In this document: in pieces, positions 1 through 64,000 of the stretch | Layout: each line of letters opens with the position of its first letter | How positions within the stretch are numbered: the stretch's first letter is position 1 | NCBI GenBank assembly: GCA_024275015.1 | Contig: JAJRZW010000008.1 | Coordinates: 1 to 64,000 of the forward strand | DNA length: 64,000 bases | Reading direction: 5' to 3' | Origin: Deltaproteobacteria bacterium | GTDB taxonomy: Bacteria; Desulfobacterota; Desulfobulbia; Desulfobulbales; JAJRZW01 | Notes under the pieces: generated by a model | Databases searched by the model: none | The model's input: the letters and a program-made list of their open reading frames with translations, nothing else | Told to the model about the DNA's origin: nothing | Position numbers and translations under genes: made by a program

Positions 1-404
<404 letters not shown>

Positions 405-540
405 ATTTTTTATTTTAATTGGCGTTGCTGTAAGGAGTGGACTTGAATTTTTTCCATGAAGGGATACCGGGTTGTGCCTGCCAATCGGGCAACAGCTTAA
501 TCGACAGATATTCGGTTATCAGGTTTTGAAATAAAGAATT

Positions 541-654
<114 letters not shown>

Positions 655-667
655 GAATATTTTTTTG

Positions 668-707
668 ATCCCCACTCCTTCTTTTGAAGGTCGTGGGGAT
701 TTTTTTT
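668..707 (+). terminator. rRNA operon intrinsic terminator
   Basis: An ATCCCCAC / GTGGGGAT inverted repeat (668-675 with 693-700), with an additional inner CTTC/GAAG stem, is followed immediately by eight T residues. It lies 13 bp after the 5S gene and is a classic Rho-independent terminator for the rRNA operon. Confidence 0.93.
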
Positions 708-726
708 GCCTCGGCTGCACAATCAG

Positions 727-783
727 GGTGGCATGGCGAGGGGGGACACCCGTTCCCATTGCGAACACGGAAGTTATCCCCTC
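727..783 (+). pseudogene. truncated 5S rRNA copy
   Basis: About 57 bp match the first half of the 5S gene at 541-600 with only a few differences, including the blocks ACACCCGTTCCCATT and CGAACACGGAAGTTA. The similarity stops abruptly at CCCCTC, where a family A hairpin repeat begins. The 3' half of the 5S gene is missing, so no functional 5S RNA can be made. It looks like the remnant of a tandem 5S duplication interrupted by a repeat. Confidence 0.85.
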
Positions 784-900
784 CCGGTTGGCCAAAACAA
801 GTTCTGGCCAACCTCTCGATTTTATTGGATTTGAAAAATCCAATAAAATCGGCGGCGCGTCCATGCGCCGCGTACAATCCGTTTTTCAACGGACTGTTAA
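784..900 (+). repeat. family A multi-hairpin repeat, copy A1 (first hairpin missing)
   Basis: This copy contains hairpins H2 to H5 of the family: GGTTGGCC/GGCCAACC, CGATTTTATTGG/CCAATAAAATCG, GCGGCGCG/TGCGCCGC, and AGTCCG-like/CGGACTGTTAA ends. The H1 hairpin found in full copies is absent, and the 5S fragment takes its place. Confidence 0.85.
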
Positions 901-947
901 ATCCCCCGGAAAAGGCTATTGCCTGCTCCGGGGGGATTGTCGTTTTT
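901..947. terminator. hairpin between rRNA operon and ilvC
   Basis: ATCCCCCGG (901-909) pairs with CCGGGGGGAT (928-937), followed on the plus strand by GTCGTTTTT. It sits 25 bp beyond the stop codon of the minus-strand ilvC gene and probably ends that transcript. It could also catch read-through from the rRNA side. Confidence 0.6.
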
Positions 948-971
948 CGTAAAGTGCCCTTTTCTCAGATT

Positions 972-2459
<1,488 letters not shown>

Positions 2460-2700
2460 TCACGATCTCCTGTTTGAATGGAAATTAGGGTGAAATCTAT
2501 TTATCGGGGCCATGGGCAGGTCGGGTCGATACCGGGAGTATATCCTTTTCTAACAGGCGTTGATGCTGTTCCCGGTAAGTCTGTTTCATGTCCGCGCTCC
2601 GTGCAGATTACCGTTGCCCCGGGCGTGATCTTTGCAGATTAAACAGGTAAGCTCCGGGCCGTCTTTTTGTCTCAACCCGTTCCCCGATTTTGAAAAATAA

Positions 2701-2738
2701 TGAGGGTTGTGGCCTGGCCACAACCCTCATGTTTTTTT
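2701..2738. terminator. perfect 13-bp-stem terminator between tRNA-His and ilvC
   Basis: A perfect inverted repeat occupies 2701-2729 (TGAGGGTTGTGGC and its complement around a 3-base loop). It is flanked by a T run on the plus-strand side (2732-2740) and by TTATTTTT on the minus-strand side, so it can work in both directions. It ends the minus-strand tRNA-His transcript. An 11-base stretch (GGGTTGTGGCC) is identical to the tRNA anticodon arm. Confidence 0.85.
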
Positions 2739-2742
2739 TTTA

Positions 2743-2820
2743 TGGGGTGAGCGATGGGACTCGAACCCACGACCTCCGGGGCCACAACCCGGTGCTCCAA
2801 CCAACTGAGCCACGCCCACC
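2743..2820 (-). tRNA. tRNA-His (GTG anticodon), CCA encoded
   Basis: The complement folds as a cloverleaf. The acceptor arm is GTGGGCG/CGCTCAC, the D arm is GCTC...GAGC, and the anticodon stem is CCGGG/CCCGG with loop TTGTGGC giving anticodon GTG. The T arm contains GGTTCGAGTCC. An encoded G at position -1 (2820) faces C73 (2746), the hallmark identity pair of tRNA-His. The 3' CCA is encoded (plus-strand TGG at 2743-2745). Confidence 0.96.
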
Positions 2821-2910
2821 ACGCATGAAAAACAATCCTGCTATTTAATAAATTACCTGGGGTTTGGCAAGGGGAAATACCGACCTCGAACGCTCACGGA
2901 TTAAGGGCTT

Positions 2911-3657
2911 TCACATCTCCCGGTTACAGTGTTTGCAGACCCTGGCCCTGGTCTTGATTATTTCGGCACAGAAAGGACACTCTTTCAAATTGTTGGCCTT
3001 GAGGATCCGGTCAACCGCCATGTTGGCCAGTTGCCCGATCTCGGTGTGCTTGAATTCATGGTTGCGGATCGGATCGACGCATTCGAGGTCGTTGAGTTCA
3101 TCCAGGAGGGCACAGGCCCGCTGCCTTTTTTCAAGGTGTGCCTTTTCATCGAGGATCAGGAGGATGACCGGGGTGAGGTTGCGCTTCGCGATACATGTGT
3201 CAAGGTCTTTTACCGCAGCGTCCTCCGCCTGTTTGCGTTTATTGCGGAGTTTTTCTTCTTCAACGTCGATTATGCACCCGGTGTAGGCGTCACAGCTGCC
3301 GACCATGATCGGTTCACCTTTTTTCGCCCCGGGAAGCAGCATGTAGCGACAGGAGGCGACATGCCCGTAGTTGTCCTCAAATTCCTGCCAGCTTTTTTTG
3401 TACAGGCCGCATTCATTATTGAGGCAGATCATGAATACCGGACTTCCCCAGCCAAGGCCGTCACCGACATTGAGCGTCGGAGTTTGGCATGGGGTCATGG
3501 CGGTATCGCAGTGGGGGCATACATGTTCCTCGGCAATAAACTCGAGGAGATCGTCGTTCAGAAACATTTTTGGATGGTATCCCTGTTTAAAAGGTTGATT
3601 GGGAACAGGCACAAAAGGAAAAAAATAATGCATAAACCCGGCTGGGTCAATTTGCAT
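2911..3657 (-). CDS. zinc-ribbon protein of unknown function
   Basis: The product has about 248 residues and I do not recognise a named family. Near residues 47-50 there is a CPHC pair, then CLNNEC and a lone C further on, suggesting an N-terminal treble-clef or ribbon. A charged, probably helical middle (roughly 130-200) contains EEEKLRNKRKQ. The extreme C-terminus is a compact zinc ribbon, CPFC-x9-CKHC, typical of proteins that dock on nucleic acid or partner proteins. It has no signal peptide or membrane segment. The start is uncertain: ATG at 3657 has only a weak AAGG upstream, and an internal ATG (about residue 31) preceded by AGGGA is possible. It is a single gene between tRNA-His and the divergent purM. 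Confidence 0.7.
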   Translation of the reverse strand: MQIDPAGFMHYFFPFVPVPNQPFKQGYHPKMFLNDDLLEFIAEEHVCPHCDTAMTPCQTPTLNVGDGLGWGSPVFMICLNNECGLYKKSWQEFEDNYGHVASCRYMLLPGAKKGEPIMVGSCDAYTGCIIDVEEEKLRNKRKQAEDAAVKDLDTCIAKRNLTPVILLILDEKAHLEKRQRACALLDELNDLECVDPIRNHEFKHTEIGQLANMAVDRILKANNLKECPFCAEIIKTRARVCKHCNREM

Positions 3658-3776
3658 GGCCTTATTATATTTTTCTTTGCTCTTTTCAGCCCATCTTTCC
3701 CTTGCCAGCCGTGATTTAATGGTTTGTAATAAAAGATGATCCCGGTGATATCCGGGACCCCGGAACCGGACCTTGA

Positions 3777-3805
3777 TTGACTTTTCCCGTTGCGGAAGTT
3801 AAAAA
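3777..3805 (+). promoter_or_regulatory. candidate sigma-70 promoter of purM
   Basis: TTGACT (3777-3782) and TAAAAA (3800-3805) are separated by 17 bp, close to a housekeeping -35/-10 pair. The next gene in that direction, purM, starts 50 bp downstream. A small hairpin (CCCGGTGATATCCGGG) precedes it. This is inferred from sequence only. Confidence 0.4.
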
Positions 3806-3854
3806 CAACCTCTTTGTGATTTAACCGGATTGATTTTCAACCAGTGGGGATCAA

Positions 3855-4919
3855 ATGAGTGTGAAGCAGTCTAAATATGCTGAGGCCGGCGTCGATATAG
3901 ACAAAGGTAATGCCTTTATTGAAAAAATAAAACCGATGGTCAGCGCCACCCATAAACGGGGGGTTCTTGCCGATATTGGTGGTTTTGGTGGCCTTTTTGC
4001 CCTTGGTGGCTTTAATTATAAGGATCCGGTTCTTGTATCCTCAACCGATGGGGTAGGGACTAAACTCAATATTGCCAAGCTTTGCGGTCGTCATGATACC
4101 ATCGGCATTGATCTTGTCGCCATGTGTGTTAACGATATCGTTGTCAACGGCGGTCTGCCGCTGTTTTTTCTTGATTATTTTGCCGTCGGTGAACTTGAAA
4201 TTGAGGTTGCGACCGAGGTGGTCAAGGGGATCGCCAGGGGATGTGAAATTTCGGAGTGTTCCCTGATCGGCGGCGAGACCGCGGAGATGCCGGGACTTTA
4301 TCGGGCCGGAGATTATGATCTCGCCGGCTTCGTTGTCGGGATCGTTGAGCGCGAAAAGATTATCGACGGTTCTGATATCAAGGTCGGAGACAAGCTCCTG
4401 GGTCTGTCCTCAAGCGGTATCCACAGCAACGGTTTTTCCCTGGTGCGTAAAATATGTTTTGAGGACCTCGGCCTCGGGGTTGATGATCATATCCCTGAGT
4501 TGGGCTGTACCTTGGGCGAAGAGTTGATCAAGCCGACGCGGATCTACGTCCCGACGATTCGTAACGTGGTCAGGAATTTCCCCGTTCAGGGGATTATCCA
4601 TATAACCGGCGGCGGTTTTTTTGATAATATTCCCAGGGTTCTGCCCCATGGCTGTGGGGTCAAAATTGACGCCGGTACCTGGCCGATGCTGCCTGTTTTC
4701 AAGTTTTTGAAGGAAGGTGGCGGCGTCAGCCCCGAGGAAATGTGCCGGACCTTTAATTGCGGTATCGGCATGATCCTGGTGGTGCGGGAGGACGTGGTTG
4801 AAGACATCTCATTCCAGCTGGCCGCGTTAGGAGAGCATCCTTACGTTATCGGCGAGGTCGTTGTTGGTGGTGGTGAGGGCCGCGAGGTTGATCTTGACTG
4901 TGGTGCCGGTTTTGTCTGA
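3855..4919 (+). CDS. purM: phosphoribosylformylglycinamidine cyclo-ligase (AIR synthetase)
   Basis: PurM closes the imidazole ring of 5-aminoimidazole ribonucleotide using ATP, the fifth step of purine synthesis. The 354-residue length and the signature STDGVGTKLNIAK near residue 63-75 are typical. Other family landmarks are VNDIVVNGGLPLFFLDYFA, GGETAEMPG and the late glycine-rich ITGGGFFDNIPRVLP. The ATG at 3855 has GGGGA a few bases upstream. The gene is monocistronic here. Its 3' end faces the oppositely oriented EF-G-like gene with only 12 bp between them. Confidence 0.97.
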   Translation: MSVKQSKYAEAGVDIDKGNAFIEKIKPMVSATHKRGVLADIGGFGGLFALGGFNYKDPVLVSSTDGVGTKLNIAKLCGRHDTIGIDLVAMCVNDIVVNGGLPLFFLDYFAVGELEIEVATEVVKGIARGCEISECSLIGGETAEMPGLYRAGDYDLAGFVVGIVEREKIIDGSDIKVGDKLLGLSSSGIHSNGFSLVRKICFEDLGLGVDDHIPELGCTLGEELIKPTRIYVPTIRNVVRNFPVQGIIHITGGGFFDNIPRVLPHGCGVKIDAGTWPMLPVFKFLKEGGGVSPEEMCRTFNCGIGMILVVREDVVEDISFQLAALGEHPYVIGEVVVGGGEGREVDLDCGAGFV

Positions 4920-4931
4920 CTTCCCCCGGTC

Positions 4932-5207
4932 TCAGGCCACATTTCCCCTAGCTGCGGTTATTATCTTTTCCGCCAGATTGGCCGGTACCTCTTCATAATT
5001 GGAAAATTCGACGCTGAATTCGCCGCGGCCGCTGGTCATTGAGGTGAGTTCGGTGGCATAGGTCTGGATTTCGGCCAGTGGTGCCTGGGCGGTTATGATT
5101 TCGCACCTTTCGCCGGAGTCCATTCCCATGACCTTGCCGCGTCTTGAATTCAGGTCACCGATTATATCTCCGACGCAGTCTTTTGGTACCCTGATGGTCA
5201 TGTTCAT
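4932..5207 (-). pseudogene. EF-G-like protein, C-terminal domain V piece downstream of an in-frame amber codon
   Basis: These 91 codons are the C-terminal domain (alpha/beta domain V) of the EF-G-like protein encoded just upstream. They include the family motif GDIIGDLNSRRGKVMGM. Reading is in the same frame as the upstream piece and is separated from it only by TAG-CCG-ATC. Canonical EF-Gs have Leu-Leu-Glu-Pro-Ile here, so TAG sits exactly where a glutamate codon (GAG) is expected. An ATG just after the stop has no good ribosome-binding site of its own. The rest is intact, so the lesion is recent, is a base-call error, or is bypassed. Confidence 0.8.
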
Positions 5208-5213
5208 GATCGG

Positions 5214-7001
5214 CTAAAGGAGAATGGAACCAGCCTCTTCCACCCCTTTTTTGAAGGCCATTGAGCCGGAAATTTTAAAGGCCATCTCCGAAGAGTCGAC
5301 CGCGTGAAAAGAACCGTCTACCAGGGCAACCTTGACGTCAACCATTGGATATCCGGCGAGGGTGCCGTGTTCCATTGCATCAATCACCCCTTTTTCCACT
5401 GCCGGGACATATTGCCTGGGAATGACCCCGCCGACGATCCGGTCTTCGAATTCAAAGCCGCTACCCCGGCGCAGGGGTTCGATTTCTAACCAGCTGTCAG
5501 CGTACTGGCCGTGGCCGCCGGTCTGTTTCTTGTGTTTACCCTGAACCCTGGCCCGGCCTTTAATCGTCTCTTTATAGGGGATTCGCGGAGGGCTGAGTTT
5601 CATTTCAACCCCGTATTTACGTTTTACCCGGTCGGCACAGACCTCCAGGTGCACCTGGCCCATACCCGAGATCAGGGTCTCCTTGGTCTGGGTATGGCGT
5701 TCAAGCTTCAGGGCCGGATCTTCTTCGACGATCTTGTTCAGGGAGGCGAAGAGCTTTTCTTCTTCCTTGGGGTTGACGGCGCCGACCGCATAGGCAAGAC
5801 CGGGGGTCGGCCGGGAGAGAATGTCGATAATCACCGGGTGTCTGGGGGCGCAAATGGTGTCGCCGGTGGCGGTTGCCTTTAGTTTTGCCGCCGCTCCGAT
5901 CATTCCCGGCCCCAGTTCCTTTATGTTTTTCTGTTCTTTGCCAGCCAGGGTCAGGAGGTTGCCGCCTTTTTCCGGGGTGGCGTGATTGGCGTTGACAAAG
6001 TTTACGTTATTGATGGTGCCGGAAAAGACCCGGAATACCGAGAGCTTGCCTGCATAGGGATCAGTGATGGTTTTAAATACCAGGGCCACAAAGGGGGCAT
6101 CCTCGTCGGGTTTGATTTCAATCGGGTCGCCGGCGTCGGGGGCGGTGGCGATAAAGGATGGCCTTTCGAGGGGGGAGGGCATGGTCTGACAGAGGAGGTC
6201 GAGAAGAGGGGCGGTGCCTTTGTTGGCGGTGGCGGCGCCCACGGTTATCGGGCAGATGGCACCACTGCTCACTGCTTTTTTGAGCCCGTCGAGCAGTTCT
6301 TCCTGGTTCAGTTCTCCCTCTTCAAGAAATTTTTCGATCAGTTCGTCGTCGGTTTCGGCGACGTTTTCCATCAGGGCTTCCCGGGCCAGGGCCAGTTCGT
6401 CCGCCATCTCCGTTGGAACTTCGCTTTCTTTGATCTTTCCGCTCGCACTGTCAAAGAGAAACGCCTTGCCAGTGACGATGTCAATTAAACCGCGAAAATT
6501 ATCCTCGGCGCCAATGGGCAGGTGAACCACCGCGCACTTGAGCTCAAGCTCATTTTTTATCGCGTTGACGGTGGCGGTGAAGTCGGCCCGTTCCTTGTCC
6601 ATACGGTTGATGTGGATAAACGCCGGGAGCCGGTAATCGCTGATGATGTTGGCAAATCGGGCCGTGGCTCCCTTGACTCCGGAGACGGCGCCGATGACCA
6701 TTACCGCGCCGTCGGCGACCTGGGCTGCGAAAACTGATTCGGTGACAAAGTTTTCATCGCCGGGGGTATCGGTGAGGAATATGTGATGGTCATTCCAGGT
6801 GAAGTTGTTAAAGGCGGCGTTGATGCTGAGGTGGCGGTGTTTTTCTTCGGGCTCGAAGTCCATGGTCGATGTGGCGTCGTCGACCGATCCCATCTGTTTG
6901 TTCCTGCCGGCGGTGAAGAGCATCGCCTCGGCAAGGGACGTCTTGCCCGATTTGGAATGCCCGAGCAGTACCAGATTTCTAACCATGGCGCTTTTGCTCA
7001 T
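5214..7001 (-). CDS. elongation factor G-like GTPase (EF-G2 type), ended prematurely by an amber codon
   Basis: This is a translational GTPase of the secondary EF-G-like family, not the canonical fusA of the str operon. The G1 motif is GHSKSGKTSL near residue 14-23. G3 is DTPGDENF, where the catalytic histidine of the usual DTPGHVDF is replaced, as is common in EF-G-like paralogues. G4 is NRMD. Domains II to IV follow, ending in EEAGSILL before TAG at 5214-5216. Domain V continues in frame to 4932, giving about 690 codons overall, a normal EF-G length. The start was set at ATG 6999-7001, which has GGAGG six bases upstream; sequence further upstream is repeat-derived. Confidence 0.85.
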   Translation of the reverse strand: MSKSAMVRNLVLLGHSKSGKTSLAEAMLFTAGRNKQMGSVDDATSTMDFEPEEKHRHLSINAAFNNFTWNDHHIFLTDTPGDENFVTESVFAAQVADGAVMVIGAVSGVKGATARFANIISDYRLPAFIHINRMDKERADFTATVNAIKNELELKCAVVHLPIGAEDNFRGLIDIVTGKAFLFDSASGKIKESEVPTEMADELALAREALMENVAETDDELIEKFLEEGELNQEELLDGLKKAVSSGAICPITVGAATANKGTAPLLDLLCQTMPSPLERPSFIATAPDAGDPIEIKPDEDAPFVALVFKTITDPYAGKLSVFRVFSGTINNVNFVNANHATPEKGGNLLTLAGKEQKNIKELGPGMIGAAAKLKATATGDTICAPRHPVIIDILSRPTPGLAYAVGAVNPKEEEKLFASLNKIVEEDPALKLERHTQTKETLISGMGQVHLEVCADRVKRKYGVEMKLSPPRIPYKETIKGRARVQGKHKKQTGGHGQYADSWLEIEPLRRGSGFEFEDRIVGGVIPRQYVPAVEKGVIDAMEHGTLAGYPMVDVKVALVDGSFHAVDSSEMAFKISGSMAFKKGVEEAGSILL

Positions 7002-7031
7002 GAAAGACCTCCGTTGCGCATTGAATTTTAT

Positions 7032-7077
7032 CAGTCCGTTTAAGATCGAGAGGTTGGCAGAAAGTTGTTTTGCCCGG
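7032..7077 (-). repeat. degenerate short family A fragment, copy A2
   Basis: CAGTCCGTTTAAGATCGAG followed by AGGTTGGCAGAAAGTTGTTTT resembles the end of family A with its central hairpins deleted, the same arrangement as copy A15 at 62919. It lies in the divergent gap between the EF-G-like gene and murJ. Confidence 0.5.
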
Positions 7078-7220
7078 TATTGTCTGTCTCTTGTAGACCT
7101 CTTTTTGCTGATTGACCGCAAAAACTCCTTTTTTAAGAAAAAAGAGCTTTATACCCTGGGGAATAATACTATTCTGAAGCCCTCGGCAAAGTCAAGCCGT
7201 GATTGTATCCACCCGGAAAT

Positions 7221-8813
7221 ATGAAAAAAGCGGCAAGTGATACCACAACCATAGTCAGGTCCGCCTCTGCGGTCAGCGCGGCGGTGATGTGCAGCAGGGT
7301 TCTGGGGCTGGTGCGTGAACAGGCCTTTGCCTATCTTTTCGGGGCCGGTCCGGCCTTTGATGCCTTTGTCGTCGCTTTCCGTATTCCCAACCTTCTCCGT
7401 GATCTCTTTGGCGAGGGGGCCCTGAGCACCGCTTTTGTTACCGTGTTCAGCGATTGTCAGGAAAACCGTGACGCGGAGCATACATGGCGTCTTGCCGGTA
7501 ATGTTATTGTCTTCTTTTCCCTTCTGGTCGGGCTGATCTGTCTCGTCGGAATCTGGCAGTCAGATAACCTGGTACGGTTGCTGGTTGAGAAGAAATTTGA
7601 GATCGACCCCGGGCGGATGGGGCTGGCGGTAAGCCTGACCCGGATCATGTTTCCCTTTCTTCTCTTTGTCAGTCTCGCCAGTGTGGTCATGGGAATTCTT
7701 AATTCCCGCGGTTATTTTTTTATTCCCGCCCTGGCTTCGAGTTTTTTCAATTTTGGTTCGATCTCGGTGGGGGTTGCCCTGGCCCTGATCTTCCCCGCCT
7801 ACGGGCTGCCGGCCATTGCCGGGATGGCCTTCGGAACCCTGGTCGGCGGTTTTCTGCAATTGGCCGGCCAGATCCCGTCGCTTTACCGTTCGGGCTTTCG
7901 CTTTATTCCCAACCTGAACCTCGGTGATCCCGGGCTTAAGAGGGTATTGCGGCTGATGCTGCCAGCGGTTGTCGGTCTCTCGGCCCTGCAGTTAAACGTC
8001 TTTATCAATAACTTCTTCGCCTCCTCACTTGTGGTTGGCTCGCTATCCTGGCTTAATTATGCCTTCCGCATTTTTCAGTTTCCGGTGGGGGTGTTCGGGG
8101 TGGCCCTGGCCATCGCCGCCACTCCGGTCATGGCCAGGCACGCGGCCCGTAAGGATATTGCCGCCCTGCGTGAGACCTATACTTCGTCACTGTTGATGTC
8201 GCTGGCCCTGTCGATTCCGGCCACTGTGGGTCTGCTCGTCCTTTCAGAACCAGTTGTCCGGGTGATTTTTCAATATGGCCGTTTTGATGCTGTGAGTGCC
8301 CGTATGACCGCGGCCGCGCTTGATTGTTTCGTGGTCGGCCTTTTCGCCTATGCCGCGGTCAAGGTGACGGTGCCGGTGTTTTATGCCCTGGATGAGACAC
8401 GTTATCCGGTGGTCGGCAGTTTCATCGCAGTGGCGATTAATCTGCTGGTGGTTCTTACGACCATCGGCACTTTGGCGCATCGGGCCATGGCCCTGGGTAT
8501 ATCGCTCGGGATGGTGGGTAATTTTCTTTTTCTTCTGGTCGTGGTATATCACCGCCTTGGTGGATTTTCCCGGTGCTATCTCTTTGCCGGCTTGGTGAAA
8601 ATTCTTACGGCGGCCACGGGGATGGGGTTGGTCGCCGCCGTAGGGCTGAGGCTTATAACGTTATGGGAGGGGAGTCGGGTGGTGGAGATTTCTGTTTTAT
8701 CAGGGGTGATTGTTGCCGCGACTGTAACCTACGGTATGTTTTTGCACCTTCTGGGACTCAAGGAGTTCGATATCGTGGTCACCCGGGTAAGGGCGCGGCT
8801 GGCCGGAGGGTAA
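7221..8813 (+). CDS. murJ: lipid II flippase MurJ (MviN family)
   Basis: MurJ flips lipid II across the inner membrane for peptidoglycan synthesis. The 530-residue product is hydrophobic throughout, with about 13-14 transmembrane helices. It carries the N-terminal family signature SRVLGLVREQAFAYLFGAG and the conserved FRIPNLLRDLFGEGALSTAF. The start is taken at ATG 7221; the frame is open from a TTG 18 bp upstream, but ATG fits family alignments better. The 3' end overlaps the end of the convergent rsmE gene by 35 bp. Confidence 0.95.
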   Translation: MKKAASDTTTIVRSASAVSAAVMCSRVLGLVREQAFAYLFGAGPAFDAFVVAFRIPNLLRDLFGEGALSTAFVTVFSDCQENRDAEHTWRLAGNVIVFFSLLVGLICLVGIWQSDNLVRLLVEKKFEIDPGRMGLAVSLTRIMFPFLLFVSLASVVMGILNSRGYFFIPALASSFFNFGSISVGVALALIFPAYGLPAIAGMAFGTLVGGFLQLAGQIPSLYRSGFRFIPNLNLGDPGLKRVLRLMLPAVVGLSALQLNVFINNFFASSLVVGSLSWLNYAFRIFQFPVGVFGVALAIAATPVMARHAARKDIAALRETYTSSLLMSLALSIPATVGLLVLSEPVVRVIFQYGRFDAVSARMTAAALDCFVVGLFAYAAVKVTVPVFYALDETRYPVVGSFIAVAINLLVVLTTIGTLAHRAMALGISLGMVGNFLFLLVVVYHRLGGFSRCYLFAGLVKILTAATGMGLVAAVGLRLITLWEGSRVVEISVLSGVIVAATVTYGMFLHLLGLKEFDIVVTRVRARLAGG

Positions 8814-9528
8814 GAGGCAGGGTTGTTTCCATGGTGGCGAGGAGGGCGGGGACGGCCCAGTCGACCCGCATGATTGTCGTCCCCAATGAGATCGGGGTGA
8901 ACCTGGCGGCGAGGAATTTTTCCACCTCGAAATCGGTCCATCCCCCTTCGGGACCGATAGCGGCCACGGTTGCCCGGCCGTTTTTATCCGTCGGGGGAGG
9001 GGGGCTTGCCGGATGGGCGAGAAATCTCCTTGCGGCATTGCCGCAGATCCCGGGGAGCAGGTCTTCGACAAAGGGGCGGAATCTTTTATGGACCAGAACC
9101 CGGGGCAGCCGGGTTCGTCCCCCCTGTTCAAGGCCCTGGACAAGAAACTCGCGCCATTTTTCCTCCCGAACCAGAGAGGATGAGAAAAAACTTTTTTCCA
9201 CCCGGGCGGAGTTAATCAGGTGCAGATCTTTAACCCCAAAGGCCGCGGCCTGGGCAAGAACCCGGCGTAACATGATTGGCCGCGGCAGGGCCGTAATCAT
9301 GATGATGTCCGGGGCCTGTGCGTCGTCGTCAAGGTCGCGGACCTCAATCGTGGTCTCGCGGCCGCAGGCGATAACCCGACCGGTACCGGTCGGGCCGTTG
9401 ATCAGGCCGATTTTAAGGGTGTCGCCTCTCCGGGGTTTTATTATCTTGCGGATATGATCACCGCGGCGGCCACTTAAGGTCGCCTTGTTGTTTTTTATCT
9501 CTTTTGGGTCAATGATAATCAGGTTCAT
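8779..9528 (-). CDS. rsmE: 16S rRNA (uracil-1498-N3)-methyltransferase RsmE
   Basis: RsmE is a SPOUT-fold enzyme that methylates U1498 of 16S rRNA. The 249-residue product shows the N-terminal PUA-like part (HIRKIIKPRRGD) and the SAM-binding knot motif IGPEGGWTDFEVE. It ends with SLGTTIMRVDWAV, where most family members have LG.RILRxETA, so the knot tail is slightly unusual. ATG 9526-9528 was chosen; a TTG 12 bp upstream is also open and no clear ribosome-binding site decides. Its 3' end overlaps murJ convergently. Confidence 0.9.
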   Translation of the reverse strand: MNLIIIDPKEIKNNKATLSGRRGDHIRKIIKPRRGDTLKIGLINGPTGTGRVIACGRETTIEVRDLDDDAQAPDIIMITALPRPIMLRRVLAQAAAFGVKDLHLINSARVEKSFFSSSLVREEKWREFLVQGLEQGGRTRLPRVLVHKRFRPFVEDLLPGICGNAARRFLAHPASPPPPTDKNGRATVAAIGPEGGWTDFEVEKFLAARFTPISLGTTIMRVDWAVPALLATMETTLPLTLRPAAPLPG

Positions 9529-9565
9529 GGTTGTCAGCAATTTAATTGATGGCGTCGCAATTAAT

Positions 9566-9754
9566 GATGGACTCGCAACAAGTCCCCGCTCAGGCTTGAT
9601 ACGATGATTTTCGGGCGGCGGGCAACGGGCTGCTGAAATCCCGAACTCGGGCTATGCCCTCAATCGTGCGGGGTTTCTTGCCCCATCCCGCCGCCCGGTG
9701 CTTTTTCCGGAAATAGTCGAAGACGCCTCAGCGTGGAATGGTTACGAGACCATC
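9566..9754. repeat. family B MITE-like element, copy B1
   Basis: This is a full-length 189-bp copy. It begins GATGGACTCGCAACAAGTCC and ends in the complementary GTTACGAGACCATC. Internal arms AATCCCGAACTCGGG and GGCGGCGGG/CCCGCCGCC can pair. Near-identical 7-bp flanks (AATTAAT left, AATAAAT right) look like a worn target-site duplication. No coding capacity. Confidence 0.85.
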
Positions 9755-9938
9755 AATAAATTCCGATCTACGGTGTCGTGGTGTCCTTTTTTCTTCGTTC
9801 GGCTGCCTCCGGTGTATGGCATTGCTCACAAAGGGACACTGCTTCTTGTATATAGAAATTATTGCTTGGTCTAAATTATGGGACGGCTTTTGCCGGAAGG
9901 ATAACCGTAAATCGGTAACTGTAAACCGGAAATTTTTC

Positions 9939-11231
9939 ATGATCGTCCTCTACAATATGCTCCAGTTGCTTTTTATGTTCTTCTTCTGGCCGGTCGCGGT
10001 GGCGCTTACGCTCCGGTCCCGGAAATATCGCGGTCGCATCCTCCGGCGTCTGACCCGGGCCGGGCTGGTTGGGCTTGATCGCCTGCCGCCGGGGGGGAGA
10101 ATATGGATTCACGCCCTGTCAGTGGGGGAGGTGAAGAGTGTGGCCGCTTTTATTCCCCGTCTGCGCCGGGAGTTCCCCGACCATGTCCTGGTTCTGTCCC
10201 TGGCCACCGCCGCCGGTGAAAAACTGGCACGGGAGAATCTGGGTTGGATGGTTGACGCGATTATTCCCTTTCCCCTTGATTTTTATCCGGTGGTAAGACT
10301 CTGGATTGCGCGGGTCAATCCGGCGCTGTTTATCCAGGTCGAGACCGACTTCTGGCCGAATTTTCTTTATAGGTTGAAAAAACAGGGTGTCGCCGCCGTC
10401 CTGGTTAATGGTCGGATATCCGGGGCCTCCCTGCGCGGTTACCGTTACTTAAGGGGGAGGGTGGCCCGGCTTTTCGGGGCATATGGGGCGGTATGCGTCG
10501 CCAACGTTGATGATGCCGCGGCGTTTCTTGACCTGGGGGTGCCCCCGGACCGTATCCGGGTCAGCGGTAACCTGAAGTATGACGCCCCGGCCCCGGTATC
10601 GGGCGGGGGGCTGGCCCGGGTTCTGGCCGCCGCCCATGGCGAGGACAGGATATTTGTCGCCGCAAGTACCCATCGGGGTGAGGAGGAGATTGTCCTTGAG
10701 GTCTGCCGGCGGCTGCGGGCGCGATCCCTGCCGGTTTTTCTTCTTCTTGCCCCCCGTGATCCGGGCCGGGGGAGGGCGGTCGCGGCTCTGGCGGCGGACA
10801 TGGGCCTTTCCGTCTCCCTGCGCCGGGATAATGATCATTCCACCGCGGTGATGGTTCTTGACACCATCGGTGAACTGGCCGGGATTTTTTCCGTTGCGGA
10901 CATGGCCTTTATCGGCGGCAGTCTGGTGCCGCGGCGGGGGCATAACCCCCTTGAAGCCGCCGTTTGTGGAGTGCCGGTGCTTTTCGGTCCCTCCATGGAG
11001 GATTTTGCTGATATGGCCCGCGATCTTATCGCCGCCGGTGGCGGGTATGAGGTGGGCGGTATAGAGGGTTTTTTTAATCAGGCCCGGGAATGGCTGGAGG
11101 ATGATGCCCGTCGTCTTGAGGCCGGGGCGGCGGCGGTGGCAATGGTGGCGGCTAACGCCGGGGTCGGTAGGCGTATTGTCGCCCTGGTCCGGGAAATCAT
11201 GACCGCGGGGAGCGTCGATGGTGAAGCTTGA
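9939..11231 (+). CDS. waaA: 3-deoxy-D-manno-octulosonic acid (Kdo) transferase
   Basis: WaaA adds Kdo from CMP-Kdo to lipid IV-A at the cytoplasmic face of the inner membrane. The 430-residue protein starts with a single membrane anchor (LYNMLQLLFMFFFWPVAVAL). It carries HALSVGEVKS, whose glutamate is the catalytic base, and VETDFWPNFL, followed by a GT-B second half with GGSLVPRRGHNPLEAA. ATG at 9939 has CCGGA upstream; longer readings would run into the MITE at 9566-9754. Its end overlaps the lpxK start by 14 bp, indicating translational coupling. Confidence 0.95.
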   Translation: MIVLYNMLQLLFMFFFWPVAVALTLRSRKYRGRILRRLTRAGLVGLDRLPPGGRIWIHALSVGEVKSVAAFIPRLRREFPDHVLVLSLATAAGEKLARENLGWMVDAIIPFPLDFYPVVRLWIARVNPALFIQVETDFWPNFLYRLKKQGVAAVLVNGRISGASLRGYRYLRGRVARLFGAYGAVCVANVDDAAAFLDLGVPPDRIRVSGNLKYDAPAPVSGGGLARVLAAAHGEDRIFVAASTHRGEEEIVLEVCRRLRARSLPVFLLLAPRDPGRGRAVAALAADMGLSVSLRRDNDHSTAVMVLDTIGELAGIFSVADMAFIGGSLVPRRGHNPLEAAVCGVPVLFGPSMEDFADMARDLIAAGGGYEVGGIEGFFNQAREWLEDDARRLEAGAAAVAMVAANAGVGRRIVALVREIMTAGSVDGEA

Positions 11232-12300
11232 AACAGCGCAGAAGATATTCTCTCCCCTGCTTTTACCCCTTGCCCGGATCTACGGTCTGGTGATGAGGCT
11301 CCGGGCCCTTGCCTTCAGCCGGGGGGTTTTTGTCGGCAGAAGGGTTGCGGTGCCGGTGATCTGTGTTGGCAATATCACCTGCGGCGGCAGCGGCAAGACC
11401 CCGGTTACCCGTCACCTGTGCGAGTTTATCCAGACCCTTGGGCGGCGGCCGGCGATTGTCAGCCGTGGCTATCGGGGCCGGGCCGGGGGCAGGGTCAATC
11501 TGGTTTCCGACGGACTTGAGGTAAAGTTGTCGGTGGGTATGGCCGGGGATGAGCCGTTGATGCTGGCCCGGGCCCTGCCCGGGGTGCCGGTGATCACCAG
11601 TCGCAGGCGTTATGACGGCGCCGCCTTTGCCGTGGACGAGCTTTCCGCTGACATTGTTGTTCTTGACGACGGCTTTCAGCATCTTTCCCTGGCCCGGGAT
11701 CTTGACCTTGTTCTCTTTGCCGCCACTACCCTTGCCGGAAACGGCCGTCTCCTGCCCGCCGGTATCCTCAGAGAGGGGGAGGACGCCCTTGCCCGGGCCC
11801 ACGCCTTCATTATTACCGGTGTCGGCGATAGGCGCGCGGATATTGAGATGTTTAAACTCCGGCTTGAACGCCGTTTTCCCGGCCGGCCGGTGTTTTTATT
11901 CGGGCTTGGACTTGACGGCTTTGTCGATTCCAGTGGTAACAGTAATGCCGCCCCTGAACCGGGGACTAAGGTGTTCGCTTTCTGCGGTCTTGCCGACCCC
12001 GTCGGTTTTCGCCGGAGTCTTATTGACGCGGGGCTTGACCCTGTCGGCTTTCGCGCCTTTGCTGATCATTACCAATATACACCTGCCGATTTTGGCCGTC
12101 TTGAGGCCGAGGCGACAAGCCTGGGCGCCCGGATTCTGGTTACCACAGAAAAGGATATGGTCAAGATCGCCGGGATTGTTTCCAGCCGAGGGCGGGCGGC
12201 GGTGAGAAGGATTCCTCTCCTCGCCCTTTTGATCAAGGTCGTTCCTGATCCCGCCTTTGCCACTTTTATCCACGATCGTATTGGGGGGAGGATGGGTTGA
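11218..12300 (+). CDS. lpxK: tetraacyldisaccharide 4'-kinase LpxK
   Basis: LpxK phosphorylates the 4' position of the lipid A disaccharide. The 360-residue protein has an N-terminal membrane-associated helix and the Walker A motif GNITCGGSGKTPVTRHL (about residues 44-60). It also has SRGYRG, the second conserved DDGFQH motif, and TTEKDMVKI near the C-terminus, all typical of the family. It overlaps waaA, so the two lipid A/Kdo genes form an operon. A weak U-rich hairpin (CTCCT...GGGGAG then T-rich) follows at about 12315. Confidence 0.95.
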   Translation: MVKLETAQKIFSPLLLPLARIYGLVMRLRALAFSRGVFVGRRVAVPVICVGNITCGGSGKTPVTRHLCEFIQTLGRRPAIVSRGYRGRAGGRVNLVSDGLEVKLSVGMAGDEPLMLARALPGVPVITSRRRYDGAAFAVDELSADIVVLDDGFQHLSLARDLDLVLFAATTLAGNGRLLPAGILREGEDALARAHAFIITGVGDRRADIEMFKLRLERRFPGRPVFLFGLGLDGFVDSSGNSNAAPEPGTKVFAFCGLADPVGFRRSLIDAGLDPVGFRAFADHYQYTPADFGRLEAEATSLGARILVTTEKDMVKIAGIVSSRGRAAVRRIPLLALLIKVVPDPAFATFIHDRIGGRMG

Positions 12301-12535
12301 TATTGTTGTGTTTTCTCCTCTTTGGGGGAGATGTGTGCTTTTTCTGCAACGGGATTGTTGGAATGCGCAGGCAGGGTTTGTGATGTTTAAATGACGTGAT
12401 TGCAGGCAGTTGGTTGTTGTTGTGGGTTTTTGCTGGACGATGGCCTGTCTTTTGCATCAATATTAAAGCGTTGTTTTGTGCTGATCATACGGCAGCCTGT
12501 GTCTGCCCCCCCTTTTTTTTGCTACTGTGAGCGCG

Positions 12536-13558
12536 ATGAAAAATATGCTTAAAAAATACGAACCGAATCAATACACTCTGGCCCGTGAGGTGAGTTGTTC
12601 GGGCATCGGTCTTCACACCGGACGAACCATCAGGATGCTCATGCAGCCGGCGCCGGAAAATACCGGGGTGGTTTTCTATCGCAGCGATATTGATCCCGAT
12701 ATGCCTGTTCCGGCCCTGGTCGAAAGTGTGGTCGATACCAGGCTTGCCACTACCATTGGTTGTGGTGATGCCCGAATTTCCACCACTGAACATCTTCTTG
12801 CCGCCCTGCGTAGTATCGGGGTTGACAATGTCCGTATTGATATCGACGGCCCCGAGGTCCCGATAATGGACGGCAGCGCTGGTCCTTTTGTCTTTCTGCT
12901 GAAGAAAAAGGCCGGGGTGAGAAAACAGAAAAATTTCCGTCGGCTGATCAAGGTCACCCGTGAAATTGCCTGGGACGACGGCGACACCTGTATTCGGATT
13001 TTTCCCCATGAGGGGTTCAAGGTTACCTGCGAAATAGAGTTTAATCACAATCTGATTCGTAGTCAGTCATATAGTCTTGACGTTAACGGCGTGAGCTTTG
13101 CAAAAGAGATATCCCGGGCCCGAACCTTTGGTTTCATTGAGGATATTGAGACCCTGCAGGCCAACGGTCTTGCCCTTGGCGGTTCCCTTGATAACGCGGT
13201 GGTTGTCGGTCCTGATAGGGTTTTGAATGCCGGCGGTCTTCGTTTTGACGATGAATTCGTTCGTCACAAGGCCCTTGACCTCATTGGTGACCTTTCTCTT
13301 TTAGGCGCTCCTCTTCTGGGGCATGTGGTGGCAAAAAAGAGTGGCCATGGTCAGCATCTTGCCTTCATGAAGGAGATGGCGGCGGCTGGAAATTGCTGGG
13401 AATACCTTGAGTTCGCCCGTAATCGTCAGGGAAATATTCTGACCCGGGCGATTAAGAACAGTAGTCGAGCTGCCGGTAATGTGGTGGTTCCCTTCTTTGT
13501 CCCCGGTCGTCCAGCCATGGGTCAGAACGCAGTTCCAGCGGTGGGGCAGAATTTGTAG
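12536..13558 (+). CDS. lpxC: UDP-3-O-acyl-N-acetylglucosamine deacetylase LpxC
   Basis: LpxC is the zinc deacetylase that commits UDP-acyl-GlcNAc to lipid A. Zinc-ligand motifs are present: TEHLLAAL in the first half and RHKALDLIGDL in the second. Family signatures SCSGIGLHTGR near the N-terminus and IMDGSAGPF are also seen. At 340 residues it is longer than the usual roughly 305, with a C-terminal tail rich in Pro, Val and Asn that I do not recognise. ATG 12536 was chosen; ATG 12545 is also possible. The stop is a TAG, followed 43 bp later by a terminator, showing that TAG acts as a genuine stop in this genome. Confidence 0.94.
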   Translation: MKNMLKKYEPNQYTLAREVSCSGIGLHTGRTIRMLMQPAPENTGVVFYRSDIDPDMPVPALVESVVDTRLATTIGCGDARISTTEHLLAALRSIGVDNVRIDIDGPEVPIMDGSAGPFVFLLKKKAGVRKQKNFRRLIKVTREIAWDDGDTCIRIFPHEGFKVTCEIEFNHNLIRSQSYSLDVNGVSFAKEISRARTFGFIEDIETLQANGLALGGSLDNAVVVGPDRVLNAGGLRFDDEFVRHKALDLIGDLSLLGAPLLGHVVAKKSGHGQHLAFMKEMAAAGNCWEYLEFARNRQGNILTRAIKNSSRAAGNVVVPFFVPGRPAMGQNAVPAVGQNL

Positions 13559-13600
13559 GTAATATTTCCGGCCATAGTTCGCCGTAGTTCGTAGAGAGAT

Positions 13601-13628
13601 AAACCCGGTTCTATACCGGGTTTTTTTA
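13601..13628 (+). terminator. intrinsic terminator after lpxC
   Basis: AAACCCGG (13601-13608) pairs with CCGGGTTT (13617-13624) around a TTCTATA-type loop, with a run of seven T after the stem. It lies 43 bp beyond the lpxC stop. Confidence 0.88.
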
Positions 13629-13715
13629 TTGGCATGACCGGGGGTAGGGTTTATTGTTTCCTCGTGTTTATGGCGAGGTACAGGTAGAACATTACTTTTC
13701 ACAGGATCATCCAAT

Positions 13716-14531
13716 ATGGATATCAACGGTAAAATAGGTTTTCTTGGCGGCGGCCGGATGGCCGAGGCCCTTATCAAGGGGATAGTCGTCGCCGGTCTGG
13801 TGGCCGCGGATCAGGTTGTGGTTAATGAGCCTCTGGCGGCGAGGAGGGAATATCTATCCGGCGAATACGGGGTCGTAAGCGTGGCGGCGGCGGATGAGTT
13901 ATGGTCGTGCGGGACGATTGTTCTCGCGGTAAAACCCCAGATCATGCCCCGGCTGTTACGCGATTATGCCGATAATCTCGACTCGTCCCACCTGTTGATC
14001 TCCATTGCCGCCGGGATCAGTATCGCGGTCATGGCCGGGTGCCTTGACGGTCGGGGGTGCCGGATAATTCGGGTGATGCCCAACACCCCGGCCCTGGTTC
14101 TTGAAGGGGCGGCGGCCATAAGCGGCGCCTCCGGGGTCGGCAATGATGATCTTGAGACGGCCCGGATGATTTTTTCCGCCGTGGGCCGGGTGGTGGTGGT
14201 TGATGAGGGCTGTCTTGACGCGGTCACCGGCCTGAGTGGCAGCGGCCCGGCCTATGTCTTTGCCTTTATGGAGGCGATGGTTGACGCCGGGGTGAAGATG
14301 GGGCTGGCCCGGGAGGCGGCGGCTGAACTTACAGTGCAGACGGTCATCGGCAGTGCCAGACTGGCACAGGAAAAGGGGATGGATTTCTATCAGCTCAAGT
14401 CCATGGTTACCTCTCCCGGCGGTACTACTATTGCAGGTCTTGCAGAGATGTCCCGGGCCGGATTCGCCGGAACGGTTATTGACGCGGTCGAGGCCGCAAC
14501 CCTGCGCTCCGAAGAGCTTGGGCGGGGGTAG
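13716..14531 (+). CDS. proC: pyrroline-5-carboxylate reductase
   Basis: ProC carries out the last step of proline synthesis with NAD(P)H. The 271-residue product starts with the Rossmann motif GFLGGGRMAEALIKG and contains VMPNTPALVLEGA and AVTGLSGSGPAYVFAF, followed by the TSPGGTTIAGL signature, all diagnostic. The gene ends in TAG, four bases before the ATG of the nadK reading frame, so the two are probably co-transcribed. Confidence 0.95.
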   Translation: MDINGKIGFLGGGRMAEALIKGIVVAGLVAADQVVVNEPLAARREYLSGEYGVVSVAAADELWSCGTIVLAVKPQIMPRLLRDYADNLDSSHLLISIAAGISIAVMAGCLDGRGCRIIRVMPNTPALVLEGAAAISGASGVGNDDLETARMIFSAVGRVVVVDEGCLDAVTGLSGSGPAYVFAFMEAMVDAGVKMGLAREAAAELTVQTVIGSARLAQEKGMDFYQLKSMVTSPGGTTIAGLAEMSRAGFAGTVIDAVEAATLRSEELGRG

Positions 14532-14535
14532 TGCC

Positions 14536-14982
14536 ATGCGGGTACGGAAGGCCGGTATAATCCTGCGCCGGGACAGTGAAGAGCCGCGTATGGTCGCTGC
14601 TGAACTTTCGCAATGGTTTGCCGAACGCGGAATCTCCGCGGTGGTTGACTGGATTGATCCCGACCTCGATCTCCTGGTGATACTCGGAGGGGACGGCACT
14701 CTGTTGCATGTGGCCGATCGCGCCAGCGAGTTTGAGATTCCGGTCCTGGGGATTAACCTTGGTGATCTCGGTTTTCTGACCGAGGTTGAGGTGGCCGACC
14801 GCCTGACCGCGCTTGAGAATATCCTTGCCGGGTCGCTGGTGATCGAGGAACGCCTGATGCTCAAGGCCAGGGTTTGCGCTCCCGGGGGTAACGGCGCCTG
14901 GCGGCCGGCCTTGAATGATGTGGTCATCAGCCGGGGTAGTCTTGACCGTCTGCCCCGGCTTGCGGTCTGGGCCGACGACTAG
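14536..14982 (+). pseudogene. nadK: NAD kinase, N-terminal piece ending at an in-frame amber codon
   Basis: NAD kinase makes NADP from NAD. This piece contains the catalytic/phosphate-binding motif ILGGDGTLLHVA at about residue 50-61 and the following NLGDLGFLTEV block. Reading stops at TAG 14980-14982 after VWADD. The frame continues without a gap into the rest of a normal NAD kinase, and relatives usually have a glutamate or similar residue at this point, so TAG probably replaces GAG. If real, the truncated protein lacks the nucleotide-binding C-terminal domain and would be inactive. nadK is normally essential, so read-through, a second copy or a sequence error must be considered. Confidence 0.85.
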
Positions 14983-15357
14983 CTTATCACCGCTTACCGC
15001 GCCGATGGTCTGATCGTTGCCACTCCCACCGGTTCCACTGCCTATAACCTGTCGGCGGGGGGGCCTATTGTCCGGCCCGGTCTTGATACCCTGTTGGTTA
15101 CCCCCATCTGTCCCTTCATGCTTGAGACCCGGCCGGTGCTTTTGCCGCCCGAGGTGGTCTTGAGGATTGAGATCAGTGGCCGTGGCGATAAGGTCGGGGT
15201 GATTGTTGATGGCCAGTCCAGCTTTAGTCTGGCCCCGGGTGAGGTGCTTGAGGTAAGGGCTGCGGAAAAAAGGCTGAGGCTGGTAAGTTCACCACGCCGC
15301 GGCTATTTTGAGATTCTCAGGGCTAAACTCAATTGGGGCGGGGTCAACGGCGGTTAA
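14983..15357 (+). pseudogene. nadK: NAD kinase, C-terminal piece downstream of the amber codon
   Basis: The frame starting directly after TAG 14980-14982 gives [19 protein letters not shown] followed by [11 protein letters not shown], the most conserved NAD kinase motif. The usual beta-sandwich C-terminal domain follows, ending at TAA 15355-15357. Together the two pieces make 273 codons, a normal full length. There is no start codon with a ribosome-binding site near the beginning of this piece, so independent translation of an active product is unlikely. Confidence 0.82.
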
Positions 15358-15407
15358 CATCCCGTGAAGAAACCCGAATCCGAGCGGCTGTAAAGCCCGC
15401 TACGCCA

Positions 15408-15746
15408 TCAATCTTCGACAAATTCGGGGTCGATTGTCTTTTTCAGCTCTTTTTTTTCCCTTTCCATTGCGGCGCTGCCTGCGGCTATGGCCTCATTCAG
15501 GTCCTTTTTTTTCTCGTTCAGGTACTCTTGGCCACGATCCATCAGGTCTCTGCCCTTTTTCTTGATATCATCGCCGTTTTCATCATATCTGTCTTGGAGT
15601 TCATCAAGAAATTTTTCTCCGAGATTGCCTAAAATTCTGCGGTTTTCCCGGCCGGTCTTCGGGGTGGTGAGAAAGGTGAAGGCGGCACCGGCAATGGCTC
15701 CGGCGACAAAGGCGGTGAATCTTCCCGATGTGTATCTCTCTGCCAT
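15408..15746 (-). CDS. YtxH-domain small membrane-anchored protein
   Basis: The product is 112 residues long. The first 30 hold one membrane segment (FVAGAIAGAAFTFLTTPKTG), the classic start of YtxH/gas-vesicle-GvpP-like stress proteins. A highly charged amphipathic helix (KKKGRDLMDRGQEYLNEKKK) follows and ends in acidic residues. The function in this family is unknown; cell-envelope or stress roles are usually guessed. It begins 3 bp after the stop of the DUF948 gene, so they form a two-gene unit. Confidence 0.75.
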   Translation of the reverse strand: MAERYTSGRFTAFVAGAIAGAAFTFLTTPKTGRENRRILGNLGEKFLDELQDRYDENGDDIKKKGRDLMDRGQEYLNEKKKDLNEAIAAGSAAMEREKKELKKTIDPEFVED

Positions 15747-15748
15747 AT

Positions 15749-16150
15749 CTATTCCTCCCGCTGGTCTTTTTTTCTCCTGCCTCGGCCGATGACATCCAGA
15801 AAAGCCCTGATCCCAGTGCCGATGCTACCGGCCTGGATCACCCAGGGTGCAAGCGCCCTTTTGATCATTGCCCCGGTATCGGCCAGATGGTCTCCGGCGA
15901 CCCGGGCCCGGCTTATTGCCTGGTCGAGGCCGGTCAGACGGTGGTTCAGGCTTTCCGCCAGGCTCGCGAGTTCGTCGGCGCTGTTGCCGAGTTTTTTTAT
16001 CGCCGCCGGCAGTTCTTCCTCAAGACGGGACAGTAATCCCTCCGCCTTTTTCAGGGTACGGCGCAGCTGGATAAAAAGGGGCGTCAGGGCCACGGTCAGG
16101 GCGACAACCAGCAGGGTCAGGGCCAGGGTTAATACCGGTTCAGGATTCAT
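15749..16150 (-). CDS. DUF948-type membrane protein
   Basis: The product of about 133 residues has an N-terminal transmembrane helix (VLTLALTLLVVALTVALTP) and then a long coiled-coil-like helix with heptad leucines (LIQ..LKKAEGLLSRLEEEL). This matches the DUF948 family often paired with YtxH proteins. I chose ATG 16150; the reading frame extends to a TTG at 16258, but that extra part is low-complexity (Pro/Asn/Lys) and untypical. It ends in TAG three bases before the YtxH start. Confidence 0.65.
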   Translation of the reverse strand: MNPEPVLTLALTLLVVALTVALTPLFIQLRRTLKKAEGLLSRLEEELPAAIKKLGNSADELASLAESLNHRLTGLDQAISRARVAGDHLADTGAMIKRALAPWVIQAGSIGTGIRAFLDVIGRGRRKKDQREE

Positions 16151-16263
16151 GGTTTTGGGTTTATGCGGGTTGATGGGTTCACGGTTCAGCGGTTTTGTCG
16201 CTCCCGTTTCTTTGTCACTTGATCGCTGTTCTGAGTTTTTGACGTCTTCTGTCGTCAATCAAT

Positions 16264-16452
16264 GATCAAGTCGTAACAATTCCCCGCTCCGGCTGAAAAC
16301 GACGATTTTCTGGCACCGGGCGGCGGGCTGCTGAAATCCCGAACTCGGGCTATGATCTCAAACATGCGGGATTTTTTAACCCACCCCGTCGCCCGTCGCT
16401 TTTTCCGAAAATCGCCGAAGACGCCTCCGCGGGAACTTGTTACAAGACCATC
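16264..16452. repeat. family B MITE-like element, copy B2
   Basis: This is a full 189-bp copy with ends GATCAAGTCGTAACAA and TTGTTACAAGACCATC. It is flanked by AATCAAT on the left and AATTAAT on the right (6 of 7 identical), consistent with a 7-bp target-site duplication. It fills the gap between the DUF948 and NtrC-type genes. Confidence 0.85.
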
Positions 16453-16494
16453 AATTAATACGACATGAATAAAAAATCAGCCACGGCGACTGAT

Positions 16495-17883
16495 TTAGCC
16501 GTTTTTCCTGGCGATACGATATTTTTTCATTTTGTACTGTAACAGGCTTTTGGTGATTCCCAGTTTCTCGGCGGCATGGGCCTGTACCTGTCCGGAATCC
16601 TTGAGGGCTGATTTTATCATTTTTTTCTCAATGGTGTCGAGGATGTCGGGCAGACGCCCGGAAAGGGTACCGAGAATATCGTCGTTTATCTCCGGGGTCT
16701 TGTCACTGTTTTCTTTGCCACCCTCTTCGGGGATGACATCGTCAATTTCTATACTGCTGTTGTTGCAGAGTATTGCCGCGCGTTCAATGGTGTTTTCCAG
16801 CTCGCGGATGTTTCCTTCCCATGACCGTGTTGTCATGTTTCTCAACGCCGCGTGGGTTATCTTGAGGTCGGGCATATTGAGGCGCTCGGAGAATTTGCCG
16901 ATGAAGTGGTCGACGAGAATGGGGATGTCGTCGCGTCTTTCCCGCAGAGGCGGAAGATGAATATTGAGGACGTTCAAACGGTAGAACAGGTCTTCACGGA
17001 AATTGCCCCGGCCGACCTCGTCTTTCAGCTCACGGTTGGTGGCGGCGACGATCCTGACGTCGACCTCTATAGTCTGGGTTCCGCCGACCCGCTCAAAGTT
17101 TTTTTCCTGCAGGACCCGGAGTAATTTGGGTTGCAGGGTCATGGGCATTTCGCCGATTTCATCCAGGAAGATGGTGCCGTGATCGGCCAGTTCGAAACGG
17201 CCTTTACGCAGGGCGGTGGCCCCGGTAAAGGCCCCTCTTTCATGTCCGAACAGTTCTGATTCAAGGAGTTGTTCCGGCAGTCCGGCACAGTTTATCGAGA
17301 TGATCGGCCCCTCGCGCCGGGGACTGTTGAAGTGGATGGCGCGGGCGACCAGCTCTTTGCCGGTGCCGCTCTCACCGCTCACCAGGACAGAGGCGTTGGT
17401 GGGCGCGACCTTTTCAATCAGGTTGTAAATCTCCTGCATTCGGCGGTTCTTGCCGATCATGTTGGCAAAACTGTAGCGGCCGCTTACCTCTTTTTTCAGA
17501 CGATAATTTTCTTTTAAGAGCTGGTAGTGATCCACCGCTTTTTTGACGTTGACCAGAACCTCCTCGTTGCTGAAGGGTTTGGTGAGATAATTAAAGGCCC
17601 CGGCCTGCATTGCCGTCACCGCCTTGTCGACATCGCCGAAGGCGGTGATCATGATTACCGGCAGTTCCGGGTTGTATTTCTTAATATCCCGCAACAGGCT
17701 CATGCCGTCGCGCCCTGGCATCCGCATGTCGGTAATCACCAGATCAAGGTCACTCTCCTTGACGATATCCATGGTGCCGTCGGCGCTTTCCGCGGTCATG
17801 ACCTTATAACCTTCCTCACCGATAAGTTCCGAGAGGATCAGGCGGTAATTGGGCTCATCGTCAACAACGAGGACAGCGTGCAT
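16495..17883 (-). CDS. NtrC-family sigma-54-dependent response regulator
   Basis: This 462-residue DNA-binding activator has three domains. The receiver domain (about 1-120) has acidic pocket VVDDE and phospho-acceptor Asp in VITDMRMPG. The AAA+ sigma-54 interaction domain (about 145-380) has Walker A GESGTGKE, the intact GAFTGA loop that touches sigma-54, and Walker B FLDEIGEM. A C-terminal Fis-type helix-turn-helix follows (HAAEKLGITKSLLQYKMKKY). ATG 17883 has AGGAAC upstream; the longer frame is not protein-like. The sensor-like gene directly upstream on the same strand is the likely partner. Confidence 0.9.
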   Translation of the reverse strand: MHAVLVVDDEPNYRLILSELIGEEGYKVMTAESADGTMDIVKESDLDLVITDMRMPGRDGMSLLRDIKKYNPELPVIMITAFGDVDKAVTAMQAGAFNYLTKPFSNEEVLVNVKKAVDHYQLLKENYRLKKEVSGRYSFANMIGKNRRMQEIYNLIEKVAPTNASVLVSGESGTGKELVARAIHFNSPRREGPIISINCAGLPEQLLESELFGHERGAFTGATALRKGRFELADHGTIFLDEIGEMPMTLQPKLLRVLQEKNFERVGGTQTIEVDVRIVAATNRELKDEVGRGNFREDLFYRLNVLNIHLPPLRERRDDIPILVDHFIGKFSERLNMPDLKITHAALRNMTTRSWEGNIRELENTIERAAILCNNSSIEIDDVIPEEGGKENSDKTPEINDDILGTLSGRLPDILDTIEKKMIKSALKDSGQVQAHAAEKLGITKSLLQYKMKKYRIARKNG

Positions 17884-18038
17884 GTTCTGTTCCTGTGATT
17901 TAAAGACGCGGTTAAGCCGACAAGTGCCGGCAGAGTTGGTATTATAGCCGGGGTAACAAGTGTTGTCAGGCCTTTCTTGGAGACTCGGTTTTGTCCCGGG
18001 AAAGGAAACGTCGACGTTGGCGTTTTTCGTGCCGTTTT

Positions 18039-19307
18039 TCAACGATCTGCCAGGGGGAGCTTGACAATAAAGGTCGCCCCCTGTTCGGGGGCTGAAATTA
18101 CCTCTATGCTGCCGCCGACCTCCTCTACGCTACGCTGGCACATATACAGTCCCAGACCAGTGCCGGTGGGGCCATCTTTCTGTCTGAATACATCTTCTCC
18201 CCGGCTTCTGGGCTTGGAGGTGAACAGGGGATCGAATATTCGTTTAATATTGTCGGGGCTTATGCCGCAGCCATTGTCGGCGACTATGAGCCGGGCGGTG
18301 CCGTTGTCTCTGCTGGTTTCGATCCGTATGGTTGGGGACTTGTGTCCGTGCATGGCGTCGATGGCGTTGCCGACCAGGTTTGAGAACACCTGGGCCATCT
18401 CCCCGGGCACTACCCTGGTGGGCAGGGGGGAGGGGGTGAGGTTTATTTCTTTTTTGAGCTTATGTTTGAAAAAGAGATCAGACTCAAGGAAGTTCATCTC
18501 CTCTCTTATCAGCTCGTTTAAGTCCACTACCTTTATTTCCTGATTATGTCCCTGATGGCTGCGTGCCATCATCATGTTGATCATCTGGGTCAGCCTTACA
18601 GCGCCGAGATCAATGATTTCAAGGGAGCGGATTATGCATTCGAGGGGATTGACGACGTTGGCGCCGTTTTGATCCGCGGCGTTCCTGGTCACTGATCTTA
18701 CCGTTGCCAGGGCGGTATGGGAGCCGGCACGGATGGCAGTAAGCGGACTCTTCATGTTGTGGACAATTCCCTGAATGAGCTGGCCGAACGCGGCCTGTCG
18801 TTCCGCTTTTATCAGCTCTTTTGATTCCTCGGAGATTATCTGTCTCAGATTTTCGTTATATATTCGCAGACGATCCTGGACCCTTTTCAGCTCGAGATGG
18901 GTGCTTACCCGGGCCAGGACCTCGGCTTCGTGGAAGGGTTTGGTCAGGTAGTCAACCGCGCCGCATCTGAAGCCTTCAAGCAGATTTTCGGGATCGTTCA
19001 AGGCGGTGATGAAAATAATCGGAGTCTGGGAGGTGGCCTCGTTAAGCCTTAGCTGCCGGCAGACCTCGTAGCCGTTGATCCCGGGCATGACAATGTCCAG
19101 GAGGATGAGGTCGGGGACCAGGAGGTCGACAAAGCGCAGGGTCTCTTCGCCGCTGCCGGTCTCGTGGAGGATATAGCCCTGTTCCGCCAGAATGGCGGCC
19201 AGTACCAGGCGGTTGGTGATCTCATCGTCAACGATCAGCACCTGGGGGTGGTAATTCCGGTCGTCGTTGATAGTCAGATCGTTGGCGGTATTTGTCGATA
19301 TTGTCAT
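18039..19307 (-). CDS. response regulator/histidine kinase hybrid (REC-HisKA-HATPase)
   Basis: In this 422-residue cytoplasmic protein a receiver domain comes first (IVDDE; phospho-Asp in LILLDIVMPG, about residue 70). A linker helix and a kinase follow, whose H-box is GQLIQGIVHNMKSPLTAIRA. The ATPase domain has N-box LVGNAIDAM, G1 VADNGCGI and G2 GTGLGLY. There is no membrane segment, so input is probably through the receiver or a soluble partner. It lies 155 bp upstream of the NtrC-type regulator on the same strand and probably phosphorylates it. Confidence 0.88.
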   Translation of the reverse strand: MTISTNTANDLTINDDRNYHPQVLIVDDEITNRLVLAAILAEQGYILHETGSGEETLRFVDLLVPDLILLDIVMPGINGYEVCRQLRLNEATSQTPIIFITALNDPENLLEGFRCGAVDYLTKPFHEAEVLARVSTHLELKRVQDRLRIYNENLRQIISEESKELIKAERQAAFGQLIQGIVHNMKSPLTAIRAGSHTALATVRSVTRNAADQNGANVVNPLECIIRSLEIIDLGAVRLTQMINMMMARSHQGHNQEIKVVDLNELIREEMNFLESDLFFKHKLKKEINLTPSPLPTRVVPGEMAQVFSNLVGNAIDAMHGHKSPTIRIETSRDNGTARLIVADNGCGISPDNIKRIFDPLFTSKPRSRGEDVFRQKDGPTGTGLGLYMCQRSVEEVGGSIEVISAPEQGATFIVKLPLADR

Positions 19308-19484
19308 CTGACTTTTCCATTCTGGACGGGGACGGCCGATGGAGACAACACCATGCCATCATTTTTAGATTCTATGATGGAGTGGAAAGGTGACACAAGG
19401 GGAATATGAAAAAAATACGCCGCTGCCGGACTGCTGAAAAAAATCGTCCATGCGTCGGGCGCAGTCTGTCTTGCAGCGTGACTG

Positions 19485-20330
19485 TTACGGGGTGGGCAAT
19501 CTTTTTTTCAGATTTTCAAGCAGGGTGAGGGGAACCGGGGGCATCAGTCCCGGACCGCCGAGGCGGATGTCGGGTTTGCCTGCCCCGTGAAAATCACTGC
19601 CGCCGGTGATCGCCAGGTCGAGTTCCCGGGCCAGTGCAGTGAGATATTTGATGGTGGAGTTGTCATGGGCCGGATAGAGGACCTCAACACCGCCAAGGCC
19701 ATGATCTTTGAGGGAGCGGATTATCCCCGTCATCGTTTTGCGGCTGTGGTTGACCGCCATCGGGTGGGCCAGAACCGATATTCCCCCGGCGCGGGAGATC
19801 TCCGTCATTGCTTCTGTTGTCTTGAGCCGTTCCCTGGCGACATAAGCCGGTCCACCGCGTTTCAGGTAACGATTGAAGGCGTCCTGGTTATTGCGGGCCA
19901 TCCCGTGGTTGACGAGATAGGCGGCAAAATGGGGTCGGCCAAGCTGGCCTTTGGCACTCAGGAGTAATTTGTCGTGGTCTATTTCAATTCCCAGGTCAGA
20001 AAATTTTGCGAAGATGCCTTTGTTTCTGTCGTCCCTTATCTTCTGGGCCTTTTTTATCAGATTTTTGATGGCCGGATGGGCGGGGTCGAAGCAGTAGGCG
20101 AGGAGGTGGATAGCGGTATCATCATTAAAGAGGCTGAACTCAGCCCCGTTTATTACCTCGATGCCGATTTTTTTCCCCCGGTTGATTGCTTCGTCAAGTC
20201 CGCTTATGGAATCGTGGTCAGTGAGGGCGATGGCGGCCAGGTCGCTTGCGGCGGCGAGATCCACCAGTTCCGCCGGGCTCATGCTTCCGTCGGAACAATT
20301 TGAGTGGGTATGGAGGTCGATTTTTTTCAT
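19485..20330 (-). CDS. PHP-domain phosphoesterase (TrpH/YciV, RNase AM-like)
   Basis: The 281-residue product belongs to the PHP metal-dependent phosphoesterases. Metal-binding motifs are visible: DLHTHSNCSDG at residues 5-15, ALTDHDSI near 35, an SVLAHPMAV histidine near 190, and GGSDFHGAGKPD near 255. E. coli YciV/TrpH of this family is a 5'-3' exonuclease acting on short RNAs and on nucleoside 3',5'-bisphosphates. ATG 20328-20330. It stands alone, next to an IS remnant. Confidence 0.85.
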   Translation of the reverse strand: MKKIDLHTHSNCSDGSMSPAELVDLAAASDLAAIALTDHDSISGLDEAINRGKKIGIEVINGAEFSLFNDDTAIHLLAYCFDPAHPAIKNLIKKAQKIRDDRNKGIFAKFSDLGIEIDHDKLLLSAKGQLGRPHFAAYLVNHGMARNNQDAFNRYLKRGGPAYVARERLKTTEAMTEISRAGGISVLAHPMAVNHSRKTMTGIIRSLKDHGLGGVEVLYPAHDNSTIKYLTALARELDLAITGGSDFHGAGKPDIRLGGPGLMPPVPLTLLENLKKRLPTP

Positions 20331-20448
20331 AAAGTATCACTGCTATCTTATGAAATTGTAAGTAAAATCATATAAATAAAGGCCCGGAGGTCTTCCTGTA
20401 TCATACTGTCTTTGCGAAAAAACGCATAACAACAAGGAGATCCGAGCC

Positions 20449-20571
20449 ATGGCATACCATACCACAATTCTGAGGCAAATTATTGATATTTTTTCTCGAC
20501 ATGGACAGGGGGGCGTGACAGAGACAACAGCGGGGGGCAAGTCCGCTTTTGGCTTTTATCGTCACCGTTGA
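20449..20571 (+). pseudogene. IS4-family transposase N-terminal remnant
   Basis: A 40-codon frame begins after AAGGAGATCCGAGCC with MAYHTTILRQIIDIFSRH. This closely resembles the start of IS4-family transposases (typically MxHHNTxLxQLLxxxPRH). After about 20 residues the similarity stops and a stop codon follows. The rest of a transposase is not seen in any frame before 20680. It is therefore a truncated 5' relic with its own ribosome-binding site, in a gap that also carries family A and B pieces. Confidence 0.6.
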
Positions 20572-20646
20572 TAAACAAGAAAGCAAGGGATTATGGGGTA
20601 AGGTCTTGAATTGTCAGTTTTCTGATGCTTCGATCCGCCGTGAGTG

Positions 20647-20664
20647 CTTGTTACGAGTCCATCA
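20647..20664. repeat. family B terminal fragment
   Basis: CTTGTTACGAGTCCATCATG matches the right terminal repeat of family B almost exactly, but the rest of the element is missing. It lies between the IS4 remnant and family A copy A3, so it is probably the leftover of a deletion or nested insertion. Confidence 0.5.
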
Positions 20665-20680
20665 TGAGTTCATCATCCTT

Positions 20681-20837
20681 TAACATTCCGTTGAAAAACG
20701 GACTGGTCGCGGTGCATGGACGCGCCGCCGATTTTATTGGGCTTTAAAAATCCAATACAATCGCGAGGTTGACCGGAACTTGTTTTGACCAACCGGGAGT
20801 TGAAAAAGGCAGGACGGCTTTTTCAGCAGTCTGTTAA
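20681..20837 (-). repeat. family A multi-hairpin repeat, copy A3 (reverse orientation)
   Basis: This copy is full length, about 157 bp, in H5-to-H1 order: CCGTTGAAAAACGG, a GCGCATGGACGCGCC-like stem, the CGATTTTATTGG arm with imperfect partner, GGTTGACCGGAAC..GACCAACC, and GTTGAAAAAGG..CTTTTTCAGCAGTCTGTTAA. It lies just beyond the terminator of the octahaem cytochrome gene. Confidence 0.88.
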
Positions 20838-20861
20838 GAGGCCATCATGCTCTGCTGCTGT

Positions 20862-20894
20862 GAAAAAAGAAGGCCGCCCCAGGGGACGGCCTTC
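20862..20894 (-). terminator. terminator of the octahaem cytochrome operon
   Basis: GAAGGCCGCCCC (20869-20880) pairs with GGGGACGGCCTTC (20882-20894). On the minus strand the stem is followed by CTTTTTTC. It lies 28 bp after the stop codon at 20922. Confidence 0.88.
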
Positions 20895-20921
20895 TCCTGT
20901 TGTCTGTGGTCCGGGCTGCCC

Positions 20922-22145
20922 TTACTTGCGGCCCGCTTCCCTTGCCATCCTTTCGGCCTCGGCCTTTATTTCGACCAGGTCCTTCTTCATCTCCGCGAGA
21001 CCGTACCAGGTGACGTAGTCCGGGTTCATGTGGAAGGCCCCCTGGAAGGCGCGCATCCGGTGCTCGAGGAACATCACATACAGGGTCTGCTCGATGGGGG
21101 TCATGGCGTCGTAGAAGGTGAGTACGTCAGGATAGGCCGGTTTGCCTTCCCGGGCCTTGATGATGCCCTTACTGTAGAGATCGGCCACGATCTCAATGGC
21201 CCCGGCCATTAGCTTGTCCGCTTCCCTGATCATCATGTCGGCGTTGTGCAGGTTGGTTTTGGCGAATTTTGAGCTGTGACACCTGCTGCAGACCTTGATC
21301 ATCCGGTCGCGCTCCTTCTGCCATGACTTCCTGTCAAGCCTTGCTACCTTGCCAGCCTTGACCACGTCGAGACGGGCGGTGGGCTTGCCGTCGGGGTCAA
21401 GGACGTGCAGGGCCTTGAGAATGGTGGCGCGGTAGCCCATCCACTCCTGGTCGTCCTCTGGCAGGCGCACGGCGAGGAAACCCCAGGAGGTCGTGACGTT
21501 GTGGTTGCCGTCTTCCATGTGGCAGGTCTGGCACTTGGGGGCCCGGCCGGTGTCGCCCTCGGTCTGGTAGATGACCCCGTGTTTGGAACCGGACCACATC
21601 TCCCACTGCGGGTGGTCAAAACCCATGTGGCAGGTGCGGCAGGCCTCGGGGCGGCTGGCCTCGGCCTTGGAGAATTTGTGTCTGGTGTGGCAGGAATCGC
21701 AGGGGGAGCCGTATCCCTTGCCCTTGGTGGCGGCGTCGCGGACCCCGACCTTGTGGCAGCCGCCGCATCCTTTCAGCCCCTGGATATAGGGATGGGGCTG
21801 GATTGAGTTGGTAGGCATGGCGCTCATGGCGATCCAGGCGGCGGAGTGCTTGCCGGCCATGTACTGGTCGTGCTGCTCCTCGTGGCATTTCTGGCAGGTC
21901 TTTTCGGTGGGCAGCTCGACCTTGTCGACATCGGCCTTGCTCTTGTGGGCGCTGCCGTGGCAGTCGGCGCAGTCGACATCGCCGCTCTTACCCATGGCGC
22001 CGGAGAAAAAGTCTTTGACGATGTTGGGGGTGATTTTTTTGTGGCAGGCCACGCAGACGCTGTCTGCCGCCAGGGCCGGCGCGGCCATGAATATGAGCAG
22101 GGCCGCGCAGAGCCCCAGCGCTTTTGAGATTTTTTTCTGTTTCAT
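20922..22145 (-). CDS. octahaem c-type cytochrome, hydroxylamine oxidoreductase-like
   Basis: The 407-residue protein has a cleaved Sec signal (about 1-26, ending APALAAD) and eight CXXCH haem-binding motifs: CVACH, CADCH, CQKCH, CGGCH, CDSCH, CRTCH, CQTCH and CSRCH. Number, spacing and the tyrosine-rich C-terminal part (HMNPDYVTWYGLAEM) fit the octahaem HAO-like family. Members of this family in non-nitrifiers are thought to reduce nitrite, NO or hydroxylamine rather than oxidise hydroxylamine. Whether the P460 cross-link tyrosine is present cannot be decided by eye. ATG follows AAGGAGGG. It is the last gene of a minus-strand run with ferredoxin, haemerythrin-PAS and cupin genes. Confidence 0.85.
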   Translation of the reverse strand: MKQKKISKALGLCAALLIFMAAPALAADSVCVACHKKITPNIVKDFFSGAMGKSGDVDCADCHGSAHKSKADVDKVELPTEKTCQKCHEEQHDQYMAGKHSAAWIAMSAMPTNSIQPHPYIQGLKGCGGCHKVGVRDAATKGKGYGSPCDSCHTRHKFSKAEASRPEACRTCHMGFDHPQWEMWSGSKHGVIYQTEGDTGRAPKCQTCHMEDGNHNVTTSWGFLAVRLPEDDQEWMGYRATILKALHVLDPDGKPTARLDVVKAGKVARLDRKSWQKERDRMIKVCSRCHSSKFAKTNLHNADMMIREADKLMAGAIEIVADLYSKGIIKAREGKPAYPDVLTFYDAMTPIEQTLYVMFLEHRMRAFQGAFHMNPDYVTWYGLAEMKKDLVEIKAEAERMAREAGRK

Positions 22146-22198
22146 TCTTTTCCCTCCTTATTGACGTTGTAATAAATTCCCTGCCGTTCTTCCCGATA

Positions 22199-22352
22199 AC
22201 AGTCCGTTGAAAAACGGACTGTTATCGGGAAGGTGTCCGCGCCGTCGATTTTTTCTGGTTGAAAAATCCAATAAAATCGAGAGGTTGGGCGGAGCTTGTT
22301 TTGGTCGATCAGAGTTGAAAAAGCCATGGACGGCTTTTTTAACAGTCTGTTA
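22199..22352 (-). repeat. family A multi-hairpin repeat, copy A4 (reverse orientation)
   Basis: This copy is about 154 bp and starts ACAGTCCGTTGAAAAACGG and ends GGCTTTTTTAACAGTCTGTTAG. The central stems are partly decayed. It separates the ferredoxin gene from the cytochrome gene and could attenuate transcription between them. Confidence 0.85.
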
Positions 22353-22406
22353 GGGGATCAAAGGGATAAATCGTGTGCAGGGTGGTGTTCATGGAACACT
22401 TGCCCC

Positions 22407-22592
22407 TCATTCTCCAAGCCTGATCGCGTTTACCGGGCACATTTCCACCGCCTCGTTGATATCGCATTCGTCACATCTCTCCGGGTTCATGGCCATGGCC
22501 TTGTCGGCGACCATTTCGAAGACTTCAGGACAGATCTCAACGCATTGGCCGCAGCCTATGCATGTCTCGTCGTCAATCTCGATGTTTTTCAT
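22407..22592 (-). CDS. small 4Fe-4S ferredoxin
   Basis: The 61-residue acidic protein carries one complete cluster motif, CIGCGQC-x3-CP, near the N-terminus. A second, altered cysteine set, CDECD followed by MCPVNAI, closes the first cluster and leaves the second site incomplete, like mono-cluster ferredoxins of sulfate reducers. ATG follows GAGGAGGACAA. It begins 14 bp after the haemerythrin-PAS gene, so the two are co-transcribed. Confidence 0.88.
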   Translation of the reverse strand: MKNIEIDDETCIGCGQCVEICPEVFEMVADKAMAMNPERCDECDINEAVEMCPVNAIRLGE

Positions 22593-22606
22593 TTGTCCTC
22601 CTCGTT

Positions 22607-23566
22607 TTAGTCAAGCAGTCTTTTCTGGCCGGTGATCTTTTGAATTTCACCAATGGCCTGGGTGATCTCGAGTACCCCCATGTACTCGCCGGAGTCGTTG
22701 TAGACCGGGTAGTAGCGTATGAGGACCTTGTCGCCCATAAAGTCGATCCAGAACTCGGCTTTGTCGCGGGTTTTATCCTTGAAGCCGGTGACGATCTCGC
22801 GCACGGTGTCCACGCTCTTTTCCGGGTGGCATTTTTCCACCTTGCGGCCGATGACCGAACGGGTGCGGGGAAAGAGTTTTTCTTTATCAAGGCGGTTGAA
22901 GTAGGCCACGGTATCATCGGCGTCGACAAAGGTGACCTCGAACGGCATGGTCTCCATGATCGCCTCGATCTGCTCGTGAGAGAGGTTGTGGATCAGCCCC
23001 TTTTTATCTTTCAACACCTTTTCCACCTCGTCGACCATGGCGGCGAATTTTTCGTGGGCGGTATCGCCGTAGGCGGCCTGGTCGATGGCGTAGAAGGCAT
23101 CCCGCAGGGCCGCGGAGTCGTCGTCGCTGATAATCCGCCGGGCCATGGGGTAGAGGACGTCGTTTTCCTTCCATATATGCTCGGCCCGGACCTCAAGGTA
23201 TTTGATGCCGTCGTCACGGTACGCGGAGAGTTCGCCGAGGTCCATGTCCTTTAATTTGCCGGCGGTGGCGACCATCCGGGTCAGAAGTTCGCGTTCCATT
23301 TCATGCTCCATGAGCATCACCCCGATGGGGCCGCCGTCCACCGGCACCCCTCGTTCCTGCATCAGGGGGAAGAGGTGTTTTTCCTCCTTCCGGTTATGGA
23401 TTTTGTCGCCGAACTCAAGGAGGAAATCCAGGGCCCGGACTGTCTGCACCGGGTTTTTCGCGGTTGCGTCCATGTCTTCAAGACATTGTTTAAGGACCGC
23501 CATCGCCCGTTCAATCATCTCGTGTTCGGCGATGAGGTATTCGTCCCAGCGTTGATATTTTTTCAT
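22607..23566 (-). CDS. haemerythrin-PAS protein
   Basis: In the 319-residue cytoplasmic protein, residues 1-160 form a haemerythrin (HHE) four-helix bundle with iron-ligand motifs AEHEMIE, KIHNRKEEKHLFP, LMEHEMERELL and AEHIWKENDVLYP. From about 200 a PAS domain follows (AIMETMPFEVTFVDADDTV ... GVLEITQAIGEI). Such proteins in anaerobes sense or bind O2 or NO through the di-iron site. There is no output domain, so it may act by protein contact or as a scavenger. ATG follows AGAGGAG. It lies between cupin and ferredoxin genes on the same strand. Confidence 0.87.
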   Translation of the reverse strand: MKKYQRWDEYLIAEHEMIERAMAVLKQCLEDMDATAKNPVQTVRALDFLLEFGDKIHNRKEEKHLFPLMQERGVPVDGGPIGVMLMEHEMERELLTRMVATAGKLKDMDLGELSAYRDDGIKYLEVRAEHIWKENDVLYPMARRIISDDDSAALRDAFYAIDQAAYGDTAHEKFAAMVDEVEKVLKDKKGLIHNLSHEQIEAIMETMPFEVTFVDADDTVAYFNRLDKEKLFPRTRSVIGRKVEKCHPEKSVDTVREIVTGFKDKTRDKAEFWIDFMGDKVLIRYYPVYNDSGEYMGVLEITQAIGEIQKITGQKRLLD

Positions 23567-23643
23567 GGTTTTCTCCTCTTTTTCAGATTTACAGGAAACG
23601 GTTTGATTTTTTTCAAGGGTGGAGCTGTTCCGTGGGGCCGGGG

Positions 23644-23961
23644 TCAGATGGGCGGGGCGATGGTCACCACCACCCGCATTTCCGTTATCGCTTTGATCCC
23701 ATGCTTTTCGGCGATGTCCGAGATCAGGATGTCGCCTGATTTCGCCGGCATGGTTTTTCCCTCGGCGGCGAGGAACTCACCCTCACCGCTGATCACGGTG
23801 ATTGACAGCTGCCCCTCCAATTGGTGTGAATGGATCGGCAGGGTCTGGCCGGCGCGGAAATTGAAGTTGATGAGTTTGAAGAACTCGGATTCATGGAGAA
23901 CAAAGAGTTTTGGCGCGTTGTCGTTGAACTCAGCGGTCTGGTCAAGGGCTATTTTTTTCAT
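23644..23961 (-). CDS. small cupin-domain protein
   Basis: The 105-residue single-domain cupin has a histidine-containing motif LPIHSHQLEGQLSITVISGE (metal ligands) and the second strand block GDILISDIAEKHGIKA. Small cupins of this type bind metals or small ligands; the exact role is unknown. ATG follows AAAGGAGGCACC. It starts 87 bp after the MFS gene and 78 bp before the haemerythrin-PAS gene. Confidence 0.83.
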   Translation of the reverse strand: MKKIALDQTAEFNDNAPKLFVLHESEFFKLINFNFRAGQTLPIHSHQLEGQLSITVISGEGEFLAAEGKTMPAKSGDILISDIAEKHGIKAITEMRVVVTIAPPI

Positions 23962-24047
23962 GATGGTGCCTCCTTTTTTAAAAGAGTATCACATAAAAGC
24001 GGCAACAGTGATTTGACTGAAGTCAAGGGATGGGGAAAAAAGAGGAA

Positions 24048-25307
24048 TCATGCTTTTTTCCGCGTTTTTTTTAAGTAAAAAAACCAGGCAAATCCGGGGA
24101 GGATGAAGACCGTCGCCAATACCGCGGCCACGGTGCGAGGATTCGTGCCTGAGTCGATGGCGGCGCCGGTGAACCAGGTGGAGATGGAAAGGATCAGGGT
24201 GAGTAACCCCATCTCGGCGGCGAATATCCGGCCGCGGAACTCGTCGGCCACGCTTTTTTGCAGGAGGTTGGTGGAAAAGACCCACTGAATCGAGCCGCCG
24301 ATGTGGCCGATCAGGACAAACCACACCGCGATCCAGATCGAAGGGGAGACACTGAAGGCCAGGTAGGCCGCGCTTGAGATGAAGAAGGCGGCAACAATGG
24401 CCCGGTACATGCTGTCCCGGTCCTCGCCCAGAATCCGCCATGCCAGGATTGGACCCACCGCGGCGCCGAGGCCGCGAAAGCTGTAGAGCAGCCCCGAACC
24501 TCCACCTGGTCCAATGGTGGGAAAGACATGCTCACCGAACCAGGTGAGGAGGATGAGGATACCGCCGGAGATGGCCCAGCCGCTTTTTACCAGCAGCAGG
24601 GCCGCAACTTCCCGCTCTTTTTTCAGATAGACCAGGCACTCTGCAAGGTCGCGCAGGCCCAGGGCTTGGGCCAGACCGTTGCCGCGACAGTTTGATCCGG
24701 CCGGGCTTTTAATCCTCAGTCCGGCAATCATTGCCGCTGAGACCACAAAGGTGGCGGCGTCGATGATGATCGCGGTGCGCCAGCCGAAAAAGGCGGTTAT
24801 CATTCCCCCGGCGGCGGCGCCGAGGGCCAGCATTATCGACCAGGTGGCACCACTCATGGCGTTGGCCAGGTTAAGTTCCTCCGGCCGGCAGATGTTGGGG
24901 ATCGAGGCGCGGCGGGCCGGGTCATAAAAGGTCCATACCGACTCCTGGGTCAGGGCGAGGAGGTACACCAGCCAGCGGCGTTCCGGCCTCGCGGCGAAAA
25001 GAAAGCCCAGCACAATGAATACCCGCGCCAGGTCGGAGAAGATCATGATTTTTCTGCGGTCGTAACGGTCGACTATCACCCCGGCCACGGGGCCGAAGAT
25101 GGTCGAGGGGATGAATTTGGCGATTAGAAACCAGCCCACCGCCTTGCCGCCGCCCTGACTGCCAATGAGTACGAAGATGGCGATATAGTTGAACCAGTTT
25201 CCCGTCTGACTTATGACCCCGGCAAGCCAGAATCGCCGCCAGGCGGGGTTTGATCGGAGGAAGTGGAGATATGATCCGGGACGGGATACCGGCAGGGGAT
25301 CGGTCAT
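24048..25307 (-). CDS. MFS exporter (MFS_3/EntS-like)
   Basis: The 419-residue polytopic protein has about 12 helices. It opens with RRFWLAGVISQTGNWFNYIA and has the cytoplasmic loop VIVDRYDRRKIMI, a form of the MFS motif A, as in EntS-type siderophore or drug exporters. The start was set to ATG 25307 because the frame upstream is repeat DNA (family B copy B3). It may lead the minus-strand run that ends in the octahaem cytochrome, but no substrate can be inferred. Confidence 0.85.
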   Translation of the reverse strand: MTDPLPVSRPGSYLHFLRSNPAWRRFWLAGVISQTGNWFNYIAIFVLIGSQGGGKAVGWFLIAKFIPSTIFGPVAGVIVDRYDRRKIMIFSDLARVFIVLGFLFAARPERRWLVYLLALTQESVWTFYDPARRASIPNICRPEELNLANAMSGATWSIMLALGAAAGGMITAFFGWRTAIIIDAATFVVSAAMIAGLRIKSPAGSNCRGNGLAQALGLRDLAECLVYLKKEREVAALLLVKSGWAISGGILILLTWFGEHVFPTIGPGGGSGLLYSFRGLGAAVGPILAWRILGEDRDSMYRAIVAAFFISSAAYLAFSVSPSIWIAVWFVLIGHIGGSIQWVFSTNLLQKSVADEFRGRIFAAEMGLLTLILSISTWFTGAAIDSGTNPRTVAAVLATVFILPGFAWFFYLKKTRKKA

Positions 25308-25352
25308 AAAGGTTTTCTCTGGTTGCTTATGGCGGTCAGGAACGTTATTCTT

Positions 25353-25539
25353 GATGATCGCATAACAAGTCCCAGTGGAGGCCTCTTTGGCGATTTTCGT
25401 AAAAAGCGCCGGGCGGGGGGGACGGGTCAAGAAATCCCGCATGTTTGGGGGCATGGCCCGAGTTCGGGATTTCAGCAGCCCGCCCCGGTACCCGGAAATC
25501 GCCGTTTTCAGCCGGATCGGGGACTTGTTACGCGACCAT
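25353..25539. repeat. family B MITE-like element, copy B3, with perfect 7-bp duplication
   Basis: The 187-bp element has ends GATGATCGCATAACAAGTCC and GGACTTGTTACGCGACCAT. It is flanked on both sides by TATTCTT (25346-25352 and 25540-25546), a perfect 7-bp target-site duplication, so it is a fairly recent insertion. It lies in the divergent gap between the MFS gene and fbp. Confidence 0.92.
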
Positions 25540-25636
25540 TATTCTTACCATTCCCGGCTTTTGCCGGGGAAGCAAATGATTCTAACCGCACTTTGGTCAA
25601 TCGGCCAAGGCTTTGTCTGTAGCAAGGGAGTGAAAT

Positions 25637-26653
25637 ATGAAAAAATTCGGCGTCACCGTCAGCGGTCATATTATGGACAGCCAGCGCCTCCATCCCGAGG
25701 CCACCGGCGATCTTACCGGACTTTTGAACGAGTTGATTGTTGCCGCAAAAACCATTTCCGCCGAGGTCAATATGGCCGGGCTTGCCGATATCCTGGGGAT
25801 GAGCGGCGATATCAATGTCCAGGGCGAGTATGTCCAGAAGCTTGACGAGTTTGCCAATACCGCGATCAAACGCCGTATGGCCCATAGCGGTTACGTGGCG
25901 ATCATGGCCAGCGAGGAGGAGGCCGATGCGGTAATGGTTGAGGATGACTGTTCCCCGGGGCGTTATACCCTTGCCTTTGATCCCCTGGACGGATCTTCCA
26001 ATATCGACGTCAACGTCTCCGTCGGTACTATTTTTTCCATCCACCGGGCCTCAAACGGCTGCCGGCCCAACGAGACCGACCTCCTTCAGCCCGGGCGCAG
26101 GCAGGTCGCGGCGGGGTATATCATCTACGGTTCGTCAACGATGATGGTTTTTTCCACCGGCGAAGGGGTCCACGGTTTTACCCTTGATCCCAGTGTGGGG
26201 GAATTTTACCTCTCGCATCCGAACATAAAAATGCCCGGCCGGAGCCGTTATTACAGTATCAACGAGGGCAATCGCAAGTTCTGGCCCCCCGGGGTCCTGG
26301 CCTATATAGATTATCTCCAGACCACCGACAAGACCTCCGGCCGTCCTTACAGCGGCCGTTATATCGGTTCGCTGGTGGCTGATTTTCATCGCAACCTTAT
26401 TGCCGGCGGGATCTTTCTCTATCCCCGGGACAGCAGAAACCCGTTAAAACCGACCGGCAAGCTGCGGCTCCTTTACGAGGCCGCGCCACTGGCCTTTATC
26501 GCCGAACAGGCCGGGGGGCGGGCGATCACCGACGACGGCCGCGATATCCTTGATATCGATCCCGAGGCCCTGCACCAGCGGGTGCCGCTGATCATCGGTT
26601 GCAGGCATGACGTGGACATCGCCGAGAAGTTTTCCCGCGGAGAGATGCAATGA
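25637..26653 (+). CDS. fbp: fructose-1,6-bisphosphatase, class I
   Basis: The enzyme removes the 1-phosphate of fructose-1,6-bisphosphate in gluconeogenesis. The 338-residue length is standard. The metal/substrate core motif FDPLDGSSNIDVNVSVGT (about residue 113-130) and the upstream ASEEEAD are intact, and FIAEQAGGRAITDD is typical of the C-terminal half. ATG follows AAGGGAG. The stop overlaps the start of pldA (ATGA), showing translational coupling with an outer-membrane phospholipase, an unusual pairing. Confidence 0.95.
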   Translation: MKKFGVTVSGHIMDSQRLHPEATGDLTGLLNELIVAAKTISAEVNMAGLADILGMSGDINVQGEYVQKLDEFANTAIKRRMAHSGYVAIMASEEEADAVMVEDDCSPGRYTLAFDPLDGSSNIDVNVSVGTIFSIHRASNGCRPNETDLLQPGRRQVAAGYIIYGSSTMMVFSTGEGVHGFTLDPSVGEFYLSHPNIKMPGRSRYYSINEGNRKFWPPGVLAYIDYLQTTDKTSGRPYSGRYIGSLVADFHRNLIAGGIFLYPRDSRNPLKPTGKLRLLYEAAPLAFIAEQAGGRAITDDGRDILDIDPEALHQRVPLIIGCRHDVDIAEKFSRGEMQ

Positions 26654-27522
26654 TGGCCGGGGCCCGGCGGTGGCTGGTTTCGGCGGCGCTGGGCCTTATG
26701 CTGTCGGCAGTCTTGTTCCCCTGCTTTTCGGTTTGGGCCGCGGAGCCGGGCGCGGTTGACGCCAAGACGGAAAAAGGCCGCAGTCTTGACGACTTCATGA
26801 TGCTTTCGCAGCCGTATATCACCAATATCTCCGCCTATGAGCCGATTTATTTTCTCTTCGGCACCAGGCTTTCCAAAAGCAAATTCCAGTTCAGCTTCAA
26901 GTATCACTTTCTCGATGATGAAAGTGGAGAACAGGGCTGGCTCAAGGGGATAAACTTCGGCTATACCCAGACCTCGTTCTGGGACCTTGAAGCCGAGTCG
27001 CTGCCCTTCAAGGACACCAGTTACAAGCCGGAACTGTTTTATGTGGGTGAAAATCTGGCCGGCGGCAAAGGGCCTGACGGCCTGTTCTTAAAGGTCGGGA
27101 TCAGGCACGAGTCAAACGGCCGCGGCGGGGTGGATTCCCGCAGCACCAATTATCTCTACCTCGAACCCGTTGCCATTTTTTATAATCCCGGCAGCCGCTA
27201 CGGTCTCAGGGTTTCGCCCGAGGTCTGGACCTATGTCAAGAACAGTCGCGACGGTAATCCCGACCTTCGTGATTACCGCGGTTTTTTCAAGCTCAAAATC
27301 AAGGCCGGCCGCGCCGACGGCCCGGTATTTGGCGCCGATCTCGGCTGGGCCCGAAGGGGAGGTTCCTGCGAGCTCAACTTCACCTATCCCCTGCGAACCC
27401 GTTACACCCGCAACCTCCGGGTTTATCTGCATGTTCAATATGTAAACGCCCTGGCCGAAAGCCTGCTCAATTACCGCGATCGCACCGACGCCACCCGCAT
27501 CGGTTTCAGTTTTGTCCGTTGA
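26650..27522 (+). CDS. pldA: outer-membrane phospholipase A (OMPLA)
   Basis: OMPLA is a 12-stranded barrel that hydrolyses phospholipids in the outer leaflet. The 290-residue precursor has a Sec signal (about 1-30, ending VWAAE). The catalytic His and Ser lie in GIRHESNGRGG and the catalytic Asn in SRSTNYLYLEP, all intact. Alternating hydrophobic strands end in a C-terminal aromatic/Arg strand (RIGFSFVR). It overlaps fbp by 4 bp. Confidence 0.9.
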   Translation: MMAGARRWLVSAALGLMLSAVLFPCFSVWAAEPGAVDAKTEKGRSLDDFMMLSQPYITNISAYEPIYFLFGTRLSKSKFQFSFKYHFLDDESGEQGWLKGINFGYTQTSFWDLEAESLPFKDTSYKPELFYVGENLAGGKGPDGLFLKVGIRHESNGRGGVDSRSTNYLYLEPVAIFYNPGSRYGLRVSPEVWTYVKNSRDGNPDLRDYRGFFKLKIKAGRADGPVFGADLGWARRGGSCELNFTYPLRTRYTRNLRVYLHVQYVNALAESLLNYRDRTDATRIGFSFVR

Positions 27523-27555
27523 TGCGGGTTCCGGATCCCTGTCTGATCAGCATAA

Positions 27556-30500
27556 TCAGACAGTCCGCTCATCAAGCATGCTCCGGAGCCGTCCGGAAAG
27601 CACCTCGATGATACCCAGGGCGATATCACTGTTTTCGGAGATCATATCCGAAAGGTCTTCCTGGCCGATGGACAGGCACCGGACATTACCTTCGGCGGTG
27701 GCCGTGGCCGAGCGTGGTTTGTTGTCAAGCAGAGCCATTTCCCCGAAACAGGCCGGAGAGTTCAGTTTCGCGATATCCCTTTTACTCCTGCTGATCCCGA
27801 CCGTACCTTCCAGAATTACATAAAGGGTCCTCTCCTTCAGGGAATCCTCGGCAAAGATGCAGGCGCCATCGCCGAATTCAACTTCGCGGGCACATCCGGC
27901 AATATGCAGCAGAAGGGGGCCGGAGAGTTCACTGAAAATATCCACGCCCTTGAGAAACATGACCTTTTCTATCGCTGATAACATTTTCCCCTCCTCAACA
28001 CCCTTTTCAGTTTCACGACCAGCGTCAGTCGGAGCTGCAGATGCAAAACGCTGCCGGTGCAGGGCAGCCGCTTCAGCCACTTCCGGGTATCTGCTGTCGA
28101 GCAGATTCGCAGACCCTTTCAGCCTCTTCTGCGCAACATGAAGAGTGGTCCCCTGAATAACCCGGTCGTCCATCCGCAGAAGTGTTTCAGCGATTTCGCC
28201 GCCATTAAAACCATACTCCTCCCTCCAGATCCGACTGATCATTGCCGGGCTGCCATCGAAAAGATTTATCAATCGCCCTTTTCCGGGCCAGCGCGCCGTT
28301 GCGTCGAGAAGTTCCATGGCATTCCCGTGATTTTTGCCGGACCGCAGATGGACATGGATATTAAAGATATCGTTTTGGACAAACACCAGTCCCAGGCAGC
28401 GGAACACAATTTCCTGCCGGTCCAGAAACAATCTTTCAACGATCTGTTCACAGGCTGCCGGCAGCACCCGATCCAGTAATACCATTTTCAGCAGGTACAA
28501 CCCCTGCACCTCCCGGTCTATCATGCTGAAGACAGTCTGCCGATGAAAGCGGAGAGATGGATGATCCCGCCTGATCCTTGACAACGCCCTGGCAATAATA
28601 GTCCGCAGATATGCCTCCTCAAGCGGGAATCTGCGGCACAGGAAATCAATACTTTCCGGAGAGGCCAGGGAGCGAAAGGCCAGATACAGATTTTTCCGGA
28701 CAGGATACGGCATCCCCTCGGTAAAAAGCGACTCCAGATAAGCTGCGGCTCCTCTGACCTGTCTGATCAGACGGGCGGCAGTTCGGCCAACCACGGGATC
28801 GAGCACGGCGGGAGCAAGATGTCTGAGCCGCCATATCTCCTCACCGGAAAGTGCTGCCGCCTCAAGGGCCGCCTTCCGGACTGCAGAGTCGCGATCAGTC
28901 AGAAGCACCTTCAGGATATCACGGCATTCCGCATTACCAGCCTCGGGAATAATACGGGCCGCCCGGATACGTTCTCCGGCATTCCCGCTCCGCGCGAGAT
29001 CGTTCAGGCACTGCAGGCCACGATCACTGAGGTCATCTGCAAAATACCTGAGCCAGGCAATGATCAGGTCATTACCCGGAGGCTCCCCGGCGTCATTCTT
29101 CAGGAAGAATACCTGGGCCCGATCAGGGTCAGAAGCACTCATTGTCCGGAAAATTCGCTGTCTCATTCGGGGGAAATCTTCCACCCTGGCCACCAGTAGA
29201 TCAAAAAACTCCGGAGAGGCAAGATCCTCAACCAGTCGAAGCACCAGCGTCAACAAAGCATCATCCCGGGTTTTCTCAAGAAGCAGACGACAGTAGCCGG
29301 GGTTCTTCTCCGGCACTATCTCGGAGAGAAGCTGCAAGGCATACAGGGCCTTTTTCGGTTCATCCGAGAAAAGCTCCCGCTCCAGAACCCTGATAGTCAT
29401 CCGGTCGGCGAATACTTCCGCCAGCTCTTCGGGCTCGAACCTCTTTACCTGCAGTGAGGCAAGAAGTGTCTGTAAGTATCCGTTTTTTAACGGCACTGCT
29501 GCCATGAGCCACAGCGCCGAGGTTATCATGAGTACGGTGATAAAGGGCCGGATATCGTCGGCGCCGGAGAAAACACCCAGGAGGATAAGCATCAAAGCCC
29601 CCATCCCGCCAGACAGGGGACGAATGATCCCGGTCATGAAAGTCCTGGCCCTGAACCTGATATTTTTCCCCAGCGGCAGTAAGGCAAGATCAAGAGCCGC
29701 ATTGTGAACAGTATAGCGAATCGCAGTGTCACCGAACTTAATGATCCCGGCCGCGATCACCCCGGGCGAGAACAATCCCAGCACACTACCGGCCAGTACC
29801 TCCAGCGGCATGATCACCGACGCGCCCCGCACTCCCAGTCTGGCCAGAAGGCGGCCGGAGAACAGTAATGCGTAGATAAGGGTTATGGTGTTGGAGATTC
29901 CGTAAAACAGTCCGAAAAACGAAGCCATCTGGTTCCCGCCACCATTAAATCTGGCCCGAACAATGATCTTGAAAATATAGTCGCAGAAGGTCGAACCAAT
30001 ACCGGTGAAGATAAAAAGGGCCGCAACCGCCATCAGGTAGCGATCCCCTTTCAGGTAGCTGAAAAAAGCGTCATCATTACCTTTGTTCTTCATTTGCTCC
30101 AGTGCCGCAGGTCTGGAAAATCGTGATAACCCGAGAATCATGATCATGGCCAGGATATAGAGCAGGGCTGTTACCGGCAGGAGGCCTTCGAGATCATATC
30201 TGAGTGTAAAAGCCCGGATTCCGAATCCGGCACAGGCACCACTCAAGATACCTCCCGCGCCGATCAGGCCGAACAGTCGTTTCCCCTGCCTGGTATCAAA
30301 CTGTTCCGTAATATAATTCCAGGACTGCATGGAAGCGGTCACGACCAGAACTTCACTCAGCACGTAAAAAATCACCGGGAAAATACTGTAATCCCGGAGA
30401 GAGACAAAATACGCCGCCAGAAAGATAAGGGCGTAGAGTCCATAGAAGATGAAAATCAGCTTGATCTGACTGACCCGCATGGCGAAACGGGTATACATCC

Positions 30501-30705
30501 AGGCGAAAGCAGAAAGGGAAAGCGCAGAGATCAGATACAGGCAGGGAAGCAGATCGATTTCCGGGCGGGCAAGCAGCAGTGTGTCTCTGGCAGCCCTTGC
30601 CACCAGAAGAGAAGCAGTTGTGGAAAAGAGCAGAGCCGAGGAAAAAGCAACCTTCCCGTACTCTCCTTTCCGGACCAGGAAAAATTTCTCAAGAAGTTTC
30701 GCCAT
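27556..30705 (-). CDS. nucleotide-translocase-like (NTT/MFS) protein with HEAT repeats and cyclic-nucleotide-binding domain
   Basis: The 1049-residue protein falls into three parts. Residues 1 to about 430 are a 12-helix transporter domain resembling the ATP/ADP translocase (NTT) fold (RAARDTLLLARPEIDLLPCLYL; QSWNYITEQFDTRQGKRLFG). About 450-890 are alpha-helical HEAT-like repeats with many leucines. The last 150 residues are a cNMP-binding fold (YVILEGTVGISRSKRDIAK, CFGEMALLDNKPRSATATA). Related proteins occur in several deep-branching bacteria with no known substrate. ATG 30705 was chosen because upstream codons are family A repeat; it lacks a clear ribosome-binding site. The plus-strand pldA ends 33 bp from its stop. 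Confidence 0.8.
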   Translation of the reverse strand: MAKLLEKFFLVRKGEYGKVAFSSALLFSTTASLLVARAARDTLLLARPEIDLLPCLYLISALSLSAFAWMYTRFAMRVSQIKLIFIFYGLYALIFLAAYFVSLRDYSIFPVIFYVLSEVLVVTASMQSWNYITEQFDTRQGKRLFGLIGAGGILSGACAGFGIRAFTLRYDLEGLLPVTALLYILAMIMILGLSRFSRPAALEQMKNKGNDDAFFSYLKGDRYLMAVAALFIFTGIGSTFCDYIFKIIVRARFNGGGNQMASFFGLFYGISNTITLIYALLFSGRLLARLGVRGASVIMPLEVLAGSVLGLFSPGVIAAGIIKFGDTAIRYTVHNAALDLALLPLGKNIRFRARTFMTGIIRPLSGGMGALMLILLGVFSGADDIRPFITVLMITSALWLMAAVPLKNGYLQTLLASLQVKRFEPEELAEVFADRMTIRVLERELFSDEPKKALYALQLLSEIVPEKNPGYCRLLLEKTRDDALLTLVLRLVEDLASPEFFDLLVARVEDFPRMRQRIFRTMSASDPDRAQVFFLKNDAGEPPGNDLIIAWLRYFADDLSDRGLQCLNDLARSGNAGERIRAARIIPEAGNAECRDILKVLLTDRDSAVRKAALEAAALSGEEIWRLRHLAPAVLDPVVGRTAARLIRQVRGAAAYLESLFTEGMPYPVRKNLYLAFRSLASPESIDFLCRRFPLEEAYLRTIIARALSRIRRDHPSLRFHRQTVFSMIDREVQGLYLLKMVLLDRVLPAACEQIVERLFLDRQEIVFRCLGLVFVQNDIFNIHVHLRSGKNHGNAMELLDATARWPGKGRLINLFDGSPAMISRIWREEYGFNGGEIAETLLRMDDRVIQGTTLHVAQKRLKGSANLLDSRYPEVAEAAALHRQRFASAAPTDAGRETEKGVEEGKMLSAIEKVMFLKGVDIFSELSGPLLLHIAGCAREVEFGDGACIFAEDSLKERTLYVILEGTVGISRSKRDIAKLNSPACFGEMALLDNKPRSATATAEGNVRCLSIGQEDLSDMISENSDIALGIIEVLSGRLRSMLDERTV

Positions 30706-30751
30706 GAAAAATTTATAATGGAATCTGTAACAGAACAGACGAAGGCCTTGC

Positions 30752-30903
30752 CAGGCTGTTGAAAAAGCCGTCCTGTTTTTTTCAACTCCCGGTTGGTCAA
30801 AACAAGTTCCGGCCAACCTTTCGATTTCAACGAGGTTTTCAACCCGGCAAAATAGGCGGCGCGGACATCAGCCGCGACCAGCCCGTTTTTCAGCGGGCTG
30901 CTA
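30752..30903 (+). repeat. family A multi-hairpin repeat, copy A5
   Basis: Full forward copy: GTTGAAAAAGCCGTCC..TTTTTTCAAC, GGTTGGTC..GGCCAACC, a degenerate third stem, GGCGGCGCGGACATCAGCCGC and CAGCCCGTTTTTCAGCGGGCTG. It lies just upstream of the NTT-like gene start. The following stretch to A6 (30904-31067) shows no gene. Confidence 0.88.
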
Positions 30904-31067
30904 TCGGGAACTGTCTCCGGACTCTGCCTCTTCTTCAAAAAACTTTGTAAACGCCAATTAGCCCCCATCTTATCATCACTCTTCTGAGCTGTCATTATCC
31001 CTCCGTCAAGCAACAGATAACGGAGGACAAAGATGCAAACATGAAATCACGGTCACGACATGGCCAT

Positions 31068-31222
31068 AACAGACTGTTGAAAAAGCCGTCCTGGCTTTTT
31101 CCACTCCCGGTTGGCCAAAACAAGTTCCGGCCAACCTTTCGATTTCACCGGGGTTTTCAACCCGGCAAAATCGGCGGCGCGGACATCAGCCGCGACCAGC
31201 CCGTTTTTCAGCGGGCTGCTAA
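31068..31222 (+). repeat. family A multi-hairpin repeat, copy A6
   Basis: This full forward copy is over 90% identical to A5 only 160 bp away, in the same orientation (TAACAGACTGTTGAAAAAGC ... CAGCGGGCTGCTAA). Two close direct copies could recombine. Confidence 0.9.
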
Positions 31223-31269
31223 TGGTGACCCCTGCCTGAAACAGTGAAGGTGGATCGATTTTGATGTTT

Positions 31270-31656
31270 TCAATGGTGACAGTTGCCGCTGCCGGTGCAT
31301 AACTGTCCCCGCGCAAACATGGATAATTTGCCGGCGATAAATGCCTCGATGGCAGAGTTTACGTCGGGGTAGCTGTTAAGGTCGGCAAAGTAGACATCCA
31401 TGCCGAATTGCTGCATCTTCTGGAATGGTCCCGGGCCCATGCCCGCGGCAATCATGGCGTTAACTCCCTGTTCGGCCAGCATGGCCACCGGTTTCATGCA
31501 GCCCCCGGCACCATGGGCGATGTTTGCCACCGTGCGGATGTTTACGGCTTGGTTGTTTTCAACGTCAAACAGGGTGAAAACCGGGCAGTGTCCGAAGTGG
31601 TCGGAACGATCGCCTTCTTCATTTTCAGATGGTATTGCCAGGGTAATTTTATTCAT
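31270..31656 (-). CDS. NifX/NifB-type Fe-Mo cofactor-binding-domain protein (orange-protein-like)
   Basis: The 128-residue protein has the dinitrogenase iron-molybdenum cofactor fold: RSDHFGHCPVFTLFD near residue 17-31, AHGAGGCMKP with a cysteine, and IAAGMGPGPFQKMQQFG. The C-terminus adds a Cys/His-rich tail (QLCTGSGNCHH) that could bind metal. Relatives bind metal-sulfur clusters, including the Mo-Cu orange protein (ORP) of sulfate reducers, which is also driven by sigma-54. ATG follows AAGGAGC. It is the last gene of the 31.3-34.0 kb minus-strand cassette. Confidence 0.85.
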   Translation of the reverse strand: MNKITLAIPSENEEGDRSDHFGHCPVFTLFDVENNQAVNIRTVANIAHGAGGCMKPVAMLAEQGVNAMIAAGMGPGPFQKMQQFGMDVYFADLNSYPDVNSAIEAFIAGKLSMFARGQLCTGSGNCHH

Positions 31657-31692
31657 TGTAATGCTCCTTGAAAATAATATTTATGTAGATGC

Positions 31693-31761
31693 TGACCGGA
31701 ACTTGTTTTGGCCAACCGGGAGTTGAAAAAGGCATGACGGCTTTTTCAACAGTCCGTTAAG
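31693..31761 (-). repeat. family A partial copy A7, fused into family B
   Basis: Only the H2 half-stem (GGAACTTGTTTTGGCCAACC) and the H1 hairpin (GTTGAAAAAGGC..GGCTTTTTCAAC) remain, ending CAGTCCGTTAAG. The next base begins the middle of a family B element, with TTAAG shared by both families at the join. Confidence 0.8.
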
Positions 31762-31870
31762 AAATCCCGCATGTTTGAGGTCATAGCCCGAGTTCTGGGT
31801 TTCAGCAGCCCGCCGTCCGGGGTCCGGAAATCGCCGTTTTCTCCCCGGAGCGGGGACTTACGAGACCATC
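31762..31870. repeat. family B partial copy B4 (right half)
   Basis: It starts at the internal AAATCCCGCATG and continues through GAGTTCTGGGTTTCAGCAGC to the terminal GGGGACTTACGAGACCATC. The left terminal half is missing and family A copy A7 sits in its place. Confidence 0.82.
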
Positions 31871-32135
31871 CTGCTTATCTCGCTGAAACTTTATTTATAT
31901 GTAGAACCATGCCCTCTGGGCGTTGTTCTTGCTTGCTTATCCTGCCGCCAGCCCAGGTGATCACCCGGTTCAGGTGTCTGACCATGTCGGCATCACAGAT
32001 GGCCTTAAAGGATATATCTTCCCCGTCTTGCCCAAGACGGCTCCGTATATCACGGATGCCGCGTCAGCAATGGCCGCGATAGTCTATTATGTCTTGAGTT
32101 TCATCCTTCATGTTTTAGCTTTTCACACTTCACAC
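31871..32135. other. gap between NifX-like and polyferredoxin genes, no gene recognised
   Basis: About 265 bp lie between repeat B4 and the stop codon of the polyferredoxin gene. A plus-strand frame is open here and continues antisense to the next gene, but it has no ribosome-binding site and no recognisable similarity. A short minus-strand frame (about 38 codons) is likewise unconvincing. It may be a decayed gene of the cassette. Confidence 0.4.
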
Positions 32136-32966
32136 TTATATCCTTATATCCGTCCCGATAAATTTACACTTAACCCTGGCGCATTCCAGGCAGCGCGTGC
32201 ATTGACTGTGGTCCGGAGTCTTCACCGGGTTAATTCCCTGGGGGCAGGCATCTTTACATCGGCCACAGTCTACACAGCCATCCTGGTCGATATTGACAAA
32301 TACCCCGGAAATCCTGTTGAACAGGCCTAAAAAGCCGCCAATTGGACAGAGCATCGTGCAGAAAGGGCGCTCGATGCAGACAGCAGCCGTCAGCACGATG
32401 GCAAGGATACTTGACGAGGCAATGGCCCATGCTCCCTCTGGGGTCTTGAAGAACAAGGGGATCCCCGCCGCCTGTTGCCAGAGACGATTGATGGTGCCGG
32501 GAGGGCAGATGTCGCAGAAGGCCATATGACGGCTATAATAAGGCAGCAAGATAACCATGCCGATAAATATCGGTAGTCTTAGATGCCCTGCCCAGCCGGG
32601 CAGTTTAAACTTTTTGACCGGGATCCTGGTCAGCAGATCCTGGAGAAAACCAAAGGGACAGAGCCAGCCGCAGCCCATGGTGCCGAAAAGAGCGCCAAAG
32701 AGGATGAGTACCGCAAAGCTAGCCAGGGCGGTGGAGGCAAGTTTGGAGTTAATACTGCCAAGCATACCCATGGATGCCATAATCGCGCCGCGTTCTATGA
32801 GGATAAGCGGACAGGCAAAGGTGGAGAGAGAGCAGTTGGAGCATTGCAGGTAGCCGCAGGGAATAAAGCGTAACAATGAGAAGACATAGGCGTTTGACAG
32901 GAGTAGTGCCAGGGTCTGTGCCGTCCGGCGGTTTTTGATGAATTGAAATATTTTTTCTTGCATCAT
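32136..32966 (-). CDS. NapH/NosR-like membrane polyferredoxin
   Basis: The 276-residue membrane protein has about four to five helices. Conserved cysteine motifs CGWLCPFGFLQDL and CTMLCPIGGFLGLF lie at helix ends, as in the NapH/NosR/CcoG group. The C-terminus holds two 4Fe-4S sites: CVDCGRCKDACPQGI and CTRCLECARVKC. It probably passes electrons from the quinone pool toward a partner. An extra N-terminal CGYLQCSNCSLSTFACP is a further possible metal site. ATG ATG at 32961-32966 lies 3 bp after the stop of the preceding small gene, so translation is coupled. Confidence 0.87.
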   Translation of the reverse strand: MMQEKIFQFIKNRRTAQTLALLLSNAYVFSLLRFIPCGYLQCSNCSLSTFACPLILIERGAIMASMGMLGSINSKLASTALASFAVLILFGALFGTMGCGWLCPFGFLQDLLTRIPVKKFKLPGWAGHLRLPIFIGMVILLPYYSRHMAFCDICPPGTINRLWQQAAGIPLFFKTPEGAWAIASSSILAIVLTAAVCIERPFCTMLCPIGGFLGLFNRISGVFVNIDQDGCVDCGRCKDACPQGINPVKTPDHSQCTRCLECARVKCKFIGTDIRI

Positions 32967-32969
32967 TAA

Positions 32970-33197
32970 TTACCGGCGGCGCGTCCATGCGCCGCTAACA
33001 GCCCGTTTTTTTAACTGACTGTCAGGTGTTGGCCCTGTGCGCCCATGTCGCATGGGAAAACGTCCGTTGCGCAGCATGGATTTCATGTCAAGGGCCGGGG
33101 GCCTGCGGCTGGTTTTTGGTTTGAGGGTGTATCCGAGTGTAAAAGAGGATATCGCCAGCAAAACTACCCAGAATAATTTGAATATCTTCTTGCTCAT
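32970..33197 (-). CDS. small single-pass membrane protein, C-terminus supplied by a repeat
   Basis: The product of about 75 residues has one N-terminal hydrophobic segment (IFKLFWVVLLAISSFTLGYT) after MSKK, then a basic tail. The last 15-18 codons (from about QLKKRAVSGAW) are encoded by family A copy A8, so the natural C-terminus has been replaced or extended. The stop lies 3 bp from the polyferredoxin start, which argues that it is translated in the operon. I do not recognise the family. Confidence 0.55.
   Translation of the reverse strand: MSKKIFKLFWVVLLAISSFTLGYTLKPKTSRRPPALDMKSMLRNGRFPMRHGRTGPTPDSQLKKRAVSGAWTRRR
32972..33029 (+). repeat. family A partial copy A8
   Basis: Only hairpins H4 and H5 are present (GGCGGCGCGTCCATGCGCCGC and CAGCCCGTTTTTTTAACTG). 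It overlaps the 3' end of the small membrane-protein gene, in antisense to it. Confidence 0.78.
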
Positions 33198-33204
33198 AAT
33201 AATT

Positions 33205-33274
33205 GATGGTCTCGTGACAAGTCCCGCGGAGGCGTCTTCGGTGATTTCCGGAAAAAGTGCCGGGCGGCGGGGTG
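33205..33274. repeat. family B partial copy B5 (left end)
   Basis: It begins with a near-consensus terminus GATGGTCTCGTGACAAGTCC and continues through GCGTCTTCGGTGATTTCCGG to GGGCGGCGGGGTG, then stops. The right half is absent. It lies 8 bp upstream of the small membrane-protein start, on the 5' side of that gene. Confidence 0.82.
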
Positions 33275-33343
33275 AAATTTCCGCCGGAGTGAAAATCAGG
33301 CAAAAAACGCATGAATTCAGATAAATACATACTCGGTTGCCAC

Positions 33344-33442
33344 TAACAGACTGTTGAAAAAGCCGTCCTGGTTTTTTCAACCCGGTGAAATCGGCGGCGC
33401 GTCCGTGCGCCGCGACCAGCCCGTTTTTCAACGGGCTGCTAA
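33344..33442 (+). repeat. family A copy A9 with H2/H3 deleted
   Basis: TAACAGACTGTTGAAAAAGC leads directly into CCCGGTGAAATCGGCGGCGC and ends CAACGGGCTGCTAA. H2 and the left arm of H3 are missing, giving a 99-bp form. Confidence 0.85.
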
Positions 33443-33495
33443 GCCGTCACGGATTCAGGTTACTGAAACCGTGAGTCCGCTTTTGTTTGAGATAC

Positions 33496-33951
33496 TTACA
33501 TGCTTTGCACTATGGCATGTTCCTCCTTGCCAACCTTGCCCATCATGGTCTTTACTGAACCGCTGAGGAATTTACTCATCATACCGGTGTTGAGTTTGGA
33601 GATTTTCACCTTGCCGTTCTCTTCGAAGATGCCAAATCGGCAGGGCATCATGGCGGCAAAATGCGGTTGGTCTTCTAGTACTTGTTTGGCGTACTCGGGT
33701 TTACATAATTCGATGATATGGACGCGGTTTTTGACATGCACACCTTTTTTGGCGGTCATGGCGTTGACATCGTGCTGGCCGGGAATTCCCCATTTTGAGT
33801 CTTTGATTGCCGCTTCGGCTCGCTTTACTGTTTCTTCAAAATCATATTCTGAATCAAAGGTCTGCACCATCTGGTTACGAAAAAACCAGATCATTACCAA
33901 GACCATAAAGGTTGCTCCGCCGAGGAAGCCTGCGCTTGCTGTTAGTACCAT
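33496..33951 (-). CDS. DUF302-domain protein with membrane anchor
   Basis: The product has 151 residues. The first 25 form a membrane anchor (SAGFLGGATFMVLVMIWFF). The rest is a DUF302 domain with DFEETVKRAEAAIKDSKWG, the HIIELCKPEYAKQVL stretch, and MMPCRFGIFEENGKVKISK. DUF302 proteins are soluble or tethered alpha/beta proteins of unknown activity, often linked to redox or metal handling. ATG 33951 follows AAGGAGAAATAAA. It is the first gene after a sigma-54 promoter at 34210-34226. Confidence 0.85.
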   Translation of the reverse strand: MVLTASAGFLGGATFMVLVMIWFFRNQMVQTFDSEYDFEETVKRAEAAIKDSKWGIPGQHDVNAMTAKKGVHVKNRVHIIELCKPEYAKQVLEDQPHFAAMMPCRFGIFEENGKVKISKLNTGMMSKFLSGSVKTMMGKVGKEEHAIVQSM

Positions 33952-33974
33952 TTTATTTCTCCTTGTTAATCGTT

Positions 33975-34156
33975 GTTGGCCTCGCAACAAGTCCCTGCGG
34001 AGGCGTCTTCGGTGGTTTCCGGAAAAAGCGCCTGGCGGCGGGATGGGTTAAGAAATCCCGCATGCTTGATGGCTTAGCCTGAGTTCGGGATTTCAGCATC
34101 CCGCCGTCCGGAAATTGCCGTTTCAGGCCTAAGCGGGGAATTATTGCGACTTCATC
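33975..34156. repeat. family B element, copy B6, in the leader of the DUF302 cassette
   Basis: This 182-bp copy has left end GTTGGCCTCGCAACAAGTCC and right end GGGGAATTATTGCGACTTCATC. The inner part is slightly shortened (CATCCCGCCGTCCGG). It lies between the sigma-54 promoter and the DUF302 ribosome-binding site, so it is transcribed as a folded 5' leader. Confidence 0.85.
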
Positions 34157-34209
34157 TTGGTTTGCCTGGTAAAAATATTCCGGGCTGTTCTTTTGTTAAT
34201 GGCTGCCAA

Positions 34210-34226
34210 AGCAACTTTGGTGCCAA
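34210..34226 (-). promoter_or_regulatory. sigma-54 (-24/-12) promoter
   Basis: The minus strand reads TTGGCACCAAAGTTGCT. The GG of the -24 element and GC of the -12 element are exactly 10 bp apart, matching the consensus TTGGCAC-N5-TTGCW at every strongly conserved position. It points toward the DUF302, small membrane, polyferredoxin and NifX-like genes. The activator gene transcribed in the opposite direction begins at 34394. Confidence 0.85.
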
Positions 34227-34248
34227 TGGTAACCGTAATGTCTTGGTG

Positions 34249-34373
34249 CTTGTTAACTTCCTGTAATGGCGTATAAACCGGACTTGTAGTTTTTTATGTG
34301 GATAAAGATATAAAGGCGCTTGGTTTGCAAAATGTTGCTATGGTGTTAATTATGTTAATTAACGGTTAACAAG
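34249..34373. promoter_or_regulatory. candidate activator-binding sites (inverted CTTGTTAAC pair)
   Basis: CTTGTTAAC at 34249-34257 and its exact reverse complement GTTAACAAG at 34365-34373 lie upstream of the sigma-54 promoter. TTAAT-rich sequence between them (34345-34362) includes GTTAATTATGTTAATTAAC. The distal site is about 140 bp from the -24 box, the usual distance for a sigma-54 enhancer. It also sits just before the activator gene, suggesting autoregulation. The site assignment is inferred. Confidence 0.4.
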
Positions 34374-34393
34374 TAGTTGGCGGGGTATATGTC

Positions 34394-35737
34394 ATGCCGT
34401 TTTCGTTGGATACAAATGTCTGGAAGATAATCGTTAACACCATGCAAGAAGGCTTGATGGTGGTTGACAAGGAAGGCCAAATCGTTTTTGCCAATAAGGC
34501 ATTTGAGGAATTGTTTGGCTACACCAACGCCGAGCTTGCCGGTAAGAGTTGTGATGTGTTTCAGTGTGACCGCTGTTTTTCGGCCCGGGCCAGCGGCCTG
34601 GATAAATACTGCGCACTTTTTAAGGATGAAGAGATAAGGAGTTCTGAATGTGTCTTTCGTCGTAAGGACGCTACCCCTCTGCATGTTTTAAAGAATGCCG
34701 CCGTTATCCGTGACGCCGAAGGTCAGGTGATCGGCGGGGTGGAAACCCTTACGGATTTAAGTCGGGTGCTGGCTGGAGAGGAGATAATCGCCTCCCTTAA
34801 AGAAGAATTACAGGCCAGCCGCAAGGATTTTGGTGATATTGTCGGGCGATCCGAGGCCATGCGGCAGGTATTTGATCTGGCCGCCAGTGCTGCATCCTCC
34901 GAGGCGCCGGTGGTGGTTTACGGTGAATCCGGGACAGGAAAGGAACTCCTGGCCCATGCCCTGCATCGGCAAAGCGGTCGGCAGGCGGGGCCATTTATCA
35001 AGGTTAATTGCGCCGCCCTAAATGAGAATCTTCTGGAAAGTGAACTCTTTGGGCATGTAAAGGGGGCCTTTACCGGCGCCGACCAGCAACGGATTGGCCG
35101 CTTTGAGGCGGCCAATCGCGGCAGTATTTTTCTCGACGAGATTGGCGATCTACCCTTGACCACCCAGACCAAATTATTACGGGTTTTGCAGGAAAAGGAG
35201 ATTGAGCGGGTTGGGGATAATCGCACCATTGAGATAGATGTGCGGATCATTACCGCGACCCACAAGGATCTGGTGGAATTGATTGGCCAGGGCCAGTTTC
35301 GGGAGGATCTTTTTTATCGTATAAATGTAATACCCATTAACCTGCCGCCCCTGCGCCGGCGCCAGGCTGATATCCCACTGCTGGTGGAAAAATTTATCAA
35401 GGTTGTGGCGGGTAAATCTGGCAAGAATATTAGCGGTATCAGTGACGCCGCCCTGGATATAATGATCAATTACCCTTGGCCGGGTAATGTCCGGGAGTTG
35501 ATTAATGCCATCGAATATGCCTTTGTGGTCTGCCCGCGTGGCCGGGTCAAGGTCGAGCACCTTCCCCAGCATTTGTGTACTGCCCAGGTTGCCCGTGGCA
35601 ATCCCGTGTCCAGCGGTCGTAGGGCCAGGGTGCGCCAAGCCTTGGAGGAATCCGGTTGGAACCGTACTAAGGCCGCCGCTGTTCTGGGGGTGAGTCGGGT
35701 TACTTTATGGAAATGGATGAAGAAGTATTCCCTGTGA
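34394..35737 (+). CDS. PAS-domain sigma-54-dependent transcriptional activator
   Basis: The 447-residue protein has an N-terminal PAS domain (about 10-115) that carries an unusual cysteine set: CDVFQCDRC, a Cys about 17 residues later, and one more. These look able to hold an Fe-S cluster, haem or other metal. The AAA+ domain (about 150-380) has GESGTGKE, intact GAFTGA and FLDEIGDL. A Fis-type helix-turn-helix ends the protein (RTKAAAVLGVSRVTLWKW). It lacks a receiver domain, so the PAS domain is the input. It is divergent from the DUF302 cassette and separated by a sigma-54 promoter it presumably controls. Confidence 0.9.
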   Translation: MPFSLDTNVWKIIVNTMQEGLMVVDKEGQIVFANKAFEELFGYTNAELAGKSCDVFQCDRCFSARASGLDKYCALFKDEEIRSSECVFRRKDATPLHVLKNAAVIRDAEGQVIGGVETLTDLSRVLAGEEIIASLKEELQASRKDFGDIVGRSEAMRQVFDLAASAASSEAPVVVYGESGTGKELLAHALHRQSGRQAGPFIKVNCAALNENLLESELFGHVKGAFTGADQQRIGRFEAANRGSIFLDEIGDLPLTTQTKLLRVLQEKEIERVGDNRTIEIDVRIITATHKDLVELIGQGQFREDLFYRINVIPINLPPLRRRQADIPLLVEKFIKVVAGKSGKNISGISDAALDIMINYPWPGNVRELINAIEYAFVVCPRGRVKVEHLPQHLCTAQVARGNPVSSGRRARVRQALEESGWNRTKAAAVLGVSRVTLWKWMKKYSL

Positions 35738-35867
35738 CGCTGGTGGGTAAATAGTTTTGCCGGCGCTCAGCCTGAAACCGAATCGTTCCGGGAACGTCGT
35801 GAATATTTCATGGTTTTGATCTTTGCCTCCGAATACGGGTTGCCATTGCTGGCTATGGCCTTGTAAT

Positions 35868-36058
35868 GACGAAGTCGTAACAAGTCCCTGCTTCGGTTGA
35901 AAACGGCGATTTTCGGGCACCGGGCAAGGGGCTGCTGGAATCCTGAACTCGGGCTATGTCATCAAATATGCGGGATTTCTTGCCCCATTCCACCGCCCGG
36001 CGCTTTTTTCGAGAAATAGCCGAAGACGCCTCCGCGGGGACTTGTTACGAAGACCATC
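35868..36058. repeat. family B MITE-like element, copy B7
   Basis: This 191-bp full copy has GACGAAGTCGTAACAAGTCC on the left and GGGGACTTGTTACGAAGACC followed by ATC on the right, with strong internal arms. Flanks are only weakly similar. Confidence 0.85.
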
Positions 36059-36302
36059 TTGATTGGGTCTTTGTCACTCCCATCTTCATGGGCAACATCG
36101 AATACCTCTTGGCGTTCCCGGGAAGAAAGGGCCATGGGGTCGGGTTTTCCGGTTTTTCTGCCCCGCTTTTTGGGAGACAGTCCCTGAACGCTCACTGGTC
36201 GCGCTGTCTGCGTCAGGCGCGGGGATGGGAGTGATGGAGTCCTTCCCGCCGGAGCAGCGCAACTGTCTCCCCGGACTGAAGGACTTTGAGAAACGGTGGC
36301 TT
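36059..36302. other. intergenic stretch before the PP2C stop, no gene seen
   Basis: About 244 bp follow repeat B7. The stretch contains GACAGTCCCTGAACGCTCAC and GGAGCAGCGCAACTGTCTCC, whose GAGACAG and CTGTCTC ends are inverted, so a loose stem about 75 bp apart is possible. No open frame is supported by a ribosome-binding site. Confidence 0.35.
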
Positions 36303-37067
36303 TTAAAAGAAGTAGACCAGCACCACTGATATATTGTCGCGGCCGCCGTGCTGGTTGGCGCTTTCTATCAGTTCATCACATCCCTGCTCCGGCCGTTCGG
36401 ACTTGCTGACTATCCGTTCGATGGCATGGTCGCGGACCATGCCGCTCAGGCCGTCGGAACATAAAATCAGGCGATCCCCGGGCATTATTATGAGTTCGGC
36501 CAGGTCAACGTTTACCTGCTGGTTTTGGCCCATGGCCCGGGTGATCATGTTACGGACCTTGGATCGGCTTGCCTCTTTGACGGAAATCAATCCCTGCTCC
36601 ACCTGTTCTTCGACCAGAGAGTGGTCGCGGGTAAGTCTTTTCAGGCCTTCGTCACGCAGGATATAGATCCTGCTGTCGCCGACGTGGGCGATTACCATGC
36701 GGTCGTTGTCAGGATCGGGAATCCAGGCTGCGGCCAAGGTAGTACCCATCCCCTGCCAGTCATTGTTTTTCCTCGCCGCCTGATAGATAACCTGATTGGC
36801 GAGAAGAAAGGCGGATCCCAGGCGGTTGGCGGATGAGGAGAGATCGTTACGGTAGGCACCGAGGAATGGTTCGTTGTTTTTCTGGGACCTTTTAATATGG
36901 TCGCATACCACTTCAACCGCCATTCTGCTCGCGATTTCACCGGCAGCGTGGCCTCCCATGCCGTCGGCGACCATGAACAGTGAGAGATCCATCTCAGTGA
37001 GGAAGGAATCCTCGTTATTACCGCGCAAAAGCCCGGTATCGCTTTTGCCGCTGACCAGAAAGTGCAC
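36303..37067 (-). CDS. PP2C-family protein serine/threonine phosphatase (PrpC/Stp-like)
   Basis: The 254-residue Mg/Mn-dependent phosphatase has all metal and catalytic motifs: GLLRGNNEDSF, VADGMGGHAAGEIAS, HVGDSRIYIL, LILCSDGLSG and GGRDNISVVLV. It starts at GTG 37067 (GTG-CAC), which has AAGG about eight bases upstream. A CHASE2 Ser/Thr kinase lies on the same strand 195 bp upstream, and the two should act as an opposing pair. The gap between them holds deletion-derivative repeats B8 and A10. Confidence 0.9.
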   Translation of the reverse strand: MHFLVSGKSDTGLLRGNNEDSFLTEMDLSLFMVADGMGGHAAGEIASRMAVEVVCDHIKRSQKNNEPFLGAYRNDLSSSANRLGSAFLLANQVIYQAARKNNDWQGMGTTLAAAWIPDPDNDRMVIAHVGDSRIYILRDEGLKRLTRDHSLVEEQVEQGLISVKEASRSKVRNMITRAMGQNQQVNVDLAELIIMPGDRLILCSDGLSGMVRDHAIERIVSKSERPEQGCDELIESANQHGGRDNISVVLVYFF

Positions 37068-37100
37068 TTTTGTACCTTACGCTGTGAACAGTTTATCTTT

Positions 37101-37167
37101 GATGATCTTGTAACAAGTCCCCGCGGAGATGTCTTCGGCCTCCGCGGGGACTTGTCGCAAGATCATC
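37101..37167. repeat. 67-bp internally deleted family B element, copy B8
   Basis: It has both family termini (GATGATCTTGTAACAAGTCC and GGACTTGTCGCAAGATCATC) joined by a short middle GATGTCTTCGGCCTCC. It is flanked by ATCTTT on both sides (37095-37100 and 37168-37173), a probable target duplication. Copy B10 at 41355 has the same length and middle. Confidence 0.88.
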
Positions 37168-37173
37168 ATCTTT

Positions 37174-37246
37174 AACAGACTGTTGAACCATAGTATGAAT
37201 AGCAGTTTGTTGAAAAAATATGGATGGTTTTTTAACGAACTGCTAT
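37174..37246. repeat. family A-related short copy A10
   Basis: AACAGACTGTTGAA is followed by ATAGCAGTTTGTTGAAAAAA, then TTTTTTAACGAACTGCTAT, forming a long imperfect stem from the family A ends only. It abuts copy B8. Confidence 0.65.
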
Positions 37247-37262
37247 AGAAAAACACGAATAA

Positions 37263-39812
37263 TTACAGGTCTTCCAGGCATTGCTGGGCCTCAATTACCA
37301 TCTCCCCCGCAGTCCGGTAACGCTGGGCCGGGTTTCGGGCCATCATTTTGTCAATGATCGCCACACAACAGGGGGGGGCGCCGGGCCTTAGTTCGTTTAC
37401 AGGCCTGAAGTTTGCTTCGCTGATGGCGTGCATCAGACTGCCGATATTATCACTCTTGAATGGTTTGCATCCGGTGAGCATTTCGTAGAAGACCGCGCCC
37501 AGGGAAAATATATCGGAACGGCCGTCGACCTTTTTGCCCAGCACCTGTTCCGGTGACATATAGTTCGGGGTGCCGAGGATAACCCCGGTCTGGGTCTGCG
37601 ACGCCTTGGTCAGGCGGGCTATACCGAAATCAGTAACCTTGACCTGGCCTTTTTCAGTGAGCATGATATTGGCCGGTTTCACGTCGCGGTGGACCACCTC
37701 ATGCTTATGGGCGTAATCGAGGGCAAAGGCAACCCGGATGAGGATGTTGACCACCATTTTTGCCGGGATCAGGCTGTTTGGGCGGCAGTAGCGGGCAAGG
37801 TCATGGCCATTGAGATATTCCATTGCCATGTAGGTGATGTCGTAGTCTTCACCGCAGTCGTAAATGGTGACGATATTTGGGTGTGACAACCTTCCCGCCG
37901 CCTCGGCCTCGCGGAAAAACCGTTCCTTGACTTCCTTGATCTGGTCCGGGCTCACGTCGTCATAGCGCAGGGTCTTGATTGCCACCTTGCGGTTGATTTT
38001 GGGGTCGCGGCCCAGGTATACGGTGCCGATGGCACCCTTGCCGATTTCCTTGATAACCTCATATCGTCCCAGGGTCGGGCGGGTGGAGTTGGTGCCGAGA
38101 AGGAGATCCGTCTTGGGACTGCCACCGCTGTCTCCTGGCATCGCTTTATTTTCCGCCCTTTTCAGACGGCGGATACGGCCGTCCGCGTCTTTGAAATGGC
38201 CGTGTTTTTCGATATATTGGTAAACGCTGATGGCCTTGGTGGGCATTCTCTTGCGTTCAAAGTCAAGCCCGAGGTTGTATAGGGCTTCCTTCACCGAAGG
38301 GTTGTCGGGATCGCATTTCATAAAGGTGTCAAAGGCCATGTCCAGAAGCCCCTGGCCCTGGAAAGAGAGACCGAGCATTTTGTTGATCTCGGTGTTGCCC
38401 TGGGCCTTTTTTCGGGGGATGCTGAGGAAACGACGCAGGCCGGTGGCGGTAAAAACACAAAAAAGCAGGATAGTCGGGGCTCCGGTCTTGAAGTAGATAC
38501 CGTTATTGTTGAACAGGAAAAAAGCCAGTCCCCACCAGATCATGATAAAGCTTCCCAGGGAAATGGCCCCGGTCTTAAAATTTACTTTGGGTGAGACCAT
38601 GAGGATAAACATTCCCAGATAGAGAATAATAACGGTCTCGAGAATCCAGCCCCAGCCGGGGCGGTTGCGGTAGGTCTCGTTAATTATGTTTTCGGTGGCA
38701 AGCCCGGTTAGATACGGGGTCGAGACCGAGGTGCCGTCGGCCAGACGGTGGTGTGGGGCGTTATGATATCCCTCGCCTATGATCACCGTTTTGCCCTTGA
38801 GGAATCCTAGGGGAACCCGGCCGTTAAGGACGTCGCCGGCGCTGAAGACCTGCAGGGCGGTGGGGGCGCGGCTGATATTTATCAGCATATTGAATGCGGG
38901 GTCGGTGGGAATTCTGATCTCCTTGAATCGAAGACCGAAATTCCCTTTCCTGCCGTTGGCGACCTTGAGGTCGGAAAGTCTGCCCCTCTGGGATGTCAGT
39001 GCCAGTTGCAGCGGCATTGAGGCCAGGAGCCGACCATTACAGAGAAGGAGCAGGGGCAGACGGCGGACTGTTCCGTCGTTGTCAGGCGGGAAAAATATCA
39101 GTCCGTGGCGTCCGGCGGTTTTGGCTAATTCGGGGTATACCGTCAGCAGTGTCATCGGCGTTTTTTTGTCCCTTATCATACGGGGAAGGGGGTTCCGGAA
39201 ACCGCGGAGCAGGGCGATGTCTGAGGGTATACCGTTATAGCTTATACTCTGATGTTTCAGCCACGCGGGGAGCTTGTTCTTGTGGGGCCGGCGGCTGTCC
39301 GCTGCCGGGAATTCGGCCATTATCGGCAGGGTCAGATTGCGGACTTTTTTCAGCACCAGTCGCAGTTTGTTGTCGTTGTCGATCCGGTGGAGGGATTTTT
39401 CGAGAAGATCGTCAACCCGTCCCATGCTGCGGTTGTTAAGAAAGCCTCGACCGCTCTGGATTTTCCGTCGTAACCTTTTTATCTCTTTAATGCCGGGGTT
39501 CCATTCCCGCCGGGACAGGGGGATAGTCAGCCCGATGGCCAGGGCGCCGCCCCGGGATATCTTTTTTACCATTGCGGCGATTTTTGACCGTGGCCACGGC
39601 CAGGGGCCCTGTTCCAACAGATCCCGTTCAGTGATTTCCACTACCACTATCGGGGCGTTGAAGTTTCTCTTGCTTGCAAGGCTGAAAAGATTGTAGATGT
39701 GGTGATCCACGGTACTTACCGGGGGCAGATCGAAAAACGCGGCGACCAGAAGCCCGAGGGTAAGGGATAAAACGATAATCCATGGCGGCGGTATGAGTTG
39801 TTTCAGGGTCAT
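37263..39812 (-). CDS. CHASE2-domain transmembrane serine/threonine protein kinase
   Basis: In the 849-residue membrane kinase, after a first helix (IIVLSLTLGLLVAAFF), an extracytoplasmic CHASE2 sensor domain spans about 30-350. It is followed by three membrane helices (about 370-450) and a short TPR-like region. The C-terminal 270 residues are a Hanks-type kinase: glycine loop IGKGAIGTVYLG, VAIKTL lysine, HRDVKPANIML catalytic loop, DFGIA, and the GTPNYMSPEQ activation segment. It is likely reversed by the PP2C enzyme encoded next to it. The ligand of the CHASE2 domain is unknown. Confidence 0.92.
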   Translation of the reverse strand: MTLKQLIPPPWIIVLSLTLGLLVAAFFDLPPVSTVDHHIYNLFSLASKRNFNAPIVVVEITERDLLEQGPWPWPRSKIAAMVKKISRGGALAIGLTIPLSRREWNPGIKEIKRLRRKIQSGRGFLNNRSMGRVDDLLEKSLHRIDNDNKLRLVLKKVRNLTLPIMAEFPAADSRRPHKNKLPAWLKHQSISYNGIPSDIALLRGFRNPLPRMIRDKKTPMTLLTVYPELAKTAGRHGLIFFPPDNDGTVRRLPLLLLCNGRLLASMPLQLALTSQRGRLSDLKVANGRKGNFGLRFKEIRIPTDPAFNMLINISRAPTALQVFSAGDVLNGRVPLGFLKGKTVIIGEGYHNAPHHRLADGTSVSTPYLTGLATENIINETYRNRPGWGWILETVIILYLGMFILMVSPKVNFKTGAISLGSFIMIWWGLAFFLFNNNGIYFKTGAPTILLFCVFTATGLRRFLSIPRKKAQGNTEINKMLGLSFQGQGLLDMAFDTFMKCDPDNPSVKEALYNLGLDFERKRMPTKAISVYQYIEKHGHFKDADGRIRRLKRAENKAMPGDSGGSPKTDLLLGTNSTRPTLGRYEVIKEIGKGAIGTVYLGRDPKINRKVAIKTLRYDDVSPDQIKEVKERFFREAEAAGRLSHPNIVTIYDCGEDYDITYMAMEYLNGHDLARYCRPNSLIPAKMVVNILIRVAFALDYAHKHEVVHRDVKPANIMLTEKGQVKVTDFGIARLTKASQTQTGVILGTPNYMSPEQVLGKKVDGRSDIFSLGAVFYEMLTGCKPFKSDNIGSLMHAISEANFRPVNELRPGAPPCCVAIIDKMMARNPAQRYRTAGEMVIEAQQCLEDL

Positions 39813-39839
39813 ATACTTTCAGAGATAAATGGACTGTCA

Positions 39840-39989
39840 GGTCGTTGAAAAAGCCGTCCATGGCTTTTTCTCTCTTTGGTTGGCCAAAAAAGTTCCGGAC
39901 AACCTCTCGATTTCGCCGGGTTTTTCAACCAGGTGAAATCGGCGGCGCGTACATAAGCCCCTGGCATTCCGTTTTTCAACGGAATGTTG
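39840..39989 (+). repeat. family A multi-hairpin repeat, copy A11
   Basis: Full forward copy, GTTGAAAAAGCCGTCCATGG to CCGTTTTTCAACGGAATG, with a slightly decayed H4 (GGCGGCGCGTACATAAGCCCC). It lies upstream of the CHASE2 kinase gene. Confidence 0.87.
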
Positions 39990-40073
39990 TGGTCTGTAGC
40001 CGGCTGTCCGGGATTATTACTAACCATTGAATACCTATGTTAACACCTGCCGTCTCCATGGGCAAGAATTCAT

Positions 40074-40260
40074 GATGGACTCGTAACTCCCCGCTCCGGC
40101 TGAAAACGGCGATTTCCGTGCCCCGTGCGGCGGGCTGCCGAAATCCCGAACTCGGGCTAAGCCCTCAAACATGCGGGACTTCTTAGACCCACCCCGCCAT
40201 CCGGCGCTTTTTCCGGGAATAGCCGAAGGCACCTGTGCGGGGACTTGTTGCGAGATCATT
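40074..40260. repeat. family B MITE-like element, copy B9, with perfect 7-bp duplication
   Basis: The 187-bp element starts GATGGACTCGTAACTCCCCG and ends GGGGACTTGTTGCGAGATCATT. It is flanked by AATTCAT on both sides (40067-40073 and 40261-40267), a perfect duplication. Confidence 0.92.
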
Positions 40261-40292
40261 AATTCATGGTGGAGGCAGAAAAAATGTCACTA

Positions 40293-40323
40293 TTGACACA
40301 GGGATGTGTACTATGACTATAGA
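40293..40323 (+). promoter_or_regulatory. possible promoter of the TIGR04219 gene
   Basis: TTGACA at 40293-40298 and TATAGA at 40318-40323 are 19 bp apart, longer than ideal. It is the only recognisable pair before the gene at 40466 and would place family A copy A12 in the untranslated leader. Confidence 0.3.
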
Positions 40324-40343
40324 ATTTGTTAACTATAATCAGC

Positions 40344-40437
40344 AACACGTTGAAAAACGGGCTGTGTGCGGCGCATGAGGCGCCGCCGGTTTTGCCGGGT
40401 TGAAAACCCATGGACGTTTTTTTTAACGGCCTGTTAA
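40344..40437 (-). repeat. family A short copy A12
   Basis: The 94-bp form keeps the outer hairpins (CGTTGAAAAACGGGC ; GTTGAAAACCCATGGACG with TTTTTTTTAACGGCCTGTTAA) and the GCGGCGCATGAGGCGCCGCC stem, with H2 missing. Confidence 0.82.
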
Positions 40438-40465
40438 TGCTTAAAATATTCAAGGAGGAAGGGTT

Positions 40466-41239
40466 ATGAGACTTAGATCAGCGCTGTTGTGCTTTGTTTT
40501 TGCGGCAGTTATTGCCGTACCGGCGGTGGTTCAGGCCATTGGTATTGATGTTGCCGTCGGCGGCTGGGCCCAGGCGCCCGAGGGCTATGTTTCCTACAAA
40601 CCCCTTGTGGTAGGCGATCATCTTGACCTTGAAAAAGACGCCCGTTACGATACCGAGAAACGGTTCGCGGCCCGGGCGCGGATCGACATGCCGGCGATTA
40701 TTCCCAATATCTACCTGATGGCGACGCCGATGGAATTTGAGGGTAACGGATCCAGGACCGCTACCTTTAAATTCGGTAATCAGAATTTCAGCGCCGCAGT
40801 GCCGTTTTATTCCAAGGTCAAGCTTGATCACTATGACGTTGGTTTTTTCTACGGTCTGCCGTTTTTAAATACCGCCAGCCTCAATATCCTTAACATAGAC
40901 CTCGGCATCGACGCCCGGTTCATGGATGTTGAGGCGAGAGTTGATCAGCCGACCTCTGGTCTGGCGGAATCAACCAGCCAGACCTTTGTGTTCCCCATGG
41001 TCTTCGTGGCCCTGCAGGTCAAGCCGGTCAAGGCCTTTGCCATTGAGGTCGAGGGCCGCGGCATTTCCTACAGCGGTAACCATTATTATGATTTTATCGG
41101 TCGGGCCAGGTTCAATGTCGTCGGGCCGCTTTTCGTCGCCGGAGGATATCGCTATGAGGACCTGTCGATTGATGAGAAGGACATCCGGGCCGAGGTAAAG
41201 GTTAAGGGTCCATTTGCCGAGGCCGGTTTTTCGTTTTAA
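40466..41239 (+). CDS. TIGR04219-family outer-membrane beta-barrel protein
   Basis: The 257-residue precursor has a Sec signal peptide (about 1-24, ending VVQAIG). The mature part begins with the family hallmark IDVAVGGWAQAPEGYVSY and has alternating strands throughout (GYRYEDLSIDEKDI), finishing in AEAGFSF with a terminal aromatic, as barrels do. Function unknown; members are small outer-membrane proteins. ATG 40466 follows AAGGAGGAAGGGTT. A terminator follows directly. Confidence 0.82.
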   Translation: MRLRSALLCFVFAAVIAVPAVVQAIGIDVAVGGWAQAPEGYVSYKPLVVGDHLDLEKDARYDTEKRFAARARIDMPAIIPNIYLMATPMEFEGNGSRTATFKFGNQNFSAAVPFYSKVKLDHYDVGFFYGLPFLNTASLNILNIDLGIDARFMDVEARVDQPTSGLAESTSQTFVFPMVFVALQVKPVKAFAIEVEGRGISYSGNHYYDFIGRARFNVVGPLFVAGGYRYEDLSIDEKDIRAEVKVKGPFAEAGFSF

Positions 41240-41284
41240 TTACGGATAGCTTCAACAAAGGCCGTAGAAATTTAAAGGCGTAGT

Positions 41285-41307
41285 CCCGCCATGGCGGGGG
41301 ATCTTTT
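41285..41307 (+). terminator. terminator after the beta-barrel gene
   Basis: CCCGCCATGGCGGG (41285-41298) is a perfect stem with a minimal loop and is followed by GGATCTTTTTG. It lies 45 bp after the stop codon. Confidence 0.75.
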
Positions 41308-41354
41308 TGTTTCGACGGTGGGGCATTGGTTCGAAAAAGAGCCTTTGTAAAGGT

Positions 41355-41421
41355 GATAGTCTCGTGACAAGTCTCCGCGGAGGCGTTTTCGGCCGGAGCG
41401 GGGACTTGTCACGACTTCATC
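41355..41421. repeat. 67-bp internally deleted family B element, copy B10
   Basis: The termini GATAGTCTCGTGACAAGTCT and GGGACTTGTCACGACTTCATC are joined by GCGTTTTCGGCCGG. It has the same 67-bp length and the same deletion junction (TTCGGCC) as B8, so both come from one derivative subfamily rather than separate decays. Confidence 0.87.
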
Positions 41422-41561
41422 AAACAACAAAGGTGGTTTTAACAAAATTCATGGTTCGGTATGTCTGTTGTCTGAACCGTGGGCATTATTGTAAGAAGGG
41501 GGTTGATCGGCGGGATGCCTTGGGGGAGGTTTCGGGCGGCGATCATAACTCTACGGGGTTA

Positions 41562-43349
41562 ATGAATATTTCCATCCAGCATTTATCGTTGCGCCAGCGG
41601 ATCCTGGGCAGTCTTTTTCTGGTGTTCACTCTCACTTTGGCCGGGGCTCTGTTTGGTCTCTGGACCTATCAGCAGGACAAATTGGTCACCATGACCAGCC
41701 GGCGGGCGATGCAGGCCGGGTTCACGGTCGAGGCCGGTCTGCGTACCGCCATGTTAGCCAATGACCGTCAGGCGGTGCGGTCGATCATGGCCGAGATGCT
41801 CAAGGTCGCCAATCTTTCCGAGATTTCTATCCTTGACCCCAAAGGTCGGGTGGTGATTTCCTCCAAAAGGGCCAAGGAGGGACAGGTCATTAACCGGGCC
41901 AAGGAACCGACCTGCCTGGTATGTCATAAAGACACCTCCCGTCCCAGGCCCGGTGAGGCCGCTATGTTTGTTGAAGAAGGCCGTCATTTTCTGCGCAGCG
42001 TGGTAAAGATCGAGAACCGTCCGCCCTGTTTCCGTTGTCATTCCGCCCAAAATGCCATATGCGGGATATTGATCGTTGATTCCTCTCTGGACGAGACCTT
42101 CAGTTTGATAAAAACCGTGGCCTGGCGGTCACTGCTCACCGGGCTTGTCTCTTTTTGTCTGGTGATCTTCCTGATCTCCCTGATTATCAACCGTTTTGTC
42201 TCGCGGCCGGTCAAGGCTCTGATGGAGGGGATAAAGCATGTGGAGGACGGGGACTTCACCCATTGGGTCGAGGTTCGTGGCGGCGGCGAGTTCGGGGAGA
42301 TGGGGGATTCGTTCAATGTCATGAGTCGGGCTATTGTCCGCTATATCGACGAGATCAAGGCCAAGAACAATGAGATCGCTTCGCTTTACACCCTGGTGCA
42401 GCGGATCAGCGAGACCATTGACCTGAAAAAGCTCAAGGTCATCGTTGTCAACCTCCTGGTTGAGATCCTTGATGCTGATAATATTGTCCTTGCCCTCCCC
42501 ATTGACGATAAAGAGGGCAGGTTTGAGCTGGTCTGGAAATCAAGGGGGGAAAAGCACTACGCCTCGGAATATTTTATTTCCTCTGAGATCCCCCCGCACC
42601 GTGATCTTTCCAAGGAAGAGCTTGTTGGATGGATGGATGGATCCTACAGCGAGGCGCGTTACCTTGATCATAATACCCGGGTTCTGGTGCCGCTGCAGCA
42701 TAAGGAGGTTCGTTTCGGCCTCCTTGCCGTCAGTCGTAAAAAAGATAATATCTTCACCCATGCCGACAAAAGTCTGCTGCCGGCCCTGGCTCATCATGTC
42801 GAGATCGCCTTCACCAACGCCTGGCTTTACAATATGGCGATCACCGATGAACTCACGAGCCTGTTTACCAAACGTCATTTTCAGACCAAGATTGCAAGCC
42901 TTGAGGAAAATTATCGTCTGACCGGTGAGGGTTTCGCGGTGATGATGATCGATCTTGACCGTTTTAAACAGGTAAACGACACCTATGGGCATGTTATCGG
43001 TGACCGGATGCTGGCCGATCTCGCGGTTCTTATCCGTTCCAACCTGCGTATGGGTGAGATTCCCTGCCGTTACGGTGGGGATGAATTTGTCGTTCTTCTG
43101 CCGATTAACGATATAACCACGGTAAGGATGGTGGCTGAACGGGTCCATAAGTCAATCTCCGAACACTGGTTTGACTATGAAGGGCTGGATCGGGTGCGGA
43201 TGACCGTAAGCGTCGGGGTCGCCTGTTGTCCGCAACATGCCTCAAGCGCCAATGAACTGGTAATGGTGGCTGATTCCTCCATGTATCGGGCCAAGGAGTC
43301 CGGGCGTGACCGGGTTCATATTGCCGACAGTAGCAGGGAGAGAGAGTGA
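41562..43349 (+). CDS. haem-motif sensor diguanylate cyclase (2xCXXCH-HAMP-GAF-GGDEF)
   Basis: The 595-residue membrane protein begins with an N-terminal helix (QRILGSLFLVFTLTLAGALF). A periplasmic domain follows with two c-type haem motifs CLVCH and CFRCH (about 115-165), then a second helix, HAMP (PVKALMEGIKHVEDGDF) and a GAF-like domain. A GGDEF cyclase ends the protein, with intact RYGGDEFVVLL. The upstream inhibitory site is RMGE rather than RxxD, so product inhibition may be weak. It should make cyclic di-GMP in response to redox state. ATG 41562 was chosen because the longer frame covers repeat B10. Confidence 0.9.
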   Translation: MNISIQHLSLRQRILGSLFLVFTLTLAGALFGLWTYQQDKLVTMTSRRAMQAGFTVEAGLRTAMLANDRQAVRSIMAEMLKVANLSEISILDPKGRVVISSKRAKEGQVINRAKEPTCLVCHKDTSRPRPGEAAMFVEEGRHFLRSVVKIENRPPCFRCHSAQNAICGILIVDSSLDETFSLIKTVAWRSLLTGLVSFCLVIFLISLIINRFVSRPVKALMEGIKHVEDGDFTHWVEVRGGGEFGEMGDSFNVMSRAIVRYIDEIKAKNNEIASLYTLVQRISETIDLKKLKVIVVNLLVEILDADNIVLALPIDDKEGRFELVWKSRGEKHYASEYFISSEIPPHRDLSKEELVGWMDGSYSEARYLDHNTRVLVPLQHKEVRFGLLAVSRKKDNIFTHADKSLLPALAHHVEIAFTNAWLYNMAITDELTSLFTKRHFQTKIASLEENYRLTGEGFAVMMIDLDRFKQVNDTYGHVIGDRMLADLAVLIRSNLRMGEIPCRYGGDEFVVLLPINDITTVRMVAERVHKSISEHWFDYEGLDRVRMTVSVGVACCPQHASSANELVMVADSSMYRAKESGRDRVHIADSSRERE

Positions 43350-43390
43350 CAGAGTGCCGGTGTTCGTGGAGCGTCGGCCTGCGAGGCGGG

Positions 43391-44149
43391 TCAGCCGGCG
43401 GTGCTGCCGCCAAGATCGGCACTGTCTACCAGGGCGTAGGCGTTGTGGTTATGGATGGATTCAAAGCTCTCCGCTTCCACTGAAAACCAGGTAATCTCCT
43501 CCCTCTCTCCGGCCTTGATCGCCACTTGGCGGACCACGTCCTCGACAAATACCGGGTTATTGTACGCCTGTTCGGTGACAAATTTTTCATCCGGCCTTTT
43601 CAGCAGGGAGTAGACCGGGGCCGAGCCGCAGGTCTCGATCATGGCCACCATGTCTTCAATCCAGATCAATCCCCTTGTTTTAACATTAAGGTTGACCATT
43701 GCCCGTTGGTTATGGGCTCCGGCGTTGCTTATCTCGCGGGAACAGGGGCAGAGGGTGGTTACCGGCACCCAGAGAGAGAGGATGAACTCGTTTTTCCGGT
43801 CGCTGGTGCCGACAAAACGGCAATTATATTCCATCAGTCCGCTGGTGCGGGTCACCGGCGCCGGTTTTTCGATAAAATATGGGAAACTGACCTCCACCCT
43901 GGCGGATTCGGCGTTTAATCCAGTCCGGACCGCGGCCAGGAGCTCGGGAAAGATTCCGGGAGAGATGTCGTCCTGGAATCGGTTTAATATTCCGACAAAG
44001 ACGGCCATGCACGAGCCCCGGTAATCATTGGGCATCTCCGCGGTCAGGTTTACCCGGGCAACGGTTTCCTGGTGGCCTCCGTCTTTACGTCGGACCTTGA
44101 TGGGATATTCGAGGTTTTCTATGCCGACACTTTTCAGATTCATGAACAT
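43391..44149 (-). CDS. folE2: GTP cyclohydrolase FolE2 (type IB)
   Basis: FolE2 converts GTP to dihydroneopterin triphosphate, the first step toward folate and queuosine-type compounds, and needs no zinc when Mn is available. The 252-residue protein has the family signature LCPCSREISNAGAHNQRA, whose cysteine is catalytic. Further motifs are LLKRPDEKFVTEQAYNNP and ESIHNHNAYAL. ATG 44149 and ATG 44143 are both possible. The frame extends far upstream but overlaps the divergent RNA-binding gene, so the shorter start is preferred. Confidence 0.93.
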   Translation of the reverse strand: MFMNLKSVGIENLEYPIKVRRKDGGHQETVARVNLTAEMPNDYRGSCMAVFVGILNRFQDDISPGIFPELLAAVRTGLNAESARVEVSFPYFIEKPAPVTRTSGLMEYNCRFVGTSDRKNEFILSLWVPVTTLCPCSREISNAGAHNQRAMVNLNVKTRGLIWIEDMVAMIETCGSAPVYSLLKRPDEKFVTEQAYNNPVFVEDVVRQVAIKAGEREEITWFSVEAESFESIHNHNAYALVDSADLGGSTAG

Positions 44150-44324
44150 GCTTTTTTTAGGGTGAACAGTACCCGGGCAATATAACCGAAACCGTGGCAA
44201 AGGGAACCAGGCGAAATCGTGGTTTTTGCGATTCCGCCGGGATTCATCTGAAGGCGGTCTATTTGTCTCTGGTGAGGGTTTGATTATTGTGGTAATAAAA
44301 TCTTTTGCTTTTGGAGATAAGGTC

Positions 44325-44726
44325 ATGTCCGATCCCACGGTAATGGAAAAAATACGTATTGATCGCTGGCTCTGGGCCGCGAGGTTCTTCAAAACCCGGG
44401 CCATGGCGACCAAAGCGGTCAACGGCGGCCATGTTCACCTTAACGGTGAGCGGGTTAAGCCGGCGCGGGTGCTTGGGGTTGCCGATCGTCTCCGGATTCG
44501 TCGGGGACATCATGAATTCGAGGTTGAAGTTGTGGCCTTAAGCTCGCGTCGGGGACCGGCGACGGTGGCAAGGGGATTGTATCGTGAAAGTCGGGAAAGT
44601 ATTGCCCGGCGCGAGGCGGCCATTTGTGCCCGTCGTCTGGAACTGGAGGTGGCCCCGCATCTGCCTGTCGGTCGACCGAATAAACGGCAACGTCGTCTGA
44701 TCAGGGATTTTGTCCGGGGCGATTGA
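44325..44726 (+). CDS. S4-domain RNA-binding protein (Hsp15/HslR-like)
   Basis: In this 133-residue basic protein the first 60 residues form an S4 RNA-binding domain: IRIDRWLWAARFFKTRAMAT and HVHLNGERVKPARVLGVADRL. A basic tail (GRPNKRQRRLIRDFVRGD) follows. Hsp15 of this family frees stalled 50S subunits still carrying a nascent chain. ATG 44325 has GGAGATAAGG upstream. It precedes the purine genes by 66 bp on the same strand. Confidence 0.85.
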   Translation: MSDPTVMEKIRIDRWLWAARFFKTRAMATKAVNGGHVHLNGERVKPARVLGVADRLRIRRGHHEFEVEVVALSSRRGPATVARGLYRESRESIARREAAICARRLELEVAPHLPVGRPNKRQRRLIRDFVRGD

Positions 44727-44792
44727 GGAGGACGGTCGTGCCTTGATGCTCATACGAGTCATGTTTACAAAAATGTCATGGAGATTTGTGCA

Positions 44793-45413
44793 ATGAAGAT
44801 TGAGAGAGCCTTGATAAGTCTTACCGATAAGTCCGGGATTGAGGATTTTGCCCGGGAGATCGAGGGCCTGGGGGTGGAGATTCTTTCCACCGGCGGTACG
44901 GCCAAAAAGATGCGCGACGCGGGGATAGCGGTAAAGGACGTCGCTGAATTCACTGGTTTTCCCGAGATGTTAGATGGCCGGGTAAAGACCTTGCATCCCC
45001 TGATCCACGGCGGTATTCTTGCCCGCCGCTCTGATCCTGCCCACCGGCGGCAGATGGCCGAGCACGGGGTCAGGCCCATCGATCTCATTGCCGTAAATCT
45101 TTACGCCTTTGACAAGGCCACCGCTGATCCCGGCTGCACCGTGCCCACCGCGATTGAAAATATCGACATCGGCGGTCCGACCATGCTCCGGGCCGCGGCC
45201 AAGAATTTCGCGGATGTCACCGTCCTTGTCGATCCGGCTGATTATCCCATGGTCATCAACGAGATGCGGGCAACCGGCAACACCACCCTTAAAACCAGGT
45301 TCCGTCTCGCGGTCAAGGTGTTTGATCTTACCAGCCGTTACGATACCGCGATCACCGCCTGGCTGAAAAATGTGGACGTCGACGCTGACCCCTACCTTGA
45401 TCAGGAGAAATAA
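44793..45413 (+). CDS. purH: IMP cyclohydrolase (PurH N-terminal domain as a separate protein)
   Basis: The 206-residue protein matches only the methylglyoxal-synthase-like half of PurH that closes FAICAR to [48 protein letters not shown] and [17 protein letters not shown]. The AICAR transformylase half, present in the usual roughly 520-residue PurH, is absent, and the next gene is purN. Organisms with this arrangement carry the transformylase elsewhere. ATG 44793 has GGAG eight bases upstream. Confidence 0.9.
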
Positions 45414-45416
45414 GGG

Positions 45417-46007
45417 ATGAATCTCGCGGTTCTGCTCTCCGGCACCGGTCGTACCATGGATAATTTTCACCAGGCGATAAACTCCGGCCGGATGCGGGGG
45501 GAAATCAGGGTGGTGATATCCAATGTCGCCGGGGTTCCCGGTCTTGAGAAGGCGGCCGGGTACGGTTATCCGGCCCATTACGCCCGGGACGACGAGGCCA
45601 TAAATCGTATAATCGCTGGTTACGATGTCGATCTCGTTCTTCTCGCCGGGTTCCTTAAGCTTTATACCCCCCCGGCCCACCTTGGCCGTCGGGTGCTTAA
45701 TATCCATCCGTCCCTGATCCCCTCCTTCTGCGGCCCCGGTTTCTACGGGATGCGGGTCCACCGCGCCGCCTGGAACAGGGGGGTTACGGTCAGCGGCTGT
45801 ACCGTTCACTTTGCCAATGATCTCTACGATGACGGGCCCATTGTGGTGCAAAAGTGCGTGGACGTTGTCGATTGCGCCTCCCCCGGTGATATTGCCGAGA
45901 GGGTTTTTGCCGTTGAGTGCGAGGCCTTTCCCGAGGCGGTTAATCTCGTGGGGGAAAAAGGGGTTGATTACTTCTGGGACCACGCGGTCGGGAGGGAAGA
46001 ACAATGA
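45417..46007 (+). CDS. purN: phosphoribosylglycinamide formyltransferase
   Basis: PurN transfers a formyl group from 10-formyl-THF to GAR. The 196-residue protein has LAVLLSGTGRTMDNFH at the start, LLAGFLKLYTPP, and the catalytic block NIHPSLIPSFCGPGFYG, in which the family Asn/His are present. VSGCTVHFANDLYDDGPI completes the active site. It begins 3 bp after the IMP cyclohydrolase stop and its own stop overlaps pyrR (ATGA), so the three are one operon. Confidence 0.92.
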   Translation: MNLAVLLSGTGRTMDNFHQAINSGRMRGEIRVVISNVAGVPGLEKAAGYGYPAHYARDDEAINRIIAGYDVDLVLLAGFLKLYTPPAHLGRRVLNIHPSLIPSFCGPGFYGMRVHRAAWNRGVTVSGCTVHFANDLYDDGPIVVQKCVDVVDCASPGDIAERVFAVECEAFPEAVNLVGEKGVDYFWDHAVGREEQ

Positions 46008-46561
46008 GTATCAGGGAGTTGATGAACAGTGCGGCGATAGACGCGGCCCTTGTGGAAATGGCGGCAGCGATACGAGGTGATTACGCCGCCGCCGAGGTGG
46101 GTATTGTCGGGATACATACCGGCGGCGTTTATCTTGCCGACCGCATTCATGCCCTTCTCAGTCGTGACGGTGACACGGTCATCCCAAGTGGCAGTCTTGA
46201 TATCACCCTCTATCGCGACGACTGGAGTACCATTGCCCCCAATCCGGTGGTGCGGCAGACTGATATCGATTTTCCGGTGACTGATTATCACCTGATCCTG
46301 GTCGACGATGTCATTTTTACCGGCCGGACCATACGGGCCGCCCTTGACGCGATCATGGACTACGGTCGGCCGAAATCGATCAAACTGGCGGTGCTGGTTG
46401 ACCGTAGCGGCCGTGAACTTCCGGTGCAGCCGGACTACAGCGGCCTGACAGTCGATATGCCCTTTGGCCGTGAACTGGTTGACGTTCAGTTAAAAGAAAA
46501 GGACGGATGTGACCGGGTGGTGGTGGATCTGCCGGAAGACGGAGCAGGAACCGCCGCCTGA
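46004..46561 (+). CDS. pyrR: PyrR: pyrimidine operon regulator/uracil phosphoribosyltransferase
   Basis: The 185-residue protein of the PyrR family has the PRPP-binding loop LVDDVIFTGRTIRAALD at about residue 100-116. The N-terminal helix and GIHTGGVYLADRI are typical of PyrR. PyrR binds pyr mRNA leaders in response to UMP and also has UPRTase activity. Its place behind purine genes is unusual, and no pyr leader is visible here. ATG overlaps the purN stop. Confidence 0.9.
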   Translation: MSIRELMNSAAIDAALVEMAAAIRGDYAAAEVGIVGIHTGGVYLADRIHALLSRDGDTVIPSGSLDITLYRDDWSTIAPNPVVRQTDIDFPVTDYHLILVDDVIFTGRTIRAALDAIMDYGRPKSIKLAVLVDRSGRELPVQPDYSGLTVDMPFGRELVDVQLKEKDGCDRVVVDLPEDGAGTAA

Positions 46562-46584
46562 TTTCCATTGCTTTCCCTTGACAG

Positions 46585-46801
46585 GCCGTTGAAAAAGTTG
46601 TCCACGCACCGAATCAGCCCCGTTTTACCAGTCCGTTGAAAAACGGACTGGTCGCGGTGTATTGACGCGCCGCCGATTTTATTGGGTTTAAAAAAATCAA
46701 TAAAATCGAGAGGTTGGCCAGAGCTTGTTTTGGTCAACAGGCTGTTGAGGGTGATGGAATGATCATCTGGCATACATTTCGTTTTTCAACGGAATGTTAA
46801 G
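46585..46801 (-). repeat. family A compound copy A13 (reverse orientation)
   Basis: A full reverse copy (CCGTTGAAAAACGGACTGG ... GTTTTGGTCAACAGGCTGTTG) is bracketed by further family A ends (CCGTTGAAAAAGTTG at about 46587 and CGTTTTTCAACGGAATGTTAA at about 46778). It looks like one element inserted in, or recombined with, a second. It ends close to the U32 peptidase start. Confidence 0.8.
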
Positions 46802-46862
46802 CGATAATTTTGATATAATTTGCCCGCAATCATCGGGTCAGAGCAATCTTTCGGCGGAGCAG

Positions 46863-48935
46863 ATGAAGAAGGGACGTCGCGCAGTCGGCATTAAGAAGAA
46901 AAGGGCGATGGAGCTTCTCGCCCCGGCCGGAACAATCGAGGCCTTTTGTGCCGCAATCGATGCCGGGGCGGACGCCGTTTATGTCGGTGCTCCGGGGATT
47001 AATGCCCGGGCCCTGGCGCATCGTTTTTCCTGGGCCGAGATCGCGGCCATGGTTGACCATGCTCATGGTCATGGCGCCCGACTCTACTGCGCCGCCAACA
47101 GCCTTGTGCGTCAGGACGAACTTCGCCAGGCCCGGGAGACGCTTTATATGCTCTCCGGTATCGGGATCGACGCCCTGATCGTTCAGGATCTGGGCCTTGC
47201 CGCCATGGCCCGGCGTGAATTTCCCGCCCTTCGCCTCCATGCCAGTACCCTGACCTGTGCGGTAAATTCGACCCGGGTCGGTTATCTTGCCGGGCTGGGG
47301 TTTTCCCGGGTAGTCCTGCCGCGTGAAATGTCCATTTCCGAGATTCGGGAAATTGACGCGAAGACCCGGGTCGAGCTTGAGGTCTTTGTCCACGGAGCCA
47401 TGTGCTACAGTTATTCCGGCCTCTGTCTGTTCAGCAGTTATCAGGGCGGCAAAAGTGGCCTTAGGGGACGCTGCGTTCAGCCTTGTCGGCGTAAGTTTTC
47501 GTGGAAGGGCGGGGGCGGGGGGTACCTTTTCTCGATGAAGGATCTTTCCGGGATCAACCTTATTTCCCGTCTGGCCGCGGCCGGGGTCAGGTCGCTGAAG
47601 ATCGAAGGACGGATGCGCAGCGCCGTCTATGTCGAAAGGGTGGTCAGGGGGTATCGCCTTGCCCTTGACGCCGACCCCGGCGATCATGATCGCCTGCGGG
47701 AGGCGGAAGGGATTATTGCCGCCTCCATGGGCCGTGGCGGCGGCAGCGGTTACTTTAGCGGCACCACCAGCGCCGCTGATCTGATAAACTGGCGCCATTC
47801 CGGGAACATCGGTATTTTTGTCGGTCGGGTACGCCGGGGGGGGGAGAAGGCGGACCTGACTCTTAATGCTGATATCGCCCGCGGTGACCGTCTGCGTCTG
47901 CACCGGGAATTAAGCGGTGAGCGTACATCCTTTACCCTTGGCGGGATTATTTCCCGCGGCCAAGAGGTCGGCCTGGCGGGGAAAAAGAGTGAGGTGACTC
48001 TGGTCCTGCCGGTTGCCGCGGCCCGGGGAGACAGTCTTTATCTGGTTGATCAGGGCAAAAGGCGCCGGGAAAGGGGCGATCTTGCGGCGAGAAATTTTCA
48101 GAAAGCGGTGAGCCGTCTGCGGCGGCGGATGAAAAAGGGGTCTGTGGAAAAAACATTTCATGGTCGCGGGGGGGGGAAAACGGTCCGGGAGCTTGATCTG
48201 TGGCTGCGGCTCTCAAGGTCCGATTTTCTTCGTGAACCCCTGCCGCGGCAGGTGAGAAAGGTCATCCTGCCGTTGCCGGTCGGGACGAAACGTCGTATGC
48301 GTACCGGGTTCGGCAAGGGCATTGAGGTCGTATGGGCTCTGCCGCCGGTGATTGACGAGGCAAGAAACACCCGTGTTTTAACCGCCATCAGGGGGCTGGT
48401 CGATCAGGGTCAGCGCGCTTTTTTTATCTCCCATCCGGGGCAGGTCGATTTTTTTCCCGGTGCAGAGGTGAATCTTTACGGGGACTACACCCTGAATGTC
48501 CTTAATGCCGAGTTTTTTTACGCCATGAAGGACGCCGGAGTAAAACAGATGCTGGCCTCAATTGAGACCGATGCCGTCAATCTTCGTGATCTTGCCCGTC
48601 GGACGGGAAACGATCTCGGGATGGTGCTTTACGGTCGTCCGCCTCTTTTCACCTCAAGGGCGGTGGAGGGGCATCTGAAGTACGGCCGGACCTTTTTTAC
48701 CCCCCGGGAGGAGCCTTTTGAACTCAGGCGCTTTGAGGGGATGACCGTGGCCCTGGCTGCGGAACCGTTTTCCATCCTTGAACAGAGGCGGGATCTTGTC
48801 GCCATGGGGGTTGGTTTCGGTCTTATCGATCTGCGCTTTCACCGCAGCGGCCGGAAACTTCTCGGTACGCTTCTTGCCGGTGGTCGGCGGCGGCAGCGCC
48901 ACAGCAGTTTTAATTTTAATTCTACCCTTATTTGA
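46863..48935 (+). CDS. peptidase U32-family protein (RlhA/YegQ-type)
   Basis: In this protein of about 690 residues the N-terminal part is a U32 TIM-barrel: MELLAPAGTIEAFCAAIDAG, VFVHGAMCYSYSGLCLFSSY with cysteines for an Fe-S cluster, GRCVQPCRRKF, and LKIEGRMRSAVYVERVV. U32 proteins take part in hydroxylation of rRNA or tRNA (RlhA, TrhP); the long form has a DUF3656-like C-terminal region. The start could be ATG 46863 or 46908. The stop TGA (48933-48935) is half made of repeat B11, so the natural C-terminus may be missing. Confidence 0.82.
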   Translation: MKKGRRAVGIKKKRAMELLAPAGTIEAFCAAIDAGADAVYVGAPGINARALAHRFSWAEIAAMVDHAHGHGARLYCAANSLVRQDELRQARETLYMLSGIGIDALIVQDLGLAAMARREFPALRLHASTLTCAVNSTRVGYLAGLGFSRVVLPREMSISEIREIDAKTRVELEVFVHGAMCYSYSGLCLFSSYQGGKSGLRGRCVQPCRRKFSWKGGGGGYLFSMKDLSGINLISRLAAAGVRSLKIEGRMRSAVYVERVVRGYRLALDADPGDHDRLREAEGIIAASMGRGGGSGYFSGTTSAADLINWRHSGNIGIFVGRVRRGGEKADLTLNADIARGDRLRLHRELSGERTSFTLGGIISRGQEVGLAGKKSEVTLVLPVAAARGDSLYLVDQGKRRRERGDLAARNFQKAVSRLRRRMKKGSVEKTFHGRGGGKTVRELDLWLRLSRSDFLREPLPRQVRKVILPLPVGTKRRMRTGFGKGIEVVWALPPVIDEARNTRVLTAIRGLVDQGQRAFFISHPGQVDFFPGAEVNLYGDYTLNVLNAEFFYAMKDAGVKQMLASIETDAVNLRDLARRTGNDLGMVLYGRPPLFTSRAVEGHLKYGRTFFTPREEPFELRRFEGMTVALAAEPFSILEQRRDLVAMGVGFGLIDLRFHRSGRKLLGTLLAGGRRRQRHSSFNFNSTLI

Positions 48936-49123
48936 TGGTATCGTAACAAGTTTCCGCTCCGGCTGAAAACGACGATTTCCGGGCTGCGGGCGGCGGGCTG
49001 CTGAAATCCCGAACTTGGGCTAAGCCGTCAATTATATGTGGTTTTTCAACCCATCCCGCCGCCAGATAGCTTTTCCCGGAAATCACCGAAGGCGTCTCCG
49101 CGGGGAGTTGTTGCGAGGCTGTC
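48934..49123. repeat. family B MITE-like element, copy B11, inserted at the end of the U32 gene
   Basis: The 190-bp copy starts GATGGTATCGTAACAAGTTT and ends GGGGAGTTGTTGCGAGGCTGTC. Flanks TTATTT (left) and TTATGT (right) are 5 of 6 identical. Its first bases GA complete the TGA stop of the upstream gene. Confidence 0.87.
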
Positions 49124-49260
49124 TTATGTGACTGCTTCGTAATGCATGGGATGTCTAAGAAATAATTTCATGACCAGACGACGGTGACGTGTTATCAAGC
49201 GGTTATAAAGAAAATTATGATTGTTTACGGTCCCTCGGGATGATTGAAAAAAGAGAAAAA

Positions 49261-51366
49261 ATGAATAGAGAAAGAGCGAAATTATTGATCGAAGAGGCCC
49301 GGGTGGTGGCTGAGCAGGATCTCACCAGTTCGGTGGAGATGCTTGAAAAGGCCTATCTAATGGCCCCGGATCAGGAACTCCATAACGAGATTCTCCTGCG
49401 CAAGGACGCGTTGAAAAAACTCGATCAGGCCCGGGACCGTTTTTGGAGCAAGTACAGTGAAGACAAACTCTACAGCGCCTACCAGATCCTTTTAGGGCTG
49501 CCGGAGAATTACCGCTTTGATCAGGAAGAGGAGATCCTCCATACCCTGCAGGATAAATTTACCCGGGCCGAGGCTCTGATAAAAGAGGCCAAGGCCCAGT
49601 CGGCCACCGAGTATCAATTGGCTCTGGAAAAGTTCAATCAGGCGTCGGTTTTGATGCCTGATTTCCCCGGCCTTGCCGCTGATATATCCACCTTTGAGCG
49701 TACGGTGGAGCAGGGGAACGCATATCTGGTCGCGATCACCAAGGCCATTGAAAAGGGGGAGCTGGGAAAGGCGACAGGATTGCTTAAGCGTTATCGCCAG
49801 GGATACGGTGATGATGATAACGCCGGCCTCCTTGAACAGCAGATTTCCCGTCGCCGGGTTGATATGGGGCGGTCCTTGAGTATCCGCCGGATTCTGGTGG
49901 CGATTTTTTTGATCCTGTCGGCGATTTTTGTCCTTGCCGGGATTCTGGTCTTTAATGACGCCCGTAACCTCGACGCGGCCGAGCGTCTCTGGTCCGAGGT
50001 CAGGGAATTGCGTGTCGCAGGTCGTTTTGTTGCGGCCAGCAGCAAGTCCGAAGAGATCGAAAAACGTCTGCGCCATGTCTACTTGCTCGATCTTTCCCGC
50101 AGGGGAGTGCTCCTTTCTCAGGCCCGGAGGTTTTTAAAGTCGCAGCATCGTCGCGAGGGCCTGGCGGGTCGGATTCTGGTGGATGGTGGATATGTTGCCC
50201 AGGGGATGACCGCTGCCGCCCGTGAGCTTGAAAAGGTGGAAATATCTGCCGAGGAGGACTTAAGCCTTGGTGATCCCGAGACCGCGGCCGGGAAATATGT
50301 CGTGGCCATGGATCTTGCCAGGAAAATAAAAGCGTCGCCGGCCCGCCTGAAAACCATAGCCGCGGCCTTGAAAAGGGCGCGGGTTGAATTTCTTGACGCC
50401 CGGATAAAAAGGGTCGGCACTGAATTCGGCCCCGGACAGGCGGATGCGGCATTGGGGGCGTATCGCCAGATTCAGCAGGAAATAGATGCCTATGGTCTTT
50501 CCGCCTCGGCGGTTGCGGGGCGCCTGAGTCAGGCCTTTAACCGCACCGCTGTGGCCAGACTGAAGGCAATGGAGGCAACCGCGACCCGGGCCTTTGCCGG
50601 CGGTGATTTCGATACCGCGGTCAGGGTCAGCCAGGAGGCCCTTGCCTTTGCCGCTGCTAATTCCATTGATGATGCGGCGCGTATCAAGCGAATCAGGGTG
50701 CGACTCGGTCGGGCCTTGGTCTCCGGGATACTTGCCCGGGCCCGTTCCCTGCAACGGGATGGGGCTATGATCGAGGCACTGGGGGCCTATCGTCAGGCCC
50801 TTAAAGTTGCTGCGGCGCACGATGTTACTGCCTATGAACCCCTTGCGGCGGCGGAAAAGGCGGTTGTCGATATTCCCCTCATCCTTGACCGGCAATACCT
50901 TGACAAGGGAATTGTTGATGTCCGCGCCGCCCTTGATCGTGGCGATATCACCGCGGCGGCCTCACGTCTGCGTGATGTCGATGAACGGCTTGCGGCCAGT
51001 GAGTTCGCGGATAATCCGGCCCTTGATTCGCAGGTAAGGAATATTGCCTCCCTGGGGCAGGCCTTAAAGGATCAGACCCAGGTCCGGGAGTATAAGAATT
51101 ATCTGCGTGAAAATTACGCCGGGATTATCCGTAAGGCCTTTACCATGGGGAAAGATGCCGCTCTTTTGAACCCCGAGATCATAATGCTTCGGGAGGACGA
51201 TGAAAAGCTGGTCTTCAGTATCTCGGCATACTCTTACGTCAAGAAGGGCGAGACCGGCAATTATATCGTCTATCATTTGAATTATGCCCTGAATCGTGGC
51301 GACGGTTCCTGGAAGGTCGAGAGCCAGGCTCAGGAACAACGCCGGCAGAGCGATAATCGTTTCTGA
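49261..51366 (+). CDS. large unknown protein with tetratricopeptide-like helical repeats and one membrane helix
   Basis: I do not recognise the family of this product of about 701 residues. Residues 1-200 are helical repeats (LEKAYLMAPDQELHNEILL, YQLALEKFNQASVLMPDFP) like TPR units. A single transmembrane helix follows (RILVAIFLILSAIFVLAGIL, about 215-240). The rest, probably periplasmic, is long alpha-helices rich in Ala, Arg and Glu. The last 70 residues (NYIVYHLNYALNRGDGSWKV) look like a small globular, possibly DUF4878-like, end. ATG 49261 and ATG 49240 are both possible. It could be a scaffold, but no neighbour suggests a role. Confidence 0.65.
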   Translation: MNRERAKLLIEEARVVAEQDLTSSVEMLEKAYLMAPDQELHNEILLRKDALKKLDQARDRFWSKYSEDKLYSAYQILLGLPENYRFDQEEEILHTLQDKFTRAEALIKEAKAQSATEYQLALEKFNQASVLMPDFPGLAADISTFERTVEQGNAYLVAITKAIEKGELGKATGLLKRYRQGYGDDDNAGLLEQQISRRRVDMGRSLSIRRILVAIFLILSAIFVLAGILVFNDARNLDAAERLWSEVRELRVAGRFVAASSKSEEIEKRLRHVYLLDLSRRGVLLSQARRFLKSQHRREGLAGRILVDGGYVAQGMTAAARELEKVEISAEEDLSLGDPETAAGKYVVAMDLARKIKASPARLKTIAAALKRARVEFLDARIKRVGTEFGPGQADAALGAYRQIQQEIDAYGLSASAVAGRLSQAFNRTAVARLKAMEATATRAFAGGDFDTAVRVSQEALAFAAANSIDDAARIKRIRVRLGRALVSGILARARSLQRDGAMIEALGAYRQALKVAAAHDVTAYEPLAAAEKAVVDIPLILDRQYLDKGIVDVRAALDRGDITAAASRLRDVDERLAASEFADNPALDSQVRNIASLGQALKDQTQVREYKNYLRENYAGIIRKAFTMGKDAALLNPEIIMLREDDEKLVFSISAYSYVKKGETGNYIVYHLNYALNRGDGSWKVESQAQEQRRQSDNRF

Positions 51367-51697
51367 GGTTTTTTCCCGGCCTCCTGTCGGGGAATTCCAT
51401 TTTATTTTACGGCGGTTGTTACCTCGCGGTTCAAAAAGATGAAGTTGTAGAAAGTATCTCAAACGGAAGCGGGATCACATAATTTTAATAAGCTTAGAAG
51501 CGCAATTGCCGTTGGTCCGCAATTTATTGCGAGGCCAGCAAGTGTGATCACCGCAATTCTCAATGTGCCCCCTCAAATACTTTAATAATACGGAATTTGC
51601 AACAATGATTTCGTAACCTTATTACATCATAATATGTTGTTTTTATGATTGAAAATCATGCGAGAAATGTCAATGATTATTGACAGACAGTCTTTTG
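51367..51697. other. 330-bp gap with no recognised gene
   Basis: The stretch is AT-rich compared with its neighbours. It contains GCAATTGC and GCAATTTATTGC direct/inverted bits near 51500-51530. No frame has a ribosome-binding site and no repeat of families A, B or C is seen. It precedes the shared terminator at 51698. Confidence 0.35.
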
Positions 51698-51735
51698 AAA
51701 AAAGGCCCAATCCCTGATGGGATTGGGCCTTTTTT
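51698..51735. terminator. bidirectional terminator between convergent genes
   Basis: GGCCCAATCCC (51704-51714) pairs perfectly with GGGATTGGGCC (51719-51729) around TGAT. A6 lies before and T6 after, so it can stop transcription from both sides. It lies between the TPR-like gene and the NrfD-type operon. Confidence 0.93.
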
Positions 51736-51786
51736 CAGACTGCAAAACAACGATTATCCGAGATTCATCCCCGGTAATAACCGCTC

Positions 51787-53043
51787 TCAGATCTTTTCTT
51801 CTACGGTCCCGAGCGAGGGAGTGAATTTATTGATTACCCAGAAGAGGGCGTAGGGGGAAATTATGACCAGGATAACCCCGCCAAGCCCTTCCTTGAAGGT
51901 CTCCCAGTTATGGGGGATGATCGGCATGTGGTAGTGCATGAAGCCCGCGAACGAGAGCGAGAATGCCTGCCCGCCGATGACCACGTTCCAACGCATCATG
52001 AAGACCCCGAAGAGGATGAGGGTGGTGGCGATGGCCACTCTTCTCAGGGTCCGCTTCGGCCAAAGGAGCATGATGAACGGCAGGAGGTTGCCGATACCAT
52101 ACTGGAGCATGAAGATGTCGACGAAGTCCTTGCCGTACATGACTGAACGGAGGATATCCCATGATTTCATCGCCGTATAGCCGCGGAAAATGAGGTCGAG
52201 GATCTCAAGGGATATCGCCGCCACCAGGAAGATGATAAGGTAACGGGTGGCCTTGGTGATGACCTCCATCTCGATTCCCTTGATCGCCTGGACCGAGGTA
52301 TCACCCATGCCTCTGGCGATGGCGGCCTTGATCTTCTTGAACTCCATGATAAGGATATAGGTCAGCATACACAGGGCGATACCGCTGACCACTGCGCTCA
52401 TGATGAAGATAACCGGCATCAGTGGACTCATCCACAGGGCGTTGGCCTTGACCGAACCGAAGATGAAACCGGCATAGCCGTGGAGGAAACAGGCCACCGG
52501 AATACCAATTGCGGCCATGATCGTTACCGCCTTTTTGTCCTTGGCCAGGGCCGCTTCACTTATGTCCATTGCCCCCATGGTGAGTATTATAAATATCATG
52601 CGTTTGAGTTTGCTTCCCTTTATCCCTTTTAGTTCGTGGACCTGATCGACAAAGTGTTTGCGGTACACAAACCATATTTCACTTAAGACGATCAGGCCGT
52701 AGGTGGAGAAGACAATGCCGAAGGCGCTGATCGCCGAGGTGAAATGGGGGGTAAAAAGCGGGTGCATTGCCCGCAGCGGTTGCTGCAGGTGGAGAAGCAA
52801 CGGCATTGCCGCCACCGGCAGCAGCGCCAGTGAGAATACCAGCGAAAACCGGGCCAGATCCTTCAGGTCTTTCTGCCCGAAGACGTGGTAGAGGGAGGAG
52901 AGAACAAAGGCCCCGGCCACCAGGCCGGTCATGTACGGATACATGACGATCTGGATACTCCAGGTAATGAACTCGTTGGGGTAGGTAAACAGTTCCTTGG
53001 TGGTCCATTCCAGACCGTGTACGTAAACAGACGGTTCGATCAT
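51787..53043 (-). CDS. NrfD/PsrC-family membrane quinol-oxidoreductase subunit
   Basis: The 418-residue integral membrane protein has about ten helices and belongs to the NrfD/PsrC/DsrP/CbcU group that exchanges electrons with menaquinol. Typical features are WSIQIVMYPYMTGLVAGAFV near residue 28 and a long loop before the last helices. ATG 53043 follows GAGGTGATAAA. It is the last gene of a three-gene operon after a Tat FeS protein and a tetrahaem cytochrome, without any molybdenum catalytic subunit. This matches the CbcSTU and DsrJOP style of quinol-to-cytochrome modules. Confidence 0.88.
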   Translation of the reverse strand: MIEPSVYVHGLEWTTKELFTYPNEFITWSIQIVMYPYMTGLVAGAFVLSSLYHVFGQKDLKDLARFSLVFSLALLPVAAMPLLLHLQQPLRAMHPLFTPHFTSAISAFGIVFSTYGLIVLSEIWFVYRKHFVDQVHELKGIKGSKLKRMIFIILTMGAMDISEAALAKDKKAVTIMAAIGIPVACFLHGYAGFIFGSVKANALWMSPLMPVIFIMSAVVSGIALCMLTYILIMEFKKIKAAIARGMGDTSVQAIKGIEMEVITKATRYLIIFLVAAISLEILDLIFRGYTAMKSWDILRSVMYGKDFVDIFMLQYGIGNLLPFIMLLWPKRTLRRVAIATTLILFGVFMMRWNVVIGGQAFSLSFAGFMHYHMPIIPHNWETFKEGLGGVILVIISPYALFWVINKFTPSLGTVEEKI

Positions 53044-53047
53044 TTTA

Positions 53048-53818
53048 TCACCTCACTCTCTCGTCTAGGCCGAGATAGAAGACCTGGGGTTTGGTTCCGT
53101 ATTCATCCTTGAGCACTGCCACCCTCTCGGTGAGGATGGTGTGGGCCACCGGGTCGTTTATATCCTTGATATTGCCGATCTGCCGGGCTCCGAAGGGACA
53201 GGCGTCGACACAGGCGGTCTTCATGCCTTTCTTTATCCGGTGGTAGCAGAAGGTGCATTTTTCCGCGACCCTGTAAACCGGATGAAAAAACCGGGCGCCG
53301 TACGGACAGGCCATGATGCAATAACCACAGCCGATACACCATTTACGGTCGACCAGGGTTACCCCGTCGGCGGTCTGGTAGGTAGCCCCCACCGGGCATA
53401 CCTGGACACAGGCCGGGTTATCGCATTGGTTGCAGAGCTTGGGAACAAAAAAGGCCTTGGTTATCTGGTCGTCGGGGATCTCTTCGCCCCGGACCTTTTT
53501 AGAGGTAAAACCGTCCCGGCCGCCCTTGGGGGTGTCGATGGTGGTCTTACCGTCTTTGGTGACGATGTAACGTTCAATCCAGGTTCGGGTCAACGGGACA
53601 TCGTAAGGGATCTCATTCTCCTTTTTGCAGGCCTTGACGCACAGGCCGCAGCCGACGCATTTCCTCGTATCAACGATAAAGGCCCAGCGCAGATTGGCCT
53701 CTTTTACCGCCGCATGGGCCTCCCGGGGGGAGAGGAATTTGAAGGCCGCCAGGGGCAGCCCTGCTGCTACGGCACCGGAGAGACTTTTCTTTAAAAAATT
53801 ACGACGTGAACATTTCAT
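53048..53818 (-). CDS. Tat-exported periplasmic 4x[4Fe-4S] ferredoxin (DsrO/CbcT/NrfC-like)
   Basis: The 256-residue precursor has a Tat signal SRRNFLKKSLSG (about residues 4-15) and a hydrophobic core ending at AHAA. Cluster motifs are CVGCGLCVKACK, CNQCDNPACVQVCPVGA, CIGCGYCIMACPYGA and CTFCYHRIKKGMKTACVDACP, i.e. four [4Fe-4S] centres. ATG 53818 is preferred (MKCSRRNF); a TTG nine bases upstream is in frame and overlaps the stop of the cytochrome gene. It should link the cytochrome to the NrfD subunit. Confidence 0.9.
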   Translation of the reverse strand: MKCSRRNFLKKSLSGAVAAGLPLAAFKFLSPREAHAAVKEANLRWAFIVDTRKCVGCGLCVKACKKENEIPYDVPLTRTWIERYIVTKDGKTTIDTPKGGRDGFTSKKVRGEEIPDDQITKAFFVPKLCNQCDNPACVQVCPVGATYQTADGVTLVDRKWCIGCGYCIMACPYGARFFHPVYRVAEKCTFCYHRIKKGMKTACVDACPFGARQIGNIKDINDPVAHTILTERVAVLKDEYGTKPQVFYLGLDERVR

Positions 53819-53823
53819 GTTTT

Positions 53824-54291
53824 TCAACCCTCCAGGTCCGGTTTGTGGGGATTATGACAGTCGGCACAGGCCTTATCCGGATTATGTTCCTCGGGGTCAA
53901 TGGCCGGCAGGTCGTTTCTGTGGCTGCCGGGGTAAGGTAGGTCGGCATGACAGCGGAGGCACAGACCGCGCGAACGGTCAATTTCCAGGGCCTCGGGGTT
54001 GTCGGGATGGTCTATCGCCGGGCCGTGGCAGTTTTCGCACTGGATGATGCGGTGCTTTGATTTGCTGATGGAGTCAAAGTTCTCCTCATGGCATTCCTTG
54101 CAATATTGTCTGCCCTTATACTTGACTTTGAACTCCTTCCAGTCGTTGACGCTCGCCTTGCGGTAATATCCGTAGGTGAAGTTGCGGCCGTTGATCCCGA
54201 AATCGGCGGGGACATACAGCTTTCTTGCAACCAATAGGGCGATAACCAACAGTATCGCCACCCATAATGGTCGTAAAACATGATTTTTCAT
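53824..54291 (-). CDS. membrane-anchored tetrahaem c-type cytochrome
   Basis: The 155-residue protein has an N-terminal anchor (PLWVAILLVIALLVARKL) and four haem motifs: CKECH, CENCH, CLRCH and CADCH. It differs from DsrJ, which has three, and fits CbcS-like cytochromes. ATG 54291 follows a strong GGAGGGATAC. It heads the operon with FeS protein and NrfD genes and would be the electron exit point. Confidence 0.87.
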   Translation of the reverse strand: MKNHVLRPLWVAILLVIALLVARKLYVPADFGINGRNFTYGYYRKASVNDWKEFKVKYKGRQYCKECHEENFDSISKSKHRIIQCENCHGPAIDHPDNPEALEIDRSRGLCLRCHADLPYPGSHRNDLPAIDPEEHNPDKACADCHNPHKPDLEG

Positions 54292-54310
54292 GTATCCCTC
54301 CTGCTTTATT

Positions 54311-54391
54311 GAACCCTCTTGACAAGGGTTTTTTTGACAGAGCACATCATTTTTTGGTCGGTCTATGGCATAGACATAATGGCGTAGACCG
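54311..54391. promoter_or_regulatory. hairpins upstream of the cytochrome operon
   Basis: AACCCT-CTTGAC-AAGGGTT with a T run occupies 54311-54335. It is oriented as a plus-strand terminator, although no plus-strand gene ends there. CGGTCTA (54359-54365) and TAGACCG (54385-54391) form a second inverted repeat. They lie 20-100 bp upstream of the minus-strand cytochrome start and may be an attenuator or operator. Confidence 0.35.
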
Positions 54392-54540
54392 CCCCCTGTC
54401 TGTCATTTTGTTACATCAGGTTTTACGGCCCGGCTCTGGTCTCATGCAGTAACGAGCAGCCGTTTCGAGTCGGAGCAGTAGCTTTTTTATTCCTGCGACA
54501 AAGCGGTTGACACATTGTTTTCCTGTTGCTAAGTTTTTTA

Positions 54541-54555
54541 TACCACAATGTGGTA
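54541..54555. promoter_or_regulatory. palindromic operator-like site
   Basis: TACCACAATGTGGTA is a perfect inverted repeat (7-bp arms, one central base). It overlaps a second perfect palindrome GTGGTACCAC. It lies in the divergent gap between the cytochrome operon and the membrane-protein gene. The regulator is unknown; the MerR-type protein at 57012 is a candidate only by proximity. Confidence 0.4.
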
Positions 54556-54741
54556 CCACGGGAAGATACCCACAAAATCAGAGCGCCGCAAGAAAATATT
54601 TTTGCGGCCGTGAATGCGTGATCGGGGCAAGGGGGGCGTCGAACCTCTTGCGGATCCGATGCAGGGAGACGGTTCATCCTGCTCTTGATAATTATCGTGG
54701 TTGTCACGATTACGACGCCATCAGTGGAGACGGAGACGGGA

Positions 54742-56568
54742 ATGGATACAACGGGTGAGGTAAAGGGGAGGAGTCTTGAAGATCTGGCCGCCGAGGTGGC
54801 CAGGCTGCGTGGGCGGGTTAATGAACTTTACGCGAGGTTTGAGGCTGTGGCCCCTTCAACAGATCAGGTCCACCCGCCGAACCCGGAACCGCTTGTTACG
54901 GCGGATGATGCCGTCGCGGACACGCTTCCGGTTGAGGAGGGCCTGTGGGCCTGGATGGGGCGTAACGCCGTTCTTCCCCGGGTGGCGGCGGCATGCTTTA
55001 TGCTGGTTGTCGCCCTTATCCTTCGCACCATCACCGACAGCGGCGGGGTAAGTCCGGCAGTGGGTACGGTCCTTGGCCTTGGTTACGTTGTCCTGCTTAT
55101 TTTTTTCGGTTGGCGTCTTTATGCCTCAGGGCATACCCTGGCGCCGGTATTTACCGGTTGCGGCTTCCTTCTGCTCTTTTCCATAATTGCCGAGAGTCGA
55201 AGCCATTTCAGTATTCTTCCGGCCTGGCTTGGTTCTCTGTTCCTCGTTGGCGCGACTGCGGTCGCGATCCATATTTCGATTCTCCATCGTTCCCGGCCCC
55301 TGTTGTGGTCCGCGGTTATGGGGGGGATTATGGCCGGTTTTATCCTTGATTTTCCTGACACCGTCTTTCCCGCCGCGGCCACCATTCTGCTGGTCGGTCT
55401 GCTCGGCGGCATGCGGGCCGCGGCGATCAAACTTTCCCGTGGGGTACGCTGGCCGGTAATCTTCGCCATTGTCTTTCTCTTTTTTATCTGGGGATTTAAA
55501 CTTGATTTCGCCGTGGGCCGGGCCAGGGTTGATCCGGCTCTCTTTCCTTTGCTGCCGAAGATTTTTTCCGCATGGTTCATGCCTTTTGTCCTGGTTTTTT
55601 CCTTCTTCTTCTGGGGGGTTGCGGGGCGGAGGTTGTTGCGGGACATCCCCCTTGGGACCTTCGGACATATCCTTCCCCTGGTCGGGGCGGTGATTATGGT
55701 GATGGCCGGGCGGGTGGCGGTGGTGGAATGGTGGCAGAGACCGGGGGCCATGGGATGGATGGCCGCGGTATGCGCCTTTGTCCTCATGGCTATGGTGTTG
55801 TTGAAACATAAGCGCAGCGGTGGGCAGGGTGGGGTCGCCGGTTTTGCCTCAATGGCGGTTGCCGCCTCGGTGCTGCTTTTTGCCTCGTTGCCTTGGCTTT
55901 TGGGCGGGATTTCCTTTTCCCTGGTCTTCTGGCCTGTTATTTTCATCGCCTTTCTGTTTTTTTCCCGTTATCTGGGCAGTGGCAATATACGCTTCCTCGC
56001 CGTGCTCATCGCCTTTGTGATCATGGCCGGCGGGGTATTTTCCGGGGGGTACGGCGGCTGGGTCGGAGGCGGCGCGGTGAGTTTGGTCGCCCTGGTGGTT
56101 GAGACCGTGACCGGGCTTTTTGCTTACGCCTGGTGCCGGGAAAATCCACCGCCGGAAAATGGTTTTTTCAAGTACATCGACAAAAGGGATTACGTCGCTC
56201 TGGGTTTTCTGGTCAGCGGGATGGTAAGTTTTTTCTTCCTCGCCTCCATGGGACTCGACCGGGTGTTCGCTCCCATGGGGGTGCGCGCTGATTTCGTTGA
56301 CTGCGGCCGGACGATAATCATCAACACCGGCGCCGCGGCCCTGATTGTCTGGGGCGTTATTATTCGAAAGGATCCTGGGGTGGCCCTGGTGGGTATCGTC
56401 GTCGCCCTCATCGGCGGGGCCAAGGTGTTTTTTGTTGATTTTTTCGGGGCAAGCGGGGTGCCGCTGGTAATGAGTGTTACCTCTTTCGGGGCCCTTGCCG
56501 CCCTGTGTTCGGTACTTCTCGGTAATTGGCAGAATATGTACAGTGCCGCTTCCCGGGTTGATGGCTGA
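54742..56568 (+). CDS. large polytopic membrane protein (DUF2339-like)
   Basis: The product has about 608 residues. After a short coiled-coil N-terminus (LEDLAAEVARLRGRVNELYARFE) there are roughly 18 to 20 hydrophobic segments to the end. Layout and the coiled-coil start resemble DUF2339 membrane proteins, whose function is unknown. ATG 54742 is preceded by a purine-rich GGAGACGGGA. A more upstream in-frame start would add an untypical hydrophobic piece. It has no enzymatic motif that I can see. Confidence 0.65.
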   Translation: MDTTGEVKGRSLEDLAAEVARLRGRVNELYARFEAVAPSTDQVHPPNPEPLVTADDAVADTLPVEEGLWAWMGRNAVLPRVAAACFMLVVALILRTITDSGGVSPAVGTVLGLGYVVLLIFFGWRLYASGHTLAPVFTGCGFLLLFSIIAESRSHFSILPAWLGSLFLVGATAVAIHISILHRSRPLLWSAVMGGIMAGFILDFPDTVFPAAATILLVGLLGGMRAAAIKLSRGVRWPVIFAIVFLFFIWGFKLDFAVGRARVDPALFPLLPKIFSAWFMPFVLVFSFFFWGVAGRRLLRDIPLGTFGHILPLVGAVIMVMAGRVAVVEWWQRPGAMGWMAAVCAFVLMAMVLLKHKRSGGQGGVAGFASMAVAASVLLFASLPWLLGGISFSLVFWPVIFIAFLFFSRYLGSGNIRFLAVLIAFVIMAGGVFSGGYGGWVGGGAVSLVALVVETVTGLFAYAWCRENPPPENGFFKYIDKRDYVALGFLVSGMVSFFFLASMGLDRVFAPMGVRADFVDCGRTIIINTGAAALIVWGVIIRKDPGVALVGIVVALIGGAKVFFVDFFGASGVPLVMSVTSFGALAALCSVLLGNWQNMYSAASRVDG

Positions 56569-56630
56569 CAGGTCGCATTAACTTTGCTAGCTGTCCGGAA
56601 ATGAACCTGTTTCTTTACCGGTCTTTCTTG

Positions 56631-56783
56631 TCAGATCGTTGAAAAAAACGTCCATGGCTTTTGCAAATCAGGTTGGTCAAAACAAGTTCCGGCCAACCTC
56701 TCGATTTTACCGGGCTTTTCAACCCGGCAAAATCGGCGGCGCGGGCATGCGCCCCTAACCGTCCGTTTTTCAACGGACTGTTA
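56631..56783 (+). repeat. family A multi-hairpin repeat, copy A14
   Basis: Full forward copy: CGTTGAAAAAAACGTCCATGG, GGTTGGTC..GGCCAACC, CGATTTTACCGGG..CCCGGCAAAATCG, GGCGGCGCGGGCATGCGCCCC and GTCCGTTTTTCAACGGACTG. It fills the gap between the membrane protein and the MerR gene together with about 230 bp lacking a supported gene. Confidence 0.88.
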
Positions 56784-57011
56784 TCTGTTGGTGTTGTTAA
56801 TACATTGTGGTAGATTCGCTTGTTTTGATTTTCAGACTGCTGGAAAGATCATGGAGTGTTTTTCAACATTCTATGAGCGTCCCGAGTCGTTTTTCGGGCT
56901 GCGCCTTTTTTGCCGCTATGGTCGTGAAAATGGGATGATAAGTCCTGTCAGTGCCGGGCGGGACATGATTTTTCCTGGTCGTAAGATGGTAATTTAACAG
57001 GGAGTGGCACC

Positions 57012-57428
57012 ATGAACGTTGACAAGGATCAGCCCATATATCCGATAAGCGTGGCGGCAAAACTTCTCGCCGTGCATCCGCGTACTCTGAGGATATACGA
57101 GGATGAGGGGCTGCTCAAGCCGGCCCGCCAGGGTAATAAAAGGTTTTTTTCCACCAATGATATTGAATGGGTTCGTTGTATCCGGAGGTTGATCCATGCC
57201 GACGGTATAAGTATTCCCGGGGTTAAAAAATTGCTTGAGCTCACCCCGTGCTGGGGGATCAGGAATTGTCCTGATGCGACCAGGAACAAGTGCACCGCCT
57301 ATAAAGATCGTACCGTGCCATGCTGGCAGCAGGTGAGTACCGCATGTTCCAATGATCGTGATCGCTGTCTTGATTGTGAGGTCTATATCCAGGCCATGCG
57401 CAAGGCCGCCGATCATAAGCGGAATTGA
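57012..57428 (+). CDS. MerR-family regulator with cysteine-rich C-terminus
   Basis: In the 138-residue protein residues 9-80 form a MerR helix-turn-helix: ISVAAKLLAVHPRTLRIYED, EGLLKPARQ and RFFSTNDIEWVRCI. The C-terminal 55 residues contain seven or eight cysteines (PCWGIRNC, KCTAY, PCWQQ, ACSND, RCLDC), enough for a zinc or Fe-S site, not the usual dimerisation coil alone. Regulators of this general type (HspR-like N-terminus) may sense metal or redox. It starts at ATG 57012 and sits upstream of the ImcH-like cytochrome, its most likely target. Confidence 0.85.
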   Translation: MNVDKDQPIYPISVAAKLLAVHPRTLRIYEDEGLLKPARQGNKRFFSTNDIEWVRCIRRLIHADGISIPGVKKLLELTPCWGIRNCPDATRNKCTAYKDRTVPCWQQVSTACSNDRDRCLDCEVYIQAMRKAADHKRN

Positions 57429-57702
57429 TCTCCGATTTTTGCCTGCCATTGTAATTAAGTCGCTTACGGCGGCGGCCCCGACCTCCTCACTATCCTTGTA
57501 GTATCTGTAAACACTGGAATCCTGCGGCCCCTCCCTGTCCTGGATCCCGTTTGCGGATTGTTTTTTCCGGTTGCTTCTGATGCAGATTTTGCTTGCAAAC
57601 ATGGGCGTCTGACGGTATGTAATCCTCTTCGGTGAGAGTACGGGTGGGCGATGCCCGTTACAACGATGAAAATTAGTGATATGACGTGTAAGGAGCGAGG
57701 AA

Positions 57703-59148
57703 ATGGCAGATAACGTGAACAACGAGGAAAAAACAGAACGTGGGCCATGGCAGTATATTGTCCGCGGCATGTGGCGTACCCCCATGGGACTGTTCGGGGT
57801 TTTCCTGACGATCATAAGTATTACTCTTATGATCGTCGGCCTGACCATGGATCTTTTCGGTTTTATTACGAATCCGTACGCCAACCTGCTGACCTATCTG
57901 GTTCTGCCCGGCGGCATGATCACCGGGCTGGCCATTATCCCCTTTGCCGCCTGGCTCAGAAGGCGGCAGTGGCATAAATTCGGGGTTTCCAGGAATCATC
58001 TCCGCATTGATCTAAGCGACCCGAAGCATCGTAAGGGACTGGTTATTTTTGTCATCCTCACCGTGATCAATGTCTCGGTCTTTTCGGTTGTCGGTTATGA
58101 GGGATATGTCTTTACTGAGTCTCCCACCTTCTGCGGCAAGGTCTGTCATCAGGTCATGAGCCCGGAATACACCGCCTATAAGCGTTCTCCCCATGCCAAC
58201 GTAGAATGTGTCGAGTGCCATATCGGTTCCGGGGTTACCTGGTTTGTCAAGGCCAAGATCTCCGGCCTGCGGCAGGTGGTCGGGGTGGTTACCGGCAGCT
58301 ATAGCCGTCCGGTTCCAGCCCCGGTGGAGAGTCTCCGTGACGCCAACGATACCTGCGGCGAGTGTCATTGGCCGGAGAAATTTTATGGTAATAAACTTAA
58401 TAATATCAAGCATCTGACTGATGACGACCAGAAGAATCCCGAGGTTGTCCCGATCAATCTTCATATCGGCGGCTTAAATCCCTCCACTGATAAATTTGAG
58501 GGTATCCACTGGCATGTGAGCAAGGATGTCAAGATTGAGTTCATCGCCGCCGATGATGAGCGGACCCAGATCGCCCGGGTTCGGGTAAAACGGCCGGACA
58601 ATACCCGTGACGAGTATGTAAAGGCCGCGATCAAGGTCCCGGCGGAGAAGGTCAATAAGTGGCGGACCATGGACTGCACCGACTGTCATAATCGCCCAGG
58701 TCATACCTTCCAGATGCCGGAGACCATTGTTGACTTCGGTCTGATGAATAATAAAATCAACCCCGACATCCCCGGAATCCGCGCGGATTCCATGACCGTT
58801 CTCACTGCCAAGTATAAGAGCCGCGACGAGGCCGAGGAGAAAATCCCCGTCGACCTCTTCGCCCTGCAGAGCAAGCGTAACGCTACCGCCGCCACCGCCG
58901 CCAAGGCTGATATCGACGCCGCGGCCACTTATCTGGTCAAGGGGTATCTCGGCAATATCTGGCAGAGCATGAATATCGGCTGGGGTACCTACCAGACTCG
59001 TATTGGTCATCGCTCTGAGGATTACGGCAATTATAAGTACGCCAACCCTGAGTACGGCTGTTTCCGTTGCCACGATGATGAGCACGAGAACAACAGTGGC
59101 GAGTCCATCCCGCAGGACTGTAATTTCTGCCACGACGAGCCGGAATGA
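57703..59148 (+). CDS. inner-membrane multihaem cytochrome c (NapC/NirT, ImcH-like)
   Basis: The 481-residue protein has an N-terminal part with three membrane helices (about 30-135), followed by a periplasmic domain. It has five CXXCH motifs (CVECH, CGECH, CTDCH, CFRCH, CNFCH) and one CX3CH motif (CGKVCH) at the NapC-type site. Length and layout resemble ImcH of Geobacter, which takes electrons from menaquinol for high-potential acceptors. ATG follows AAGGAGCGAGGAA. A terminator lies 39 bp downstream. Upstream is the Cys-rich MerR gene, so expression may be redox-controlled. Confidence 0.85.
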   Translation: MADNVNNEEKTERGPWQYIVRGMWRTPMGLFGVFLTIISITLMIVGLTMDLFGFITNPYANLLTYLVLPGGMITGLAIIPFAAWLRRRQWHKFGVSRNHLRIDLSDPKHRKGLVIFVILTVINVSVFSVVGYEGYVFTESPTFCGKVCHQVMSPEYTAYKRSPHANVECVECHIGSGVTWFVKAKISGLRQVVGVVTGSYSRPVPAPVESLRDANDTCGECHWPEKFYGNKLNNIKHLTDDDQKNPEVVPINLHIGGLNPSTDKFEGIHWHVSKDVKIEFIAADDERTQIARVRVKRPDNTRDEYVKAAIKVPAEKVNKWRTMDCTDCHNRPGHTFQMPETIVDFGLMNNKINPDIPGIRADSMTVLTAKYKSRDEAEEKIPVDLFALQSKRNATAATAAKADIDAAATYLVKGYLGNIWQSMNIGWGTYQTRIGHRSEDYGNYKYANPEYGCFRCHDDEHENNSGESIPQDCNFCHDEPE

Positions 59149-59186
59149 TCTTCCCGCTTTAGCGGCACAGATTTAATCACGCCTTG

Positions 59187-59227
59187 AAAAACCCCGGGGG
59201 GCTTTAATAAGTCCTTCGGGGTTTTTG
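59187..59227 (+). terminator. terminator after the ImcH-like gene
   Basis: AAAAACCCCG (59187-59196) pairs with CGGGGTTTTT (59217-59226) around GGGGGCTTTAATAAGTCCTT. A T run closes it. It is 38 bp past the stop codon. Confidence 0.85.
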
Positions 59228-59256
59228 GTTTCCCGGCCTGGTTACAGTAGAATAAA

Positions 59257-59340
59257 CGTAAGCGATCAATTAACCACACCTGATGCAAAAACAATCGTAC
59301 TCTGTAAGGGTTTCATGGCGGTGTTCATGGATCGCTTACG
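59257..59340. repeat. family C palindromic element, copy C1
   Basis: The 84-bp element has perfect 11-bp inverted ends CGTAAGCGATC and GATCGCTTACG. It is flanked by AATAAA on both sides (59251-59256 and 59341-59346). The interior is nearly the reverse complement of copy C2 at 62814, including CACACCTGATGCAAAAA. No coding capacity. Confidence 0.82.
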
Positions 59341-59441
59341 AATAAACAGTCAGGTTCATAGGGCGCTGTATCGCTGAAATTGGTCATGATCCGCGAATTT
59401 CAGGTTGTTAGAGCCATCATGGTTGTCATTGGGAATTTAAG

Positions 59442-60218
59442 ATGAGTTTTTTCGCGAAGGTCATGCCGTTTGCGGCGGTCATCTTTGTCCTCTTCCCCGT
59501 CCCTGTCCAGGCGGCGGGAATTGGCCGGGACACGGCTCGGGCCCGGGCAATCATGACCCGGGTTGATGATCTCTGGCGGGCCGAGTCATCACATGGGGTC
59601 ATGGTCATGCGGGTGGTCACCGCTCACTACCAGCGTAACCTCAAGCTTGAAGAGTGGAGCCGCGGTCGGGACGAATCTCTGGTCCGGATCCTCTATCCGC
59701 CCCGGGAAAATGGTACCGCCACCCTGAAGAGCGGCAATACGGTTTACACCTGGCTGCCCCGCACCGACCGCGTTATTCGTCTGACCAGCTCGACGATGAT
59801 GGCGACCTGGATGGGGAGCCATTTTACCAATGACGATCTGGTCAAGGCCTCTCGTCTAGCCGATGACTACGACCCCGGGATCGTCTTCACCGGCGTCCGT
59901 CACGGCATTGACCTGATCGAGATCGCTCTCCGTCCCCGTCCGGACGCGGCCGTGGTCTGGGATAGGATTTTAGTCGAGGTCGATCGGTCCCGCACCCTCC
60001 CCCTGGTCTGCCGTTATTATGACGAGGACGGGCAATTGGTGCGGAGTCTTTTCTTTTCCGGGGTAAAGATGATGGATAACCGGCTGCTGCCCACGGTTAT
60101 GCGGATGGTGCCGGCGGACAAGCCGGGCGAGTTTACTGAGATCCGTTACCAGAGCCTTGAATTCGGACTGGTTTTTGCGGATTCATTTTTTTCCGTCAAC
60201 CAGCTACGGCGGCGGTGA
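59442..60218 (+). CDS. outer-membrane lipoprotein-sorting protein (LolA-fold)
   Basis: The 258-residue precursor has a signal peptide (about 1-24, ending VPVQAAG). The mature part fits the outer-membrane lipoprotein-sorting family seen beside FtsX-type transporters: TVYTWLPRTDRVIRLTSS followed by MMATWMGSHFTNDDLVKAS, and VEVDRSRTLPLVCRYYDEDG. Such proteins have a LolA-like open barrel that carries a lipid or lipoprotein across the periplasm. It begins a locus with two FtsX-type permeases and a LolD-like ATPase. Confidence 0.85.
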   Translation: MSFFAKVMPFAAVIFVLFPVPVQAAGIGRDTARARAIMTRVDDLWRAESSHGVMVMRVVTAHYQRNLKLEEWSRGRDESLVRILYPPRENGTATLKSGNTVYTWLPRTDRVIRLTSSTMMATWMGSHFTNDDLVKASRLADDYDPGIVFTGVRHGIDLIEIALRPRPDAAVVWDRILVEVDRSRTLPLVCRYYDEDGQLVRSLFFSGVKMMDNRLLPTVMRMVPADKPGEFTEIRYQSLEFGLVFADSFFSVNQLRRR

Positions 60219-60224
60219 CCTGCT

Positions 60225-61457
60225 TTGCGACGTTTGCCTTTCATTACCGCCCTGGCAATAAAGAATATCCGCCGCCGCCGGCAGCGCAGTCTGATAATGG
60301 TCGCGGCCATTGCCTTTGCCGTTTTCATCGCTATCTATTACGCCGCTCTGAGCGAAGGCCTCCTTGCCAACACCGAACGTAACGCGGTTCTGATGGAGAG
60401 CGGTTATATCCAGGCCCATCTCCCCGGATATCTTGAAGAACACGATTTTTATCAATTGATCAATGACTTTGCCCGGGTCAGGGCGGTGGCGGGGGAGTTC
60501 GGTCTTGCCGCCGCCCCCCGCCTCTTTGGTTTCGCCCTTGCCGCCAATGGGGGGGATTCCGCCGGGGTGGTTCTGCGCGGTATTGATCCTGCCCTTGAGG
60601 ACCGGGTAACCATGCTTGCATCCCACCTCAGGAGTGGTTCCTGGGTCGATGGCCGTTCCGGGGTGGTTCTGGGCACCAGGCTTTCGCGAAAGCTTGGTGC
60701 CGGTATCGGCGATGAGATTGTTCTTCTGGCCCAGGCCGCTGACGGTTCCATCGCCAATGATCTCTTCCGGGTCAACGGTATCCTCAAGCCGGTGGCAAAC
60801 GAGATCGACCAGGGAACGATCATTGTCAGCGTCGCTGTTTTCCGGCGTTTTTTCGTATTAAAGTCCGGAGTCCACGAGATCGCCCTCGGCGGCCGCGTTC
60901 TTGACCGCGGGGAGGTGGCAGCCCTTACCCGGGTTCTGGCCGCGCGTCTTCCCGGTCTTGAGGTCAAAGGCTGGCCCGAGATTGCTCCGGTATTGGCCCG
61001 GGTCCTTGATTCAAGCCGGGGGGCGCTTGTGGTCATGCTCCTTCTGATTTACGCCGCCATGGCCATCCTTATCCTTAACGCGGTTCTAATGGGGGTATTT
61101 GAGCGAGTGCGGGAGTTTGGGGTTATGCGGGCCCTGGGGCTGGGACCGGCGGCACTCTTTGGGCTGGTCATGATCGAGAACGGGATCATTGTGGTCTGCG
61201 GCGGGGTCTGCGGCCTTATGGTGGCGGTACCTCTGGTCGTTTACGGCCAAAGTCATCCCATTGACCTTACCTTCCTCGCCGCCGATGCCTCAAGCATTGC
61301 CGGGGTGGCCATTGATCCCTGTTGGTACACCAGTCTCACGGTTTCGGTGCTGGCCTGGCCCCTTGGCCTGATGGCCGGTATTGCCGTTATTGCCGCGGTC
61401 TATCCCGCCCTGCACGCCGCCTTCATCAATCCGGTAACCGCGCTCGGGTATGATTGA
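60225..61457 (+). CDS. FtsX-type ABC permease (LolC/E-like), TTG start
   Basis: The 410-residue permease has one N-terminal helix (about 15-38), a large periplasmic domain and three C-terminal helices with the FtsX signature REFGVMRALGLGPAALF. It is the first of two such subunits, as in LolC/LolE. There is no ATG in front; TTG 60225, six bases after the LolA-like stop, is the only fitting start. It is likely coupled to the gene before. Confidence 0.87.
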   Translation: MRRLPFITALAIKNIRRRRQRSLIMVAAIAFAVFIAIYYAALSEGLLANTERNAVLMESGYIQAHLPGYLEEHDFYQLINDFARVRAVAGEFGLAAAPRLFGFALAANGGDSAGVVLRGIDPALEDRVTMLASHLRSGSWVDGRSGVVLGTRLSRKLGAGIGDEIVLLAQAADGSIANDLFRVNGILKPVANEIDQGTIIVSVAVFRRFFVLKSGVHEIALGGRVLDRGEVAALTRVLAARLPGLEVKGWPEIAPVLARVLDSSRGALVVMLLLIYAAMAILILNAVLMGVFERVREFGVMRALGLGPAALFGLVMIENGIIVVCGGVCGLMVAVPLVVYGQSHPIDLTFLAADASSIAGVAIDPCWYTSLTVSVLAWPLGLMAGIAVIAAVYPALHAAFINPVTALGYD

Positions 61458-61463
61458 TGGATA

Positions 61464-61516
61464 GTAACTGCTCACAGGGTACCGAATCTTTCTCCGATCA
61501 GCCTGTAATCAGTTAC
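61464..61516 (+). other. imperfect hairpin between the two permease genes
   Basis: GTAACTGCTCACAGG (61464-61478) can pair with CCTGTAATCAGTTAC (61502-61516). It lies in the 108-bp spacer between the permease genes and could reduce read-through or protect the upstream mRNA. Confidence 0.4.
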
Positions 61517-61565
61517 ATGTCTCGTGGTTATTGACATCTTGGCGATCATGGGGTGAGCCTTTACG

Positions 61566-62810
61566 ATGGATAATATATTTCTGCTCAAGACCGGCTGGCG
61601 CAGTATCTGGCGTAATCGTCGCCGGACCCTGATTACCCTGAGCTCGGTGGCCTTTGGTCTTCTTGTTTCGGTCACCTTTACCGGCTCTGCCGATTACGCC
61701 TATACCAATATGATCGATACTTCGGCGACCATGGGTTTCGGCCACGTGACGGTGGCGGCCGCGGGTTATAACCGGGCCCCGTCGCCGTCTCTGGTTTTGT
61801 CCGGCTGCGATTTGGTGCTGGCCGCGGCCGTGAAATCCGGGGTAAGGGCCGCGCGGCTGCGGATAGTCGCCCAGGCGATGCTGGCCGCCGGGGGGCGCAG
61901 CAGCGGCGGGGAGGTCATGGGGATTGATCCGGCCGTGGAGACCGGCGGGTTCAATGTCTTTCTCCGGGATATAGTCAGGGGGCGGATGTTTACTCCGGCC
62001 GAGACTCGCGGGGCCCTGGTGGGAGAGGTGATGGCCCGGCGGCTAAAACTCGTTCCCGGCCGTCGTCTGGTCTATACCACAACTGACCGGCACGGGGAGA
62101 TGGTCAGCGGTGTTGCCCGGATCAGTGGTATATTCCGGACCGGGGTAAGCGGAGTCGATAACGGGGTGGTCGTTCTTCCCCTCGCTCGTCTGCGTCAGGT
62201 GTTGGGTTATGGCCGTGATGAGGCAAGTTTTGCGGCCCTGTTTCTTGCCGACCAGCGGCAGAGCCGGATCGTGCGGAACAGTCTTGCCCGGCATTTTACT
62301 GGAATCGGCCGGGAGATCCTTACCTGGCGGGAGACCCAGGCCGATCTTGCCGGGCTCATCGCTATGGATCGGGCTGGCAATTATTTGATGCAGTTCCTTA
62401 TCTGGCTTCTGGTCGCGGCCGGGATATTCAATACCATGCAGATGAGTGTCATGGAACGGCGGCGGCAATTCGGGATCATGCAGGCCGTGGGGATGGCGCC
62501 GCGGTGGATTTTTTTTCTTGTCATGGCCGAGGCCCTGTGGCTTGGGGTGTGCGGCCTTGCCGTCGGAGTGGTGGTGACCCTGCCGTGTTATCTTTACCTG
62601 CGCCATGTCGGTTTGAACCTTGAGACTCTGATCGGCAACGATTATTCCGCCGCCGGGGTTCTGGTTGATCCGGTTCTTCGGCTCAGGTTGTTCCCGGAGA
62701 CCGGTCTGGTGATTGTCGGTTTTCTTTTTTTCATCGTGCTCGCGGCCGGGGTGTATCCCGGACTGGTCGCGGCCCGGACAAGGCCGATTGCGGCCATGCG
62801 GCAGCGTTAG
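61566..62810 (+). CDS. FtsX-type ABC permease (LolC/E-like), second subunit
   Basis: The 414-residue permease has the same four-helix plan as its neighbour: LKTGWRSIWRNRRRTLITLS at the start, a periplasmic domain, then RRRQFGIMQAVGMAPRWIFF. It ends with PIAAMRQR and a TAG stop. The pair would form the heteromeric membrane part of a lipoprotein- or lipid-releasing exporter. Confidence 0.88.
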   Translation: MDNIFLLKTGWRSIWRNRRRTLITLSSVAFGLLVSVTFTGSADYAYTNMIDTSATMGFGHVTVAAAGYNRAPSPSLVLSGCDLVLAAAVKSGVRAARLRIVAQAMLAAGGRSSGGEVMGIDPAVETGGFNVFLRDIVRGRMFTPAETRGALVGEVMARRLKLVPGRRLVYTTTDRHGEMVSGVARISGIFRTGVSGVDNGVVVLPLARLRQVLGYGRDEASFAALFLADQRQSRIVRNSLARHFTGIGREILTWRETQADLAGLIAMDRAGNYLMQFLIWLLVAAGIFNTMQMSVMERRRQFGIMQAVGMAPRWIFFLVMAEALWLGVCGLAVGVVVTLPCYLYLRHVGLNLETLIGNDYSAAGVLVDPVLRLRLFPETGLVIVGFLFFIVLAAGVYPGLVAARTRPIAAMRQR

Positions 62811-62813
62811 CCT

Positions 62814-62904
62814 GGTAAGCGCGCACATGGCGGCCTCCCTGAAACTCTTACAGAGTGCGATTCTTTTTGCATCAGGTGTGGTTACTTGATCGCGCGGCTT
62901 ATCC
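62814..62904. repeat. family C palindromic element, copy C2 (inverted relative to C1)
   Basis: This 91-bp copy starts GGTAAGCGCGC and ends GCGCGGCTTATCC. The block CTTACAGAGTGCGATT and TTTTTGCATCAGGTGTGGTT is the reverse complement of the C1 interior with few changes. C1 and C2 bracket the LolA-like and two permease genes in opposite orientation. Confidence 0.78.
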
Positions 62905-62918
62905 GTGATGTTGAATTG

Positions 62919-62987
62919 ACAGTCCGTTGAAAAAACCGGTGAAATCGAGAGATTGGCCGGAACTTGTGTTGGTCAACGGTCTGTTAA
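62919..62987 (-). repeat. family A short copy A15
   Basis: ACAGTCCGTTGAAAAAACCG is joined directly to GGTGAAATCGAGAGATTGGC and ends GGTCAACGGTCTGTTAA. H4 and half of H3 are lost. It abuts the ribosome-binding site of the ATPase gene (AAAGGAGGGG). Confidence 0.8.
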
Positions 62988-62997
62988 AGGAGGGGTG

Positions 62998-63675
62998 ATG
63001 GCGGTAACAGAAATGCTCCGGATGGAGGAAGTCAGCCGGATTTATCGTCGGGGACGGCTTGAGGTCCGGGCCCTTGACCGGATTTCCCTCGCCCTTGCCG
63101 TTGGTGATTTCGCCGCCCTCTGCGGTCCTTCGGGCTCGGGCAAGACCACTATCCTGAACTTGGTCGGTTGCCTTGACCTCCCTGATGACGGGCGGATATT
63201 CATCGAAGGCGGGGATATCGCTTCGTTGTCGTCCGCCGCCCTTGCCGCCCTGCGGCGGGATCGGATCGGGTTCGTCTTTCAGTCCTATAATCTGATTCCG
63301 GTCCTGACCGCGGCCGAGAACGCCGGTTTTGTCCTCGAACTCCAGGGGCGTCCGCGGGCCGGGATCCGGCAACGGGTGGAAGAGGTGCTGGTCGAGGTGG
63401 GGCTTTCCGGGCTCGGTAACCGGCGTCCGGATGATCTCTCCGGAGGTCAGCAGCAGCGGGTCGCCATTGCCCGGGCCCTGGCCCCGGAACCGGCGATAAT
63501 CCTCGCCGACGAACCCACCGCCAATGTCGATTCCGCCACGGCCGCCGGTCTTCTTGATCTCATGGAGCGTCTCAACGCGGAGAAGGGGATCACCTTTCTA
63601 TTCTCGACCCACGATGAACGGGTTATGCAGCGGGCCCGCCGCCTTCTCCATCTGCGCGACGGCAGGCTGGTATGA
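62998..63675 (+). CDS. LolD-like ABC transporter ATPase
   Basis: The 225-residue ATPase has Walker A CGPSGSGKTTILNLVG, Q-loop VFQSYNLIPVLTA, the signature LSGGQQQRVAIARAL, Walker B IILADEPTANVD and H-loop FSTHDERV, all intact. ATG 62998 has a strong AAAGGAGGGGTG; a longer frame would be repeat-derived. Together with the two FtsX-type permeases it makes a complete LolCDE/MacB-like exporter. Its stop overlaps the next gene start (ATGA). Confidence 0.93.
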   Translation: MAVTEMLRMEEVSRIYRRGRLEVRALDRISLALAVGDFAALCGPSGSGKTTILNLVGCLDLPDDGRIFIEGGDIASLSSAALAALRRDRIGFVFQSYNLIPVLTAAENAGFVLELQGRPRAGIRQRVEEVLVEVGLSGLGNRRPDDLSGGQQQRVAIARALAPEPAIILADEPTANVDSATAAGLLDLMERLNAEKGITFLFSTHDERVMQRARRLLHLRDGRLV

Positions 63676-64000
63676 CGGGATGGCGGAAATATATCATCGC
63701 CTGGGTCATATTCTTGCCGTTCCCTTATCCCCCGGCGGCCCTGGCCGTGGGTTATGGTTTTCTCTCATCAGGGGTCGCGGCCCTGGACTATCCTGGCGGC
63801 CCGGGGAGTGATATCCTTGCCGTAACCGAGATCCGGGCCGGGATCGATTCCGCCCCCGGGGTCTTTCATCTTGAGAGTGATCTGGTTCAGACCTGGGCGA
63901 GCCGGGATACCGTGGCCGGGGCGCTCTGTGCCGCTGAAACCGAGCGTTCCGGGCTTTTCTATTTTGAGGAACACTGCTCCGGACGGGTGGACAGCCACGC
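63672..64000 (+). CDS. partial secreted protein of the LolCDE-like locus (runs off the window)
   Basis: The frame opens with ATG 63672, overlapping the ATPase stop, and is still open at the window edge after 109 codons. It begins with a signal peptide (YIIAWVIFLPFPYPPAALAV), and the remainder (GYGFLSSGVAALDYPGGPGS) looks like an exported or outer-membrane protein. Cysteines at AALCAAE and EEHCSG are present. It may be the outer-membrane partner or cargo of the exporter; the family cannot be told from this part. Confidence 0.7.
   Translation, partial: MTGWRKYIIAWVIFLPFPYPPAALAVGYGFLSSGVAALDYPGGPGSDILAVTEIRAGIDSAPGVFHLESDLVQTWASRDTVAGALCAAETERSGLFYFEEHCSGRVDSH

Follow-up and report, generated by a model that had tools for sequence, protein, structure and literature searches.

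We identified five genes on the minus strand of the window, i.e., the entire stretch of 64,000 nucleotides analyzed here, that encode an MFS transporter, a small cupin, a haemerythrin-PAS protein, a ferredoxin, and an octahaem HAO-like cytochrome c (Table 1). ORF coordinates, Pfam matches, and the eight CXXCH motifs agree with an earlier note on this sequence, which had placed the cytochrome behind the haemerythrin-PAS gene in a run of five same-strand genes with short gaps except at repeat A4: the gaps measure 14 bp (ferredoxin/haemerythrin-PAS), 77 bp (haemerythrin-PAS/cupin), and 86 bp (cupin/MFS) versus 261 bp before the cytochrome. The inclusion of the MFS gene in that run did not hold. 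Because an HcpR-like site lies between the MFS and cupin genes, i.e., downstream of the MFS gene, and because the MFS gene accompanies the other genes within the same genus only, we rejected it as a member, and the unit comprises four genes rather than five.

Table 1. Features of the cupin/haemerythrin-PAS/ferredoxin/cytochrome locus, in window coordinates
Feature	Position	Strand	Description
Octahaem HAO-like cytochrome c	20922-22145	-	407 aa, Sec signal peptide, eight CXXCH, Pfam PF13447 (99 bits)
Gap 5' of the cytochrome gene, with dispersed repeat A4 (about 22200-22355)	22146-22406	-	261 bp, strong hairpin
Small 4Fe-4S ferredoxin	22407-22592	-	61 aa, Fer4_13
Haemerythrin-PAS protein	22607-23566	-	319 aa; haemerythrin PF01814 (9-142) and PAS_10 PF13596 (201-305)
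Small cupin	23644-23961	-	105 aa, PF07883; HxH and later His
Palindrome TTGACTTCAGTCAA, predicted HcpR/FNR-type operator	24013-24026		-65 to -52 relative to the cupin start
MFS transporter	24048-25307 (or to 25454, depending on the start codon)	-	PF07690; adjoins the unit, judged a non-member

The palindrome located 65 bp before the cupin start matches TTGACnnnnGTCAA, the published operator of HcpR, which responds to NO and regulates hybrid cluster protein (Hcp); Rodionov and colleagues give the HcpR site in Desulfotalea, Desulfuromonas, and Geobacter as wyTTGACnnnnGTCAArw (PMC1274295; PMC545781). The strict motif occurs twice in the 2.45-Mb genome, and the other copy is inside the coding sequence of ppdK. 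The looser pattern TTGAY-N4-RTCAA occurs 11 times, with nine copies in open frames (one, near a contig end, less certain). Based on ORF inspection, two of these looser sites are clearly intergenic, i.e., the one before the window operon and one 283 bp upstream of the only hcp gene in the genome (C4:9284-10894). A second Prismane-family match (on contig C64) was rejected as an hcp gene: judged by its sequence, it encodes the catalytic subunit of a CO dehydrogenase, and the strict motif that precedes it is the copy inside ppdK. Two features expected of a member of the HcpR regulon are present, i.e., an upstream operator of the TTGACnnnnGTCAA type and the sharing of this operator type with hcp in the same genome. 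A sigma-70 promoter scan gave nothing above chance.

The association of the motif with these genes extends to other genomes. Among loci for cytochromes with at least 70% identity, 13 of 15 have the motif in the 250 bp preceding the cytochrome gene, as do 12 of 76 more distant loci, while the remaining 64 distant relatives lack it; the background is 14 sites in 1.19 Mb, corresponding to 0.003 per 250-bp region. In the Geomonas orthologues (L106 and L108-L110), the distance from the site to the gene is 75-76 bp. Similarly, of 29 haemerythrin-PAS genes, 25 have the motif in the 600 bp before them. In 12 genomes, the strict motif precedes 6 of 11 cytochrome genes, against an expectation of 0.005, and 6 of 31 Prismane-family genes, against 0.013; the latter 31 genes include CODH-type genes, and each of the six with the motif is an hcp-type frame of ~550 aa. 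In the P values for the operator, each locus counts as independent irrespective of common descent, but the loci come from several families and differ in their spacer bases. We note that a strict HcpR-like site also precedes, by ~200 bp, the match to a different HAO-like cytochrome in G036 (G036:C5:59106, upstream of 59319).

We compared the gene neighborhood in 243 genomes of the order. The order cupin, haemerythrin-PAS, ferredoxin, cytochrome is found in the window genome and in a relative from the same genus (G001). In G010, the order is cytochrome, haemerythrin-PAS, ferredoxin, cupin, and G040 has ferredoxin and cupin genes followed by hcp, haemerythrin-PAS, and a cytochrome 46% identical to that of the window, with a site ~280 bp upstream of hcp. 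The haemerythrin-PAS and cytochrome genes are adjacent on their own in two genomes (G036 and G199), and a dozen or so further genomes have cupin/haemerythrin-PAS or ferredoxin/haemerythrin-PAS pairs. At locus L118, a strict site is followed by hcp, a small gene, ferredoxin, and cytochrome, of which the first three match the hcp operon of the window genome itself. Relatives of the cytochrome gene are also linked to nrfHA, as the series site, cytochrome, hcp, nrfH, nrfA in Geobacter UBA6802 (L121) and as cytochrome, nrfH, nrfA at L073. The earlier note had named the absence of a conserved gene order as a finding that would speak against a module; clustering is conserved across families, while a fixed order is not. 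A neighborhood that is kept while its order is shuffled argues more strongly for a functional link than a single frozen operon does. Together with the operator data, there is strong evidence that the four genes belong to an HcpR-type regulon.

Repeat A4 belongs to a dispersed repeat of ~155 bp, which has at least 40 copies in the genome and contains a 20-bp perfect hairpin. The gap that it occupies (22146-22406) contains no HcpR-like site, while in G001 such a site is located before the cytochrome gene, just after the ferredoxin gene, in the place taken by A4 in the window. No terminator was called in A4, in which the strong hairpin lacks a T-run. Because the cytochrome gene has no HcpR-like site of its own and the repeat lies in the gap, its expression would have to come from read-through from the cupin promoter across this hairpin or from another, unseen promoter.

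The cytochrome has the characteristics of the octahaem HAO family, i.e., eight CXXCH motifs, the HAO fold, and an Asp-His pair (Asp177-His178) at the distal catalytic position. In a sequence search, all matches with solved structures were HAO family proteins, the best being the reducing HAO of K. stuttgartiensis (KsHAOr, 6h5l). An AlphaFold model of moderate quality (pLDDT 74, with residues 113-158 poor) gave 11 fold matches to the HAO family with E values of 1e-11 to 2e-8, and the closest was again KsHAOr. By contrast, NrfA and ONR were not supported as relatives: PF02335 gave no match, and the fold matches were not significant (E value of 0.55 for the best ONR match). KsHAOr (Kustc0457/0458), a reductive HAO without a tyrosine cross-link, resembles the window protein in its eight haems, its Asp-His pair, and a cross-link column that is not occupied by Tyr; it differs in that the identity in the fold match is 26%, the window protein is shorter and belongs to another clade, and the context is one of stress genes as opposed to anammox.

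The earlier note had proposed a phylogeny of the cytochrome and a test for the cross-link tyrosine. In the tree, the window cytochrome falls into a 16-row clade (support 100/99) with proteins of Geomonas, Geomesophilobacter, and Desulfobacterota MAGs, and an HcpR-like site is present for 13 members of this clade. The HAO, HOX, and KsHAOr references and a napA-linked cytochrome lie outside on long branches; since the placement of the PDB references, which have long branches and partial sequences from HMMER alignments, is unsure, we used the window clade alone. Oxidative HAO/HDH enzymes are marked by a Tyr cross-linked to haem 4 of the neighboring subunit (P460). The column of N. europaea Tyr467 is occupied by Thr379 in the MAFFT alignment, or by Trp380 if the alignment is ungapped after the conserved Asn-Pro; Tyr377 and Tyr381 are nearby, which makes this assignment provisional. 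Because neither Thr379 nor Trp380 is Tyr, an oxidative P460 form is not predicted; the absence of this Tyr has been taken as a mark of reductive HAO-type enzymes (PMC12758564; PMC8940962). We infer that the cytochrome may reduce NO, hydroxylamine, and/or nitrite. Epsilon-HAO enzymes are recognized by Trp in place of the Tyr together with Met eight residues earlier (PMC8940962). The window protein resembles these and napA-linked HAO-like cytochromes (Nautilia and Campylobacter type) in having Trp at the Tyr position or beside it, and Trp380 is present in all 24 alignment rows, yet it has His372 at the Met position and neither an adjoining NapC/NrfH-type partner nor a nap linkage. Four f12 relatives (L074, L080, L081, and L082), one of which is linked to hcp and haemerythrin-PAS, have Tyr (DYAYW) at the MAFFT column of Tyr467, possibly through independent gain of the cross-link residue; for this reason, the direction of the reaction may vary within the family.

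In the haemerythrin-PAS protein, the invariant residues His15, His57, Glu61, His88, His130, and Glu134 fit di-iron ligands. The protein resembles YtfE/RIC and the Desulfovibrio proteins Ddes_1165 and DVU2590, which are induced by NO or nitrite, in combining such a haemerythrin with PAS; it differs from YtfE/RIC in scoring far below the NCBIfam cut-off for this family (TIGR03652, 26.8 versus 204.7 bits). The HxH motif and later His of the cupin would suit metal binding, and the cupin gene adjoins hcp in 5 and ferredoxin in 13 of 29 Desulfobacterota loci. In D. desulfuricans, NO induces a cupin gene (Ddes_1828, 4.4), which may or may not be an orthologue of the window cupin gene, hcp (3.17), and the haemerythrin-PAS gene Ddes_1165 (1.98); in D. 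vulgaris, the homologue DVU2590 reacted to nitrite and not to oxidative stress (PMC5701242).

The assembly encodes two CRP/FNR-type regulators. One (G000:C54; L101 2810-3493) has the recognition helix IPETLSR with Pro at the position of Arg180 in CRP, and it has a single cysteine and no Cys cluster; the other has a CRP-like SREMISR helix. Replacement of Arg180 by Pro is reported for HcpR of Desulfotalea and Desulfuromonas (PMC545781), and the C54 protein is the best candidate for an HcpR-type regulator of the unit. In two distant relatives, a gene for a CRP/FNR-family regulator adjoins the cytochrome gene on the same strand (L171:2683-4551 and L174:8001-9962).

Based on these data, the cupin, haemerythrin-PAS, ferredoxin, and cytochrome genes probably form an HcpR-type nitrosative-stress unit in which a periplasmic cytochrome would reduce NO, hydroxylamine, or nitrite. 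Here, a CRP/FNR-family regulator, with the C54 protein as the candidate, would sense NO, bind TTGACTTCAGTCAA, and activate the unit and hcp alike. Binding or reduction of NO and repair of Fe-S centers in the cytoplasm would fall to the haemerythrin-PAS protein with its di-iron site (YtfE/RIC-like), to the ferredoxin, and to Hcp, which is encoded elsewhere. In the periplasm, the octahaem cytochrome would reduce its substrate at a catalytic haem without the tyrosine cross-link. In this scheme, the gene content, the operator and its rarity, the conserved linkage, the fold family, and the missing cross-link Tyr are computational results, and we infer the identity and ligand of the regulator, the substrate and direction of the cytochrome, its electron donor, and the role of the cupin; no gene for a quinol-linked donor adjoins the cytochrome gene. 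Of the two functions put forward in the earlier note, the nitrosative-stress module is well supported by the HcpR-type operator, the linkage to hcp and nrfHA, and the published NO induction in Desulfovibrio; nitrite ammonification by the unit was not borne out, and the likelier route for nitrate and nitrite is a different octahaem cytochrome. This second HAO-like protein (L103:6258-7931; G000:C1, about 34257-35930) has 557 aa and IhOCC (4qo5) as the nearest structure, and its gene is directly downstream of napA. It may be the nitrite reductase of the genome because we detected no convincing NrfA there; a weak 22.6-bit match, the sole candidate, lies inside an 8-haem frame and was rejected.

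A respiratory role of the window cytochrome as an ammonifying nitrite reductase, with the stress genes as mere neighbors, would fit the operons that its relatives form with nrfHA, the failure to find NrfA in the window genome, and the nitrite reduction by reductive HAO-like enzymes such as KsHAOr (cited in PMC12758564). We consider it improbable: the napA-linked cytochrome is at hand, close orthologues are preceded by HcpR-like sites and, in several genomes, adjoin haemerythrin-PAS rather than nap, and where the operon itself holds nrfHA, simple respiration of nitrite would not require the cytochrome. We give marginally less weight to a microaerobic stress unit controlled by an FNR-type regulator, with an O2-binding haemerythrin and the cytochrome as a periplasmic electron sink. 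The FNR consensus reads TTGAT-N4-ATCAA, O2 is a ligand of haemerythrins, and the motif here, which is also a general FNR/DNR-type pattern, is by sequence compatible with O2 control. Against this, the sole FNR-like regulator found in the genome lacks an FNR 4Fe-4S site because it has a single cysteine, and it has the Pro reported for HcpR of Desulfotalea and Desulfuromonas (PMC545781); moreover, the sites co-occur with hcp and nrfHA, and DVU2590 did not respond to oxidative stress (PMC5701242). Finally, the length of 407 aa, compared with about 500-570 for classic HAO, could point to a protein that lacks N-oxide catalysis and serves only in electron transfer or storage, which is very unlikely given that the eight haem motifs and the HAO Asp-His pair are invariant over 24 relatives.

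In the available text of the regulon studies, the HcpR regulon of delta-proteobacteria includes hcp, the ferredoxin gene frdX, and, in Desulfuromonas, one unnamed "cytochrome c (heme-binding protein)" whose gene, beside frdX1, carries a site (Rodionov 2004, PMC545781; 2005, PMC1274295). The window unit shares with it the palindrome and the hcp and ferredoxin members; it differs in that this text neither identifies the published cytochrome as octahaem HAO-like nor contains a cupin/haemerythrin-PAS/ferredoxin/cytochrome cluster, and among the members described in the HcpR literature as available, we found neither the octahaem HAO-like clade nor the four-gene unit. The earlier view that this is not known as a described unit holds, within that literature, for the four genes and for the membership of the octahaem clade and falls for the HcpR regulon itself, which was described in 2004-2005.

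Octahaem cytochromes of the reductive HAO-like type are widespread among anaerobes, and their role beyond nitrifiers and anammox bacteria is largely guesswork. We regard it as an evenly balanced proposition that, within the HcpR response, periplasmic reduction of NO/hydroxylamine is the task of the cross-link-free clade of Geomonas, Geomesophilobacter, and Desulfobacterota MAGs, with Hcp, haemerythrin-PAS, and ferredoxin inside the cell, giving a two-compartment NO defense. As one clade is tied to an NO regulon by the operator and by linkage to hcp and nrfHA, the guess becomes testable in culturable Geomonas strains. A lead to function is also gained for the small cupin and haemerythrin-PAS families. 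In the PAS_10 domain of the window haemerythrin-PAS protein, an invariant Cys-His-Pro triplet (C246-H247-P248), shared with the solved homologue PF0695 (3cax), is a possible cofactor site.

Follow-up and report, generated by a model that had tools for sequence, protein, structure and literature searches.

Are the four minus-strand genes facing a sigma-54 activator in this Desulfobulbales genome a variant orange-protein (orp) system, as the initial annotation proposed, or a redox system of another kind? In the window (the whole 64,000-nucleotide stretch that was analyzed), all five genes lie where they were first described (Table 1). All five frames are intact, with the key cysteines kept throughout. 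Gaps of 299 bp (between the DUF302 and small-protein genes) and 480 bp (between the polyferredoxin and NifX-like genes) both hold dispersed repeat copies, and the small-protein gene ends, on its 3′ side, in another copy (match at 32974-33010); because the gaps are filled with repeats, operon continuity across the four genes is not certain. Literature searches did not find a description of the cassette. Judged from its sequence, the gene set is a real, recurrent and undescribed redox module with a putative function.

Table 1. Features of the locus (positions in the 64-kb window)
Feature	Position	Strand	Basis
NifX-like protein, C-x5-CHH tail (CTGSGNCHH)	31270..31656	-	PF02579, 66.3 bits
Dispersed repeat copy, polyferredoxin/NifX gap	31690..31882	.	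13 matching places in window
NapH-like membrane polyferredoxin: N-terminal Cys motif, two CxxxCP motifs, C-terminal ferredoxin clusters	32136..32966	-	Fer4_5 (63 bits), Fer4
Small single-pass membrane protein, motif WVxLLxISSFxLGYxLKP	32970..33197	-	Homologue beside polyferredoxin orthologues
Dispersed repeat copy, DUF302/small-protein gap	33340..33442	.	15 matching places in window
DUF302 protein, one N-terminal hydrophobic helix, ATG at 33951	33496..33951	-	PF03625
Sigma-54 promoter TGGCACCAAAGTTGCT	34210..34225	-	Exact match, sole one in 64-kb window
GTTAA/TTAAC half-site cluster adjoining activator start, probable activator binding region (predicted)	34342..34372	.	Half-site counts
Sigma-54 enhancer-binding activator: Cys-rich PAS, AAA+ (Sigma54_activat), Fis-type HTH	34394..35737	+	Pfam

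The canonical promoter first reported is a perfect −24/−12 site ahead of the four-gene set. Exact matches to TGGCAC-N5-TTGCW numbered 4 in 920,868 strand-bases, every one in an intergenic region divergent from an orthologous activator (the other three in the corresponding position in G064, G077 and G020, with none elsewhere in the set), a coincidence with a probability of about 2 × 10−8 by region length. The activator carries PAS and Fis HTH domains beside Sigma54_activat (242 bits), and the CxxxxCxxC cluster noted in its PAS domain was found within a set of cysteines, C-x4-C-x2-C-x11-C plus a fifth, conserved with minor spacing changes in all 14 aligned activators. The 442-bp intergenic region, which has a further GTTAAC at 34252-34257, contains 10 half-sites against 0.94 expected (maximum of 5 in 500 shuffles). 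Similar GTTAAC clusters occur in most orthologous activator intergenic regions, and few or no half-sites lie upstream of unlinked polyferredoxin and DUF302 operons. The activator was commoner in genomes with a polyferredoxin orthologue (3 of 6, versus 11 of 145; P = 0.006). With an exact site and a divergent activator, control by sigma-54 and a cognate regulator is supported at sequence level.

Activator orthologues (51-65%) occur elsewhere in the order, and most lie divergent from an octahaem cytochrome of the TIGR04315 type (605.8 bits); those of six genomes (G002, G005, G016, G049, G064 and G077) face this gene, and in G020 the activator is divergent from the NifX-like gene itself. By published description, DVU3142/ohcBAC of Desulfovibrio is comparable: there, a sigma-54 activator of the single-component kind is transcribed divergently from a redox operon under sigma-54 control that includes genes for an iron-sulfur membrane protein and an octahaem cytochrome (PMC4641369). 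The window likewise sets its activator against a sigma-54-driven redox gene set with an iron-sulfur membrane protein, but carries DUF302, the small protein and NifX in addition and has no octahaem cytochrome: a protein query that recovered its positive controls found none in the window operon or in the rest of the genome (assembly 93% complete). The ACR3-like transporter that accompanies these genes in relatives was not found in this assembly either. A co-occurrence check recovered partial sets in three genomes, G064 (activator, octahaem cytochrome, DUF302, ACR3-like transporter, small protein and a broken polyferredoxin), G053 (small protein, polyferredoxin, DUF302, transporter and NifX) and G020, which supports the set as a real recurrent unit; neither of the outcomes first named as refuting the proposal was encountered. 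Four of 10 polyferredoxin loci have no other partners in the DNA examined (two of those contigs are short), and the same-genus genome G001 is without the activator, DUF302 and polyferredoxin orthologue.

Polyferredoxin homologues were recovered from genome contigs by an alignment-based scan (a single-sequence scan gave none), with orthologues at 45-66% in the order and 54% in a Nitrospirota MAG; a phylum-wide profile search gave a count of at least 2 in 395, a lower bound because six candidates were scored per genome. In each of the 10 orthologous loci, the Nitrospirota MAG included, the gene immediately upstream of the polyferredoxin encodes a small protein with the FxLGYxLKP motif, which was found upstream of no other W.CPFG-bearing NapH-like homologue in the set examined. 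The polyferredoxin resembles the NapH/MauN membrane ferredoxins (TIGR02163) in its membrane helices with CxxxCP and its C-terminal ferredoxin clusters. It differs in scoring 41.9 bits against a subfamily cut-off of 213.05, in having no NapG or NapC with it and in its fixed small-protein partner. Its N-terminal cysteines, described initially as extra, are present but were rejected as a special feature, since they occur throughout the wider NapH-like family. A moderate-confidence predicted structure had no PDB match.

The DUF302 protein scores 51.2 bits against PF03625, above the gathering score of 23 bits, and is 66% identical to a protein of G010 (C76), where the gene for the tethered DUF302 protein has a thioredoxin-like gene on one side and, on the other, a DsbD_TM/CcdA gene for a CcdA-like membrane carrier of reductant. 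DUF302 genes are also found in sox clusters, and DUF302 resembles a gene of the Synechocystis sulfide:quinone oxidoreductase operon. The NifX-like protein bears the Cys-His tail ascribed to it and belongs to a CxGxG-CHH-tailed class found in operons of DUF302, ACR3-like transporter and NifX genes (L228, L229, L230, L231 and L233) that lie beside dsrABD in several genomes; it matches the NifX of these operons at 38-50%, with the tail conserved, and that under the orthologous activator in G020 at 45%. Like the dsrABD-side operons, the window has a DUF302 protein and a NifX of the CHH-tailed class, but it has neither transporter nor dsr neighborhood, and its DUF302 is the membrane-tethered form. 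Given the sigma-54 sites, the activator targets, the small-protein pairing and the NifX class in relatives, the window locus is, as read from sequence, a reduced, mosaic form of a redox module that is sulfur-associated and recurrent.

The best reading of the set, held tentatively and with a little less than even confidence, is a redox-responsive membrane electron-delivery module. The invariant PAS cysteines would hold a metal or Fe-S centre whose change of state triggers the activator, which, bound to GTTAAC sites, would open the sigma-54 promoter; promoter, operator-like cluster and gene set are all present by sequence. The polyferredoxin and its obligatory small membrane partner would transfer electrons, with the quinone pool or a cytoplasmic ferredoxin at one end and an acceptor at the other; one likely acceptor in relatives is the co-regulated periplasmic octahaem reductase. 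In the window genome, where the cytochrome was not found, the recipients of the electrons may instead be DUF302 and the NifX-like protein with its CHH tail, for reductive handling of sulfur or metal-sulfur species, the putative substrate. In a more specific version, rather doubtful as a whole, the small protein and polyferredoxin would be the two subunits of an undescribed membrane electron conduit that supplies the pair of DUF302 and CHH-tailed NifX-like proteins. An activator sensing through an Fe-S centre in its PAS domain would, with sigma-54, turn on this new pathway, which would handle sulfur or metal-sulfur species reductively and be linked to dissimilatory sulfite reduction.

An orp-type metal-cluster system, in which the NifX-like protein holds a Mo-Cu-S or related cluster assembled or repaired reductively by electrons from the polyferredoxin, with DUF302 as an accessory, is an unlikely alternative. 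In D. vulgaris, the orp operons and DVU2106 also combine a NifX-fold protein with a sigma-54 activator in divergent transcription (PMC3897727), a likeness that extends to the sigma-54 promoter with its cognate activator. The Cys/His tail is conserved, and the best NCBIfam match is the MrpORP C-terminal domain, far below its cut-off (48.6 versus 450 bits). Where orp has Mrp-type ATPases, however, the window has the polyferredoxin, small protein and DUF302, with no Mrp/NBP35-type ATPase among the ORFs of 27-41 kb, and ORP 2wfb (E = 2.3 × 10−4) is a weaker match than the generic archaeal or Thermotoga PF02579 proteins 1rdu, 1eo1 and 2yx6. Because these ATPases are absent nearby and the NifX-like protein is no closer to ORP than generic relatives are, the initial proposal of an orp variant with its ATPases replaced is not upheld; the activator's usual target, the octahaem cytochrome, and the company of DUF302 and an ACR3-like transporter around orthologous NifX genes also speak against it. 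The genome's only other PF02579 hits, at C27, were rejected as a MrpORP locus, as they belong to a nif cluster and one is NifB. The gene set may still serve to assemble or repair a metal-sulfur centre reductively.

It is similarly improbable that the genes derive from a detoxification or resistance module (for arsenite, nitrite or a related stress) of which the window keeps the redox half only. The co-occurring transporter matches SBF (PF01758) and TIGR00832 acr3 (84.6 bits), one DUF302 protein has a recorded resemblance to a potential arsenic oxidase gene of Agrobacterium, and the family of the TIGR04315 cytochrome is known to reduce tetrathionate, nitrite and hydroxylamine. The transporter score is nonetheless far under the ACR3 equivalog cut-off of 282.8, no arsR, arsC or aio genes were seen nearby and the DUF302-transporter-NifX operons adjoin dsrABD rather than ars genes. 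Least probable is a decaying remnant, loose and possibly non-functional after repeat insertions and gene loss, whose activator once served a since-lost octahaem cytochrome: the missing cytochrome and transporter, the genes missing from G001, the repeats in both intergenic gaps and the small-protein 3′ end, the broken G064 polyferredoxin and the reported retention of ohcB (the iron-sulfur gene) alone under the DVU3142 orthologue of D. alaskensis (PMC4641369) would fit it, but five intact frames with every key cysteine, a perfect promoter and a DUF302 so close to that of G010 argue against decay.

The strict pairing of small protein and polyferredoxin suggests a membrane electron-transfer complex unnamed in the families searched, and the recurring DUF302-transporter-NifX operon beside dsrABD suggests that dissimilatory sulfur metabolism has an unrecognized accessory. 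The locus brings together a new small membrane protein, a clade of NapH-like polyferredoxins, DUF302 and the NifX-like proteins with a CHH tail, all four of them poorly understood families, in a defined, testable regulon of a known promoter type, sigma-54.

The initial annotation gave positions and families for five genes, and all were confirmed (see the table below), as were the membrane-tethered kind of the DUF302 protein and the canonical sigma-54 site before its gene, which is the sole exact match within the 64-kb window. The leader from this site reaches the DUF302 start codon (ATG at 33951). The small-protein and polyferredoxin genes are spaced by 3 bp. DUF302, small protein, polyferredoxin and NifX likely form one operon; the gaps between DUF302 and small protein (299 bp) and between polyferredoxin and NifX (480 bp) are wide and each contains a copy of a dispersed repeat. 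The window alone has more than 12 copies of this intergenic repeat (∼155 bp, copies 87 to 94% alike, several at contig ends). For the window genome the count is at least 40 (40 copies scored among 400 first-look candidates), and the copy number there may be far higher. The 3′ end of the small-protein gene likewise consists of a repeat fragment, which gives the product a C-terminus, QLKKRAVSGAWTRRR, unlike that of every relative.

Coordinates of the cassette, its activator and other features of the window
Feature	Position	Strand	Remark
NifX-like	31270-31656	minus	
Polyferredoxin	32136-32966	minus	
Small membrane protein	32970-33197	minus	
DUF302	33496-33951	minus	
Activator (PAS, sigma-54 AAA+, Fis-type HTH)	34394-35737	plus	divergent from cassette
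Sigma-54 site	34225-34210	minus	exact match, TGGCACCAAAGTTGCT
Dispersed repeat copies	31060-31222, 31690-31882, 33340-33442, others		within window
Repeat fragment	32974-33010		3′ end of small-protein gene
Multihaem cytochrome	20922-22145		weakly like hydrazine dehydrogenase/HAO-type (87.7 bits; cut-off 900)

Activator relatives were sought with the PAS domain as query. Full-length orthologues (51 to 65% identity) were found in six genomes (G002, G005, G016, G049, G064 and G077), in each of which an octahaem cytochrome gene is divergent from the activator; that of G064 matched TIGR04315 with 605.8 bits, where the cut-off is 375, and shares 62 to 75% identity with the other five. No TIGR04315-type cytochrome was found in the window genome (assembly 93% complete; positive controls detected). 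In a further relative, G020, the gene divergent from the activator orthologue is NifX-like, with an exact sigma-54 site 76 bp ahead of it; its product is 45% identical to the window NifX and ends in CTNNGTCHH. Across 920,868 strand-bases (window plus fetched loci), exact TGGCAC-N5-TTGCW occurred four times, each time between an activator orthologue and its target and oriented toward the target. GTTAA/TTAAC half-sites numbered 10 in the window intergenic region (0.94 expected); they were dense in most activator-target intergenic regions and scarce upstream of polyferredoxin and DUF302 operons without the activator. The CxxxxCxxC cluster noted earlier in the PAS domain is present and belongs to a pattern invariant in 14 proteins (C-x4-C-x2-C, a fourth cysteine ∼10 to 11 residues later and a fifth further on). 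PAS domains holding [4Fe-4S] on four cysteines are known, e.g., NreB (PMC4601167), and by analogy the activator PAS would bind such a cluster.

Polyferredoxin orthologues (45 to 66%) were rare, occurring in 6 other genomes of 145 relatives; the phylum sample added at least two, and a Nitrospirota MAG carried one. The small protein (45 to 80 residues, single-pass, WVxLLxISSFxLGYxLKP or close variants; no covering family in Pfam or NCBIfam) lay directly upstream in 10 of 10 loci, the window included (genes in relatives were called by a simple script, with approximate starts). Among 124 W.CPFG occurrences in all loci, duplicates counted, its motif stood upstream of polyferredoxin orthologues only; the G064 polyferredoxin lacks this word and its pairing is known outside the motif search. 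The latter gene is broken (L078:6506-7146; ∼80-residue internal deletion plus frame change), through either decay or an assembly error. In G014, an FeS + DUF3786 protein follows the pair (L073:4928-5728). The same-genus genome G001 was searched and carried no DUF302, activator or polyferredoxin orthologue. This patchy distribution is as for a horizontally moved or often lost unit.

A separate DUF302-transporter-NifX operon type is widespread in the order, often with DUF134. In several genomes DUF302, an SBF (ACR3-like) transporter, CHH-tailed NifX and DUF134 lie by dsrABD; the operon adjoins dsrABD in five of the loci inspected (profile-confirmed in L228; by sequence likeness in L229, L230, L231 and L233), most with a CoA-disulfide-reductase-like gene. 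No description of the DUF134-containing operon beside dsrABD was found in the literature searched. NifX proteins of these operons are 38 to 50% identical to the window NifX and share its CxGxG-CHH tail or a close variant; the small nif-cluster PF02579 protein of the window genome shows 18% identity. That genome (93% complete) has one DUF302 and no transporter orthologue was found in it. The closest relative of the window DUF302 (66%, in G010) is flanked by a DsbD_TM/CcdA-like gene and a thioredoxin-like gene, the latter called by sequence under the Pfam reporting limit. DUF302 genes are also reported to occur in sox clusters and to be kin to a Synechocystis sqr operon gene (PMC5037610, PMC5061849, PMC11034169). 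The nif cluster of the window genome (L039, contig C27) includes NifB and points to an organism that is probably a diazotroph.

Co-occurrence of the cassette genes in other genomes was borne out as partial sets: G020, G053 (small protein, polyferredoxin, DUF302, transporter and NifX together) and G064 (octahaem cytochrome, DUF302, SBF/ACR3-like transporter, small protein and broken polyferredoxin, in that order). The suggestion that the cassette is a variant of the orange-protein (orp) system is weakened because the activator usually targets an octahaem cytochrome, the cassette has no Mrp ATPase and proteins other than ORP are the nearest matches of its NifX-like protein. Compared by description, the closest described regulon is DVU3142/ohcBAC, of which D. 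alaskensis is reported to retain only the iron-sulfur gene (PMC4641369). Three independent lines (activator with promoter, neighbourhoods, and the small protein-polyferredoxin pair) show that the cassette parts belong together; for DUF302 neighbouring polyferredoxin, p is ∼3e-7 under a simple gene-density model, a rough, post hoc chance estimate. From dsrABD in same-order relatives, the organism would be a desulfobacterotal sulfate or sulfur metaboliser. The most economical reading of the cassette is that a redox-type sensor controls a putative membrane electron conduit tied to sulfur metabolism.
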